Assembly: GCA_905160935.1 (NCBI GenBank) | Contig: CAJHZI010000566.1 | Coordinates: 1,221,204 to 1,285,203 of the forward strand | Source of the DNA: Enchytraeus crypticus | Lineage: Eukaryota; Annelida; Clitellata; Enchytraeida; Enchytraeidae | DNA: 64,000 nt | Reading direction: 5' to 3' | Shown here: piece by piece, positions 1-64,000 of the stretch | Position numbering within the stretch: position 1 is the first letter of the stretch | How the letters are laid out: the number at the start of each line of letters is the position of its first letter | Notes under the pieces: generated by a model | What the model was told of the DNA's origin: nothing | The model's database searches: none | The model's input: only the letters and a program-made list of their open reading frames with translations | Made by a program: the position numbers and the translations under genes

Positions 1-660
1 GATTGACTGAATTGAAAGACTACGACAATCTGTAGCAGTTGCCCGTAACTGGGGAGGGATTTCTAAATGGGTTTGTGAGGGATTTTTGTGGCTTATTTAG
101 TCAAATTATTAATTATTAATTATTCTCGACAACACATAATGGCAACAATGAGCAAATACAGCGAATATATCGATCACTGCTTTCATAGAAAAATAGAAAA
201 ACTAATTAACTATGCAACAACAGAAAAATATTAAATGTATAGCGAGACAAGAGAAATAAGAAGAATAGACCACTAGAATAAATATTATATTATAAAGAGT
301 TAGATATTTCTGTAAGTATGCAATATCAAAATCTTAACTCATCACGACAAATATAGTATAGTCTTTAGATACTATAGTATTTCTCTTTCTTAGTACACTG
401 CCAATTGGCAGGCCCATGCTATAGTATCACTTGGTAAAAACCATTTACGTAATAGTATTAAGAAAGTTTCAAGTAGGGCCTAAAGCCAAAAAGAAAGTTT
501 AATGAAAGGAGAGAGCTACATTATTCAATACGAAAATTTTTGCCTAAAGGAATATAATAATATGTAAACATATGAGCAAATTAGCATTTCCAACAAGCCA
601 AGAACTGAAATTAGTTTTTAATATTGAGATTGAGTCTACATTTAAAAGGTTCGCTAGGAC
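1..660. other. non-coding, AT-rich
   Basis: No gene seen. Near 385-430 a short piece (TAGTACACTGCCAATTGGCA) resembles the LINE 3' end found at 40296. Confidence 0.5.
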
Positions 661-666
661 AACTAA

Positions 667-1136
667 ATCACTATGACAATTAACCTGCATCACTATGACA
701 ATTAACCTGCATCACTATGACAATTAACCTGCATCACTATGACAATTAACCTGCATCACTATGACAATTAACCTGCATCAATATGACAATTAACCAGCAT
801 CACTATGACAATTAACCTGCATCACTATGACAATTAACCTGCATCACTATGACAATTAACCTGCATCACTATGACAATTAACCTGCATCACTATGACAAT
901 TAACCTGCATCAATATGACAATTAACCTGCATCACTATGACAATTAACCTGCATCACTATGACAATAAACCTGCATCACTATGGCCACTAACTGTATCAC
1001 TTGTATCACTATGACAACTAACCTTAATCACTATGGCAACTAACCTGTATCACTATGGCAACTAACCTGCATCGTTATGGCAACCAACCTGTATCACTAT
1101 GGCAACCAACTTGCATCACTATGGCAACTAACCTCT
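667..1136 (+). repeat. 22-bp minisatellite
   Basis: About 21 units of CACTATGACAATTAACCTGCAT, near-perfect to about 980 and drifting (GGCAACTAACC) afterwards. Confidence 0.96.
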
Positions 1137-2093
1137 ATAATGACGTTTCTTCAAGACTATCTCGACCACTATCCAGCTTTTATCTGATCCTATTTGTAGC
1201 CCAATATAACTTGTTAGTGTAGAAGATCTTAAGAGTACAAGATGTCAGAATCCTAACATCTAAACCGCAATGAATGGCCGTAGCGAACTTTCGCATTAAA
1301 ATTTATGCCATCTAAGCGTGCTTATATACCTGTGTGGCAGCTGGCGCTATCTCGTGGCGAGCGTGGGAGTGCGAGGTAACAATGGAGCCTAGGGTAACTG
1401 GAGAAGTTGTGAGGTGGAGGGTGGAATGAAGAAGTGGTAGGGTAGATAGCTTGTAGTGTGTTTAACGTCAAGGTTCAGAAGCACAAGGCTTCTCTTCAAG
1501 ACGACTCGACACACTCGAGCTACCGTAACAAAGATTAATGTAAAAGTAGGTTACTGGCAAGTCTCCGGCCGGTATATTTTTAGTGGGTGGAATGCAGAAG
1601 TGTCGCATACGGTAGAGTATTCTAGTAATTATTACTTTAGAGTTGTCAATACTACAATATTGATGTTGCAATAATTAATATTAGAGTAATTAACTACGGC
1701 CATGGTAAGGTGTTCAAATGTTAACTTTTAAAAGTAGCGTTTGTATTAATAACGAAAAGTAATAGTTTTAATTATCACTAGTCAGACTCATCTATATCCT
1801 CCGTTTTCCTCTTTATGTCCACATACGAGTGGATCTTTAAACTATCTATACCATTATTCTTGGAGTATCTGCTTATGACGAGGTGGGCCCCCTATGCCTT
1901 CTTCAGCTTCGACTAACATTTACTGGGCAGGGGCGTCATTCCCTGAGAAAACTCTCCTGTTTACCCAGCCAGTACTACAGTACTAATATCATAGGGATCA
2001 CAATGAGGGAAGAAAATGTGGTCAAACTTTCAACTACTACACTAATCTTATATAATATGATCTTACAAATTTAGCTGCATTACAATGAATGGA
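1137..2093. other. non-coding; repeat fragments
   Basis: About 1460-1505 is a reverse-strand piece of the LINE 3' UTR (AACGTCAAGGTTCAGAAGCA). About 1771-1990 is a minus-strand copy of the LINE/SINE 3'-end family described at 40296. No gene seen. Confidence 0.6.
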
Positions 2094-2230
2094 TGGAGCC
2101 AGTTGCGAAGTCGGTAAGATACTCGACCGCTGATCAGTAGGTGCGGTGTTCAAATCCTGGGCTCTCCCGTCACTGACATCGCTTTCGAGTGAGGAAACTG
2201 ACGTTAACCTTAGCTTTACCAGCTTTTTTG
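2094..2230 (+). repeat. SINE-1, near full length
   Basis: TGGAGCCAGTTGCGAAGTCGG head (A-box side), GTTCAAATCCTGGGCTC (B box), GAGGAAACTGACGTTAACCT tail, ACCAGCTTTTTTG end. A tRNA-derived SINE read in the forward direction. Confidence 0.88.
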
Positions 2231-5200
2231 AATACATGTAGTTGTATTACAAGATCATTACAATGAATTTTTAACAACAGATCGTAGAAACACAAATTTG
2301 TCGAGAATTTTCGATTGCTGAGAGTTTTTGACTCATTATATATAGAGTGATACATCAATTATCATATGAAGCTATTTGTTTCAAAACAAATATCCAAAGA
2401 TCGCTCATTGTTAAGTTGAAATGCTGTATTCTATGAGCTTCGGAGAAATTGCTAAATATATTTGCCAATATCGGTGAGTCTGTAGACCCTAGTCTATTTA
2501 TAGTTTACTGCAAAAGTAATATTAGGCCTACACACATAGTAGTCCGTCTTACTTTAGAATAAATCTATGACACTTGCATTAACAAATAGATAGTCTGTTA
2601 ATAGAAATAAAATAAAATAAAATAATAGTAAATAAGTAGTCTTCATGATGGTACAATATATTTGCGTAAAGTAAACATTTGTCTGTAAGCATTGTATTCA
2701 AATGACAGACTAAAGATCCCGTAGTTAAATTTCATAGATACTTTAAACTTATAAGATGAAGCCTTTTTATGTGCAAACAAAATGCTGGAAACTTTTGTTT
2801 TATTAATAAATTAAATGATTATTTATTGGACTTATCCCCACGAGCTATAAATAACGCTTTAAAATTTGTAAGGCAAATTATTGCGGTAGATTTTCATGTC
2901 AATTTTCTTCCCTTAATTACTTAATCTTTTCTTCTATGCTGATATTCTATGCCAATTGTTATATGGTCGTTATATGATGCAGGATTGATGCAGGATTGAT
3001 GCAGGATTGATGCAGGATTGATGCAAGATTGATTATAAATGCAGGATTCAAACCTCGAGCCGTTTGTTCAACATCAAATTCACAATCAACAGACCCCCGT
3101 AACACTAAGGGAGGTCCTTTATGTATAGTGGACACTTACAGATACTCTGTGAGACATAGAGACACACAAGGAAGCATACAAGGACACACAATGATTAAGA
3201 CACATAGGGACGAGTACATAGACGAATGCTATAGTATTAACACTATAACCAATTCATTTACATAAGAGACACCAAAGCGAGCACACTGAATGCCCACAAC
3301 AATAAATGTAAGTGTTGCTATATGGTAAATGTTATACTGTTGTTATAGTAAATGTTTATAATAATATCATATCATATAACGACCATATAACAATACAAAA
3401 TTCAGAGGAGTGAATCTTGCAGTAGGCCTAAATGGTGACTTTTAAAACTATACATGTATATTACAAATTAGCTTGAAGGTATTTGCTAGTTTGTTAATAA
3501 CTACTTCAAAATAGGTAGTAGCCTAACTACATATAATTAGTTTATAACTACCAAAAGTAGCTAAAATGTAGCCACACTAGTAGTTAAGCTTTGTAATGAA
3601 ATTCTCGCCGTTCTATTTAAAAAGCTAAAGTAAAATTTATAAGTAAAAAGTAGTTTAATTAGTATTTATTAACTACTCAACTCATTCGTGCTCATCTCTA
3701 ATTGTCGGTGTCGGTTCCTATAGTTCTATAATAAGTAAGCCTATATAATCTCCCTCTTCAAATCTGCTTCTATTACTTCACTTCGAAGTGACTATGAAGA
3801 CTGAGTCTTCAGCCATCCTGAACGTAGACTTTTTAGATAAAAAAACTCCTGAAATCTGCATGGAAAGATAAAAACGCATAGTTTAACTATTAATTATTAT
3901 ATGAACAACTTAACCAAAACTATAATTTTATGTTTTATATTAAAAATATTTACCATTTTCACCATTGTTAAGGAAACAAATTTCGTTTCGCTTAAATATC
4001 GATACAGTATTTATCACTTTCAGAATTGTTTTTTAGAAAGTGTATTTAAATTATAGGGACACGTTATCCGAAATCCAAATCATACGATTTGTATTGACCA
4101 CTAAACATATATGCCATTTATATCTACTTGAAATATACGTATTGTGCCTTGCACTTTATTTCCTTTATATCGTTCCTATTATGTCTGTGCATTTATTCTG
4201 CTAACGAAGTACACGTGCAAAGTACATATTTTTCGATCCAATTCATTTCCTCTCGTCATATTTTGTAACTCAGCCAATGAGAAGGTCTATTCCTAATGGT
4301 CGGGGTAGAAAGAAAGCGATTCCTTAAATAATTAATTTCTCACAATTTTAACGTCGATTTCGACTTCTTTGATAAATCGCAGGGGCCTTCTCGGTTTTGA
4401 ACCTTGATTAATTTCGTAACTGTCCCTGAGACACTTCTTAAATATCACAGGCATCGGCAGCAGCAAGCGTGAGAAGAGAAGGAGGGTGGTGGAAGGGGAG
4501 GAAATTTTCCTGGCGAGTTCTTGACAAGTAATATTACGTCGGGTTACACGTTGTCACCTGTCATACCTCTACACTCAGAGATAGGCGAGTCCATTGAGCG
4601 GCACCCGTGGGACGAAGATATTGAATAAGTTATGAGTAGGTGTTGATAAGCCCGACCTACGGGTCTTAGGTTTCAGGTTATTTATTTTATATTAATGTCT
4701 TCCGTACTAATTACAACCATGGAAGTTTAATGCAATTAACTGTTGGCCCACGTTTTACCCTGCTTGTACGATAAGATTAAGCAAACCTCTTAGAAAATAA
4801 AATACCAGAAAAGGGTAATTGTGAATAATGTTTGAATGAATTAAAAATCAGATTTAAAACTATGCAATCTCTGGCATAGAAATTTTTCCGTTAGATAAGA
4901 TTGACTAGAGTCCGTTAGATAGGAAGCATTTTAACTAAAGAGTAAATATTTTACGTCACAGATCAACAGAGACTTTTTACGCTGTTGAATGAATTTATTA
5001 CAAAAACTTTAATAATTGTAGTAATTAAATATTAATTTTAATAGTTTAATAATGGGTGAAGTAGAACATTAGAAGCATAGTTAGAGTAATTCGTAGAAAA
5101 TGCTTAAATTAATAAATAATATGATTCTCATTTGAAAACAAAACAATATTCAAAAACATTATTTAAGAAATTACTTATCAGAGGATCTTGGCAATATTAA

Positions 5201-7149
5201 GTTGATCGGCCTCTGTTACAATTTAGTTCTATATTCAATTGTATTTTTGTAGAAACCTCTTAGTGGGCTTAATTAATAAATATGATTAAATAGTACATAC
5301 ACTATTAAGTTTCGAATTCTCTATTTTTTGTTTATATTTTTCGTCTATACTTGATTACAAGAAGTCTTAAAAATGCTACTATCCATCTTATTGTGTCTGA
5401 CTTAAACAGCCACTAGGCGGTGTGATAGTCCAGTTCTTAAAAATATTGCGAAAATATTGCAATATTTAAGTACAAATAGCGCCTATTACCTAGGCACTTT
5501 CCTATACTCTGACGCGGCTTCCCATTTGCTTTCGCATTGCATAACAGCGTTTCATGCGAACGTAATTTAAAATCAATAGCAGCAGAAACTTTAAAAGCAG
5601 TCTTTTAGATAGAATTCGGCAATCACGCTGCCAAAATCTCGTTGAGACATATAACCTTAATATCTGAATATGATGGTTCAATCGCTGGTACAATAGGTCA
5701 TTGGACCATTACTCAGAATATCTTGCCATATTTTTTATCGGAACTATTCATGAAGGTCTATTTAAATCCCCTTACCCTCTCCATCAACATTCAAGCGTGT
5801 TAACGTCTCACCCAGGTCGAGTGAAATTGCATATCTGACAGAAATTAAAACGACGAAAGGTTCCTGAGACATGACTTGCGGCGCACCCTGCGATGATAAA
5901 CGGTTGACACTTATAAACACCTTTCTTTCGCGTCCTCTACTCGGCGAAACAATTGTCAACATGCTCTTAAAATATACTGACGACAAAGTGCAGGCAGTAA
6001 AGTTGAGGTATTTCATATTAATTCAGTTTGGCACTGCATCAATTTACGTTTGAAATTGATATTAAAGATGCTAGCAGTAAATACCGCACTGAGTGACTGA
6101 GATGAATGGAAGTCTAAATACCGATGTTATTATTGTTAATTCTTTAAATTTCTCGAAGCTGATGCAGCATCGCACGTTAGTAGGGAAAACGAATTACACC
6201 AGAAATTAAACTTTCCCAGCGTTGTGATTCATTAGGTTCAATTCTATATCAATACAATATCGCAATCTACAAAACCTGGCTGTAACTGGCTTAACATCAA
6301 ATTTGAAACATACACCGTCTAGGTAGCAAGCTCTTTGCTACCTAGACGTTGCTACCAAGCACATTGCTGCCTTCTACACGATAGTCTAAACTAAATTTAA
6401 CAGCTTGGGACAGCGTCATCTGGGAGTTCATAAATTTAATTTATTCACAGCACTGACTAATCAACAGACAGGTTGAATTGAGGCATATATTGCTTATTTT
6501 TGTGCATAATCACTAATTTGTGCATAGTCAGTAATGATATAGATTGCGTAATTCTTTATTCTACGAATACCTGTATATTATTCATACACGTTACACGTAT
6601 CCTGTAGACCTATAGATGAATTTTCTATTGAATTCTATTGTATGTTATGTGTAAAGTGTGAAAAGACTTGTATCAATGAGGTAAGCGAATAGTTTTGCTC
6701 TGATGATCGAATAGTATTTCCAATATTTTCCTAATCTCAAAATTGTGTTCCTAAGTCTTTCAAGTTTCAACCTTTTGATATTTTAGAAAATTTTCCAGCC
6801 TAGAAAATCCTTCTTTTGATTTTGACGTCTAGCGACACCTGGTGAATAAACGACACCAGGGTACACTAGATAAGTTCTTGATGACTGCATCGCTATGTGT
6901 GCTGGCAAAGCAAAAGCTAAAGCCAAGTTTAACGCCAGTTTCTTATCTAGAAATCATTCAGTGACGGAAGTGCACTAAATTTGATCCCTGCATTTACTTA
7001 TTCGCAGTCGGACAACTAACAGAGAAGTCACTGGCTCAATCCGTACTGAAACGTTGTAATATAAATGTTACAGTAAGTTGATGGCCTAGTTCATTTTTTG
7101 TCACACGTTCATTTATGTGATTACTCTGTGAAATATTGTGAAAATAAAA
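2231..7149. other. non-coding, AT-rich
   Basis: No gene recognised. Holds five GATGCAGGATT units at 2978-3035 and a perfect stem-loop at 6316-6348. A divergent SINE-like tail (AAAGCTAAAGCCAAGTTTAA) lies at about 6907, also seen at 19843. Short open frames here lack any domain or splice context that I can support. Confidence 0.5.
6316..6348. other. perfect 14-bp stem-loop
   Basis: CGTCTAGGTAGCAA and its complement separated by a 5-base loop. Not followed by a T-run; not tied to any gene. Confidence 0.7.
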
Positions 7150-7152
7150 CAT

Positions 7153-7175
7153 ATTTCTATCTCTGTGTCTCTCTG

Positions 7176-7206
<31 letters not shown>

Positions 7207-7307
7207 GTCTCTCTCTGTCTCTGTCTCTCTCTGTCTCTGTCTCTCTCTGTCTCTCTCTCTGTCTCTCTCTCTCTCTGTCTCTCTGTCTGTCTGTCTCTCT
7301 CTCTCTT

Positions 7308-7342
<35 letters not shown>
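7153..7342 (+). repeat. (CT)n/(CTGT)n microsatellite
   Basis: About 190 bases of CT dinucleotides with GT interruptions. The Leu/Ser and Arg/Glu frames over it are artefacts. Confidence 0.98.
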
Positions 7343-7346
<4 letters not shown>

Positions 7347-8192
7347 CTTAGCATACAAGAAAGCTATTGAGTTAACTCTGATAATTTCAACTGCTACTTC
7401 CATGTCACAAATGATACTCTTAGATACGCCTATAATGACAGATGACAGAGGCACAAATATTTGCTAAATGAAACAGCGGAGATAGCTTGACTTGTTTGAG
7501 TTTAAATTATCATAGTTCAATGTAAATCTAACTCTAGATTTAATGACCATTTAATTTAAAACATAAGTAACTTAGAATATGGTAATACAAAAGATTAACT
7601 TAAAAAAATACGAATTAATTTCAAACTCCACGAAGAACTATTTTAGAGGCCCAATTACTATTATTAGTGAAGAAAACGTATAAACGATGTTATTGTTGAA
7701 CTCTGTAATGTAATGTACCTTGGATCTGTCACTTGACAGAACACTAGAAAGAATATATCAAAGAAATCACTTATATCGTAATAATAGCAACCTGATTATA
7801 TACTAGTCATCATCCTGGTTAGGCGCTGATCTTTTAACTGTGACTAATTTCAGCTTTAATTTATAAAACCTTGATGTTGCAAAATTATATTTAAAATAAC
7901 GTTTCTCATTCTAACCGAAAAATTAAACTCGAATTCTTATACTGAATAACTGCAGAATTTATAAAATGTTATGCATTATATAGAAAACTGGATAGTGCGT
8001 ATCACTTGCGTTAAGCAGACTACTGCATAGTTCATATACATATAGGTTTATCAGTAAATTTCCACAATTGTTCAAATCAAATAAACATTTTAGGTTAGTT
8101 GTATGAGGCGGTTTAATTTAATGAGCTGATAATTAGCGTAACCGGTTTAACACCGGTTCTACAATCACATTACCGTGTCGCCTCTAAGGCAG

Positions 8193-8200
8193 TATAAAAG
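8193..8200 (+). promoter_or_regulatory. TATA box-like TATAAAAG
   Basis: TATAAAAGGG in AGGCAGTATAAAAGGGAGAA, 15 bases before the 13-bp target duplication of a LINE insertion. Upstream CCGGTTTAACACCGG is palindromic. Looks like a core promoter of an older element (possibly an LTR) or an unknown gene. Confidence 0.45.
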
Positions 8201-8227
8201 GGAGAAGTTCTGCTGTGCATGTAACAG

Positions 8228-9193
8228 GGCCTAAAGAAAATTCAAAACAACTGCCATTTCACTCGACGTTGAAAAAGCTTTCGACTCTGTTTGGCACCAT
8301 GGTCTCTTCTTTAAATTGATGCAAATAGGGCTTCCTGTAGAAATATGCCGTATCCTTTCATCCTTCCTTAGCGACAGAACTGCTGAGGTTAAAGTCAACA
8401 ATACACTGTCAAAACCCTTTACACTACGAGTAGGCACTCCACAAGGAAGCGTGTTGTCTCCACTTCTATATCTCATATATGTGAACGATGCTCCTCTTGG
8501 TGTCAGCAATGGATGCAGAGCTGGCCAATTCGCTGACGATATAAGCGTGTGGACCACAACTGTAGGTCCCAAGCTTACACAGTTTCAGCTTAAAAAAACC
8601 CTGGACGCCATCCAGAGCTGGTGTTGTAAATGGCACATCAAAATGAATGCTGAGAAGACTCAAATGGTAACTTTCAAGGCTGGAAAAAGCAGCTCTATCA
8701 AGCTTACTTTCTTCGGCAAAGAAATCTCTGAGGCTTCCTCAATGAAGTACTAGGTATATCTCTCGGCAAGTATAGCATTTTTTTTGTTGCATTTTCCGAG
8801 GAAGACTACATCGCAATTAAACAGTTAGAGTTGGCTGAAAGACGAGCCCTACGGGCAGCTCTAGGAGTCAACAAGCTCACGTCTAATGCAACTCTGTATG
8901 AGAGGACTGGCATACAACCAATTGCCGACCGACTAAAAGATCTCAAGAACAAAGCTCTCATGAGATTTGAACAAACCTCTAAAGGCCTAGAAAACTTAGC
9001 CATCCTCAAAGACATAATAGGAGTCTAAACAAGGAAGAAAAAATAGAAACTACGCTAGTACATTTTGGAAATACCTCAAGCCTATAGCTTCCGTCTGAGC
9101 CGCTCCGGTTTTGATTTATTCATACCCACTGTAAAGGCGTCTTGAAGAGAAGATCCAAGATCTTCTGACCTTGACGTTAAACTTACTTATTCG
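8228..9193 (+). mobile_element. 5'-truncated LINE with 13-bp target-site duplication
   Basis: Flanked by GTGCATGTAACAG at 8215-8227 and 9194-9206. Encodes part of a non-LTR reverse transcriptase: ISLDVEKAFDSVWHHGLF, VGTPQGSVLSPLLYLIYVND, FADDISVW, WCCKWHIKMNAEKTQM. After MKY a missing base creates a TAG (8751-8753); the C-terminal part resumes at about 8803 (LELAERRALRAALGV). Jockey-like by FADD and general sequence. Inactive. Confidence 0.88.
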
Positions 9194-9206
9194 GTGCATG
9201 TAACAG

Positions 9207-9500
9207 TCGTCTTCAGTTAACTGAGGCCGTAACAAGTGGCCGCAAGTCTCTCTTACGGTAGAGGAGGGACTGACCTCGGTCAATCCCTCCTCTGCTTGAC
9301 TGCTGACCTCGAGGCTTCTCGTCCCTGGTCGGCTGTTCGAGCTTCGGCTCGTTAATTAGAGAAATATCGGAGAGGGGTGCTCCAGACTTGGTGTGCCCGG
9401 TCGAGGGGTGCCTTGTCACGGGTAGGAATGCCCGGGGAGGGGTACTCCGGCCCCAGTTGTGAGATGCCCTGTGTGTGAGGTGTCATGGGTGTGGAGTGCA
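9207..9500 (+). other. GC-richer segment with several hairpins
   Basis: AGAGGAGGGA at about 9260 pairs with TCCCTCCTCT at about 9285, and CGAGC TTCG GCTCG forms a tetraloop hairpin near 9338. It may be the continuation of the transcribed unit started by the TATA box at 8193, split by the LINE. Confidence 0.35.
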
Positions 9501-9515
9501 TTGGGTAGGTAGGGT

Positions 9516-9665
9516 AGGGGTGGAGTACCCCCGGGGTGGTGTACCCCCGGGGTGGTGTACCCACGGGGTGGAGTACCCTCGGGGTGGAGTACCCTCGGGG
9601 TGGAGTACCCCCGGGGTGGAGTACCCCCAGGGTGGAGTACCCCCGGGGTGGAGTGGGGTACCCAC
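9516..9665 (+). repeat. 16-bp GC-rich minisatellite
   Basis: About nine units of GGGGTGGAGTACCCCC. Each unit is self-complementary at GGGGT/ACCCC, so the array can form repeated hairpins. Confidence 0.92.
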
Positions 9666-9719
9666 CCCCAGGGTATCCACCCGATACCTGGGATACCCGG
9701 GGTGGTAGTCCAATTGAGA

Positions 9720-12240
9720 ATTCATGTTGCTAGCTTACCAGTTGCATACCTACAGGCATTTAACATGGTGGGGTAAATTTAACCAGTACAGTAGCGACAC
9801 GTATTTGACAGTGTTTATCCAATTGCCTTGGTGAACTTCTTGAAATTTCTAAACTCCTTTAGGCTTCAGACTACAGTTTGCGATACTTTAAGTCAAAATA
9901 AACTGGTTGCCTAAGACTGAATAGGTTACGATAGCTACGGTCAATCAGTGTGTAGTGTGTGTTTGCGCAAATGAAGAGGTTTGATAATTCAAGAGTAGTT
10001 ACTAGTTGTAATAGGTCATTACAACTACGCTTAAAGCTTGTGCCAATTTGTTTTAGACAATAATTTAATTTTAATCCGTATTTTTATAGACAGATCTTAA
10101 CTTCCATTTTATAAATTATGTGGTAATATGGATGCGGAGGTGTATTTATGTGAATATACGATGTAGAAATTGAGTTTATTTATGCAACCGGGTATATTTT
10201 ATTTTACAAAACTATTTATTTGCAAAACTAGTCATGCAGTAAAAGTGTCTAAATCTGCGGCGATATTGAAAGACATCATTAATCATATTATGTTCCTTTA
10301 TATACCTGACTAATCAAAGTACCCCACTCATTTGGTTTACATATTCGTATCCTGTTTTCCTACAAATCAATCAATAACTCAATAGATAAGAATCTAATGT
10401 CCGGTTCCTCTCCTTAAGACAATGTCAGGGACGTCTCTTTCAGACTCTACACAAACAGGCGCCAAAGCACTACACGATGACGACTGAGTACACAGAGACC
10501 ACAAAAGAAAGCGAGATCAAAACAGTGCAAGTTCAATATCCAAGACAAGCGGGTTGAAATTTAGACCTTTAACGGAAAGAGATGGATTTTTAGCTTGCAA
10601 ATTAAAGTACCAATACAATTACAAGATTATTATTTTTTATTTTTTATTATTCACTTTAGTGAAATTGAGACTTTGTAAGGACCTGTGAATATTATTACTA
10701 TACGTACATTAGACAGTAAGCGAAGTACAATCTGTGTATACGAACGTGTACTATGGTGTCATTTCGTTAAAAAGTAGTGGGCGTAAATGTTTTTAGTGAG
10801 ATAAACAGTGTAATATCGATCGATTTATCGCTAATATATTAGTACAGCGTGATATTAGTATAGCCTATAGCCTATAGTCTCGGTGCTTGTCACACAAGTG
10901 TAGGCACATGGTAGGCACAACTCATCCCAGTTCTGTAGCCTACAAATATTGCTGCCTGTGAGGCCTAGAACAGCCTGTATCGTGGTAGTCAAGCACTTGT
11001 TTTCATTAGCAACCAGGCATTTGTTAACACGGCCTTGTCATCAATACTAGCGCTGTCTCTTTAAGCGCGTGGCTCTTCGTATTGATTTTCTCTATCCATG
11101 CTTCGCTATGCTTTTTCTGCAGTGCAGAAATAGTAGCGCGTACATATATAGATCAAATAGGTTATAATGCAATGTTCATCAAATTATACTTAGACCTATT
11201 TTTTAATTAACTAATTAAAGTGTAATTTTGTTGTACTATTTGATTTAAGTAAAATTCTAGACGTTATGCTTTTAAGGGAAGATGATGCTGATGTAGACGA
11301 TCTACATGTGAATGATATTTCGAAGAATTCTTAAATAACTTGATAGTGTTTAAGGAATTCTCTAGTATTTTACATGCTGAGATTTGTAAGATGTATGGTA
11401 TTAAAGAGGCTAATCGTAATAAAAAAATACAAATTATATTTAATATAAAAAATAGTAGTGCTTCTTTTAAGGTCACTGAATTTAATATTGCTTCTATAAA
11501 AATTTCGTTTATTCTCGAACCGGCTGGATGGCCGAATGGATAGCAAGCTTGTCTGATAATAAAGGATAATGGATGAAGGAATAAGGAACAATAGATAATA
11601 ATAATAATAATGGATAACTCTGCCTGATAAGCTGAATGGCATCAGACTTCGCCCTAAAAGGTGCACACTAACTAATCGATGCACACTGAATAATTCTGAG
11701 TAATCCGGAGGTGAAATATATTATACATGTAATGTGACATTTATGCATGTCTGGAGGTTAATCCAATTTCTCTTTAAGTATGGAAATCTAGTGGAAGAAT
11801 GGCTCTGCATTCTACAGATTATATGTATATGGGGACTTGAAATTACTACTCGTTATCTGTAAAATAGTACGTCGCACTCTTGATAACATCGTAACCTGTC
11901 AAAGCAGCCTACATGGTCTCTTTAATTTTAAATAACCGATCTGTGAAGTGATAGAGCGTTTACTTGGCTCGTTACAATTCTGAGATTTCTTATTTTTACT
12001 GCATAATTTGGAATGTAATCCCAGATATCTTGCTGAACTATGATTATAGAATAGCGTAGTAAAACGTAAGATATATTATTAAATATGAAAGTCCATAGTT
12101 AATATTTGGGATCTTTATGGTATACGCTCGATTATTTAAATATTCTATGTAGATTTATCAATAAATTACAAGTGACTGAACAGTAATCACTAGGCAAAGA
12201 GCCTAGTGATTTTCATTTTTCAAAAATAAAATTTTTCATG
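9720..12240. other. non-coding, AT-rich
   Basis: No gene seen. About 10395-10480 is a repeat (GTCCGGTTCCTCTCCTTAAG...CAGGCGCCAAAGCA) also present at 53575-53640. A tRNA-like SINE head lies at 11522-11556, and an 11-bp perfect stem-loop at 12185-12211 (AATCACTAGGC). Confidence 0.5.
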
Positions 12241-12244
12241 TAAT

Positions 12245-12377
12245 AAAGCTAAAGCTAATATTATCGACAGTTTCCCTACTCGAAAGCGATGTCAGTGACG
12301 GGAGAGCCCAGGATTTGAACCCTGCACATACTGATCCGCATGGTTAAGTATCTTACCGACATCGCCACTGGCTCCAG
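12245..12377 (-). repeat. SINE-1, near full length
   Basis: Reverse-complement tRNA-like unit with GGATTTGAACCC B box and CACTGGCTCC end. Confidence 0.87.
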
Positions 12378-12575
12378 CTAACACCAAAACGTTCAATCGT
12401 GATTATATTCATCAATATGAATGCCGCATGTTAGCAGCATTAGGCTATTTAGTTCGGTATTCATTTACCGATTAACTCCGAGATAGTAGCCTTCGATCAG
12501 ACTACTGATAATCGAGTCCAAGATAATTATATGCATCTCAGGAACCATCACTAAAATTTTTATTTAATTTACTTC

Positions 12576-12709
12576 AAAAAGCTAAAGCTAAGGTTGACGT
12601 CAGTTTCCTCACTCGAAAGCGATGTCAGTGACGGGCGAGCCCAGGATTTGAACCCGTATCAACTGATCCGCGGTCGAGTGTCTTACCGACTTCGCCACTG
12701 GCTCCAGCC
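12576..12709 (-). repeat. SINE-1, near full length
   Basis: Second copy in the same orientation within 330 bases; AAAAAGCTAAAG end and GCCACTGGCTCC end intact. Confidence 0.87.
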
Positions 12710-13015
12710 ACCGGTTAACCATCTACACAGTAAAGTATTTGTACATTTTTCCACATATCTGTGATTTACTTGCCCTTGTTTTGAGTTACTTCAGATTTAT
12801 GAAGATATCACTGTTGATATCGGTGTATCAGCAGTCAGCGCAAATATATCTATATTTCTACAAAGTTTCCTAATAGTTAACGTTTTGTTTTTTCAGATTT
12901 GTTCGTAGATTTAATAACTATAGCTATAGCTTCAGATTTGCATTGGGGGCATTTATAACTGAGTCAGTGCCGGGACTTGTGGGATAACTCGTCCGCTCTG
13001 TGACAGTCCAGACAT

Positions 13016-13309
13016 CACGTGACACCACAGGCTGTAGATCACGTGACAGCACAGGCTGTAGATCACGTGACAGCACAGGCTGTAGATCACGTGACAGCAC
13101 AGGCTGTAGATCACGTGACACCACAGGCTGTAGATCACGTGACAGCACAGGCCGTAGATCACGTGACAGCACAGGCCGCTGATCACGTGACAGTACAGGC
13201 TGTAGATCACGTGACAGCACAGGCCGTAGATCACGTGACAGCACAGGCCGTTGATCACGTGACAGCACAAGCCGTTGATCACGTGACAGCACAGGCCGTA
13301 GATCACGTG
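13016..13309 (+). repeat. 24-bp minisatellite with 13 CACGTG E-boxes
   Basis: Unit GATCACGTGACAGCACAGGC(TGTA). Thirteen CACGTG palindromes lie exactly 24 bases apart, from 13016-13021 to 13304-13309, all conserved although other unit positions vary (GCTGTA/GCCGTA/GCCGTT). Confidence 0.96.
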
Positions 13310-13319
13310 TCAGGATGCT

Positions 13320-14530
13320 GGCCAACTCTGCGCATGTATGAAATTATCTACTCTCTCAGTTATCAAAAGTTCAATTTACTCAATTTTTCTCCATCTATAA
13401 ATTGTTCTGATAAATTGTTTTGATAAATTTTTTTAAATTTAAATTTTTGCGTTGTGTTTGGAGTGTTTAGTTATTAAATGGCGGTGCATCATTGAGACGG
13501 CTCTAAAGTCGTCTTACAATGAAGATACGAACGTAAAACCTTGCCTGATTGATTGATTGATGCTTACCAACGTTAAACCTTCAATCACTGAGTGATCTAT
13601 GGTTTAAATGTAGTTAGAAATATTAAATGCACTCGTACATTAGCTTTCCCGCTTTCTTGAATTGAATCATCATTGTAACAGTTTTCTTTGCTAAATCTCA
13701 CTTTAATTTCTTCATTTCGACACTATTTATTTATTATTTATTTATTTAGCAGCTCAGCGATTTTCTATCGCATCTTTCTTACATGTACGTCGTCCATTCT
13801 AGTCTTTTGTAACTCTCTATTGACTGATACTTGTCTAAAGATTGTTAGAAAAGTTAATGTTTACTAAGATTTTGTAAAGGTTTGCCGTAGGAATTGATTG
13901 ATTGATTGATTGATTAAAGGATGTCAGTAGTATAATTGATTGAGAAAACGTTACGTTTTTAAGTAGCATTAATTTCATGCTGTCGTAAAGGTTATCATTA
14001 GTATTAATTGATAAAAAATGTGGTAAAAATTTTCAAGAATCCTGATTGATTGAATGATTTTAATCTTGTTTATTTAATCGGTAATTGTAATTGCCTTTAG
14101 ATTGTATAAGTGGGAAACACATTGATTAACAGCTAATAACAGTGTAGGAGAATAGCTGTGTGCATTTTACAATGTTATGGTCTTGTTAAATTATACATGT
14201 AGACCGTTACGCTTACTGTTAGCATTGATATTGGGACTTGTCATACAGAGATTTATTTAAATTTCATTGATTAATGAAGGCTATATTAATTTGGCTGAAA
14301 ATAGGCAATTTGACAGAACTTTGTATAATACTACCTTTGGAAATGTAAATTTTTGTTACTTATAAGATGATGACATTAGGACGGAGCAGTTAATTTTACC
14401 AGTCTTTGAAAATGTAAATGGAGAAATAGAAGAAAACGGATCGATAGCATGAAATATTTAACAGGCTGGATCAAGACAACTGAAATAAAATAAGCATAGT
14501 GTCAATAACGGGCAAATCTTCTATTTATCT
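13320..14530. other. non-coding, AT-rich
   Basis: No gene seen. Short ATTGATTGATTGATTG tracts near 13550 and 13894. Confidence 0.5.
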
Positions 14531-14536
14531 TCGATT

Positions 14537-14935
14537 AATCAGGTAAATGGGTAATGATTGATTAGGTAACGGATAACGATTGATTAGGTAACGGATAACG
14601 ATTGATTAGGCAACGGATAACGATTGATTAGGTAACTGTTAACGATTGATTAGGTAACGGATAACAATTGATTAGGTAACGGATAACAATTGATTAGGTA
14701 ACGGGTAACGATTAATCAGGTAACGGGGTAACGATTAATCAGGTAACAGGTTAAGGTTTATCAGGCAATGGGTTAAGATTTATCAGGTAATGGGTTAAGA
14801 TTTATCAGGTAACGGATTAAGATTTATCAGGTAACGTGGTAACGCTTGATCAGGTAACGGGTTAAGATTTATCAAGTAACGGGTTAAGATTGATCAGGTA
14901 ACGGGTAACGGTTAATCAGGTAATGGGGTAACTTA
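14537..14935 (+). repeat. about 22-bp minisatellite
   Basis: About 18 units of GATTGATTAGGTAACGGATAAC drifting to GGTTAAGATTTATCAGGTAAC. Confidence 0.93.
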
Positions 14936-15100
14936 GTAAATACACTTTGAAATTCTCTTCATAACATTTTAAGTATGTATACATTACAGTCTGCACCATT
15001 GATTGCAAGCCAGGTATGATACGATGCTAAGATAGAATTAGCTACTTAAATTAAGATTTATTTTACGTATAGGAGTGCATTGTGGCGTTTTACTTACTCT

Positions 15101-16624
15101 CAGTGGCGGATCCAAGGTGGAGGGGGCCCAGGTGGCCCGGGCCCCCACCTTAGGCAAAAAATTGTAAGCTATATTTTCATTGTTTCTAAGGGAATTTCGA
15201 TGTGTAAATATATTATTAATATCAGTGGTTATGGGGGAGGGGGCCCGGGGTGGAGGGAATGACAGGGTATAGTTCATTATTTCTAAGGCATTTTCGATGT
15301 GTAAATATGTTAATAATAGCAGTGGTTAGGGGGGGGGCCCGGGGTGAAGGGAATGACAGGGTATAGTTCACTATTTCTAAGGCAATTTCGATGTGTAAAT
15401 ATGTTAATAATAGCAGTGGTTGGGGGGGGGGGGGGGGGAGTGGAGGGTATGACAGGGTATAGTTCATTATTTCTAAGGCAATTTCTATGTGTAAATATGT
15501 TAGTAATGGCAGTGGTTGGGGGCCGGGGTGGAGGGTATGACAGGGTATAGTTCATTATTTCTAAGGCAATTTCTATGTGTAAATATGTTAGTAATGGTAG
15601 TGGTTGGGGGCCGGGGTGGAGGGTATGACAGGGTATAGTTCATAGTTTCTAAGGCAATTTCTATGTGTAAATATGTTAGTAATGGCAGTGGTTGGGGGCC
15701 GGGGTGGAGGGTATGACAGGGTATAGTTCATTGTTTCTAAGGCAATTTCGATGTGTAAATATGTTAGTAATGGCAGTGGTTAGGGGGGGGCCCGGAGTGG
15801 AGGGTATGACAGGGTATAGTTCATTGTTTCTAAGGCAATTTCGATGTGTAAATATGTTAGTAATGGCAGTGGTTGGGGGGCCGGGGTGGAGGGTATGACA
15901 GGGTATAGTTTGATTGTTTCTAAGGCAATTTCGATTTGTAAATATGTTAGTACTGGCAGTGGTTGGGGGGGGGGCGGGGTGGAGGGTATAGTTTCATTGC
16001 CTCTAAAGCAATTTCTATGTGTAAATATATTAGCAATGACAGTGGTTAGGGGGGCCGGGGGGGGGTGGTACGACAGGGAACTCATCTTCAATAGCTAGAT
16101 TTTTTTCTAGGATATACTAGGAGCCCTGTATAATGGTAGGAGGTCCAAAAAATGTTGACCGTTTCACTAGCTCTCAATTTTCACTTGAACCTATATATTA
16201 GAGGAAAAAAGGGTGTAAGAAAAAAATGTGAACTCTGTCCCCTAGCAGTGGTGCAAACAGCCTTGGATGGGAGTGGTTAAGCCCCCTACCACCACCAAAA
16301 TTAGGTCACTTTTGCAATTTGTCGAGATCCGCAGAGTTCCTTCAGAGGTGACAAAATTAACCTACTTTTTCCAAAACAAATGTAGGATTTTAGGTAGGCC
16401 TATTCCCCTGACTTTAGTACGGGTATAAGCGGGGGAGGGGGGGGGTAAGTTACGGGTATACACTCACTCTATGAGACGAATTCAGTAGTGAATAAATTTT
16501 GAGTCCCCCCACAGAAATTTGTCTGGTTGCGTCACATGTCCCGAAGAAGGCGGGGTGTAAGCAAAAAATGTACTCTAAAAATAATTTCGGGCCCCCCCTT
16601 GAAAAATTCCTGGATCCGCCCCTG
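15101..16624 (+). mobile_element. non-autonomous hAT-like DNA element
   Basis: Terminal inverted repeats CAGTGGCGGATCC (15101) and GGATCCGCCCCTG (16612-16624), extending to GGGGCCC-type sequence. 8-bp target duplication CTTACTCT/CCTACTCT (one mismatch), the hAT hallmark. No transposase. The interior is dominated by an 89-bp tandem repeat. A related, oppositely oriented element lies at 61653. Confidence 0.82.
15180..16070 (+). repeat. about 89-bp tandem array inside hAT-like element
   Basis: About ten units, each GTTCATTATTTCTAAGGCAA, TTTCTATGTGTAAATATGTT, AGTAATGGCAGTGGTT, a variable G-run, and GGGTATGACAGGGTATA. The G-run varies in length from unit to unit. Confidence 0.93.
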
Positions 16625-16629
16625 CCTAC

Positions 16630-17910
16630 TCTATTGGTGCTGTCGTACCTGCATGTCGTAATTCGCTAAACATGTACCTTAGAGAATACAGAGACAATCG
16701 TCATTTCCAGTTAAATGCTGTATATAGTTAAGTTAGAGATCAGATATTTAAGCATCTGTATGAGCAACTAAACATCCAGATCTACAGCCGATATCTTGTA
16801 TTTTATTATCGTAAGATATTTCAGTCTTAGTAATTTCAGTAACCTAACTGTTTCGGGTAAATTCAGGCTGCACAGCAAGTTAGTTTTATGCTTTGGTCAA
16901 TGTTTCTTGTTTCGTTATATTTAAATTAGTTTTATAATCAATGCATAAAGTGTAAAACGGAGGGCAATGATTCTCTGTTTTCTCAAAGGTGTATATTGTG
17001 TATCCTTTAAAGGCCGTTGTTTGACCTTGATTTTATTTAGATTTGTTAAGAATTGTTAAGATCTGGGGTCTTGTTAATTCTAGTACTTATTTCAAATGTA
17101 TCTAAATTTGCTAGTTATTTCGCTTGATGCTAAATTTAGTTAACTAAATATTGGAAATACCTGTAGGCTCACACTTATCGGTTACCTCTCGAATCACTCG
17201 TTATCCTTATGCTCCCACAGTTTAATTTAAATATTATATCGCAATTTACGGCTTATAAATCTGTTGCTACGCTACGTTATGTTATCCTTGCTATTTTGCT
17301 GCGGTCCTTTGATTTTAGTTAAACTTACATTTTGTTGTGTTTTTTATTTTTATTTTATACGTTTTTTTTGTTTTTTCACTGCTTTCTTGTATATAGTTCG
17401 CTTCAAGAAGCGCCGCAGAGCATTTCAAAATATTCACTGGAGGACACGGTATAGAAGAGGTATGCAAAAAATACTGCTTGAGTTCTGCAAGGGGTAGGGC
17501 TACGTATAAAACTTTATTTTACGCAATATAATAACGCTGATTTATTTTGAATTGTTTAGTCCATTGCATGCCTATTGTGTTGTGCTGCGGTATAAATTAA
17601 TCAAAATTACGATTAATCAGTGTGTGTGTAATATTCCATTAAATTTGTTCTCATTTCTTTCAGGAATAACGCTTGATTTACTTAAACCTAATCACCTTGA
17701 AATGAAAATTAAAAGCTTATTACATGATATGTTTATAGCTAATCCCATCGTTATTTTCTGCATTTTCACATTATCTTCTGTAAAAGGTGAACAATGCTAT
17801 GAAAGGGAACCTCTGCTTAATTAATCAGCTTAATTCGTTAGGTTAATTAAATAAGGTAATAAATTAGGTTAACTAATTAGTTTAACATGCACGTTTATCA
17901 GGCAAATTAC
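16630..17910. other. non-coding; two exon-like segments
   Basis: No gene recognised. 17664-17786 (acceptor TTTCTTTCAG, donor AAAAG|GTGAAC, one open frame with LDLLKPNHLEMKIKSLLHDM) looks like an exon, but its exit phase does not join exon 19689 directly and I see no homology. Confidence 0.4.
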
Positions 17911-17916
17911 GATTGT

Positions 17917-18068
17917 CATTCAGTAACTATATTTTAGCATTTTACTGTCAAGACAAAGCCTTGAATCGAACTTGGACTTTTATTTATTTCAGGTCGCCAC
18001 CTTTGGTCTAAGTTTCGATTCAACGCGTTGTCATGACAGCAAAATATAAAAAATATAGTTACTGAATG
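17917..18068. mobile_element. foldback MITE-like palindrome
   Basis: CATTCAGTAACTATATTTT at 17917 is matched in inverse by AAAATATAGTTACTGAATG ending at 18068. The inner halves (TTACTGTCAAGACAA...TTGAATCGAACTT) also match imperfectly. About 150 bases in total. Confidence 0.8.
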
Positions 18069-18109
18069 TAAAAGCGAGAAATAAGTTACAGAATATACAT
18101 ATCTCTCTT

Positions 18110-19688
18110 CAATGCACTGCCAAGTGGCAGGTTAAAGGTAAATATTCATACTCAAAGTATGCTTTCTCGCTTCTTAAGAGCACTCCTTAGATCAAAAAGT
18201 GAATCCCTTCACAAAGTCTATGCCTTATTCTTACCTTATACAGCCTATTGCTTGGGAAGAATGGTTCTCAGGTGGTTTCCCGTTGCCTTCCTCAGTTAGA
18301 GGGATTAATTACCGTTTAATCATGGGGGAAATTATTTCATGGTGTGGTGGGTCCCCTCTTGCCAACCTCAGCTCCTGCCTTAGTCGCCTCTTACGTACAC
18401 GCAGCAGATTATTTGCGGTTGTCCTATTTTGCAGTGGTACCCGAGCACAACATACCCGAGCACAACATACCCGAGCACAACATGGGGAAATATACCTATA
18501 GCTTCAAGGTACTGAGCTATACCAAAACACCCGGTGCTGTGCTTGATATCAGGTACGAGGCAAATGCTGGAATTTGACTTACTGCAGCATGGAAGCTCTA
18601 TGCCGCCTGATTTCATGATTTTATTACAGAGCCTCAGCAGATTATCACTGACGCCAATGTATTTTAAGTTCTTTAAATGATGCTTTTCCATTGTCTTCCT
18701 CGGTATCTACAGTAGTCTTCGTCATACCTGTTGTAGTCTAAGATCTTCTGCAAGACTACAGCAGATAAGAGGAAGACTAGAGCAAATACTGAGGAAGACA
18801 ATGGGAAAGTATATTTGAAACTTAAAGAATAGAACTTAAAATCGTCTTCATATCTGTGGAGTCATCCTCCGTATCTGACGTAGTCTTCCTCAACGTCTGT
18901 TGTAGTTCGCTGCATATATTTCCAACAAGATAAAACAAAACTGATTTGATCACGTGACAGAAGCGTGTAAGGAATTACGTTGTTGTTTTGCTTGTTGCAG
19001 GACAGGATTAGGGAATATGTTGTGGAGAATATCCGAATAAGAAAGAAAAGCAACAAGTTTGTATCTGTGCTGTCGTTCTGTTATCAGTCATTTCTGGGCG
19101 TGAATCGATTTGATGCATTAATGAATTAGATGATGAATTAGATCTGACGAATAGGATGATGAATTAGACCTGATGAATCAGATGATGAATTAGATCTGAC
19201 GAATAGGATGATGAATTAAACTTAATGAATTGGATGATGAATTAGATCCGACGGATGATGAATTGGATCTGATGAATCAGACGTTTAGCCTCGATGAATC
19301 AGAAAATGATTTACGCCTGATAAATGTCGATTTATCGATGATGCTTTACATGATCAAATAGAATCGTAGCTCTTTTAATGTGATTTTTATTGATTGTTTT
19401 ATTGATTAATTGATCGATTGATTGATTGATATGAATCATGCTCTCTTTCTCTTAGTGCACCGTCTATTTTCAGGTCTATAGTATATAATGTCTCCACTTA
19501 TATCTATATTCCGTTTCCTTACACTCATTAATTAGAAGCGCTCGTATTTCATCGATCTCATCGGCCTATAATGAAATTATAATTACCGATTGGAAATATT
19601 TTATTTGACTAAAACTAAATATCAATCGAACTGCAATATTATGAAAAATGAATTTATTTTTAAAATGATGTATTATCCGTGTTGTCAG
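18110..19688. other. intergenic/5' intron sequence with repeats
   Basis: Contains three CACAACATACCCGAG units near 18437-18482. An imperfect inverted repeat lies at about 18688-18806 (CCATTGTCTTCCTC...GAGGAAGACAATGG), and GATGAATTAGATCTGACGAA repeats at 19115-19290. It should hold part of a 5' intron of the channel gene. Confidence 0.5.
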
Positions 19689-19779
19689 TCTCAAACCGAA
19701 GTACAGAAAGGTGAAGAACGATGCTTTTGGTACGATCTGCTTTCAAGGATTTGGTCAGGACGCTTCAACTAATGCTCCG
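19689..19779 (+). CDS. TRPM exon 1 of visible model (MHR1)
   Basis: Acceptor CAG at 19686-19688, donor G|GTGAGA after 19779. Enters in phase 2, leaves in phase 0. Reads [20 protein letters not shown], which fits the TRPM motif 'TDAFGDIVFTG' that precedes the YVRVS strand. Residues 1-30. It joins in frame to the exon at 20454. Further 5' exons must exist but I found no convincing CxCG...H segment upstream. Confidence 0.82.
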
Positions 19780-22700
19780 GTGAGAACTAAACTCTTAACT
19801 CTACTTCATACATGTATTTAAATCACATCAAACTAAAAGCTAAAGCCAAGTTTAACGCCAATTTCAAGCTTGATGGCATGTCACTGTCTGGGAAAGCACT
19901 GAATTTGAACCCTGAACGCTACAATCCTGTAAGTCTCTTGCAGTGACTGATATTGTAAGTTACGAAATTTCACAAAACTAGCTTTTGTTGTTAGATCAAT
20001 ATTTAATAAATATTTACAATATTTATCAATATTTCCTTCTGTAGAGTTTTACCAAACGGAAAGCCCAAAATACAATTTGTTCAACAGCCTGCTCTCGCAT
20101 TGTACTAGCAATGTGTTGCAGGTCCCCCATATATTTTTAATCATTGAGTAAAAGTAAAAGGGCTATCTTAATTTATGTAGACATACATTAAGATCTTCCA
20201 TAACGTTGTATATACTACTGTATAACTTTTTTAACGAAAAATTAAAGGGTTTACTTGGTTAGGCAGCCAGTTTACTCAATCATTTAATTACCAGTCCCTG
20301 TTGTCCAAGATTTTACTCTCTGGTATAACTAAAGTGGCATTAAAATACGGTCATTTAAAATATTAGTTAAACTAAGTAAAGTAAGTCACTAAATAATTAA
20401 AGTAAGTCACTAAGTGAAATCTCTATTATTAATTTATGCCTATGAATGAGCAGTACGTTAAGGTGAGCGCTATAGAGGCAGAGAGCACAAGCGAAGATGA
20501 TGTGGAGATTGTGGCGAACGTATGGAAGCTGATGTCCGACTACTGGAATATGAGACCTCCCAAACTCATCATCTCTGTGACTGGGGGAGCAAAGAACTTC
20601 TACCTCAAGAACAGGCTGCTCAATAACTTCAAGAGAGGCTTGCTAAAGGCTGCAACCTCCTCAGGTATTCATTCAACATATTCTTTGAGACTACTCAATT
20701 TCACATATCCTAAGCTAAATTTGCTCTGCTGTGGATTGTTTTAGCTGAGAACATACCAATCTGATCATTTATCCTTAAAACTGAAGCTTAGTTTTGTTCT
20801 TTACTGTACGACCGCTAAATTTTAGAAAAAATATCGATATTGCAGTGATACCTATTATTAAGACAAAAATTGTACGGGTTAACGTGTTTAAAGTAGTAGC
20901 TAAAATTGCTGTCTACAATTAATTTTCAAAAATAACTTTTAACGACAGATTCTAAGAGAAGTCCTACTTTTTAAAACGCGAATTACGATAAGAAATTAAT
21001 TCTCGCAGCTGTTAGTAACTTCTGTACAGTAATATCGCTATATTAGTTATAGTACTAGATGATTTAATAAAATTATTTAAAACCTGAAAATAAATACATC
21101 ATCTACAATATATTGAGAACGTAATTTACCTCAAAAGTCTTCATTAGCCGTTACGTCTCTACACCATTCTTTCTCTCGTCTCTACACCATTCTCTCTCTC
21201 TCGTCTCTACACCATTTAAGTGAGACACTACCTTATGAATTTTTGAGGTAAATTTAAACTACTTTACTAGTGTAATTATACTTAAAACGCTGCACGAACA
21301 TAATGAATAGAACGGTTCATAATTATTCTGGTTCATAGTTAACTGCTTTTCGTATTAATTATCACTTCAAAATATTAGTAACTTATTAGCGACAATAATA
21401 TTCTCAATGATTATTACTAACAACCTGTGTAGATGCCTGGGTAATAACTGGGGGCACTAAGACAGGTGTGATGGAGTTGGTGGGGGAGGCAGTGAGGGAC
21501 TACTACCTACAAAACGGCTCGTCCCGGCAACCCATCGTGGTCATTGGTATTGCCACCTGGGGCATTGTAGCCAACAGAGAGAAACTACGAGATAAAAATG
21601 TATGAAATTGTCTGGTCGTTTGATTTTAATTAAATATACATGTAATGAACACGCCTTGTTCACAATTATTATGCTAAGAAATATATATTGTAGATAGAAA
21701 ACAGATATTATATAGCAGTTATTAATATATTAGGAAATATATATTATAGATCGAAAGCAAATATTATACAGCTGTTATTTATAAAAATTAAGTGACGTAG
21801 GGTATTTCCAAAGATTTATGATAGATTATATAAGTCGAAGTTATAAGTAGGCCTAGCTAGATTATTACGCTGGGTATTTCCGAAGAGACGCAGCTAACGC
21901 GTAAATCGATTAAACGAGAGGTGCCATGGTTGGCTGAAGTCGATCGCTCGAGTAGTATATTAAGCGGCCGGAGATACAATAGAAACAAGTTGGGGCCGGG
22001 GGCCTACTTGGTTCGTCTGAGTAGGTTCCCAGGAGGGCGGCTCCGATGGGTCTATACGGTGTACAACGTGTAGTTCTCATAAAGGATCGAGTCTCAATGA
22101 TCCTTTCCCTTACTGACTCCCTACGGGATAGGTAAGGGGGCCTCTCAGGTTGGCTAGTGTCCCAAGCCGCGAAGGCTAATTTGGAGGAGAGAGAGTTCAG
22201 TGTCCCCCTGGGTAGGCCCAGGTAAGAGGCTAGTAGTCCACGGCGATACCCGGGTCGAGTCCGTCTCTGCGGGTATTCGCTAAGCGCCTGGGTCGAGTGT
22301 GTCTCTACAGGCGAGGAGGCTGGTAGTCCACGGCAATACTCGGGTCGAGTCTGTCTCTGCGGGTATTCGCTAAGCGCCTGGGTCGAGTGTGTCTCTACAG
22401 GCGAGGAGACTGGTAGTCCACGGCAATACTCGGGTCGAGTTCGTCTCTGCGGGTATTTGCTAAGCGCCTGGGTCGAGTGTGTCTCTACAGGCGAGGAGGC
22501 TGGTAGTCCACGGCAATACCCGGGTCGAGTTCGTCTCTGCGGGTATTTGCTAAGCGCCTGGGTCGAGTGTGTCTCTGCAGGCGGGAGGCTGGTAGTCCAC
22601 GGCAATACCCGGGTCGAGTTCGTCTCTGCGGGTATTTGCTAAGCGCCTGGGTCGAGGTGTCTCTGCAGGCGGGAGGCTAACAACGGCATTGCCTGGGTCG

Positions 22701-24919
22701 AGTTCGTCTCTGCAGCTATTTGCTAAGCGCCTGGGTCGAGTTCGTCTCTGCAGGCGGGAGTAGGAATACCAATTAGGAGTAGAAAATACGGGAAGACCAA
22801 TAGTAAAAGGATAGGGAAGAATAAGTCTAAAAAAGGTAAAGGGACGTTTTAATAGGGTAAAGAAAATAAAGTTCGTCGCAGTTAAAAACAACCAATCAAT
22901 TAATTATATACTACAAGTTTGTAAAACTAGGAAGCAGGGTAGAAAATCCAACCGTGATCTCCCAAGATAACGCAGACGCTTCCACTACCGGTTCGGGTCA
23001 CCACATCACTTCGCCCCGAGAACCACGAATATCACAAGGAAGCATGGAAGAAAATCAACCATCATCGTCTAAATACATAGAAGACGTGGAGTATGCTTCT
23101 ACTCCCGACTCGGTCCAGCGTCGACGCTGTGCACCGGGTTCCCGAGAACCCAATTACGAAGTAGACAAGGGGGGATGGACCTTGGCCTACTCAGTCGGTA
23201 ACGAACAAGAAAGGCCTATCGAGACGGATGATACGAGGAAAGAAGTATCATTTGAAGACGCAGCACCTCGGTTCCTCCTGACAAGAGGTACCCTTAATAA
23301 AGCATTCGACGAAAAAGCTGCCGTCTCGAAGTACTGCCGACCGTCGAGCGGGTCCAGAATAAGACAACCGCTCGAGGACGAACAGGCAGCAAGGCAGTTC
23401 GCGACAAATGGTGTCAGAAGTGGGATTTCCGGCTATTACGGGAGATATAAACCCTGGCCGGCGGGGTCTAACTACAAAATAGACGATGACGACGAGGTTA
23501 TATTGAATTACCGGGTTCATACTCGGGAGCATTGGGGTCATCAGCGAAGTAGTAGGAGAAGGACAGGAATTACTCGGGATCTTGTGGCTGTCGACGAAAT
23601 GTTAAGACAATCATAGTAATAGGGATTATTAGGGTCGTTAACGAAGAATTAAGTTCAACGGGAAATGAACAAGAAAAGATATTGATATTTCATTAAGAGA
23701 TGAAGGGAGAAGTAAGAACAAGACGTATTGATCAGGTAGTTAATGAAAATATTAGGCCTTGGCCTGAATTCAGCGGTAACATATATTTGACAGTCAGCAT
23801 CAAAAGACTGTGGATATATAAGGAGTTTTGGTTTGGAAAACATTAAATATGCGACGTTTTAGGCCATGTAACAATTGCGGAGAAATTTTATTTTAATAAT
23901 AAGTCGTACGAAATCTTAACGCAATTGGAGCACATATAAGTATTTTACGACATGGACTTCATAGTGTCGTTTAGTTTTCAAGTTTGTCGATTTATTAAGG
24001 TAGTGTACTATTAATTAATTAGAAGTCGAGCGACAGTAATTAAGCTTGCTCGAGAAAGAGTGCTGAATCAGCATGTCGTCGAAGTATTATGTTCTGATAA
24101 TTTTCAGTGTAAATATTTCAAGGCGTAGGCCTAGTATGTGATCATGTGTTTTCAGTAATACTGTAAGATCGCAGTAGAGACCAGCAGAAAGAAGTTGCGA
24201 GAATGTGTACAAGTACTGGAGAATTAAGAGAACGAGTGATATCAGAGTCCAGGGCACGATAGAAATATTTCTATGCTTTCCAACGCCAGAGGACTAGAGT
24301 CGAATTGAGATTTTTCGCCAACATGAGTACGAGAGGATATGACCGATAATGTAAGTGATAGAATCGTCTCATTAATGTTATTCGCGAATCTGGGTGAAAA
24401 TGTCGTTAGGGTTAGCAGATTTATCGCAAATGATAGTCTGTGTTGGGTGATAACCAAGGACACCCATCCCTCCGTCATAGTGTTTCACTTCTAGTCTTGT
24501 TTCGGACATTGTCCAAAGTTATTCGCGAATCTGGGTGCACATGTCGCTAGGGTTGGCAGACTTATCGCGAATGATAGTCTGTGTTAGGTGATAACTAAGG
24601 ACACCCTTCCCTCCGTCATAGTGTTTCACTTCTGGCCTCGTCTCCGACTCAATTATGGCATGTATAACCATAGATGTCCGGTGTTGAAGTGACTGGTGAT
24701 AGGTATGATACTTAGCCGTCACGGGAATTTTTGATATTCATTTCGAACACTCTCTTACATTTTGGGTAGGCCGAATATCAGAAGTAAAAGATTGATACGT
24801 ACAGGAGGTAGAAAGATGTAGGAAGAACTAGAGAGGATTTTAATTTACAAAAATCAATATTTCGTTTTAAAATCATGAATACGCAATTATCGGATATTAA
24901 TTTTTAAAAAAACATAAAA

Positions 24920-24973
<54 letters not shown>

Positions 24974-27900
24974 AGAAGAAAAAAAAGTTAATTCTGAACT
25001 GCGGCGAGTTTTATTGAAGTTTAAAACGGATAATCGGGACGATTATTTCACAAAGGGGGAGGCTGTGTAATGAACACGCCTTGTTCACAATTATTATATT
25101 AAGAAATATATATTGTAGATAGAAAACAGATATTATATAGCAGTTATTAATATATTAGGAAATATATATTATAGATCGAAAGCAAATATTATACAGCTGT
25201 TATTTATAAATATTAAGTGACGTAGGGTATTTCCAAAGATTTATGATAGATTATATAAGTCGAAGTTATAAGTAGGCCTAGCTAGATTATTACGCTGGGT
25301 ATTTCCAAAGTGACGCAGCTAACGCGTAAATCGATTAAACGAGAAGTGCCGTGGTTGGCTGAAGTCGATCGCTTGAGTAGTATATTAAGCGGCCGGAGAT
25401 ACAATAGAAACAAGTTGGGGCCGGGGGCCTACTTGGTTCGTCTGAGTAGGTTCCCAGGAGGGCGGCTCCGATGGGTCTATACGGTGTACAACGTGTAGTT
25501 CTCATAAAGGATCGAGTCTCAATGATCCTTTCCCTTACTGACTCCCTACGGGATAGGTAAGGGGGCCCCTCAGGTTGATTAGTTACCCAAGCCGTGAAGG
25601 CTAATTTGGAGGCGAGAGAGTTCAGTGTCCCCCTGGGTAGGCCCAGGTAGGAGGCTAGTAGTCCACGGCGATACCCGGGTCGAGTCCGTCTCTGCGGGTA
25701 TTCGCTAAGCGCCTGGGTCGAGTGTGTCTCTACAGGCGAAGAGGCTAGTAGTCCACGGCGATACCCGGGTCGAGTCCGTCTCTGCGGGTATTCGCTAAGC
25801 GCCTGGGTCGAGTGTGTCTCTACAGGCGAGGAGGCTGGTAGTCCACGGCAATACTCGGGTCGAGTTCGTCTCTGCGGGTATTGCTAAGCGCCTGGTAGTC
25901 ACGGCGAGTATTTGTCTCTGCAGGCGGGAGGCTGGTAGTCCACGGCGATACCCGGGTCGAGTTCGTCTCTGCGGGTATTTGCTAAGCGCCTGGGTCGAGT
26001 GTGTCTCTGCAGGCGGGAGGCTGGTAGTCCACGGCGATACCCGGGTCGAGTTCGTCTCTGCGGGTAGTTGCTAAGCGCCTGGGTCGAGTTCGTCTCTGCA
26101 GGCGGGAGTAGGAATACCAATTAGGAGGAGAAAATACGGGAAGACCAATAGTAAAAGGATAGGGAAGAATAAGTCTAAAAAGGTAAAGGGACGTTTTAGT
26201 AGGGTAAAGAAAATAAAGTTCGTCGCAGTTAAAACAACCAATCAATTAATTATATACTACAAGTTTGTAAAACTAGGAAGCAGGGTAGAAAATCCAACCG
26301 TGATCGCCCAAGATAACGCAGACGCTTCCACTACTGGTTCGGGTCACCACATCACTTCGCCCCGAGAACCACAGATATTACGGGACAGGATCTACCAAAG
26401 GAGCATGGAAGAAAATCAACCATCATCGTCTAAATACATAGAAGACGTGGAGTATGCTTCTACTCCCGCCTCGGTCCAGCGTGGACGCTGTGCGCCGGGT
26501 TCCCGAGAACCCAATTACGAAGTAGACAAGGGGGGTTGGACCTTGGCCTACTCAGTCGGTAACGAACAAGAAAGGCCTATCGAGCCGGATGATACGAGGA
26601 AAGAAGTATCATTTGAAGACGCAGCACCTCGGTTCCTCCTGACAAGCGGTACCCTTAATAAAGCATTCGACGAAAAAGCTGCCGTCTCGAAGTACTGCCG
26701 ACCGTCGAGCGGGTCCAGAATAAGACAACCGCTCGAGGACGAACAGGCAGCAAGGCAGTTCGCGACAATACAATATGTAGATAATGCGCTATGAGTAAAT
26801 AGATCCTGCGCCACCGACGCTTTGTCGTCGCCTCGCAGCCGCCGCCGCGCCGCGCCGCCGCCAAGTTATTTCAAATGTTAAGACAAACATTTAGACGTCG
26901 ACAACGAAATTGTGCCGGTGCAATTGCTGCCTATTGAAAGAGCTTCCCAGAATTACATCTGTTTGCGGTACTAATAACGTCAGTTTCTAGATTTATAATT
27001 TTAATAAGTGATGATCGTTGTAATTATAATAAACTGATAGAAAACCTTGTTAAATTATTATCGTTTAAGTAATTATTATGTTACACGCTTTCAGGTTTTT
27101 CACGATGTTTGTGAACTATTTCAATTACTACGTTAATGGTTAACTGAATAATGCTAAATTATGCAAATTGTATAAAGAGTGTAAAGAATTTGAGAAATAG
27201 ACCAATTTTTGAATGATATTTTATTATTCACTAATAATTCTACTATTAATTAATTGGCTACAATAATTAAAATTGAAATAATTAAATAAGTGCTATATTA
27301 TTTATTTTGACCGAACCTGCTTCTTCATCTGCTATGCAACATCCACTCGACTATAATAATTAATTAATATTAATTTCAGATAACTGACAAAAAAACAACA
27401 AATGCTAAATAATAGTATAATATTAATTACTAAACAAAATATACTATATCACGGTATTATAATAATATTAATATTATTATTACTAATACTAATTATATTG
27501 ATTATTAGCAGAAATCGGGGTATATTTCCTTGTACTACAACAGACTTAATATGTAATTAAATATATTAAATTTTTATTAATAATTAAATTAATTTAATTA
27601 AAATTACAATTAAATTAAAATGGAAATTAATTAATTAAATGAAAAATTAAATTAATATAATAATTAAATTATATAATTAAACCAAACAATTACTATATCA
27701 TCATTTCATCTGTCAACAAAACAACGACATACTATACTTCTGTTACTAGGCAATTATACCTCTATTTCTTTGTTATTATATTTCATCGGACCATGCATTA
27801 GATTTTAATACCTAAAGTAAACAAGTACTATAATATCATATCACCTGTTAACAGAACAACTGTGTACTATACCTCTGTTACTATGTTATTATACCTCTCT

Positions 27901-29638
27901 TTCTTTGTTCTTTCTTTGATATTATGCTAGATCTGACCATGCATTAGATTTTAATATCTAAACTAAACAATTACTTATATCATCATATCATTTGTTAACA
28001 GAACAACGGCATATTCCCCTGTTACTACAACATCCTCGAGATTGACCCCAGTGACAAAGACTCCGCCCCACTCGATTCTAACCACACCCACTTCATCCTC
28101 GTCGACAACGGCAAGAAGGGCTCTGAAGCCTATGGTGGAGAGACTGGATTCAGAGCTCAGCTGGAGAAATTCAGCCACAGGGATGAAGGTTTGAATCCTA
28201 AGCCTCCGACTGTTCTATATTTCTTGTAGTTATATCGGTTGAATTTTGTCTAAATTGTTGCGTAGTTTTCTCTTGAGTATAACTGAGAGTTCTTTGCACA
28301 GGTTTTAAATGTATTAAGGCATGTTAGTAAAGTAATTTTAAATGTATTGAGGCATGTTAGTAAAGTAATAATGAATTAAGATCATCAGTCTTTCGGTTAG
28401 TTAATAAGACAAAGTGGGATATGAAAATATGAAAAATTAAAATCATTACTAAAGGTATGACTAGAGGCATGACTTGAACTAGAGGTATATCTAGAAGTGT
28501 AACTAGAGGCATAACCAGAGGTATAACTAGAGGTATTACTAGAGGCATAACAAGAGGCATAACTAGAGGTATAACTAGAGGCATAACTAGTGGCATAACT
28601 AGAGACATAACTAGAGGTATAACTAGAGGTATTACTAGAGGCATAACAAGAGGTATAACTAGAGGCATAACTAGAGGTATAACTAGAGGCATAACTAGGG
28701 GCGTCATAATGACCATAAGTTCAGCGTCAGTTTCAGTTTCATACGTAACTACAGAAGATGTACGGTAGAGTTTCGCACCAGTGAAACTCTACCGTACAAG
28801 TAAATTTGATAGAAATTTCTGGAGCCTAGACGTTCATCATCCGAATTCCTTTTCTGGCGTTGGTTTGTATCTTAGCGCCTTGTCGCCTTTTACGACACAT
28901 GCAAGTGCTAAGTGTTTACGTTAATGCTATTATGCAATTAAACAACTTTGAGGTTATATGTTCTATTGTATTGTTCCCCGTGTTGATTCCGGGTTGCTTG
29001 AAGAATTGACAAACTGGTGACTGCATGTATCGTAGAAGGCGACTAAAGCACTAAGATCCTTACCAACGTCAGAAAGTGCATTCGGTTGGTGAGCGCCTAG
29101 GCTCCAGAAATTACTACAAAAATGTAAACGAAAGGAAAAGTCTCAAATAGGGGATTGGCTTATGGTATAATGTAGGACAGAGAGGATTTGAGACAGTCTA
29201 TTTGTATCCCGACCCTAGTTAAACTGGGATTCAAGGGAAGAAGAAGAATAAAATGATGTTGATAATACACATATATCGAGGAGCACATCATTAACCAATC
29301 ACGTTTGCTCTTCTCACAAAAGCTTTAACATTTTTCTGTTAGCGTTATGCTATTCACAACTAACACTGTTAAAGTAGAGTGTTGATGCTGCACAGCCACA
29401 TCTAAGTCCATACAGTCGATACCTGTGGTGTTGCTTGTTGTGGAGGGAGGGAAGAACACGCTCAAGACAGCCAGCGAGGCCATCGAGCAGGACACACCCG
29501 TCGTCGTGATAGAGGGGTCGGGTAGAGCTGCCGACTTCATCGCCTTCGCCAGTAAGAACAGGTGAGCGAGATACTTGTGTATTCTATAGCATAAAATGGT
29601 TTTAAATAAATATCATCATCATCGTCAGCATCATCATC

Positions 29639-29720
<82 letters not shown>

Positions 29721-29758
29721 CCATCATCATCACCATCATCACCATCATCATCATCACC

Positions 29759-29804
<46 letters not shown>

Positions 29805-29863
29805 CCATCATCACCATCATCATCATCATCATCATCATCATCACCGTCATCATCATCACCATC

Positions 29864-29945
<82 letters not shown>

Positions 29946-32900
29946 ACGACACTAATATATTCGTATTTAACTTTCTGCATCATTACAACTCAGTTCATAT
30001 TTTAAATTACTGTTTAGCAATATTTTGTTGAATTTGTATAGAGTATTGTATTAATTATAACTCGTAAGTGTAAGCTGTATATTTTATAACTTATCGTCTA
30101 ATGTTCAAAACGTAATGTTGTAGATTTCATTTTCTGCAAAACAATTGTTATCTAAAATCAAACGTAAGGTATTTGCTTCAGCATTAAGCTTAAGCTTTCG
30201 AGTGAGGAAACTGACGATAACCTTAGCTTCTTTAACGATACCAGCTTTAGTGATTTAGCGAAAGCAGTTTTTTAAACATACTGAATAAACTAGCAAGATT
30301 TATTTATCATTGATAAGTTAACGTTCGACTCATCCTCATCTCCAGTATATGATGACAAGAACGATAATTATCATCATCATAAAGCCGTTAGTTAGTTTTT
30401 AGTTCATTACACATAATTTGCAAACTTTCTACGACATTGGGATCTAGGTTAACAGAGTCGAGTGATAAAGGCAAGGAGAAGCAGCTGTGGGATCTAGCCA
30501 CTGAGCTGCTGCAGCCCAGCAAAGAAGCCGAGCAGAAACATAACGAAGAGTGTTTGAAGTACGTTAAAAGCATTCTGCATAAGGATCGAAAGAATCTGGT
30601 AGGATTCTAAAACAATTCCTATTTTTATTAATTATATATAATTAAATTTAAAATTTAATGAACTAAATCCAGAATATGTAAGCGCTTCTATAGCCTGTAT
30701 CCTCCGTTTACACAAACGTTTCCATATTTCGCTTTTCTGTTTGCTTTATCTTTTTTTTAAATGTTTATGTGATAAATAAAAAAATAGAAAATGAATTAAT
30801 GACAAATGAATATAATATTTTAATTGAGCCGTGGAAGCAAAGCAATCTCCGTCGACAGAATAATTTTAAAAACTAAACCTGAAAGGTATTTGGTTATCTA
30901 AAGTGAAATTCTAGTAGTTAGTCGGAAATCATTAAAATACCTTTGTTTAATTGTTAATAGTAATTTTCCTATAAATTCGTAGACTATTAAAGATTACTAA
31001 ATTCTACTTTAAATTTAATTAAGAATTTTTAAATTAATACTTAATTATAATAAATTCATCCAATTACTGTTAATTTCATGATCCTTGTTTTTGTTAATTG
31101 CTTGATGGAAAGATCTCTCTGCTGATGAAATAGCTTGTTAATTAATATGTGAAATAATTAGTTAAGTGATTGATCCAAATATTGATTGATTGATGACAGA
31201 TAACCATTATAAAGCAAGAAGAGGAAGAGAACGGAGAGAACATTGATCAGGCTATCATTAACTCATTAATTAAAGGTTCCTCTCTCTCTCCTAGTGCACT
31301 GCCTACTAGAAGGTCCATGGTATAGAACGCCTCCACTCTTCTCTGCCAACCGTTTCCCTCTTAATGTCCACAAACGTGTGGATCTATATATCATGTAACA
31401 TTCGTAATTTAAGTATGCTCTGCTCCTCTTTCCTTTCATTGCACCTTCTATGATCTCTTTTAGCAAACTGTTTCCCTTAGAATGTGTCCTATCCAATTCT
31501 TCTTCCTATTTTTTTTATAGAATTTATCATCTGTCTATCTGTACCAACTCTGTTTATGACTTCTTCATTTGTAGCTTCCTGGGTGCAGATAATCTTTTCC
31601 ATTCTTCTCCATGTCGAAATTTTCAACGCTTCTAGTTTCCTTACATCTTCCTTCCTTAATGTCCTTGTTTAACATCAATATAATAGCGCTCATATCAAAG
31701 TTTTCGCTATCATTATCTTGGTGGCTTCCTTTAGGCATTTTCCTAAGAGTTCTTTCCTATTTGCCGAATGCCAGCTTTGCTTGCGCAATCCTACCACAAA
31801 TTAATGTCTCGCATTTTTCATCGGCTGCTATGGTGTGACCTAGATATTTGAAACTCTTCACTTGTTTCAAGCTCGTACCATTTGATCTGATATTGACTTA
31901 AGCTCTTTCCGGGTACACTTTCATCACCTTTTATCTTTTGATGTTAATCTTCATAACATATTTCAATACCGTATCATTCAGACTATTCATTATCTTCTGC
32001 AGTTCATTTTCACTTCCTGCTATTATTCCTGATCATCTGCTCGTCTTAATCATCCTAATAAGTGATAATTAAAGGTTATCACTTATTAATAAGTAGTTAA
32101 TTAGGTAATTAAAAACTAATTAAGAGAGAACTATGTTAATTTAGATAGCAGTACATGTATATGAAAACATACATCATATGTAGCTTTACACAAAAGCATA
32201 GAAAGAGCGCTGTCCAATTACCATACGAATGCAATTACTTAATTACTTATTAAAGTAATTAATAAGTAATTAAGTATTATAAATATCACTTTTTAAAGTA
32301 ATTAAGGACTAATTAAATAATTAAGGTTTTGATCTCATTCATTAAAGGCTGTAATTAACTCACAAACTGTACATTTATAAATCATATATGAAAGTTAATT
32401 TTGTTTTTTAATTAAAGCCTTTTAGCTATTCCTCATACCATTTATGCGTGTTATTTTAGTTTTTCTTATGAAAATTACTATATTTATATAAAATAATTTA
32501 TTAAGAAAATTACTTTGGAAAGTTATTAAAAAAATGCTGGCAACAGAAAAGCGGCAACTACTATAAATATTTATTTTGTAATATTTATTCTCTTTATTAA
32601 TATTTTCCAAATATTACCGTTTAATTACTATTCCCTAAATGTTACTTCTTTAGTATTATTTTTATTTATATATTAATTTTAATTATCGATTTCTAAGTAT
32701 TACTGTTTTTTATTATTCTCTAAATATTACCACATTATTATTATTTTTTAAATAAAATTTTTATGATAATTTTCTAAATATTACTAGTTTACTATTGTTT
32801 TATAAATATTACTGTTCAACTATTATTGCAGCTAGTGGAAACGAGGCAATGAATCAGTTGGATTTAGCGCTATCGTGGAACCGACATGACATTGCTCGTA

Positions 32901-34455
32901 ATGAAATCTTCAGCATGGAGAAGAGAGGTTTTTGGCGGGTGAGTCATAGAGGTTCTTGTATCCTTACAACAAAGCTAGAAAGCTAATGTTAACGTCAGTT
33001 TCCTCACTCGAAAGCGATCCACGGTCGAATATCTTACCGACATAGTCACTGGTTTCAGCCAATGGCGATGTAATTAAACAATAGAGCTAATGCCCTCTAC
33101 GTATCTTACTTGTTTAAAAAACTGGTAAAGTTAATTTTAACGTCAGTTTCCTCACTCGAAAGCGATGTCAGTGACGGCGAGCCTAGGATTTGAACCCCGC
33201 ACATACTGATCCGCGGTCGAATCTCTTACCGACATCGCCACTGGCTCCAGTCAGAAATATTTGTCAATGTATAGCTGGGCAGAGCAGCGTGAATAGATTT
33301 CTTGTTTGTTGAAATACTTGACACAAATATTTTAGACGGGCAAGTTATAAGGCAGGGTATGCGTCGCACCTTTTCTCTCAACTACTAACTCTTGAGAGAA
33401 TGATCTTATAGAATTGAAAAATATTAACTTTAAAACGTAATTCAACTTTTATTTAATATGATAACTTATTACTATAAAACCTATATAATATTTCCCTCCA
33501 GGAATTTCTAACTACTAGAATGCTCTAGATCTTCTTTAGTAAGTCTATTATATCGTTCTTATCCCCTCTCTTGGATACCTTGACCAGACTGTCTAAACTC
33601 AACACTCCTATCAAACTTTTAGATAAGCCAATACCGTCTACTCGGTCCATACGTATAAAAGCTAATCGGTATCAGTGGAGACAGAAGTTAAAAGAGGCTG
33701 CACTGGTGTCCACAAAGTGACGTTACGCAGAGAAAAGAAGAATAAAAGCTAATTCTTCTATAATCCTCCCAACAAGTATTTTCCTTTCTATTCTCTTTCC
33801 ACGTGTTTCGTCTACTCTCCTAGACCTCTCACTTGCCTAGACACGACTATCCAATGCTGGACTCTGAAACTACTTCTAACCACGCCTACATCGGTGACTC
33901 ACAACCTGCTGACAAATAATACTGTATTACATTATATGTTGGGGACGTCCCTGAGATAATGCCAGGATGAGAAATCGGACGTTAAACCTTTACTACTATT
34001 ATTATTATAATATAAAATATTATTCATATAAAAATTAAATATTATTATTATATAATAATATTCTGACAAATATTATTGTATTATAATATGTTGGGGACGT
34101 CCCTGACATCATGCTTGGATGAGGAAACGGACGTTAAACCTTTATTATTATTATTATTATTATTATTAAATAAAATAGTATTCATATAAAAATAAAATGT
34201 TATTATTGTATAATAATATTCTGACGAATATTATTGTATTATATTATATTTTGGGGACGTCCCTGACATCATGCTTGGATGAGGAAACGGACGTTAAACC
34301 TTTATTATTATTATTATTATTATTATTAAATAAAATAGTATTCATATAAAAATAAAATGTTATTATTGTATAATAATATTCTGACGAATATTATTGTATT
34401 ATATTTTGGGGACGTCCCTGACATAATGCCTGGATGATGAAACGGACGTTAAACC

Positions 34456-34492
<37 letters not shown>

Positions 34493-37400
34493 TATTGCTC
34501 TACATTATTTCTTGCAGAGGTTAGATCTGAATGAGGTAATGCACAGAGCTCTGCTCGAAGATAAGGATGAGTTTGTGACCTTGTTTCTAGACAGTGGACT
34601 GGATCTCCGAGATTTTCTCACAATCGAACGGCTGAACAGGCTCTACCACGATGTAAGAAAAAAAACTATTATAATTAGGTCGTAATTTTTAGTGGGTTCA
34701 ACGTCAAAGTTACGAGTAAAAAGGGTGTCTCTGCATGACAACATCGAAACCCGTGGCCAACATCGTCGTCAATATCTCTGCGTGACAACATCGTCGTGGT
34801 TGATTTAAATGATCGACCAACCAAAGCAGCAGTCAGACTAGGCTGAGTGTTGATAAAGTTCTCAATGAGAAAAATACGTAATAATAATAATAAATAATAA
34901 TAATAAAAAAGCTAATGTTAACATCAGTTACCTCACTCGAAGGCGATGTCAGTGACGGGAGAGACCAGGATTTGAACTGCACATATTGATGATCCGCGGT
35001 CGAGTATCTTAAAATATCATTAATAATCTGACGTTAATAATAATAATAATAATAATATTAAAAATAATAATACTAATAATAATAAAGTATTTTACCATTA
35101 TTATTATTAGAAATAATTATATTAAAATGTAATAAGATAAATGTTAAAATATAATATAAAGTATATAAAGTAATAGTAATAATGATGAAGATTATGATGA
35201 TGATGATGATGACGTCGACGACGACGACGACGAAAATAATAATAGTATAAATTTTAAATTATAATATTAATAATAATAGGGCAATTAAACAAATAAATAA
35301 TAAAATAATAATAATAATATTAATAATTGGCATTGCGCACTCGGAACTCCTCGCGAAGGCGTTAATCCCACAAGAAAAGGCCCGTCTGCTTGCTGTTTCT
35401 ACTCTTCATAGTGGTGACTGGTTGAAAGCCTTGCCTTTATCTTCCTGTGGCCTCTGCCTGGATGACGAGACAGTCAGAGTAGCGGTTGGTCTTCGGCTGG
35501 GCTCTACTCTTTGTGAACCACACAACTGTGTCTGCGGAGCATCGGTCAATGCTCTGGGCGCTCACGGCCTGTCCTGCATGCGGAGCGCTGACAGAATCAG
35601 CAGACACCAGTATCTGAATGATCTGGTATGGCGTACTCTAACTCGCGCAAATATTCCGGCCATAAAAGAGCCCCAGGGTTTGAGCCGCTCGGATGGGAAA
35701 CGACCGGACGGTGTATCTCAAATTCTTTGGGCTGAAGGCAAGTGTATCAGCTGAGATGTCACTGTGACGGATACATTGTCAGCAAGCAATCTCAGCCTTT
35801 CATTTGCTGCTGCTGGCTCGGCTGCTGAAGCCGCCGCCAATAGGAAGGCACTTAAATATGCCACAGTCTCTAGCAGCTACATCTTCCTGCCAATTGCTTT
35901 TGAGACATTTGGCGCCATCAACTCTGCCGCGTCTGACTTCATAAACGAATTAGGCAGGAGAACCAGTGCTATCACAGGCGACCAACGCGAAAAGGCCTTT
36001 ATATGGCAGCGCCTATCTATCGCACTCCAGCGTTTTAATGCTGTCTGCGTTCGTGGCACATTGGCGGGTGCGGCCTCCCAGAGCGTAGAGGAACTATTTT
36101 AAATATTTTTCATCTTTCTTTTAATTAAATAGAGTCTTTCTTTTAGCTTATATTTTAGCCCAGGGCCTTATATAGCCCAGGGCATTAGTAATAAAATAAT
36201 AATAATAATAATAAGGGAATTTATATGAGCGCCACCACAGTAGCGCTAATGTTACATGCTAAAAATATTAAAATATCAAGGTATCTAATCTTCAAAGCGT
36301 CTGTCAGTATGTTATTTGCTACTATAACACGATTACTGCTTGTACTGGTTTTGTTATTGTAATATATTTTCTTATAATTTGTGTTGTTGTTGCGCAATAC
36401 AGGCTCTAGAAGATCCCACAGCTCCACCAGTTGTTTGCCTGCTGGGAAATTTAGTACGAGCCGTTATGGTAAGCAATATGTAGTATACAGGTATATAAAT
36501 TAAGAATTCGTAAATAGGACCGTGAAGTATATACGTTACCAATCACGTGACTCTCTACAGCTGATCATCAGCTGTTCAGTGTTGATAAGCAATAAATCGA
36601 TTCGTAGTAGATACCGGCTGATTATAATTAATATTGCCAGGTCAGTATAGTATAATTTAATTAATATTGTATGAATTATAATTTAATGTTTTAGTATCGT
36701 AGAACTATTCTAAAACAGTATATAATATCCAGTAGGAGGATGGAAATGATATAATTTAAATAATATGATGGAATTTTAATTTCATTACATCAAATAATGC
36801 AAATTAACATTAAATATTTCTTGTCTAACATAATTATTAGTAGTGTGGTTCATATATAATAAAGTATTATATAATTTAATTAAAAGAACGAAATTTTTAT
36901 TCTAATTCGTCAAATAGTGCAATTTAACATTAACTGTTATTTGTTTAGCATAGTTATTGGTTGTGCGAGTCTTATATATAATAGAGTATTATATAATTTA
37001 ATTAATACATTAATGCATTATTAATGCATTAATTCTAATACATCAAATTTAACATTAAGCATTGCTTGTTTAGCATAGTTATTGATAGTTTGGGTCTTAT
37101 ATAATAAAATATTATAGAATTTAAAAGAATGGAATTCTAAAACATCAAAAACTTCAAATAGTGCAGTTTAACATTAAGCATTGCTTGTTTAGCATAGTTA
37201 CTGGTTGTGCGGATCGACTCAGGAGGATAGTCACAAGTTTCCCCCCAACATTCTCAGATATGTGGGTCAGGTCATCAACAATCTCTCACAGGATCAGCGG
37301 GAAAACGTCTATCAAGGTCAGCAGATCAATCAGTCAATCAATCAACCAATCAATCAATCAATCAGTTTTTAAAAGTAATACATTAGCCGTACTGAAGATC

Positions 37401-38467
37401 TTACATTTGCGTATTTAAGACCACATAGTTCGGGTGAGTTTAGAGCCTTTAATACATAGAAACGTGCAGCGTTTCTTTATTTCCAGCTAATATTTTATTC
37501 TGAAGCCTGCACATGTATTTCATTACAAATTCATATTTGAATGTTTGCGTTTATCTCAGTGAACTGTTAACTCAAGGATCTATATATAGTAACCCCAGTA
37601 TAGTAATAATTTTTTGTGTGAGTTTAACGTCAAGGTCAGAAGCATGAAAGACTTCTCTTCAAGACGTCAGGTGAACTGGCGAACCGTAGTACCCCTGAAA
37701 CCCGACCAAACCGTGGCTGATCATATGTAGTCAACCAATAAGACTAGATGAATGATAATCCAACTAGAATGAACCATGCTCCAAGAAGTCCTGTTAGTCC
37801 CTAGGTCAGTAAGATCGAACCGTGCTCCATACAGTCCTGGGAGTCCCTAGACAAGAGTGAACTGTGCTCCAAACAGTCCTAGGACTCCCTAGACCAGAGT
37901 GATCCGTGCTCCAAACAGTCCTGGAACTGTCTAGACCAGAGTGATCCGTGCTCCACACAGTCCTGGGACTCTCTAGACCAGAGTGATCCGTGCTCCAAAC
38001 AATCCTGGGACTCAATAGACCAGAGTGATCCGTGCTCCAAACAGTCCTGGGACTCTCTAGATCAGAGCCCAACTCCAAGTGATCACTTGGCCACAGCGCA
38101 CGATTAAGTCGGTCATACCAATCAAGTTGTGATATGGCTTGAAGTTAACTAAGTCATCTATATAATAATAGTAGTATATATATATATATCTCTCTTAGTC
38201 CACTGTCTACTGGCAGGTCCATGTTATATAACGCCTCCACTTTTCTCTGTCTTCCGCCTTCCTCTTCATTTCCACATATGAGTGGGTCTTTAAATCATCT
38301 AACATACCTAAGCTCGGCCTGCCCCTGCCTCTTTTTCCTTCCATTCTACCTTCTATGACCTTTTTTAATAGACCTTCCCCCCTTAGAATATGCCCTATCC
38401 ATCTCTTCTTCCTATTTCTTAATACATTTATCAACTGCTTAGTTTTGCCAACTCTCTCCAGGACTTC

Positions 38468-38533
<66 letters not shown>

Positions 38534-38685
38534 CTTCGTTAACTGGTTGTTATTTGCTCAGATCGTAAGTACGACAGGGCTACTACAGGAGGAGAGTCTA
38601 ATGGCAGCTTCACTCGAGACAGTCTGGATGGAGACGACAAAGATCTGATAAAAGACTCTGCTCTACAGAAAGCAGGTAACTATAA

Positions 38686-38751
<66 letters not shown>

Positions 38752-39635
38752 TAATCATTGTCAGGAACCTGATTCTAAAATTTTTAATCTGAGGTAAAAT
38801 GAGGACCTGACATCAAATGGTTCAGGATTTAAATTCCTAATAATATGCCTCTAATAATTGTTTTGGAATCTTTACCTGTCCTCGATTTGACTGAATCTAG
38901 ATATCCTACTAATTGATTGATAACTTCAACGACTGTATTATATTAAATATTAATTTAATACAAAAAGAACTATTACACAGATATATAATAGAACGAAAAC
39001 TAAAACGACTCCAAATAACACGTGTACGCGAAATTCGAATAACTAAAAATTATACTTCTCCATCGAATTACAGTTCACTTTAAATATCGTAAAAGCAAGT
39101 ATTTTATATTACATACGATTACTTTTGGCATACAAATTACTCATGCTCTCTCTAGCATAAATTCCTACACTTTACTCTACTGTCCTCTCTACTAGTTGCC
39201 TACTAGATCTCTATAATCCCTAGGTTGGAATACTTCAATGGAACTCTCTTCCCAGTTCGATCATCTACCGATCGCTCTCTCCACATCGACTGTTCGATGG
39301 ACTACATATAGTTTGAATACCCGAACCCTTCGAATTGCTCTCAATTCGTCTACTCTTGAGATTCTTAAAATCTTCTAAATCTCTTTCCAACTTGGCACGT
39401 TTTACGTCCGTGTTGTCACGCTTCCATCTTGGAACTCTCTCCCACTTCCTCTTTAGGCATGCCCTCATTGGTCACTTGCCCTAGCTTAGCTACCGCCTAG
39501 GATCTCACTTTAATAAAACTCAATACTTTAAATCTTAACTTATCCAGCAGTATCATTAAATACTTTACTAGAAATACAATTACTAATACAAATACATACT
39601 AAATACATACTAATATATATCGAATCGACCTTGAC

Positions 39636-39674
<39 letters not shown>

Positions 39675-42600
39675 CGTAATCATAATAATCATTATTATCA
39701 TAATAATCATAATAATAATAGTAATAATAAAAGTAATAATGATAATAATAAAGGCTTTCCATAACTTTGCAAAGCTGGCTCACTACTTCTCATTCCAATG
39801 TCGACGACCAAATTACGAAATGACTTATTGGATCCGTGTACTGCACATCAGTGATCTACTGATAAGGTGGCTTAATTATTCAAGCGTGAAACTGGAATAA
39901 AAAAAATAATGCTGGTAAAGCTAATATTAACGTCAGTTTCCTCACTCGAAAGCAATGTCAGTGACGGGCGAGCCGGGGATTTGAATCTCGCACATATTGG
40001 TATGCGCGGGGTTCATGCACATCGTTGGAATGAATCCCTCAAACGAATTTTAACCGCTCTAGTTTTGATTATCTATATAAATTTACCTGTACGCGGATGT
40101 TGTAAATAGGTTTTTATTTTAATTTTACAGTTTCCTACTTTTAAATGAAAAACAGTAATCAGTATTGGTAATTTTATTTTCAAATAATAGCGGAATATTT
40201 AAGTGCTAATCTTTTAGCCTTTATTTCCGCTTCACATGCAATTTTGTAATGTACCTTTCCTTCTGTGTCTGACTTACTAAACTGTCTCTCTCTCTCTCTC
40301 TCTCTTAGTGCACTGCCTACTGGCAGGTCCATGGTATATAACGCCTCCACTCATCTCTATCTATCGTCTTTCTCTTCATGTCCACATACGAATGGATCTT
40401 TAAATTATTTATAACATTCTTTGTGATATACCAACATTCTAGGGGGATTCTGCTTCTGATGAGGTGGGCCCCCAATGCCTTCCTCAGCTTCGACTAACAT
40501 TTATTGGGCAGGGGCGTCATTCCCTGAGAAAACAATCCTGTTTACCCATACTGTATGTTGTGATAAATTGATTCAATCCACCTATGCTTGTCGACAGGTG
40601 ATAGGCCTGGAGCCACTGAGGTGGAAGAAAACGAGGAGGGTCCCAGTCAGTCAAGCAAGAAGAGGGGAGAGTTTGAGTACACGGAGCGAGAACTCTTCAT
40701 ATGGTGTCTGCTGCTCAACCGCAGGAAACTGGCTGAGATCTTCTGGAGGCTGGGTCAGGATCACATAGGCTGTGCTCTGACTGCCAGGTGAGTTCTAGTC
40801 GACCATTCCAAGCATTTATTTGTTTATAATATAACACATTTGTTTATATTATAGGATGAAGACAGAGAAGAGTGGAGGCGTTATATGCCATGGACCTGCC
40901 AGTAGGCAGTGCACTAAGAGAGAGAATATAACACAGATTATAGTGAAATGATCAACTGTGTCGATATCTATCACTTTTTAATACCACATGTTACATCTGT
41001 TACTCAATTGTGTCCATTTTCTAGGCGTTTTACCACGGTATGCTGTTTTATGTGCAGCATGCTACTGAAAGCACTAAGTGAGGCGGCAGATGAAGAGGAG
41101 GAATTAGATCTCGCTCAGGATCTTCTTAAAAACGCCCAGTTAGTTTAACACCTTACGTTCATAGACTAATTTTTCTTATATGCGCCAGTTACAGTTTCGT
41201 ACATACTCCTACTAGATATCCTACTTATGCTGACTATTGAATACTGCTTCTTACTTGTAAGTTAGGAAGATGATTAACATTATCTTTGTAATGGTAGCTC
41301 GAGTGTGTCGAGTCTGTCTTGAGGATATGCTCTGTGCTTTTGAACGTTAACGTTAAGCACACTTCAACCTATTAGTGTAGTCTTCTCCAACTTCATCTAA
41401 AATGTAGTCAGGTTTTGATTTTTGATAGCAATCTACTTGCTTAACGGATATCAAGCTATTTGTTTTAGCAGATAGCAAGCTGCTTGTTTTGCAAATATTA
41501 AGCTTCTTACTATATTGAATGCAAGCTGCTGGTTTTCCAAGCTGTGGGTTTTTCAAATAGCAGGATAATTGTTTTGCAAATAAGAAGCTTCGTACTATAT
41601 TGATAACCAGCTGCTGGTTTTCAAAATAACAAGCTGCTGGTCTTTCAAATAACAAGCTGTGGGTCTTCCAAATAACAAACTGTGGGTCTTCCAAATAGCA
41701 AGCTGTGGGTCTTCCAAATAACAAGCTGTGGGTCTTTCAAATAACAAGCTGTGGGTCTTCCAAATAACAAGCTGTGGGTCTTCCAAATAACAAGCTATGG
41801 GTCTTCCAAATAACAAGCGGGGGTTTTTGCGAATAGCAGGATGCTTTTTTGACAAATAATAAATTACTTGTTTTGCAGATAAAAAAACTGCATATTTTTG
41901 CAGATAACATGCTGTACACGCTGCTTGCTTCACACGTCAAATTGCTTGTCCACTTCCAAATGCTTCTCGAATGCGAAACTTGCGCGATATACAAAACAGC
42001 GAAAACGTTCAAGGCTGTATATGGTTCTCTAAGTGTACGGTTACTGCTATGCGTTTCCTTTGTTCACATATAGGCTATGGTAGCCTCTTTTTTATTGCTA
42101 TTTGTTTTGTATTGTTATTTATTTAAACGAGATTCGAAATTAAAATTCGAAATAAAAGCATGACTAAAAAGTTCAGTAGAAAGGCGAACACCTTGACAGA
42201 CTTGGATATTGTAATATTTATTGAAAATGAATTTGAGACATTTTTGATGTTCACAGAGACTTTGAGTATATGGCGGAGGGCGTGTTGAACGCCTGCTACC
42301 AGAAGGATAAGCCGATGGCTCATGAGCTTCTGATTAGAGAGCTGGATCAGTGGGGCAAGAAGACGCTGTTCCTATTGGCAGATGCAGGCAGACAGATGGA
42401 CTTTATGGAACACACCTGCTGTCAGACCAAGCTGAACAAGAACTGGAAGGGAAAGATGGCGCTATATACTCCAATGTGGATCGTCAGTCTAACTTCTTAA
42501 TGAATTTGTTTGATTGATGTTATATTTCTCTTTTTCAAATTTTATTTTATTTTTGATTGCTGCTATATTTCTCTTTTTCAAATTTTAGTTTATATTATTT

Positions 42601-43335
42601 TTCTTTCTATTTTGTTTGACTATTTCGGTGTGCTTGTTTTGATTTTGAATAATATATGCTGTGGTTGGACCTAATAAACATATTTCTCTCTCTCCTCCTC
42701 TCTCTCTCTCTCTTAATGAATTTTAGAATTCATGTAGTTTCTGGGCTACAGCTGAATAGAAGATGAGTAATTTGCGCATGTCTTAAGAGGCGAATAATCT
42801 TAAACTGAAGAAGACAACGGGAATCGTTTTCAAAAGGAATAATTTCCTAATTTAATGGCTATGTTAGTAAAGGTTTAGAATTTCTTTAGAGAACGACTTG
42901 TATAAAACATGTTGGATATTTCTCTAATTGTACGATGGAAGAAGTTCAATGTAAAAGAAGGCACTGTTTAGTACAACGAATATTTTGTAGTACAGAGTGT
43001 ACTGTATAGTACAGAGTGTACTGTGTAGTACAGAATGTACTGTGTAGTACAGAGTGTACTGTGTAGTACAGAATGTACTGTGTAGTACAGAGTGTACTGT
43101 GTAGTACAGAGTGTACTGTGTAGTACAGAATGTACTGTGTAGTACAGAATGTACTGTGTAGTACAGAGTGTACTGTGTAGTACAGAATGTACTACACAGT
43201 AGTACATTCTGCACTACACTGATACTACACAGATAACTTCATTTTATTCAGTTGTTTATTGATGAATACTATCATACTAATAATAATATTAGTACTATTA
43301 TTAATAATATCATGTATTATATTAATATCATATTT

Positions 43336-43386
<51 letters not shown>

Positions 43387-46300
43387 TCTTATTAATACAA
43401 TCATATTCTTATTTCTTTACTATAGTTATTGATTGCTTTTATGATTCAGATACTCCTTGGACTGATTCTGCCGTTTGTCGCAGTACCTCTCATTAAATTC
43501 ACGGATGACACCGGACCGGAAGTGTTGTCCAATAACGACGTACATCCTGCTGGAGAGATTAAGGACGCCGGTGGATCGGGACCGTCTAAGAGGCGACCAA
43601 AGAGGACCACCAACTTCTTTGCAGCTCTCTATTACTACGAAACCGCTCCCGTAGTTAAATTCTGCTATCATACGGTTGGCATGTTTTTATAATTACTTCT
43701 ATAATTGATATTTAATTTGTTATCATAATTAATATTCGTTAGTATTTATATTTATTAATTTAAATTAATTTATTAAATTAAATTAATAACTTAACTACTG
43801 CACGTTTCGGAAGAAATTAAAATTATCAAGTTCTTTGTATTTGAGATGGTTCAAATCCTGGTCTCGCCCGTCACTGACATCGCTTTCAACGAAGGACATT
43901 GACATTAACATTATCTTTTTTAACTTAAATTGCAGTTGTCAATGACGACTGTAGCACTGTAATTGTTGTTATGTTTACAGATTTCATTCGTGATATTTCT
44001 CGGTCTCTTCAGCTATTTCATGTTAACGGATCTCTATCCCTACGACCCGTCCATACCCGGATATCATCCGAGCATTGCGGAGTACATCGTTTATGGATGG
44101 GTGATCACGATGTGGATAGAGGAACTCAGACAGGTCTGCATTGTTGGGTTCAAGACTTAAAATTATACCCTACTATTTTTAGCAGTTGAACATTCTCAGC
44201 TCTCTCTCTTGGTGCACTGCCTACTGGCAGGTCCATGGTATATAACGCCACCACTCTTCTTTGGCTTCCGCCTTCCTCGTCACGAACACATATGAGTGGG
44301 TCTTTACATCATCTAGCAATACTCATTCTTGTTGTTTTATACCTTTTTCTTGGGGTATTCTGCTTATGATGAGGAGGGACTTCCCTGTGCCTTCCTCAGC
44401 TTCGACTAACGTCTACGGGACAGGGGCGTCATTCCCTGAGAAAACAATCCTGCTTACCCAAACTATCCTGTTTATCTAAACTATCCTGTTTACCCAAACT
44501 ATCCTGTTTACCCAAACTATCCTGTTTACCCAAACTATCCTGTTTACCCTAACTATCCTGTTTACCCTAACTATCCTGTTTACCCAAACTATCCTGTTTA
44601 CCCAAACTATCCTGTTTACCCAAACTATCCTGTTTACCCAAACTACCCTGTTTACCCAAACTATTCTGTTTACCCAAACTATCCTGTTTGCCCAAACTAT
44701 CCTATTTACTCAAACTATCCTATTTACCCAGTCTCAGCATAAAGTGCATTTTTTCTTGTGTTTTATTACATTAAGTCGCATAAAATAAAGTTAAATAAAG
44801 TTAGAGGCAGACTAGGCTCCCGCCTGGTCTGCCTATAATTTAATTAACATAACAATTCTCTGGAGAGCAATGTGAAGTTTTCATTAAACTGATCACTGAA
44901 TCCCTCAGTGATAATACCATAGACGTGTTGTTAGGTCTATGGCGTAAACGCTTTACATTTATCTATCATCTTGTACTCTCGTTAACTGTGTACAACATAT
45001 ATTCTTCATATCACAAGTCACACGCATAAGAGAAAGTTGTTTTACTGGGAGTAGAGCTGGGTCAGTTAAAATATTCGCGAAATCATTCACACAAATTCAC
45101 ACGAAATCATACAGTAAAACAACAATCGAAACAAATATCACATTTTTCTTATTTTATATTTATAATAATAATGATAATAATAAACGTTTAACGTCCTTTT
45201 CCTCATACAAGGATGATGTCAGGGATGTGCCCTTATCACACGTCACTTCTAATATCGATTTATGTACGAAACAGTTCGATTAACATATCTATTGACGTCC
45301 CTGACATCATCCATGTATGAGGAAACGGACGTTAAACCTTTATTATTATTATTATTATTATTATCTATTATTAATATTTTTATTAACTCTATTCACTCGT
45401 GTACTTAATGTTCGCTATTTATTTTTATTCACTCGTGTCGTACTCACTGAAATATTTAAATCTCTGTAGATTTACTCCAACGAGCCCAAGTCGTACATAA
45501 AGAAACTCCAGGCGTACTTCAGCAGCTCATGGAACAGATTTGATCAGCTGATCAACCTCCTCTTCCTCACATCTGTCATCCTCAGGTTTTCTCTGCCCGC
45601 TGATGAATTTGTCTGGGCGAGAATGTTCTACACAGTCACCCTCTCTCTCTACTACATTCGATTTCTTCAGGTGCGTCTAAATGGATGTGTGAATGTCTCA
45701 TTAGTGTAGTCTCGCTGATCATGTGAGTGTGTGTACACGCACACACACGCACACAAACACACACACACACTCATACACACATACGATCATAGAACAATCA
45801 AATGCAATACACGAATCTTAAATATAGTTCCTTCTAATTCCAGCACTAGCATTAAACGATTCATAAATTATATACTCTAATATTTTACTCTACATGAATG
45901 TCTTAATAAATGACAGATCCTGAGGCGAATTGAACCCTCGTGGGTTCGATTCTCAGCCGCGCTGATCTGAGAGTAAAATCTCGGACATTCACTGGACTGG
46001 TCACACAGAAAATGCCCTAAATTGCCTAATGGTGTAAACATGTGGTATTAAAAGTGATAAATATCAACATAGTTGACCAGTTCATTATAACGTGTGTTAT
46101 AATTGTAATAATTATTTAGTCAAGTGACACATTAATTACGTGAAATATAAGCGGTTAAATAATGCAATTAAATTAAAAAGTGTGTATCGTTCAAAGGTGA
46201 TCACTTTCTTAGTTATAAGTAAAGTAATATTGAAATATTTAAGTGTACAAGTGAAATATTATTATTGTAACTGTAAGAGAATGAAATGCATTGGAAATGA

Positions 46301-46544
46301 AAAGAAAATTAATATCTATGAAGATGGTTGTATTATTAATTCAAAATGAATAGAATTAAGTAAAAACAACAGGAATGACATATAAAATACAGAAGTAGCA
46401 AAAGAACATATAGTGTACATTATATTTTTTATTTTTCACACCGTATTATAAAGAAGTATTCAAGTTAGCCACCCGCTGCTGCGATCAGCAACGTTTAACT
46501 TTCGTATTAATAATAATAACAATAATAATAATAATAATAATAAC

Positions 46545-46581
<37 letters not shown>

Positions 46582-47667
46582 GCAATATTAAATTAATTAA
46601 AACTATTATGATTATATTGATAACGCAACAATTAATATATTGTACTATTCAAGTAATTAAACTTAGAACGTTGACATTATAAACATATTAGCAAAGACAG
46701 GGTTCGATTCAGATGTATATCAACTGATAGAATGTTTTTAGTAGTTTTGAACGTTCCAGATGCTGTCGTGAATGTTTCAAGCAATGTAACGAGTGATTGA
46801 TATTTCAGGTTTTCTACGTGGAAAAGAATATCGGCCCGAAAGTCGTTATGATTCGTCAAATGGTTAGTTATTCGCATTTAATATAAACTTTGTTTCCGCT
46901 ATCTAAACACCTTAATTTCCCAAATGTACGGTAGTATATATATGAGTACTATGATACATTGTCAATTTTCATGATGTTTGTATAACATATAAACTAATTA
47001 TGTGTAAAGTGTTGACTTAATTTAAATCTTAAAGTTTTAAAAAGTTTAATAAACTTTAATAAAGTTAATCGTAATCGTTGGAGTACTGTGAGATCTGAAC
47101 ACAAGTTGCTCAGCTATAACACGAGGTGTAGTAAAATGTTACATACAGTTCAAAGTCTACACTCCGAATTACTAAATCTACACAATATCTACCAGTCGAA
47201 ACTACGACTAAACTAAGTCTAAACTAAGTCTACACAGTCTTGACATGAAATATAGGTCATTAAAAAATTAGGTATAAAAGCGTAAAAACTGAGATTTTCT
47301 AACAAGGATATGGTTGAGTCTGTTCACTTGCAGTACATTTGCTTAATTTTTGTTATTTCTGAAAAATTAAGGGCACTTTTTCATTTGTCATATTTGGCAA
47401 CAAATTTCTAACTACCTGCATTTTGACAGAGTACTGTCAAAATAGTTGAAGTGTTTAGCAGATTAACACCTTCGTAAACAGCCAGTCTATATTTAACAAC
47501 ACATATACATATATCATATAATTAATCGAATGGAAGTCTCAAATAGAGGATTGACTGATGGTATGATGTTGGACAGAGAGGATTTGAGACAGTCTATTTG
47601 TATCCCGACCCCAGTTAAACTGGGATTCAAATGAAGAAGAAGAAGAAAAAGAAGATAAGGATGATGA

Positions 47668-47730
<63 letters not shown>

Positions 47731-49600
47731 GAGGACATCATCGACCAATCACGTTTGCTCTTCTCACAAAAGCTTTAACATTTTTCAGTGTAGAGCTGAT
47801 TCTGACAGGCAGTTATGTAACCTTGCAGGTCGTAGATCTGCTATTTTTTCTCATGCTCCTCGCCGTATTTCTCATAGCCTACGGGGTGGCTCAACAAACT
47901 CTTCTCTATCCAAACGAAGAAAAAAACTGGAACGTTCTATACGGAGTGGTCTATGAGCCGTATTTTAGCATTTACGGGCAGTTTAATTTAGATGAGCTAC
48001 AAGGTAATGCTTGTGATGATAGGCAGTTATCATGATTTCGTTTTAACATTCCCCCAAAGCTATCTTTTAAAATTGTGTTTGGCTATTGACCATTTCAGAT
48101 TTAATATTTAGAAGGCGTTTATGCGCAAATGCTAAATATTAAAAAAGACTTGGTAAAAAATGCATGTAGCATTATAGATTACGTTTATAATTATACATAT
48201 TACCGTAAAACAGTGTACTTCTATTTTGTTTTAGGAGTTAAGTAAGCTATTAAGCTGAGTTTGACGTCTGTTTCCGCTTCACAACTCAGTTTTAAGACAA
48301 GGTGCAGATGAGATTCGATAGATTGAAATTTAACTTCTCAAACATGCTTTATAAAAACTTGACTGGTACAACGATTAGACCGGTACAACCGATTAGACCG
48401 GTACAACCGATTAGACCGGTACAACCCATTAGACCGGTTCATCCCATTAGGCAGGTTCAGCCCATTAGACCGGTAAAACCGTTAAAACATTAAACGTCAA
48501 CATAATAAACATTTAATAAACATTAAACATAAAAAACACAATAAACATTTAATAAACATTAAACATCAAACAACCCATTTGACCGATGCAACCGTTAAAA
48601 CCAATACAAAGCGATAAAACCGGAATTGTTACTTACGCCCTGACATGTATTTAAACTCCATTAATTACAGAAGCCTCATATTTACATTTCTCTATTAATT
48701 TTTTATGTCACTGTCAATTATGTTATTCGTGTAGTATACTGAAAGCTATAATGGTATAATATATGATTGTGTGGGATATTGTTGTGCCTATGCTTAACTA
48801 TATCCCACACAATCATTAACGGTTTTAAAACTTGCACAGATCGAAGACTTGCTCTTCTTTCTCATGCTCTTCTCTGTGTTCCTCCTGTCATTTGGAGTGG
48901 CACAAAGAACTCTGCTTTATCCAAATGCCGCCAAAAAGTGGAGAATTTTATACCACGTGCTGTACGGACCGTATTACAGCCTGTACGGGCAATTTAGTCT
49001 CGATGAGCTACAAGGTATCACTAGAGATCAGGCACAGTAGTGTTCAGTTGATATCACTAGAAATCAGGCACAGTTGTGTTCGGTTGATATCTCTAGAGAT
49101 CAAGGGTTCAGTTGATATCACTAGAGATCAAGTGTTCAGTTGATATCACTAGAGATCAAGTGTTCAGTTGCTATCACTAGAGATCAAGTGTTCAGTTGAT
49201 ATCACTGGAGATCAAGTGTTCAGTTGATATCACTAGACGATAACCGCCTTTGTTCCACTGGATGTCAATAGAAGATAATCACCTTTGCATTCAGTTCTTT
49301 GATTTCAATAGACGACCTTCACATTTGTGTTTAGTTGAAATATTTCACTCTGCCACGAAACATATTTTGCAGTTTTGTCTCATTAGCGAAATATTTAGTT
49401 TGCGACTATCAACGATCGTTAATTGGTTTGTAATAATTCTATATAGGCTGTTATAGAGTGTGGTGTTGGGCTATATTTAGTTGTATAGGCACGTTGCGAT
49501 ATTTGTTTTAATAATAGTAATTATATACACTCTTTATATACTTATATATGTGTATATACAGATACGCCTACATGCACATATATACTTATATACGTATACG

Positions 49601-49654
<54 letters not shown>

Positions 49655-49671
49655 TTATACGTATATATACA

Positions 49672-49728
<57 letters not shown>

Positions 49729-52700
49729 CGTTGAACAAGCTATAAAGACCATGAACATGTAAAACATGAACAAGCATTAACAACCATTAACATGTAAAAC
49801 ATGAACAAGCATTAACAATCGTGAACTTGTAAAACAAGAACAAGCAATAACATCCATGTTCTTAAATGTGATCACTTGGTTGTCAGCATTTAAGCTTCAG
49901 TTATGTCTTTGGCAGGTCGTAGATATGATGATATGATGATATAATGTAGGACAGAGAGGATTTGAGACAGTCTATTCGTATCCCGACCCTAATTAAACTG
50001 GGAATCAAAGGAAGAAGAAGATGATGATGATATACATATATCGAGGACATCATGACCAATCACGTTTGCTCTTCTCACAAAAGCTTTGGCATTTTTCAGT
50101 GTAGAGCTGTTTCTGACAGACAGTTTTATAACCTTGCAGGTCGTAGATCTGCTCTTTTTTCTCATGCTCCTCGCCGTATTTCTCGTAGCCTACGGAGTGG
50201 CTCAACAAAGTCTTCTCTATCCAAACGATTCCAAATCATGGAACATTCTCTACGGAGTCGTTTATGAGCCGTATTTTAACATTTACGGAGAATTTAACCT
50301 CGATGAACTGCAAGGTATTGATAAGGAGAAGTCCCTAACCATCTGCACGTATATTTCTGCCTTTAGAATTAAGAACTAATATCGAACAGGGGTTACAGTT
50401 TTGGCTAGCATCTAACAAAATAATTTGGCTCAAATTTATAAAGTCTCTGTGGTTAAGAAAAACTTAATCTCTTTTATAAGCAGCCGTTATTTATCTCTAA
50501 GAGAAATTCACCTCAACTACTCGATTGAATGATTTTTTGTGTTGAACGAACTAATGTGAGAAAATAGCTTTTCAGTCGTTTACATTTTATTCTGCTTGTT
50601 AATTAAAGCACTTTTCGATTCCCAAGTTGTTGCATGCAGATAAAACAAGCTTTTTATGTTTTGTCATACAATTAGGTAATCCGCTTTAACCCACAATTCA
50701 TTCTTATCTTTTTCTGTTGCTTCTCAGCATTATTTGAGTTACTGTAAACTTCGCTGTGTATGATCATTTGTTTAGCATTTTCTACCTGGGATAATTTTGT
50801 AATTCAGTATTTGTTTCTATTTAAGCCACCTAGGTTGCTTGTAAACATCTTGCATTTATGTACTTGTCTTACCCAAACATATTTTGATGGAATATACTGT
50901 ATAGCATCACTGACATTTCTTTACAGAGCCATATTTGAGCACGATTTAAACCCTTAGCATAAGAATTTAACAACTTCGGATTGAATAATTTCTCAGAAAA
51001 TTTGTGGTTACACTGTAATTTGTACAGTTTATTTCTTATTTTGTGTTTGCTAAATATTGCTCGAATATTAGTTCTGTATGCTTGCATTACCCATTGCTTT
51101 GCTGCATTCCTTAGTTCGAGGATCTGAGATTGTTCATCGGAGTACTGTTGGTGTTTATTATGTCGTTTGGAGTGGCGCACCACGTCCTGCTTTATCCCAA
51201 TCACTACAAGACTTGGGACATTCTGAAGAGGGTCGTCATGAAACCCTATTTTCAGATGTATGGGGAAATGTTTCTGGATGAAATGCAGGGTCTGTAATTA
51301 GTACAGTAGTGCAGTAGCTGCAGTTAACTTGCTCTCATACCTTCAAGCTACCATTCTTCATTTTATACAAATTCAATAGACTTCGTACTAGATTGCTTAA
51401 ATTACTTAACCCCCAGTACATATTTAAACTAATTTTCGCATTAGTCCTTAAATTAACTTATTTATAACACGTAATGTTACAGAAATTTATCATTGAAAGA
51501 CGGAAAGCTGTAGTAAATTAATATTGAAATTGCTTTTTAAATTTAATTAATTTTTCCATGAAATTTTAATTATTTGTACAGTATTTACTGCACAATAAAC
51601 TGTACATATATAAGCTTAGTTCACTAAACACTTTTTTGATTTCCTCTGCTTTTTTACTTTACTCTTGCAAAAGAAATATATGTTAATAAAGCCACTCAAA
51701 TTTAACACCACTTTTCACATACACTTGATATAGAATTTATAAATTATTTAACCCGTATGTTGAAGATATTTGGTTATAGAGATTGCTTTTTAACCATCAA
51801 TTAGCTTTGTAATACTTGTTCAGCAGTCTTGTACAAAAGTCTATTTCATTATTCGTCATCGTGGGTGGTTCACAGCTTTGCTATGATATTTTGTACAATA
51901 TTTAAGGATCTCTGGCCGCTATTTAAGTATTTAATTTCTTATAAATTTAATGTGTATATATTTTATTTTCATATTTTCAGTTGCAAACCTTTCATTTTAT
52001 TAAATACATATCGCAATAAAAAATAAATACTAAAGAAACTCCTATGATATCTTTAATAGATCTGAGCTGTCTCTTCGTTCTGATGTAGTTTACATCAAGC
52101 GTTTAAACAAATTTAAACCAGTCATATTTTTAACCTGTATATCAGATTAATTTAGTGAATGTTAATTATTTTAACTTGTATATCTGATTAATTTAGTGAA
52201 TGTTAATTATTTTAACTTGTATATCTGATTAATTTAGTGAATGTTAATTATTTTAGGGACTTATATTATTTAGCGGTTGTTAATTTTTAAGTCAAGTTGG
52301 TTTGAGCTTATAATGCAAAACTTTGTTCGTGTATTAATACCAAAATCTCTTCTCATTTAAATGTTGTGTAAGTAATTAACTCTCAATCGCTTTTGTCGTG
52401 AATTCCACCTACCAATCATCGTATAGAATTACATCTAAAACTAATCTGACTCCAATTTTAGTTAGCTGCTTATGACTTGAATGCTGTATTTAATTGATTA
52501 AAATGGCAGTCCTGAAATGGTTAATATTTTACAAGAATTAAGTTTTACTTGTCAGTATTTCATCCCTTGATAATCTCGAGAAAGATCCATTATACGCGTA
52601 TTGAGCTTTTCTAGGCAGGAAGTAATCAAGTTAAACACTTCACAGGAAGCAATCCTGCAGAACACTTCGCAGGAAACAATCCTGTAGAATACTTCATAGA

Positions 52701-55371
52701 AATCAATTCTTACTTCACATTAATGTAATATCTGGCTAATAATTTTAAAACATCACCTGATAACAGTTGATTTGTCCTTACAAAAAATTAAATTAGAAGC
52801 TGTAAACAAAGGTCTGAACTACATTGTAGGAGACGTACCGGTTTAATATTCTTTGCATAAAATTAAATTAGAAGCTGTAAATAAAGGAATTAACTATATT
52901 TCAGGAGACGTACCGGTTTAATATTCTTTGCATAAAATTAAATTAGAAGCTGTAAATAAAGGTATGAACTACATTGCAGGAGACGTACCGGGCTGCTCGT
53001 CTAACGCAACGATATACGAGGACAGTGACCTAGGCATACCCCGCTGTCCCGAGAACTCGTGGCTTGTTATGGTTCTCTTCTCCATATACCTCATCCTCAC
53101 TAACATCCTCCTCATCAACCTACTCATTGCTATGTTCAGGTAAGCCTGCACTCAGCATTCAATCAATCGATCAATGGATCGATTGATAGATTTATTTATA
53201 TATTTATATGGCGTCAATGCATTTGATAAAGTATGAATAATATAAGAATAGTGGAGCTATTGGAGGCCATGGCTGAAGAAAGTGAAAAGTTTGGATTGAA
53301 AATTAATCAAAGCTCGTTCATCATTCAATCTATAAATCGATCGTTTTTAAATAGTTTTATTTTCATCATAGCATTATTCTAATATTATAATTCTAATATT
53401 ATAATTATATCATTGTAATCTATCGTATGCATTCTAATGAATAATTTATCTTTTCATTCTGTTCTTTTCCTGGATTAAGATTTTTCGAAATCTTTCAATC
53501 TTCGTTGATTACAGGAAAATCGGTCATTCCAGGCATTTAAATGCTACAAGCCAATCAATCAATAAGAATTTAACGTCGGGTTCCTCGTCATAAGGTAATG
53601 CCAGGGACGTCTCTAGCAGATCTGCACAAACAGGCGCCGAAACAAGATGACCGTTGTGAACTTGTGATATTCCAGGTCTTTGTGTGATCACTGCGCCCTG
53701 CTGCTCTGTATTGCAAGTCAGCTGCATTGAATAAAATAAAACCGTTACAAAATCGTATTTAACTTCCATTTCTTCATCGAAGAATAATAAGAGGGACGTC
53801 TTATAATAAAGAATACCATCCAATCATTATAATATAATACAACAATTCTATTTTTAGCTACACGTTCTCCAACGTTCAGGAGAACTCTGAGAAGGTCTGG
53901 AGGTTCTACAGATACGGTCTGATCAAGGAGTACTTCGCTAAGCCCACTCTAGCTGCACCCCTCATCATCTTCAGCCACGCCTACCGCCTTGTCAAAACTC
54001 TCATCAGATACTGCAGGAAACAGAAGAAGCCCATCAAGAACGATTTCAGTGAGTGACATTTTTAGTTCATGTTGCTTCAAGAATCACCTCGATAAGATCT
54101 GTTTGTATTTCTTGTTGATAAGATCTCTTTGTATTACATGTTGCTTCAAGAATCACCTCGATAAGACCTGTTTGTATTTCATTTTGATAAGATCTCTTTG
54201 TATTTCATGTTGCTTCAAGAATCACCTTGATAAGATCTGTTTGTATTTCATGTTGATAAGATCTTTTTGTATTTCATGTTGCTTGAAGAATCATCCAGAT
54301 AAGAGCTGTTTGTATTTCATGTTGCTTCAAGAATCGTCTCCCATAAGAGCAGCTGCTGCTGTTCGAGCAATTTGTTGCATCTAAATCGTTTTAATTGAGT
54401 TTTATTTAATTTCTGTTGATTTTGGAAGTTGAATATATCAAAAGTGATAAGGAATCGCTATTTGTTGTTCTTGGAACATAGTTAGATCAAGAACGATATC
54501 AGCAATCGCCATTTGCATTCAACTAAAAAGAATAAAAAAATAATAAAAGAATAAAAAATAAAAAGAATAAAAAAAACGGTTTCGTTATGAACTGTAAAGC
54601 TGTATCAGTTGTTATTTATTTCAGCACTTATTTTATTTATATGTAACTGTTGGGCAGCATGTGAAATTACGTAAAGTAAACGTGAGCCGCTTAGAACGGA
54701 CATGGATGTTAAGAAGTTTTAATTAGATCATGCAAGATAGTTTTGCGGAGTATATTGGCAATACTTCATGTCATATTTCTCTTCAATTTCTACAGAATAG
54801 TAGCGGATCTATTAATGCTTGACTTTCTTTCACTTTTTGGAGAAAAAACCTAAAAATATGCTAGAAGATTTTGCCAGAATTTTGTAGAGAGATATGATTT
54901 TTTTTTAAATCACGTGATTCCCTGCATTCTGCATACAAATATTAGTCAATTAATGCTTAATAGGTTTTATTTAATACAGTGACTATTTTCACAGACCCAA
55001 TGGATTGATACCTTTCTTCTTCGTCTTCGTCTTCTTCTTTTTCTTCTAGTTCACTGCCTAATGGCAGGTCCATAGCACATCTTTTATCTGTCTCTCTGTA
55101 CCAACTATTTCAAGAACTTCATTGTTTTAGTTCTGCATGCCATGTATATATGATACCTTTCAACTTTGGACTGATTTTCTGAATTTTGAAATTTGCACCG
55201 ATTTTGGACCTTCTTTTTGCTCGCCAGCTTGATTTTTACTCAATAGTGCTCTATGTTGTGATTGATGACTGTAGAACTCTAATTGTTGTGTTATTGTTAT
55301 TATTATTATTATTATTTTATTTAACCCGGTGTAAAGATCCTGGGTTATTATTATTATTATTATTATTTTTA

Positions 55372-55412
<41 letters not shown>

Positions 55413-56439
55413 TCAACGTATCAATATTTCTACCACAGAGCAGCAGTTCAGCCCGGATCGCAACCGACACCTGGCCGAATTCGAAAGATCTGGAATGTAC
55501 GACTTCTACCAGGCGAGGAAGATGGAGCAACAAGAAGGGCTTGACCATAAAGTTTCGAATACTAGCCAAAGGTCAGTTGTTTTCAACCTATATTTTTATT
55601 AAATTTATTTTTATTTTTTCACACCTCTTCGCACCACTTTTTTTCACCCTGCCTGACTGTTTTTTGATCACCGGACCGGTATCGTGTAGGATCTGTTTCT
55701 TTCTCTTCGGCACATGTTTGTTCAGTTAGTTTGGGGTGAATCGATTTGTAGTGACATGTAATGAGGACGTCCCTGACATCATAATTGCATGAGGAAACGG
55801 ACTTTAAACCTTTATTATTTAAATTATTATTATTAAAACCTTTTGGATGACCAAATGGATTGCGTGCATGTCTGATAAGCAATAGGCTTTCGGTTTGAAT
55901 CCCAGCTCGATTCAGTTTAACAGCAACCGTTGTGATAGAGAAACGAACATTATACCTAGAGTTTTATTAAATTGCTGAAGCTGAATTCTTACATCGCGCA
56001 ACCAATGGTAATCAATGATAGCGCAAATTTTAAAAGAGCCTGTTTTGCAAAAATCTCAAAAATAATTCAGAGTTTAAAACTTGACTTACTGATTGACAGA
56101 GAGGTTATCAAATTGACCCTATTTTTATGTGTATCCTGTAGAACATATCATCATCATCAGTTCCTCTTCTTTCTGTACAGAACCTAGGGCGGCAACATTC
56201 CTCCATTCGTTACTATCATCAGCAATCTTCACTGCTTCTTCACATGAAATGTTTAATGCTCTCAAATACTTGTTGATCCTGCTTAGTGGAGAACATTTAG
56301 TAACCATAAAATTTACCAGTAGTTATATTGTATGGTTACTATACATGTATGTTCAATAGTATTCTGCAGCATTAGAGTCGACTAGTAGACGAATCTATTC
56401 TATTATAGTACATGTCGCTGCTACTGAAAAACATCTCTT

Positions 56440-56470
<31 letters not shown>

Positions 56471-56565
56471 ATCTGTCTCTCTCTCTCTGTCTCTCTTTCT
56501 CTCTCTCTATCTGTCTCTCTCTCTATCGGTCTCTCTCTCTCTGTCTCTCTCTCTCTGTCTGTCTG

Positions 56566-56614
<49 letters not shown>

Positions 56615-58474
56615 AGACTATATTACCTCACAGAGGCTCTTTTGTGGTAGCTTTCTTCTTCTTGATCATTTGTTAATTTGCTGGTTAGGTTTGTTTTTGA
56701 GGCTACTATTTGTAACAAGCTTAACAAATATAAGATTTGAGGCTTAAAAGGCCAAGCTCCGATATAGACAGGATGTTGATCCTAGTGACTATGTAACTAT
56801 TGACTACAGAATAGATGTTGATCCTAGTGACTATGTAATTGTTGACTACAGGATAGATGTTGATCCTAGTGACTATGTAATTGTTGACTACAGGATAGAT
56901 GTTGATCCTAGTGACTATGTAATTGTTGACTACAGGATTGACCGGATGTTGATGGACGTTGAGTATCTCAGAGAATTCGTCCACAACAGATCTGAGAGAA
57001 CTCAAGAGAGAGGAAATGTGAGCGGCGAGATCCGACAAGCTCTGTCGATGCTCCCATTTGCTCCATCGGCTCCTGATGAGCATCTCATTTCTAGAGTGTG
57101 AGCTCAGATTCTTTTCTTCTACTCTATTCTGATTTTAAAAATTCGAATTAAAGCTTAGTGTCTGAGGCAATGCAGACTTAGAGGTTCATGATCAAATTGA
57201 TGAAATGGTTCGTTTTGTTTTGTTCATCCTGTTGCTGAATTGGGACTCCTGGTTAAATTATACCTATTTATTTATTTAATCAGTATGTCAGTGAGGTGTT
57301 CCAATCCTGGGCTCGTCCGTCACTGACATCACTTTCAAGTGAGGAAACTGACGTTAACGTTAGCTTTACCAGCTTTTTAATGAAAACTGATATATTGACT
57401 GTTCATTGAGTGCTGCTAATTGTCATAAATTAAGAATCTAGAAAACGTGCCGAGTTCATTTGTTTAGTTCGAAACTAGGACACACACGAGGATATATTAG
57501 TGAGATACGGCAGTTAGATTTCATCACAATTATCCAAACCAAAATAAGCGTTTATTAAATATAAAAATATTTCGTTTTACGCTGATAGAAGTAGGTATAT
57601 ATATATTTTGCATACAACGAATAGCTCTACAACATTTAACAATTTAAAATATTGAATTAAATTCTTTGGATGATGAAACAATTGAATTCTCAGATTTATT
57701 GACTGATTAAGTATTTATTTAAGAAAATTCTAATCGCTCTAACACACTGGCAGTTTCCAAAAGTTTCCAAGTTAAAATTCTTCACACTTCGACTACCTTA
57801 CTCAGTTAAAGCTAGAGCGCACCGTAGCCGATTATAATGATAAACGTCATCTCCATCATCAATCAGTGTAATGTATAGCCGACCTTTTTGTGAATAATTA
57901 CGACTGGATGGAAGATTAAGTGTAGGGCCTATTCCTCATAATCTACTTAGTCTCCTCCTATGAAAATCACAAGCAGTATTCTCTAGTGTGTCGTATATTA
58001 AACCTGCGATCTTAATTTCACTCTTCCTCTTATTTTTGATATATTTAACGAAGGAAATGGGCCTTAAACAAGCATCTGCGCTTCCTGACCCAGTGCGCTG
58101 TTATGTTATGTTATGTTATGCTATGTTATGTTATGTTATGTTATGTTATGTTATGTTATGTCATGTTAGGTGATGTTATGTTAGGTTGCGTTATGCTACG
58201 TTACATTATTTTATGTTTTCTCTTATTTTTGACAATTGAACGCAGTCGGGCGGATAGAGATAAAGAAATAGGTGACATTCACCGGAAGTTATCAAATCTC
58301 GAGGGACAGATGGACGCCATGTTGGATATGATGAAGAAATTGTCTGCAGCCCCTGCCACCACCACCACCCCTCTCACTCGTCAGGGGGTCCCCACCACCA
58401 GGGTCAATGCCTCCCCCGTGGGCATGCACCATATTGAAATTAGAAATTTTGATCACGGTGTTAGCGATTCTTGA
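19689..58474 (+). CDS. TRPM2/TRPM8-clade cation channel gene, 25 exon positions, 5' end missing
   Basis: Predicted tetrameric cation channel of the TRPM family, plasma or organelle membrane. The coding segments total 3769 nt with one S5 exon; all splice phases agree and give 1255 residues plus stop. Domain order (numbered from the first whole codon at 19690): MHR1-2 about 1-290 ([42 protein letters not shown]), MHR3-4 to about 690, S1-S4 about 690-906, S5/pore helix/filter 907-964, outer pore and S6 965-1017, TRP helix from about 1020, C-terminal coiled coil about 1180-1225. Closest by eye to TRPM2 ([33 protein letters not shown]). No NUDT9-H or alpha-kinase domain follows; the reading frame stops at 58474. 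Exons upstream of 19689 (initiator Met, the CxCG part of MHR1) were not found. Four alternative S5 exons are described separately. TRPM family assignment is very secure; TRPM2 versus TRPM8 orthology is inference. Confidence 0.95.
20454..20664 (+). CDS. TRPM exon 2 (MHR1/2)
   Basis: Starts after GAGCAG; begins YVKVS. Contains [18 protein letters not shown] and [12 protein letters not shown], the TRPM nucleotide-binding-fold signature. Donor TCAG|GTATTC. Phase 0 in, 1 out; residues 31-100. The ATG at 20436 lies before the acceptor and is not the start. In TRPM2 the MHR1/2 cleft binds ADP-ribose; whether this protein does is unknown. Confidence 0.93.
21433..21599 (+). CDS. TRPM exon 3 (MHR1/2)
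   Basis: Acceptor TGTGTAG, donor AAAAAT|GTATGA. Reads [20 protein letters not shown] then [18 protein letters not shown], typical TRPM. Phase 1 in, 0 out; residues 101-156. The 5' LTR of a retrotransposon begins at 21641, 41 bases past the exon end. Confidence 0.95.
21827..21834 (+). promoter_or_regulatory. putative LTR TATA box
   Basis: TATATAAG within the 5' LTR, repeated in the 3' LTR near 25253. It is the best core-promoter candidate for the element. No other promoter element was verified. Confidence 0.4.
22210..22765 (+). repeat. LTR-internal minisatellite
   Basis: Tandem units of roughly 90 bases built from GGTCGAGTTCGTCTCTGC, GGGTATTTGCTAAGCGCCTG and GGCTGGTAGTCCACGGC segments, about six copies. 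It creates long frames on both strands that look like repeat artefacts. The 3' LTR has the same array with a different copy number at about 25660-26105. Confidence 0.88.
22954..23616 (+). CDS. LTR-retrotransposon ORF crossing the LTR boundary, unknown function
   Basis: Open frame of about 220 codons beginning in the 5' LTR, passing the LTR end (23406) and primer-binding site, and ending inside the internal region. The protein is hydrophilic, rich in charged residues, Ser and Arg, with no zinc knuckle, protease or RT motif that I can see. It could be a gag-like remnant or a chance frame. The 3' LTR copy keeps the frame to 26794, so about 150 codons have stayed open in both copies. The true start codon is uncertain (ATG at 23044 is an alternative). 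Confidence 0.4.
   Translation: MISQDNADASTTGSGHHITSPREPRISQGSMEENQPSSSKYIEDVEYASTPDSVQRRRCAPGSREPNYEVDKGGWTLAYSVGNEQERPIETDDTRKEVSFEDAAPRFLLTRGTLNKAFDEKAAVSKYCRPSSGSRIRQPLEDEQAARQFATNGVRSGISGYYGRYKPWPAGSNYKIDDDDEVILNYRVHTREHWGHQRSSRRRTGITRDLVAVDEMLRQS
23409..23424 (+). promoter_or_regulatory. primer-binding site of LTR element
   Basis: TGGTGTCAGAAGTGGG two bases after the 5' LTR end. It begins with the TGG that pairs with tRNA 3' CCA and resembles PBS sequences of many LTR elements. The tRNA species was not determined. Confidence 0.8.
24378..24650 (+). repeat. 141-bp tandem duplication in LTR-element interior
   Basis: Two near-identical blocks, each starting TTCGCGAATCTGGGTG (24381 and 24522) and running through TCCGTCATAGTGTTTCACTT. 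No coding capacity recognised. Confidence 0.8.
24917..24971 (+). repeat. poly(A) tract
   Basis: About 55 consecutive A residues inside the LTR element's internal region, about 95 bases before the polypurine tract. Its length may be affected by assembly. Confidence 0.9.
25051..25065 (+). promoter_or_regulatory. polypurine tract of LTR element
   Basis: CAAAGGGGGAGGCTG immediately upstream of the 3' LTR start (25066): the expected plus-strand priming site. Confidence 0.8.
25066..26767 (+). repeat. 3' LTR
   Basis: 1702 bases, near-identical to 21641-23406 apart from minisatellite copy number and a short indel. It ends GCGACA and is followed by target duplication ATACA. It contains the LTR part of the ORF (26300-26794), which terminates just beyond the LTR. 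Confidence 0.9.
26811..26866 (+). repeat. short CpG/GCC-rich tract
   Basis: About 55 bases very rich in GCC/CGC triplets in AT-rich surroundings, 39 bases after the end of the LTR-element target duplication. Function unknown. Confidence 0.6.
27700..28001 (+). repeat. degenerate tandem copies of the exon-28002 splice acceptor region
   Basis: The stretch TCATTTGTTAACAG|AACAACGGCATA at the real acceptor has two diverged upstream copies, whose exon starts correspond to 27720 (acceptor lost, ACAA) and 27855 (acceptor CAG kept). Spacings are 135 and 147 bases, with a shared flank including CCATGCATTAGATTTTAAT. The copies do not encode the downstream exon. Confidence 0.75.
28002..28188 (+). CDS. 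TRPM exon 4 (MHR2)
   Basis: Acceptor GTTAACAG, donor GAAG|GTTTGA. Reads [18 protein letters not shown], then [16 protein letters not shown], then FRAQLEKF. Phase 0 in, 1 out; residues 157-218. It matches TRPM2 'LDSNHSHFILVDDG' closely. The Arg of RAQLEKF lies in the region of TRPM2 ADP-ribose contacts, but one of the two Arg residues usual in TRPM2 (RTRLEKF) is Gln here. Confidence 0.94.
28440..28706 (+). repeat. 12-bp minisatellite
   Basis: About 20 units of AACTAGAGGCAT / AACTAGAGGTAT in the intron after exon 28002-28188. It gives a Met/Pro/Leu/Val frame on the minus strand, a repeat artefact. Confidence 0.95.
28759..28798. other. perfect 16-bp stem-loop
   Basis: TGTACGGTAGAGTTTC pairs perfectly with its complement at 28783-28798 around an 8-base loop. 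It is intronic. Too short for a usual pre-miRNA; possibly the ends of a tiny foldback element. Confidence 0.7.
29120..29340 (+). repeat. intronic module shared with 47528 and 49925
   Basis: Contains GAGGATTTGAGACAGTCTAT, a GAAGAAGAAG tract, then CCAATCACGTTTGCTCTTCT and ACAAAAGCTTT. The same order of blocks precedes the S5 exons at 47829 and 50140, in the same orientation. It could be a dispersed element or a co-duplicated intron segment. Confidence 0.8.
29396..29561 (+). CDS. TRPM exon 5 (MHR2)
   Basis: The acceptor CACAG at 29391-29395 is the one that keeps frame (phase 1 in); the later CAG at 29415 would not. Contains [15 protein letters not shown] and [17 protein letters not shown]. The Arg of EGSGR corresponds to a basic residue implicated in TRPM2 ligand binding. 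Donor AACAG|GTGAGC. Phase 2 out; residues 219-273. Confidence 0.93.
29619..29944 (+). repeat. (ATC)n microsatellite, about 325 bp
   Basis: Almost pure CAT/ATC triplets with scattered CAC, beginning 58 bases after the exon donor. It yields poly-His, poly-Asp and poly-Met frames that are not genes. Confidence 0.97.
30194..30249 (+). repeat. SINE-1 fragment
   Basis: Carries the family tail CGAGTGAGGAAACTGACG...ACCAGCTTT without the tRNA-like head. Confidence 0.75.
30448..30598 (+). CDS. TRPM exon 6 (MHR2/3 linker)
   Basis: Acceptor GATCTAG, donor AATCTG|GTAGGA. Helical, charged sequence ([30 protein letters not shown]), equivalent to the TRPM2 segment before 'LLTVFREG'. Phase 2 in, 0 out; residues 274-324. 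Confidence 0.86.
31200..31275 (+). CDS. TRPM exon 7 (MHR3), weak donor
   Basis: Acceptor GATGACAG. Reads [20 protein letters not shown], matching TRPM 'ITVFR...QDVDVAILQALLK'. The only in-frame donor is AAAG|GTTCCT, far from consensus; LINE 3'-end sequence (CTCTCTC...AGTGCACTGCC) begins within a few bases of it. Phase 0 in, 1 out; residues 325-349. Confidence 0.85.
31279..32035 (-). mobile_element. LINE fragment (3' half of RT ORF), degenerate
   Basis: On the minus strand, broken frames show [20 protein letters not shown] and, further in, text resembling SFKYLGHTI of non-LTR reverse transcriptase C-termini. The 3' end (TAGTGCACTGCC / GGTCCATGGTATA in plus reading) recurs at 38190, 40296 and 44203. 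Many stops and frameshifts; inactive. Confidence 0.75.
32832..32938 (+). CDS. TRPM exon 8 (MHR3)
   Basis: Acceptor TATTGCAG, donor TGGCGG|GTGAGT. Reads [20 protein letters not shown], the conserved TRPM 'LALAWNRVDIAR' motif. Phase 1 in, 0 out; residues 350-385. Confidence 0.95.
32979..33061 (-). repeat. SINE-1 copy, internally deleted
   Basis: GTTAACGTCAGTTTCCTCAC tail and CCACGGTCGA...CTTACCGACAT head, lacking the B-box part. 41 bases after exon 8. Confidence 0.8.
33115..33252 (-). repeat. SINE-1, near full length
   Basis: Reverse complement reads a tRNA-like head (GGAGCCAGTGGCGATGTCGG), a B-box-like GGTTCAAATCC and a tail ending GAGGAAACTGACGTT. A tRNA-derived SINE; several copies occur in this window. 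Confidence 0.88.
33936..34495 (+). repeat. tandem GGGGACGTCCCTGACAT...(TTA)n units
   Basis: Four units of about 155 bases, each GGGGACGTCCCTGACATCAT, GGAAACGGACGTTAAACCTT, then (TTA)n. The last microsatellite runs into the acceptor of exon 34518. Single copies also occur at 45295 and 55767. Confidence 0.85.
34518..34652 (+). CDS. TRPM exon 9 (MHR3)
   Basis: Acceptor TTCTTGCAG, donor CACGAT|GTAAGA. Reads [20 protein letters not shown] then [14 protein letters not shown], matching TRPM 'PEFVKLFLENG...FVT'. Exactly 45 codons, phase 0/0; residues 386-430. Confidence 0.95.
34909..35011 (-). repeat. SINE-1, truncated
   Basis: Same family as 33115-33252; the head is cut off by an AT-rich repeat. 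Confidence 0.8.
35340..36102 (+). pseudogene. retroelement C-terminal ORF fragment with one nonsense codon
   Basis: One continuous frame interrupted only by TGA at 35752-35754, where related proteins usually have Trp (CIS*DVTVTD). Motifs: Cys/His cluster ([15 protein letters not shown]), RPDG ... AEGKCIS*DVTV resembling a PD-(D/E)xK nuclease-like arrangement, then [15 protein letters not shown] and [11 protein letters not shown]. Similar tails end RT-like ORFs in many invertebrate genomes (recalled, not searched). Truncated at its 5' end, intronic, same strand as the channel gene. Confidence 0.7.
36403..36468 (+). CDS. TRPM exon 10 (MHR3/4)
   Basis: Acceptor GCAATACAG, donor GTTATG|GTAAGC. 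22 codons, phase 0/0 ([18 protein letters not shown]), residues 431-452. Low conservation, placed by phase and position. Confidence 0.8.
36780..37222 (+). repeat. tandem copies of the exon-37223 acceptor region
   Basis: About four diverged units of 110-130 bases, each with AACATTAA...TTGCTTGTTTAGCATAGTTA and a GGTTGTGCG-like end. The last unit runs into the acceptor GATCGACTCAG of the next exon. Confidence 0.75.
37223..37316 (+). CDS. TRPM exon 11 (MHR4)
   Basis: Acceptor CGACTCAG (poor pyrimidine tract), donor CAAG|GTCAGC. Reads [20 protein letters not shown], similar in place to TRPM2 'HHVAQVLRELLGD'. Phase 0 in, 1 out; residues 453-483. An (AATC)n tract begins a few bases after the donor. 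Confidence 0.83.
37619..37665 (-). repeat. LINE 3'-UTR fragment
   Basis: TTTAACGTCAAGGTCAGAAG and GACTTCTCTTCAAGACG are the reverse complement of the 3' end of the LINE at 8228-9193; another fragment lies at about 1460-1505. Confidence 0.65.
37765..38070 (+). repeat. about 42-bp minisatellite
   Basis: Seven or so units with GTGCTCCAAACAGTCCTGGG and CTCTAGACCAGAGTGATCC. It produces a repetitive minus-strand frame that I do not call as a gene. Confidence 0.92.
38190..38470 (-). mobile_element. LINE 3'-end fragment
   Basis: The minus-strand frame reads [20 protein letters not shown] and [20 protein letters not shown], the conserved C-terminus of RTE/Ingi-type reverse transcriptase ORFs. 5'-truncated; ends at a (TA)n tract. 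Confidence 0.85.
38471..38532 (+). repeat. (TA)n microsatellite
   Basis: About 30 TA units ending 29 bases before the next exon. Confidence 0.97.
38562..38675 (+). CDS. TRPM exon 12 (variable linker)
   Basis: Acceptor TTGCTCAG, donor AGCAG|GTAACT. Polar, acidic linker ([20 protein letters not shown]). Phase 1/1; residues 484-521. Called on phase, splice sites and position, as TRPM proteins vary here. Confidence 0.8.
38690..38747 (+). repeat. (AAT)n microsatellite
   Basis: Triplet repeat starting 15 bases after the exon donor. Similar tracts lie at 39635-39675 and 46509-46580. Confidence 0.97.
39911..40012 (-). repeat. SINE-1, truncated
   Basis: CTAATATTAACGTCAGTTTC tail and GGGCGAGCCGGGGATTTGAA B-box side; the head is missing. 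Confidence 0.8.
40296..40560 (-). mobile_element. LINE/SINE 3'-end fragment
   Basis: TAGTGCACTGCCTACTGGCA...AACGCCTCCACT followed by GATGAGGTGGGCCCCCAATG and GGGGCGTCATTCCCTGAGAA. The same two-block order occurs at 1771-1990 and 44203-44460, so this is a defined repeat subfamily. Confidence 0.8.
40598..40787 (+). CDS. TRPM exon 13 (MHR4)
   Basis: Acceptor GTCGACAG, donor CCAG|GTGAGT. After an acidic linker it reads [20 protein letters not shown] then DHIGCALTA, equivalent to TRPM2 'DLLIWAIVQNRRELAGIIW'. Phase 1 in, 2 out; residues 522-584. Confidence 0.94.
40857..40926 (+). repeat. LINE 3'-end fragment, plus orientation
   Basis: GAAGAGTGGAGGCGTTATAT...CCATGGACCTGCCAGTAGGC: the reverse complement of the repeat at 40296, making a local inverted pair flanking exon 13. 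Confidence 0.8.
41058..41138 (+). CDS. TRPM exon 14 (MHR4)
   Basis: Acceptor TATGTGCAG, donor CCCA|GTTAGT. Reads [20 protein letters not shown], as TRPM2 'KILKELSKEEEDTDSSEEMLALAEE'. Phase 2/2; residues 585-611. Confidence 0.9.
41455..41870 (+). repeat. about 23-bp minisatellite
   Basis: Units CAAATAACAAGCTGTGGGTC with related variants across roughly 400 bases of intron. Repetitive frames on the minus strand are artefacts. Confidence 0.9.
42257..42482 (+). CDS. TRPM exon 15 (MHR4 to pre-S1)
   Basis: Acceptor GTTCACAG, donor GATC|GTCAGT. Reads [20 protein letters not shown] and [19 protein letters not shown], as TRPM 'YEHRAIGVFTECYRKDEERA...FVSHGGIQ'. Phase 2 in, 0 out; residues 612-687. Confidence 0.94.
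43003..43205 (+). repeat. 19-bp minisatellite with terminal inversion
   Basis: About ten units of GTACAGAGTGTACTGTGTA; the last stretch (GTACTACACAGTAGTACATT) reads as the reverse complement, so the end can fold back. Confidence 0.9.
43340..43385 (+). repeat. (TA)n microsatellite
   Basis: AT dinucleotide tract ending about 40 bases before the next exon. Confidence 0.95.
43426..43674 (+). CDS. TRPM exon 16 (pre-S1 helices)
   Basis: Acceptor TTACTATAG, donor CATACG|GTTGGC (weak). Hydrophobic [17 protein letters not shown], a Lys/Arg-rich loop ([16 protein letters not shown]), then [15 protein letters not shown], the TRPM 'FYTAPVVKF' motif before S1. Phase 0/0; residues 688-770. Confidence 0.94.
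43846..43920 (+). repeat. SINE-1, 5'-truncated
   Basis: GGTTCAAATCCTGGTCTCGC B-box part and CCCGTCACTGACATCGCTTT body, 60 bases before exon 17. Confidence 0.82.
43981..44133 (+). CDS. TRPM exon 17 (S1-S2)
   Basis: Acceptor ATGTTTACAG, donor AGACAG|GTCTGC. S1 is [16 protein letters not shown]2 ends [18 protein letters not shown]. Glu818 and Gln821 of EELRQ match the S2 Ca2+-site residues of TRPM2/4/8. 51 codons, phase 0/0; residues 771-821. Confidence 0.95.
44203..44460 (-). mobile_element. LINE/SINE 3'-end fragment
   Basis: Third copy of the TAGTGCACTGCC-type plus GGGGCGTCATTCCCTGAGAA repeat (see 40296), 70 bases after exon 17. Confidence 0.8.
44460..44735 (+). repeat. 18-bp minisatellite
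   Basis: About 15 units of CCAAACTATCCTGTTTAC, apparently expanded from the CAATCCTGTTTACCC end of the adjacent repeat. Confidence 0.93.
45180..45360. repeat. inverted pair of GGAAACGGACGTTAAAC repeats
   Basis: TTTAACGTCCTTTTCCTCAT at about 45187 is inverted relative to GAGGAAACGGACGTTAAACC at 45319, with TAA/TTA triplets at the outer ends. It can form a long hairpin in the intron before exon 18. Confidence 0.8.
45470..45670 (+). CDS. TRPM exon 18 (S2-S3 linker, S3, S4 start)
   Basis: Acceptor CTCTGTAG, donor CTTCAG|GTGCGT. No in-frame ATG start, so it is easily missed. Reads [20 protein letters not shown] then [19 protein letters not shown]-like S4 start YYIRFLQ. Asn843 and Asp846 in WNRFD match S3 Ca2+-site residues of TRPM2/4/8. 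67 codons, phase 0/0; residues 822-888. Confidence 0.95.
45909..46095 (+). repeat. SINE-2 (second tRNA-like family)
   Basis: Contains GTGGGTTCGATTCTCAGCCG (B-box-like) and TCTGAGAGTAAAATCTCGGA...ATTCACTGGACTGGT. Related minus-strand copies at 59530-59625 and 61154-61352, and a fragment near 40930-40995. Confidence 0.8.
46809..46862 (+). CDS. TRPM exon 19 (S4 / S4-S5 linker)
   Basis: Acceptor GATATTTCAG, donor CAAATG|GTTAGT. 18 codons: [18 protein letters not shown], matching TRPM2 'IFTISKTLGPKIIIVKRM'. Phase 0/0; residues 889-906. It must join to one of the four S5 exons. Confidence 0.95.
47528..47785 (+). repeat. shared intronic module upstream of S5 exon a
   Basis: Same blocks as 29120-29340 and 49925-50100 (GAGGATTTGAGACAGTCTAT, GAAGAAGAAG, CCAATCACGTTTGCTCTTCT), here interrupted by a (TA)n tract at 47671-47728. 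Confidence 0.82.
47829..48003 (+). CDS. TRPM exon 20a: S5/pore, alternative copy a (Gln filter)
   Basis: 175 bp, acceptor CCTTGCAG, donor CAAG|GTAATG, phase 0 in, 1 out. S5 [20 protein letters not shown], then pore helix [19 protein letters not shown]. Filter codon CAG (Gln957) at 47979-47981. It corresponds to TRPM2 'KDVFFFLFLLAVWVVSFGVAKQ...FGQ'. It differs from copy c at 8 of 58 residues. Residues 907-964. Confidence 0.94.
48302..48493 (+). repeat. 18-bp minisatellite between S5 exons a and b
   Basis: Units CCGATTAGACCGGTACAA, about seven copies near 48365-48480, in the 836-base intron after copy a. The frame (IRPVQP repeats) is an artefact. Confidence 0.85.
48840..49014 (+). CDS. TRPM exon 20b: S5/pore, alternative copy b (Gln filter)
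   Basis: 175 bp, acceptor CTTGCACAG, donor CAAG|GTATCA, same phases as the other copies. Reads [20 protein letters not shown] ... [16 protein letters not shown]. Filter codon CAA (Gln) at 48990-48992. More diverged from copy a than copy c is. Confidence 0.94.
49015..49240 (+). repeat. 28-bp minisatellite starting at the donor of exon 20b
   Basis: About eight units of TATCACTAGAGATCAAGTGT(TCAGTTGA). The first unit begins at the donor itself (GTATCACTAGAGATCA), so the array grew from the exon-intron junction. Confidence 0.9.
49601..49727 (+). repeat. (TA)n microsatellites
   Basis: Two long TA tracts separated by CTTATACGTATATATACATG. Hydrophobic/Tyr-rich frames here are artefacts. Confidence 0.97.
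49925..50100 (+). repeat. shared intronic module upstream of S5 exon c
   Basis: Third copy of the module at 29120 and 47528. Between here and the exon the sequence stays nearly identical to that before exon 20a (GTGTAGAGCTG..TTCTGACAG), so copies a and c were duplicated with intron flank. Confidence 0.85.
50140..50314 (+). CDS. TRPM exon 20c: S5/pore, alternative copy c (Glu filter)
   Basis: 175 bp, acceptor CCTTGCAG, donor CAAG|GTATTG. Reads [20 protein letters not shown] ... [16 protein letters not shown]. Filter codon GAA (Glu) at 50290-50292, versus CAG in its close sister copy a. Confidence 0.94.
51115..51289 (+). CDS. TRPM exon 20d: S5/pore, alternative copy d (Glu filter)
   Basis: 175 bp, acceptor CATTCCTTAG, donor GCAG|GGTCTG read as CAG G|GTCTGT. 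Most diverged copy: [20 protein letters not shown] ... [16 protein letters not shown]. Filter codon GAA (Glu) at 51265-51267. Same length and phases as the others. Confidence 0.93.
52124..52255 (+). repeat. 42-bp tandem triplication
   Basis: Three units of TGATTAATTTAGTGAATGTT and AATTATTTTAACTTGTATATC in the intron before exon 21. Confidence 0.9.
52784..52979 (+). repeat. 75-bp triplication of the exon-21 acceptor
   Basis: Three units with period exactly 75: AAATTAGAAGCTGTAAAYAA ... (C/T)AG|GAGACGTACCGG. Exon-start equivalents lie at 52830, 52905 and 52980. Only the last continues into coding sequence; in the first two CCGG is followed by TTTAA, an in-frame stop (GDVPV*). Confidence 0.95.
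52980..53139 (+). CDS. TRPM exon 21 (outer pore loop, S6)
   Basis: Acceptor CATTGCAG, donor TTCAG|GTAAGC. Reads [20 protein letters not shown], then CPENSW, S6 [15 protein letters not shown] (TRPM 'TNILLLNLLIAMF'). Cys970 and Cys987 likely form the conserved outer-pore disulfide; Asn973-Ala-Thr is a glycosylation sequon. Phase 1 in, 2 out; residues 965-1017. Confidence 0.95.
53858..54048 (+). CDS. TRPM exon 22 (TRP helix)
   Basis: Acceptor ATTTTTAG, donor TTCA|GTGAGT. Reads [40 protein letters not shown], then a basic end ([14 protein letters not shown]). Matches TRPM 'YTFQQVQEHTDQIWKFQRHDLIEEY'. Phase 2 in, 1 out; residues 1018-1081. Confidence 0.95.
54063..54345 (+). repeat. about 70-bp minisatellite just after exon 22 donor
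   Basis: Four to five units of CATGTTGCTTCAAGAATCAC and GATAAGATCTGTTTGTATTT beginning 15 bases into the intron. Its repetitive frame (CCFKNHLDK) is an artefact. Confidence 0.9.
55290..55408 (+). repeat. (TTA)n microsatellites before exon 23
   Basis: Two TTA/ATT tracts separated by a short AACCCGGTGTAAAGATCC segment. The second ends 30 bases before the acceptor. Confidence 0.95.
55439..55571 (+). CDS. TRPM exon 23 (C-terminal domain)
   Basis: Acceptor CTACCACAG, donor CAAAG|GTCAGT. Reads [40 protein letters not shown]. Equivalent to the TRPM2 stretch 'EQKIEDISNKVDAM'. Phase 1 in, 2 out; residues 1082-1125. Confidence 0.9.
55846..55920 (+). repeat. tRNA-like SINE fragment (third family)
   Basis: GGATGACCAAATGGATTGCG (A-box-like) and GGTTTGAATCCC (B box). 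A related head lies at 11522-11556. Not a functional tRNA: no acceptor stem pairing seen. Confidence 0.65.
56433..56614 (+). repeat. (CT)n microsatellite
   Basis: Long CT/CTGT tract ending CTACAG at 56611-56616, which forms an excellent polypyrimidine tract plus 3' splice site. Confidence 0.96.
56617..56646 (+). CDS. possible 30-bp cassette micro-exon
   Basis: Flanked by CTCTCTACAG and TTTGTG|GTAGCT. 30 bases with phase 2 entry and exit would insert LYYLTEALL plus a split codon between exons 23 and 24 without changing frame. No homology support; a splice-site-only guess. Confidence 0.25.
56810..57097 (+). CDS. TRPM exon 24 with nested acceptors (56810, 56852, 56894, 56936)
   Basis: The minimal exon 56936-57097 begins after TGACTACAG and reads [20 protein letters not shown] then [20 protein letters not shown]. 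Donor AGAGT|GTGAGC. Upstream, a 42-bp unit containing the same TGACTACAG acceptor is repeated. Each acceptor has the correct phase 2 and the intervening frame is open ([14 protein letters not shown]), so starts at 56894, 56852 or 56810 would add 14, 28 or 42 residues. Residues 1126-1179 in the minimal form. Which acceptor is used is unknown. Confidence 0.88.
57281..57379 (+). repeat. SINE-1, 5'-truncated
   Basis: GGTGTTCCAATCCTGGGCTC B-box part, then GAGGAAACTGACGTTAACGT and ACCAGCTTTT. Lies in the last intron. Confidence 0.85.
58098..58196 (+). repeat. (TTATG)n pentanucleotide tract
   Basis: About 18 units of GTTAT/TTATG with drift, 50 bases before the last exon acceptor. ATGs in it create a false upstream start. 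Confidence 0.95.
58246..58474 (+). CDS. TRPM last coding exon (coiled coil, stop)
   Basis: Acceptor GAACGCAG. Reads [40 protein letters not shown], then a Thr/Pro-rich tail ending DHGVSDS and TGA. The heptad-like segment corresponds to the TRPM tetramerisation coiled coil ('MEQRLASLEEQVAQ' in TRPM2). No NUDT9-H domain follows. Phase 2 in; residues 1180-1255. Confidence 0.93.
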
Positions 58475-58479
58475 GACTA

Positions 58480-58702
58480 AATAAAAATTTAAAAATTTAA
58501 AATTGAGATTCTTGAGAAAAATAAAATGTGAAAATATCTCCCACCTCCAGAGTGTACGATAAATTTTAATTTCTTTTTCAAATAAATAAAGTAATTAGGA
58601 CAGTAGATGTCGCAATGGTGGTAACAGAGATGAGATGTACTGAAGAGATATCATGGGTGATGGTGACAGAGATGAGATGTATTACAGTGATCTTATAATA
58701 AA
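58480..58702 (+). terminator. candidate polyadenylation signals of TRPM gene
   Basis: AATAAA at 58480-58485, 58520-58525 and 58697-58702, in AT-rich sequence directly after the stop codon. Which is used is unknown. Confidence 0.6.
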
Positions 58703-61150
58703 CGGCTTGTCTTGTTTTCAATTTGAAACTTTGAATGTGTTGCATAATAGGTGTATTTTGGATATATTAATATTAATATATTTGGTATATTTTGAATACA
58801 CCTATGCATTTTGATGGCCACAGGATTCAATGAATAAGATGTTTGATTTTTATATTTTGATTTTGAACATAACATTTTGAACATTTTGAACAATATTATA
58901 TAATAGATGTATTTCTAGAAATTTCTGGTCAAATACATTAAATCGTAACTCTTTGTTCATTCTCGCTGCGAATTTGTAGCTTATACAATTGCCTTGATAA
59001 TTTTTGCCTTTCTCGAAACAAAACGGCGTAACCTTCTACAGTATACGATTACATAGTAAATGTTAATTGTTAGCTGTTAGGTAGCTAAAATATTAGTTCA
59101 TAGTAGACGGCTTAACGTGTGTTGCAAGTCTTCTGTGTTTTTCCTAAATGTTTCAGGCGTATAGAGAAAAATTGAATATTGATTTCAAACTCAATCTCAA
59201 TTTATCAAAGTTATAGAGCTTGCATTTCTTCTTTATAATGTTGTTTCTTAATATTGTTGTTTCGTGAGTTGAAGACAACAATGAATATGTACTGTTTCAA
59301 ACTTTCAATATGATTTTTCTAGTATATTCGTTGACTACAAATCAGTACGTTTAATGTTCTTTTAGTATTTTACCTGCAATTGAAAATCTGTTTTATGCAA
59401 GAATCGTCTTAGTAATAAATCTACATTTTCTGTTGTAACTCGTTTCATCTCATGAAGACAAAAAAATCTACTCAAGCAATATAAATTGTATAATGTATTG
59501 CAATTCTAAAATGTTCTGCTGTAAAAAAGTAAACAAGCACTACAGTGGAATGATCAACTTACTGTCAGATCAGCGCGACTGGGATTTGAACTCACGAGTA
59601 TTCAGTTCACCTTAGGATCTATAATTTAAAACTAAATAAGTAAAATCTATTACTAATATTAATATAATATTATATGCAAATAATATTACTAGTAAATCTA
59701 TTAATAGTCTTCGTATTTAATTCATGTAGGCCCTAATGTTTTTTTCTCGGCTGTATATTATTTGGATAGATCGCGACTCAATTTTGGTTAACTTAACGCA
59801 GTTTATAGATGGTGTGATAGAGTTTAAAATTGTTTTTATCTTATGCTAAATTACTGGTTTATATTAACAGTACTGTATAGGAGTAATGGTGTATCGTTAA
59901 TAGTATGTTAAATTTAGTTTTTACGTTATAATTTAATGCTATTTATGTTAATGTAAGCTCTTTGCGGATCGTGGATTTTTACTCAGCTTTCTATGGCATG
60001 TCTGAAACGTTTTAAAAAGTATATTTGAAAGAGTTTAAAACTTTACTTAGCACTAAATAAAAAAATTCAGCAATTTAGTAGCCTACATATGTACATTTTC
60101 TGTACAGTTACATAATACTAACAATTCTAACAGTTCTATTGTTAATAATTAATAAAATTATGCATATCACTTGTGGACGTACCTTACTTAAAAGACGGTT
60201 AATAGGCCTACACTTCAACAGCTAATTTTATTCTGCATAACCTGCTCAATTACTTTTCTCATTATTTATATTGAAACTCATCTGTGATGTTAAGAGATTA
60301 TTTAAAAGGTTTACCTTACCAATAATTTATTTATGCAAAATACGTTGTTTTTAACTTCAAGTAGACTAAACTCTACTTGAAAAGTTGAGATTTCATCTGT
60401 GCTTGATTGTTATTTTAATGTTGAAGCTTCTGTATAGTGAGATTATCCAGTTTTGTCTATAATTATACTGTACTTGATCTCTATTCTTTTACGTCTACAG
60501 TTTTCTAAGATGTACATGTATATCTAATTTCATAAAGTTACATTGCATATAGCATATGACATCCCTGACATTGCCTTATGGCGAGGAACTTATTGATTGA
60601 TTGATCTGTGATTCAGCAATCACCATGCTTTGCGATACTCGTAGCTCATTTTGGTCCGATTAATCAATCACATAAGTTCACTGTTTAAAGCATCAGGAGG
60701 ATCAGATAACCTTGTAGAGGAGACTATGTAAGCATAAGATCAATTACACACAAATGTCAAATGAAATAGCAATAGGAATCAATATAGACAAGACAATCAT
60801 ACAGACAGTGAGAGAGACAGTGAGAGAGACAGTGAGAGAGACAGTGAGAGAGACAGTCAGACAGACAGTCAGACAGACAGTCAGATAGACAGTCAGACAG
60901 ACTTCTCTAATATAAATAAATAATAATATTGATAAATCGTTGAAGTTGGTCGTTTCATACTAGGATGATATCAGTGACATCCCATTATCATGTGACATTA
61001 AAAACCAAATTTAAAATGCAAAACCCAAATCAAATGAAATGTAAAGTATGGAGATATTTCGAAAGGATGTTTCTCATGTATGAATAATGTTGGTATCATT
61101 TGTCCTCACGCCATCTTTCCAGAAAAAATATTGAAGTAAAGTAAAAAAAA
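58703..61150. other. non-coding downstream of TRPM gene
   Basis: No gene seen. A SINE-2 copy (minus) at about 59530-59625 and AGAGAGACAGTG/CAGACAGACAGT repeats at 60805-60900. Confidence 0.5.
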
Positions 61151-61153
61151 TTA

Positions 61154-61352
61154 AACACGCATTATAGTGAAATGATCAACAATGTTGATATCTATCACTT
61201 TCAATACTACATGTTTAAACCTCTAGGCAATTTAATCCAATTTCCGTGTAACCAGTCCAGTGAGTGTCCGAGATTTTACTCTCAGATCAGCGCGGCTGGG
61301 GTTCGAACCCACGAGGGTTCAATTCACCTCAGGATCTGTCATTTAAAACTTC
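61154..61352 (-). repeat. SINE-2, longest copy
   Basis: CATTATAGTGAAATGATCAAC end, CCAGTCCAGTGAGTGTCCGA, and GGGGTTCGAACCCACGAGGG around the B box. Reverse orientation relative to 45909. Confidence 0.82.
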
Positions 61353-61652
61353 ATGACGTTACCCCTACGCTATTAAGACATTGTATAATAATATTAAACA
61401 TAATAGTGTGTTTATTGTCCTTCATATATCTAGGCATATTAATTATCATTTGGTAAAAGTGATGTTTTTAATATTTTATTGATTTTATATTCTAGCAGGT
61501 AAATTATATTTCTACTAGACATACCCCGTGAATTAATAGTGATGTTTGTTATATTGAAATATATTACGAAGTTGAGCAGTTTTTTAATGGAAATAATTTT
61601 TATGAGTTTATATAGGCCTACATTACGGCCATTACAGTAGCGATTATACACG

Positions 61653-63716
61653 CCTAGAGGCGGATCCAGGAATTTTTAAGGGGGCCCCGAATTTTTTTTT
61701 GGAAATGAGACGCAACCAGAAAAAATGCTGTGGGAGAGGCTCAGAATTTTTCAATACTGCGCTCGGCTCATAGAGTGACAGTATCCCCGTATCTTACCCC
61801 CCCCCCCCCCCCCCTTCATTCGTACCCGCACTAAAGTAAGGGGAAAACCTAATTAAAATGCCTAAAATCTTACATTTGTTTTGGCAAAAGTAGGTTAATT
61901 TTTCTCTGAAGAAATTAACTCAGCGGATCTGGACGAATTGCAAAAGTGACCTAATTTTTGCGGTAGGGGGGCTTAAGCCTCTCCCAGCCAAGGCTGTTTA
62001 AACCAATGCTCCGGGACAGATCACATTTTTTACTTACACCTTTTTAATCTCATAGGCCCTACAGTGATTAAAGTGAAAATTGAGAGCTAGTGAAACTATC
62101 AATTTTTTCGGGCTCCCTTCCATTATTCCTATTAGTATACCAAATATGGGCCTCTAATCCCATATTTGAACAAATGTGAGCTAGTGTAACTGAGTTCTCT
62201 CTGGAACCCCCCCCCCCCACCTCCCGGGCCCCCAACCACTGCCCTTACAAACATATTTACACACAAAAATTTTCATAGAAACATGAAAATATAGCATAAT
62301 TTTTTATCGACGGGCCTAAGTGGGGGGCGGGCCGCGATATTTCTTTTCCCGATCGGTTCGTAACATGTTCTAAAAATAGATTGAATTTGTTGCTCAAGAT
62401 AGATCTCTGTAACAGATAGTACTTCCGGATTTAATTACTGAATGTTGACTAATGAGCCAGAGACGGTGAAACTCTTATCGAATGACATGTGTAGTGTAAA
62501 TCAGTGTAAGTGAATATATATTTAGCCAACGCCTTTGTCTCATTTGGTTTCAATAGTTCCATAAGATTAATATTTTGACCTATAAGGTTAACCTAGACCT
62601 ATTGCCTTGAAAATGTAGCCTACTTACACTTTAACTTACAATTAAGTCTTCATTTACAATAATTAAAAGACTGAAATAGGCCTATGTGTCAATCTGTGAA
62701 AGGCACTGTAGGCCTATCCATCGCCCAATTAACACTAAAGGCACTTCAAATTCTAGCGATTTCTTTAATTTTTTCTAGGGATGGAGATGCCTGCTTTTTA
62801 AAATCAGGTTGTCAATTTTTTAAGTTTTTTTGAGATTTTTCACAGTTATAAAACTATAAATCCTGAAATCTCTTAAATCATAACCAGAAATGATTAACGT
62901 AGCCTAATATTATAGGCCCATACTATTGGTTTGACTATGACTTTAGGCCAATTAGTAACTTAACAATTAATTTGTAGCATTTTTCTAAATAAACCTCAAA
63001 TCCAAAAATCCTACTATTGCCACCCCTCAGTTAAACTAAGCTAATTTTTACTTTATATAATTACTGCGGATATAATTTCTAGGAATATCTGCCCTTTTAC
63101 CATTGGATAACTATTCTATATTTGTAATGTTTTAAGTTTAAGTTTCTCCTACACCGCTATTGCCTATGAGCGTTAACCTTTAAATTTAAACAATGTAGTA
63201 ACACACTAAAGTTAAAGTTAAATTCTGTTTTTTCTTCTCTTTTGAGATAGTTTATTGCCATTTTCTGTTATTAATTTTAAAAGTTGGTTCCTCAAAAATC
63301 ATGACGATATAGTCCATGTAATAATAATTATAAAATCAGTTGGAAGATTTTTCCATTTTTCAGATACACGTACATGATGCAGCACTCTCCTTGGTAAATT
63401 GTCGGCCTACAGAATCTAAAGTAGCACATTAGCCTGCAATTAAACCCCGATCTACTACATAATGCCAAACTAATAACAAGGATATGCGCGTAGCACTATC
63501 CAGATGGCAGAAAATAAAGTGAAAATAAGAAATTAAAGCTGTTGCTACAACAGACAATCAGAGATATTAGTCTACATATATAACTTGAAGATAAGCAAGT
63601 GAGAACAGAAAATGCGATTTACTTATCTATGGAGCTATTTTTAGAACCAAGTTTCGAACCGATCGGGAAAAAAATATCGCGGGCGGGCCCCCCTGGGTAC
63701 CCTGGATCGGCCACTG
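61653..63716 (-). mobile_element. hAT-like composite element
   Basis: Ends CCTAGAGGCGGATCCAGG and CCTGGATCGGCCACTG, flanked by TATACACG/TATACACC (8-bp target duplication, one mismatch). The left part (to about 62330) is an inverted relative of 15101-16624, sharing AAAATCTTACATTTGTTTTGG. The right part is bounded by an inner inverted repeat (GATATTTCTTTTCCCGATCG at about 62336; CGATCGGGAAAAAAATATCG at about 63659), suggesting a nested or second element. No transposase found. Confidence 0.72.
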
Positions 63717-64000
63717 TATACACCATATAAAACATATCCTTCCTAATCATGTATCCGTAAAATATTCAATGTTGGGCCCGTGCCACTGAAGAATAGACGA
63801 AATACATGTATAAACTGCACGTGTCGTAAGAATCGACTTAGCATGAGCTGAGAAAGGACAGAGAATTCAACCATCAAAAAAGCCATATCGCCTATATTTA
63901 AGCCATACATGTATATATTTATGCATCAAAGATCTTATTAATGATAATAAATATCGCATTCAGTCGAAAGCAGAGATGATACTGAGCAAGACACAATTTG

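Follow-up and report, generated by a model that had tools for sequence, protein, structure and literature searches.

A tandem array of four alternative S5/pore exons with Gln or Glu filters in a TRPM2-like gene of Enchytraeus crypticus

We analyzed a 64-kb window (64,000 nucleotides) of the Enchytraeus crypticus genome that holds a channel gene best placed as TRPM2-like (TRPM-beta), and confirmed in it a tandem array of four S5/pore exons (e1 to e4; Table 1), two with Gln and two with Glu at the selectivity filter. Splicing probably picks one of the four exons, which would tune calcium selectivity; expression, exclusivity and function are what we infer from this arrangement.

Structure of the array and identity of the gene

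As originally predicted, four exons of exactly 175 bp lie between one S4 exon and one S6 exon. Each is preceded by AG and followed by GT, is entered in phase 0 and left in phase 1, and is open over 58 codons plus one base; the introns separating them are 836, 1,125, and 800 nt long. The exons match each other within the window beyond chance (tblastn, E = 8.7e-17 to 1.9e-33), and this combination of tandem homologous exons, equal phase and shared flanking exons is that of a mutually exclusive cluster. Among the 16 possible in/out combinations, the four that stay open are precisely the single-exon ones, an early stop being found in every combination with zero, two, three or all four pore exons, so that an open frame needs single inclusion. 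The frame argument of the original prediction thus stands for one exon at a time, which stays open, and for two or three, which break the frame; its further claim that all four together keep the frame fails, because 4 × 175 restores the length but the four-exon product meets a premature stop. Pfam searches with the four 58-residue exons taken individually gave no recognition as an ion channel. In phmmer the spliced product matches TRPM3 at 1.7e-28, which identifies it as a TRPM pore domain.

Membership in the TRPM family is indicated by the domain content: the SLOG (melastatin) domain of the TRPM N-terminus (PF18139) scores above its cut-off at four sites in the window (C473:1241717-1250762), and an S1–S6 channel and a TRP helix are both present. 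The part from Pre-S1 to S4 has nvTRPM2 (Nematostella) as its top match (131.6 bits, followed by TRPM1 with 104.7; the query, of which the pre-S1 open frame is one portion, aligned to nvTRPM2 642-738), and the SLOG part has TRPM2 (phmmer, 2.7e-48; TRPM2 167, nvTRPM2 165, TRPM3 137 bits). These matches support the TRPM2-like identity first proposed for the remainder of the gene; the pore region alone is ambiguous, its top match being TRPM3 with e1 (102 bits) and TRPM5 with e2 (131 bits). NALCN, a four-domain gene, is ruled out as its identity, since the gene is TRPM by sequence matches. A pattern search (rather than a profile search) of the window and the first 40 kb of contig C647 gave no Nudix-box motif of NUDT9-H, the C-terminus of the TRPM2 chanzyme, and inspection by eye of the downstream open frames revealed no alpha-kinase domain, a trait of TRPM6/7. 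An open frame with PAM2-like motifs comes downstream (C647:21315).

The head of C647 is a fold-back centered on the (TA)n adjoining e1, which would suit an assembly artefact with collapsed or misjoined paralogs. We hold such an artefact to be extremely improbable: the same array, with the same spacing and sequence, stands on C473 and on the plus part of C647 (7,380 bp, one mismatch), and its presence on two overlapping contigs argues against a misjoin; DNA identity among the copies is 57–86%, too low for an allelic error; and the S4 exon and the full S6 exon have one match each in the window. The idea that the second contig is a second haplotype was dropped, as the contig is an overlap and not an independent haplotype.

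Table 1. Features of the TRPM2-like gene, in window coordinates
Feature	Position	Strand	Basis or remark
N-terminal SLOG (melastatin homology) exon	20514..20666	+	PF18139 at C473:1241717-1241869, phmmer to TRPM2; borders approximate
SLOG exon	21426..21605	+	PF18139; borders approximate; match crosses one stop, so exceeds exon
SLOG exon	28053..28181	+	PF18139; borders approximate
SLOG exon	29401..29559	+	PF18139; borders approximate
Open frame containing pre-S1 exon (approximate)	42237..42497	+	open frame, nvTRPM2 alignment
Open frame containing S1 exon (approximate)	43426..43689	+	open frame; within nvTRPM2 query
Open frame containing S2 exon (approximate)	43963..44157	+	open frame, nvTRPM2 alignment
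Open frame containing S3-S4 exon (approximate)	45470..45706	+	open frame, nvTRPM2 alignment
Constitutive exon, S4 end / S4-S5 linker, phase 0 out	46809..46862	+	
e1 side of young tract common to e1/e3	47743..47917	+	changepoint test
Alternative pore exon e1 (S5, pore helix, filter YGQ, LDE), 175 bp	47829..48003	+	
Filter codon CAG (Gln) in e1	47979..47981	+	
Alternative pore exon e2 (S5, pore helix, filter YGQ, LDE), 175 bp	48840..49014	+	
Filter codon CAA (Gln) in e2	48990..48992	+	
e3 side of young tract common to e1/e3	50054..50228	+	changepoint test
Alternative pore exon e3 (S5, pore helix, filter YGE, LDE), 175 bp	50140..50314	+	
Filter codon GAA (Glu) in e3	50290..50292	+	
Alternative pore exon e4 (S5, pore helix, filter YGE, LDE), 175 bp	51115..51289	+	
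Filter codon GAA (Glu) in e4	51265..51267	+	
Constitutive S6 exon, 160 bp, phase 1 in	52980..53139	+	PF00520 fragment under its curated cut-off
TRP-helix exon (matched coding part)	53859..54032	+	

Filter residues and divergence among the pore exons

The filter codon is codon 51 in each pore exon, and all four predicted filter codons were recovered (Table 1). The YGQ and YGE filters by which the exons differ align directly with YGE of TRPM3 and FGQ of TRPM5, and the LDE motif after the filter is kept in all four. The prediction had taken Glu as the mark of TRPM1/3/6/7 and Gln as that of TRPM2-type channels, a rule that applies to vertebrates only: in excerpts of PMC5976436, nvTRPM2 has a filter Glu (E1037) and a pCa/pNa of ~35, compared with ~0.45 for hTRPM2 and ~0 for TRPM4/5, all with Gln, and inactivation was controlled by swapping the LDE. 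Another residue took the place of this Glu in vertebrates (excerpts of PMC6461439).

Searching the genome with e1 gave ten other S5-pore exons, each single at full length and starting at the homologous acceptor, with GT at +175 in six, at +181 in three, and candidates at +172/+181 in one. Outside this count lie SLOG matches at C795:1298064 and C373:3648158, where the e1 search gave no S5-pore exon, and any more diverged genes. The filter residue is Glu in nine of the ten, Asp in one and Gln in none, which makes Glu the usual residue and marks the pair of Gln exons as what is new; Gln is thus derived in this gene, as in vertebrate TRPM2/4/5. A tree of 16 S5-pore segments (e1 to e4, the ten paralogs and two PDB sequences) did not unite e1 to e4, and placed e2 beside TRPM5 (support 44) and e4 beside the C364 genes (63); given 58 positions and low support, we draw no conclusion from it. 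Within the 3′ half of the exon, e1 groups with e2 by nucleotides (bootstrap 0.83) but with e3 by amino acids (0.74), and third positions give a tie (0.50/0.49), so that these groupings conflict over whether Gln may have arisen once or twice.

Identical residues number 39/58 between e1 and e2, 30/58 between e3 and e4, and 50/58 between e1 and e3. Synonymous change exceeds nonsynonymous change in all six exon pairs (Fisher P = 9.3e-4 to 8.5e-9, from rounded counts), and dN/dS is 0.13–0.22 in the three pairs with measurable dS, synonymous sites being saturated in the pairs with e4. These results show purifying selection on all six pairs. That it extends to the (saturated) e4 pairs, and that all four exons are open and flanked by AG and GT, counts against the possibility that only some pore exons are live and the others are old duplicates rarely or never spliced in. 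We consider this improbable, even though the donor of e4 (GTCTGT) is the weakest of the four (86.8th percentile among the GTs of the window, compared with 90.0–98.3 for e1 to e3) and those of e2 and e3 are moderate.

The young tract common to e1 and e3 consists of 86 bp upstream and 89 bp from the start of the exon, with 10 differences in 175; it ends at exon position 89, and the filter halves beyond differ at 20 of 86 sites. This boundary, the absence of Gln from the ten other S5-pore exons, and the published link of calcium to the filter residue (excerpts of PMC5976436) speak against a reading in which the exons are exclusive and used, yet serve to adjust gating, the response to temperature or ligand, or assembly, the Gln/Glu difference being incidental. 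Such a reading, unlikely in our judgment, would accord with the variation of S5 and the pore helix (e4 differs from the other three at about half its residues) and with TRPM3 pore-loop variants that alter pharmacology as well as selectivity (excerpts of PMC11409758). It would also accord with the two Gln/Glu changes that, by our reasoning, would be needed among e1 to e4 should e1 and e3 be sister exons with Glu as the ancestral residue.

Choice of exon and predicted channels

Incompatibility of U2 and U12 sites is ruled out as the means of exclusivity (there is no U12-like donor among the four), and steric exclusion, which requires far shorter introns, is unlikely with the inter-exon introns found. 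Pairing of docking and selector RNA gave no signal: with 50-nt intron tiles and (TA)n masked, the best duplex reached -31.8 kcal/mol, compared with -33.0 and -31.1 in two mononucleotide-shuffled controls. Tracts of (TA)n flank the Gln pair e1/e2.

We propose that tuning of calcium selectivity by exon choice would work as follows. The four exons probably arose via tandem duplication of the ancestral 175-bp TRPM exon, and exactly one would enter each functional mRNA, because any other number hits a stop. The resulting subunits would be identical except in S5, turret, pore helix and filter, and all would carry the LDE, a motif linked to a non-inactivating pore. Isoforms with Gln (e1, e2) are predicted to be more sodium-permeable and those with Glu (e3, e4) strongly calcium-preferring, with the caveat that the Glu and Gln exons also differ at many other sites. 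TRPM channels are tetrameric, and mixed tetramers could give graded mixtures of selectivity; the (TA)n tracts bracketing e1/e2 might loop out both Gln exons at once. We are evenly divided on the fuller proposal of a graded channel set, from sodium-leaning to strongly calcium-selective, governed by exon choice and subunit mixing (zero to four filter glutamates), non-inactivating through the LDE, and possibly involving (TA)n.

The TRPM4 mutant Q977E (Gln to Glu) reportedly confers Ca2+ permeability, and was not found among the matches listed in the literature searched. The filter residue alone may not decide selectivity, as TRPM8 carries Gln yet has substantial calcium permeability. The same reservation follows from the wording of the Nematostella paper, by which the Glu/Gln difference "might underlie" calcium preference (excerpts of PMC5976436).

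Precedents and significance

The alternative-filter exons of NALCN are the closest precedent that we know of. Exons 15a/15b and 31a/31b are tandem mutually exclusive P-loop exons with filters EEEE vs. EKEE/EEKE, and alternative filter exons are also reported in annelids (Senatore et al. 2013, excerpts of PMC3557258). The likeness lies in tandem P-loop exons that swap a key filter residue, exclusivity being predicted here. The difference is that NALCN, in those excerpts, has four domains, chooses between two exons and exchanges Glu and Lys at a single one of its four filter positions, whereas the TRPM array has four exons, exchanges Glu and Gln in each subunit, and replaces S5 too. In the T-type channel LCav3, the S5-P alternative exons 12a/12b likewise shift calcium vs. 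sodium preference, but as described they are only two, alter the turret and not the filter, and belong to another channel family (Guan et al. 2022, excerpts of PMC9694082). Pore splicing in TRPM3 (alpha1/alpha2) also alters divalent permeability, but there exon 24 has an alternative 5′ splice site that makes the pore loop either short or long (12 residues), and the excerpts describe neither a homologous-exon array nor a swap of S5 or filter (PMC11409758, PMC9886277). In vertebrate TRPM2/4/5, Glu likewise gave way to Gln at this filter position, there as a fixed difference between species or genes with the LDE lost in human TRPM2 (excerpts of PMC5976436, PMC6461439), whereas the worm gene holds both states with the LDE in all four exons.

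The literature searched gave no TRPM pore-exon array. We know of no earlier splicing-controlled switch of filter charge in the TRP superfamily, and this one, if true, would to our knowledge be the first; it would bring NALCN-type filter-switching splicing into the TRP family, with four options to choose from, and would repeat inside a single gene the step from Glu to Gln that separated vertebrate TRPM2/4/5 from their ancestors. Filter Glu/Gln and LDE changed jointly from invertebrate to vertebrate TRPM2 (excerpts of PMC6461439), which makes it hard to tell from species comparisons what each contributes to calcium preference and to inactivation; here, a constant LDE with alternating Gln and Glu pores in an otherwise identical channel would be a clean natural experiment. 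Laboratories already work with this soil annelid, its genome and transcriptome are public, and its genome paper lists transcriptome GALF01 and study PRJEB41884 (excerpts of PMC8460440). In this worm, one gene could make channels that admit different amounts of calcium.

The four pore exons and their reading frame

The original prediction of four 175-bp S5/pore exons held at every site, with AG/GT flanks and an open frame in each, and the filter codons are, as it stated, CAG, CAA, GAA and GAA in e1, e2, e3 and e4, respectively. S5, turret, pore helix and filter are all encoded within each exon, the e4 filter segment being YGEMFLDE; the filters read YGQ in e1 and e2 and YGE in e3 and e4, and all four retain LDE after the filter. 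Joining the S4 exon, any one of the four and the S6 exon gives an uninterrupted TRPM pore domain that continues into the TRP helix (S4+e1+S6 product: phmmer TRPM match, 1.7e-28). When all 16 subsets of e1–e4 were tested, four were open, exactly the single-exon ones; the further claim that all four exons together keep the frame failed, as length modulo three is restored, yet a stop is met.

Alternative pore exons and the exons flanking them
Feature	Position	Length	Flanks and frame, or place in spliced models
e1	start 47829	exactly 175 bp	AG before, GT after; 58 codons + 1 base open
e2	start 48840	exactly 175 bp	AG before, GT after; 58 codons + 1 base open
e3	start 50140	exactly 175 bp	AG before, GT after; 58 codons + 1 base open
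e4	start 51115	exactly 175 bp	AG before, GT after; 58 codons + 1 base open
S4 exon	46809-46862		joined 5′ of each pore exon
S6 exon	52980-53139		joined 3′ of each pore exon

Synonymous change exceeds nonsynonymous change in all six e1–e4 pairs (Fisher tests of the rounded counts, P between 9.3e-4 and 8.5e-9), with dN/dS of 0.22 for e1/e3, 0.16 for e1/e2 and 0.13 for e2/e3; synonymous sites are saturated in pairs involving e4. By a human donor matrix, the donors of e1, e2 and e3 stand at percentiles 98.3, 90.0 and 92.3 among all 3,630 GTs of the window, and that of e4 (GTCTGT) ranks lowest, at 86.8, so that e4 would be the most likely of the four to be weak or tightly regulated. The S6 acceptor region (52761-52991) exists in three tandem 75-bp copies; behind each of the two pseudo-acceptors, at 52830 and 52905, stand the 12 opening bases of the S6 exon, and splicing to either would lead, within a few added residues, to a TAA stop.

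The window (GC 35.9%) ends where its contig, C473, ends, and the downstream side of the gene lies on an overlapping contig, C647, which matches C473 over 7,380 bp with one mismatch and then over 8,953 bp with five mismatches and two gaps. The head of C647 (L009 1-2677) folds back on itself around the (TA)n tract adjoining e1; an assembly error at this palindromic repeat is the probable explanation. By eye, fragments resembling reverse transcriptase or retrotransposon ORFs are visible at 8235-8750 and 35251-36099, and an ORF 3′ of the TRPM gene (C647:21315-21821, + strand) carries several DAPEFV-like motifs, which we take to recall the PABP-binding PAM2 motifs of a PAIP-type protein.

Origin of the array

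Whole-genome searches covered the 524,188,772 bases and 802 contigs of the assembly, of which the window makes up 64,000 bases. The search with e1 returned 21 matches, a lower bound: four in the array, seven in overlapping or folded copies on C647, and ten other TRPM S5-pore exons. A single full-length S5-pore exon was found in 10/10 of these other loci (10 kb each, tblastn E <= 0.1), both flanking exons being recognised in only two (C373, C356) and introns elsewhere perhaps being incompletely covered; the whole-genome e1 search gave no second exon copy near any of them. L013, L017 and L019 each hold one further short, weak match (E 0.001 to 0.04), unlike the exon. The homologous acceptor is the exon start in all ten. 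Six have their donor at +175 and three at +181, and one offers candidates at both +172 and +181; nine carry Glu at the filter and one carries Asp. Judged from these sequences, the 175-bp phase 0/1 exon is the usual TRPM exon of this genome, and the one-copy exons with Glu or Asp filters argue that the array arose, most simply, by tandem duplication and that the Gln filter state of e1 and e2 is derived. TRPM genes more diverged than the ten may lie beyond the reach of the e1 search; TRPM-type matches to SLOG, the N-terminal melastatin homology domain, at C795:1298064-1298282 and C373:3648158-3648316 had no S5-pore exon in that search, and may mark TRPM or TRPS genes that have diverged further.

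Two other arrangements were observed among these loci. In the TRPM gene on C455, the beginning of the S5 exon, together with its acceptor, is partly duplicated in tandem over 59 bp (L013 4954-5012; 54/55 bases alike). C364 bears four tandem TRPM genes (L014-L017, about 178-286 kb), ~31-45 kb apart; S5, S6 and TRP exons were matched separately in each, and the filter is FGE.

The exons e1 and e3 are 86% identical in DNA, and their differences are unevenly spread: 10 fall in a stretch of 175 sites (86 bp of intron ahead of the exon plus exon positions 1-89) and 20 in the remaining 86 bp of the exon (permutation P = 0.0024; for the exon by itself, 4/89 vs. 20/86, P = 0.0048). Third positions differ at 2/29 in the first part and 12/29 in the last, and the introns that follow the two exons show no relationship (35% identity over 40 bp). 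We read the low-difference tract as a younger conversion or partial duplication that covered S5 and not the pore helix or filter, although constraint that varies along the exon could also produce the pattern. Such a tract would have stopped short of the filter, and the Gln/Glu difference of e1 and e3 would therefore have survived. Gln at the filter could have arisen once for e1 and e2 together or in each separately. Upstream of both e1 and e3 lies a 91-bp element (47556-47646 and 49934-50024; 90% identical), and a similar translated stretch at 29163-29324 suggests that it is a dispersed repeat.

Proposed exon choice and calcium selectivity

By match score, the parts of the gene outside the pore most resemble TRPM2: pre-S1 to S4 best matches Nematostella TRPM2 (131.6 bits; TRPM1, 104.7), and TRPM2 is also the top match of the SLOG domain (167 bits; Nematostella TRPM2, 165; TRPM3, 137), the pore segment alone being ambiguous among TRPMs. 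These pairwise scores would place it in or near the TRPM-beta group (PMC13143021). The TRPM2 enzyme domain appears to be missing, since a motif search of the window and the first 40 kb of C647 found no Nudix box.

According to PMC5976436, Nematostella TRPM2 has the filter Y1035-G1036-E1037 and a pCa/pNa of about 35, the Gln channels human TRPM2 and TRPM4/5 have values of about 0.45 and about 0, the filter residue ‘might underlie’ this difference, and a swap of the LDE post-filter motif switches inactivation. According to PMC6461439, vertebrates have replaced the filter Glu, and every invertebrate in its alignment retains the post-filter triplet. We propose that each transcript would receive a single pore exon through splicing, with any other combination meeting a premature stop and being lost or truncated. 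From the Nematostella and vertebrate filter and LDE data we infer that e3/e4 (Glu) pores would prefer calcium, that e1/e2 (Gln) pores would admit more sodium and that no isoform would inactivate in the manner of human TRPM2; mixed tetramers could grade the effect on selectivity.

Splice-site type, intron length and intron pairing revealed no mechanism of exclusivity beyond frame: the splice sites of the pore exons are U2 type, which discounts U2/U12 incompatibility, the introns are long, which makes exclusion through short introns unlikely, and intron RNA pairing is no better than in shuffled controls. (TA)n tracts of 26-28 units upstream of e1 (47671-47726) and of e3 (49602-49727) bracket both Gln exons, and UA/UA pairing could in principle loop out this pair, although two other such tracts lie in the window, at 38472 and 43340.

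Precedents

The nearest known parallel is NALCN (PMC3557258), whose filter reads EEEE, EKEE or EEKE depending on which of its tandem, mutually exclusive exons is used, an arrangement reported from annelids as well. LCav3 exons 12a/12b make the same kind of shift, but through the turret (PMC9694082). For TRPM channels, PMC11409758 and PMC9886277 describe an alternative 5′ splice site of TRPM3 that gives a longer pore loop and lower divalent permeability, and PMC7143563 describes mutually exclusive first exons in Pieris TRPM. No TRPM pore-exon array appeared among the matches listed in the open-access literature, the scope of this search, so that the novelty of the present array is provisional. 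Filter-switching exons are thus already known, as in NALCN; what would be new is such a switch in a TRP channel, between Glu and Gln, through a four-way array of exons that span S5 to filter.
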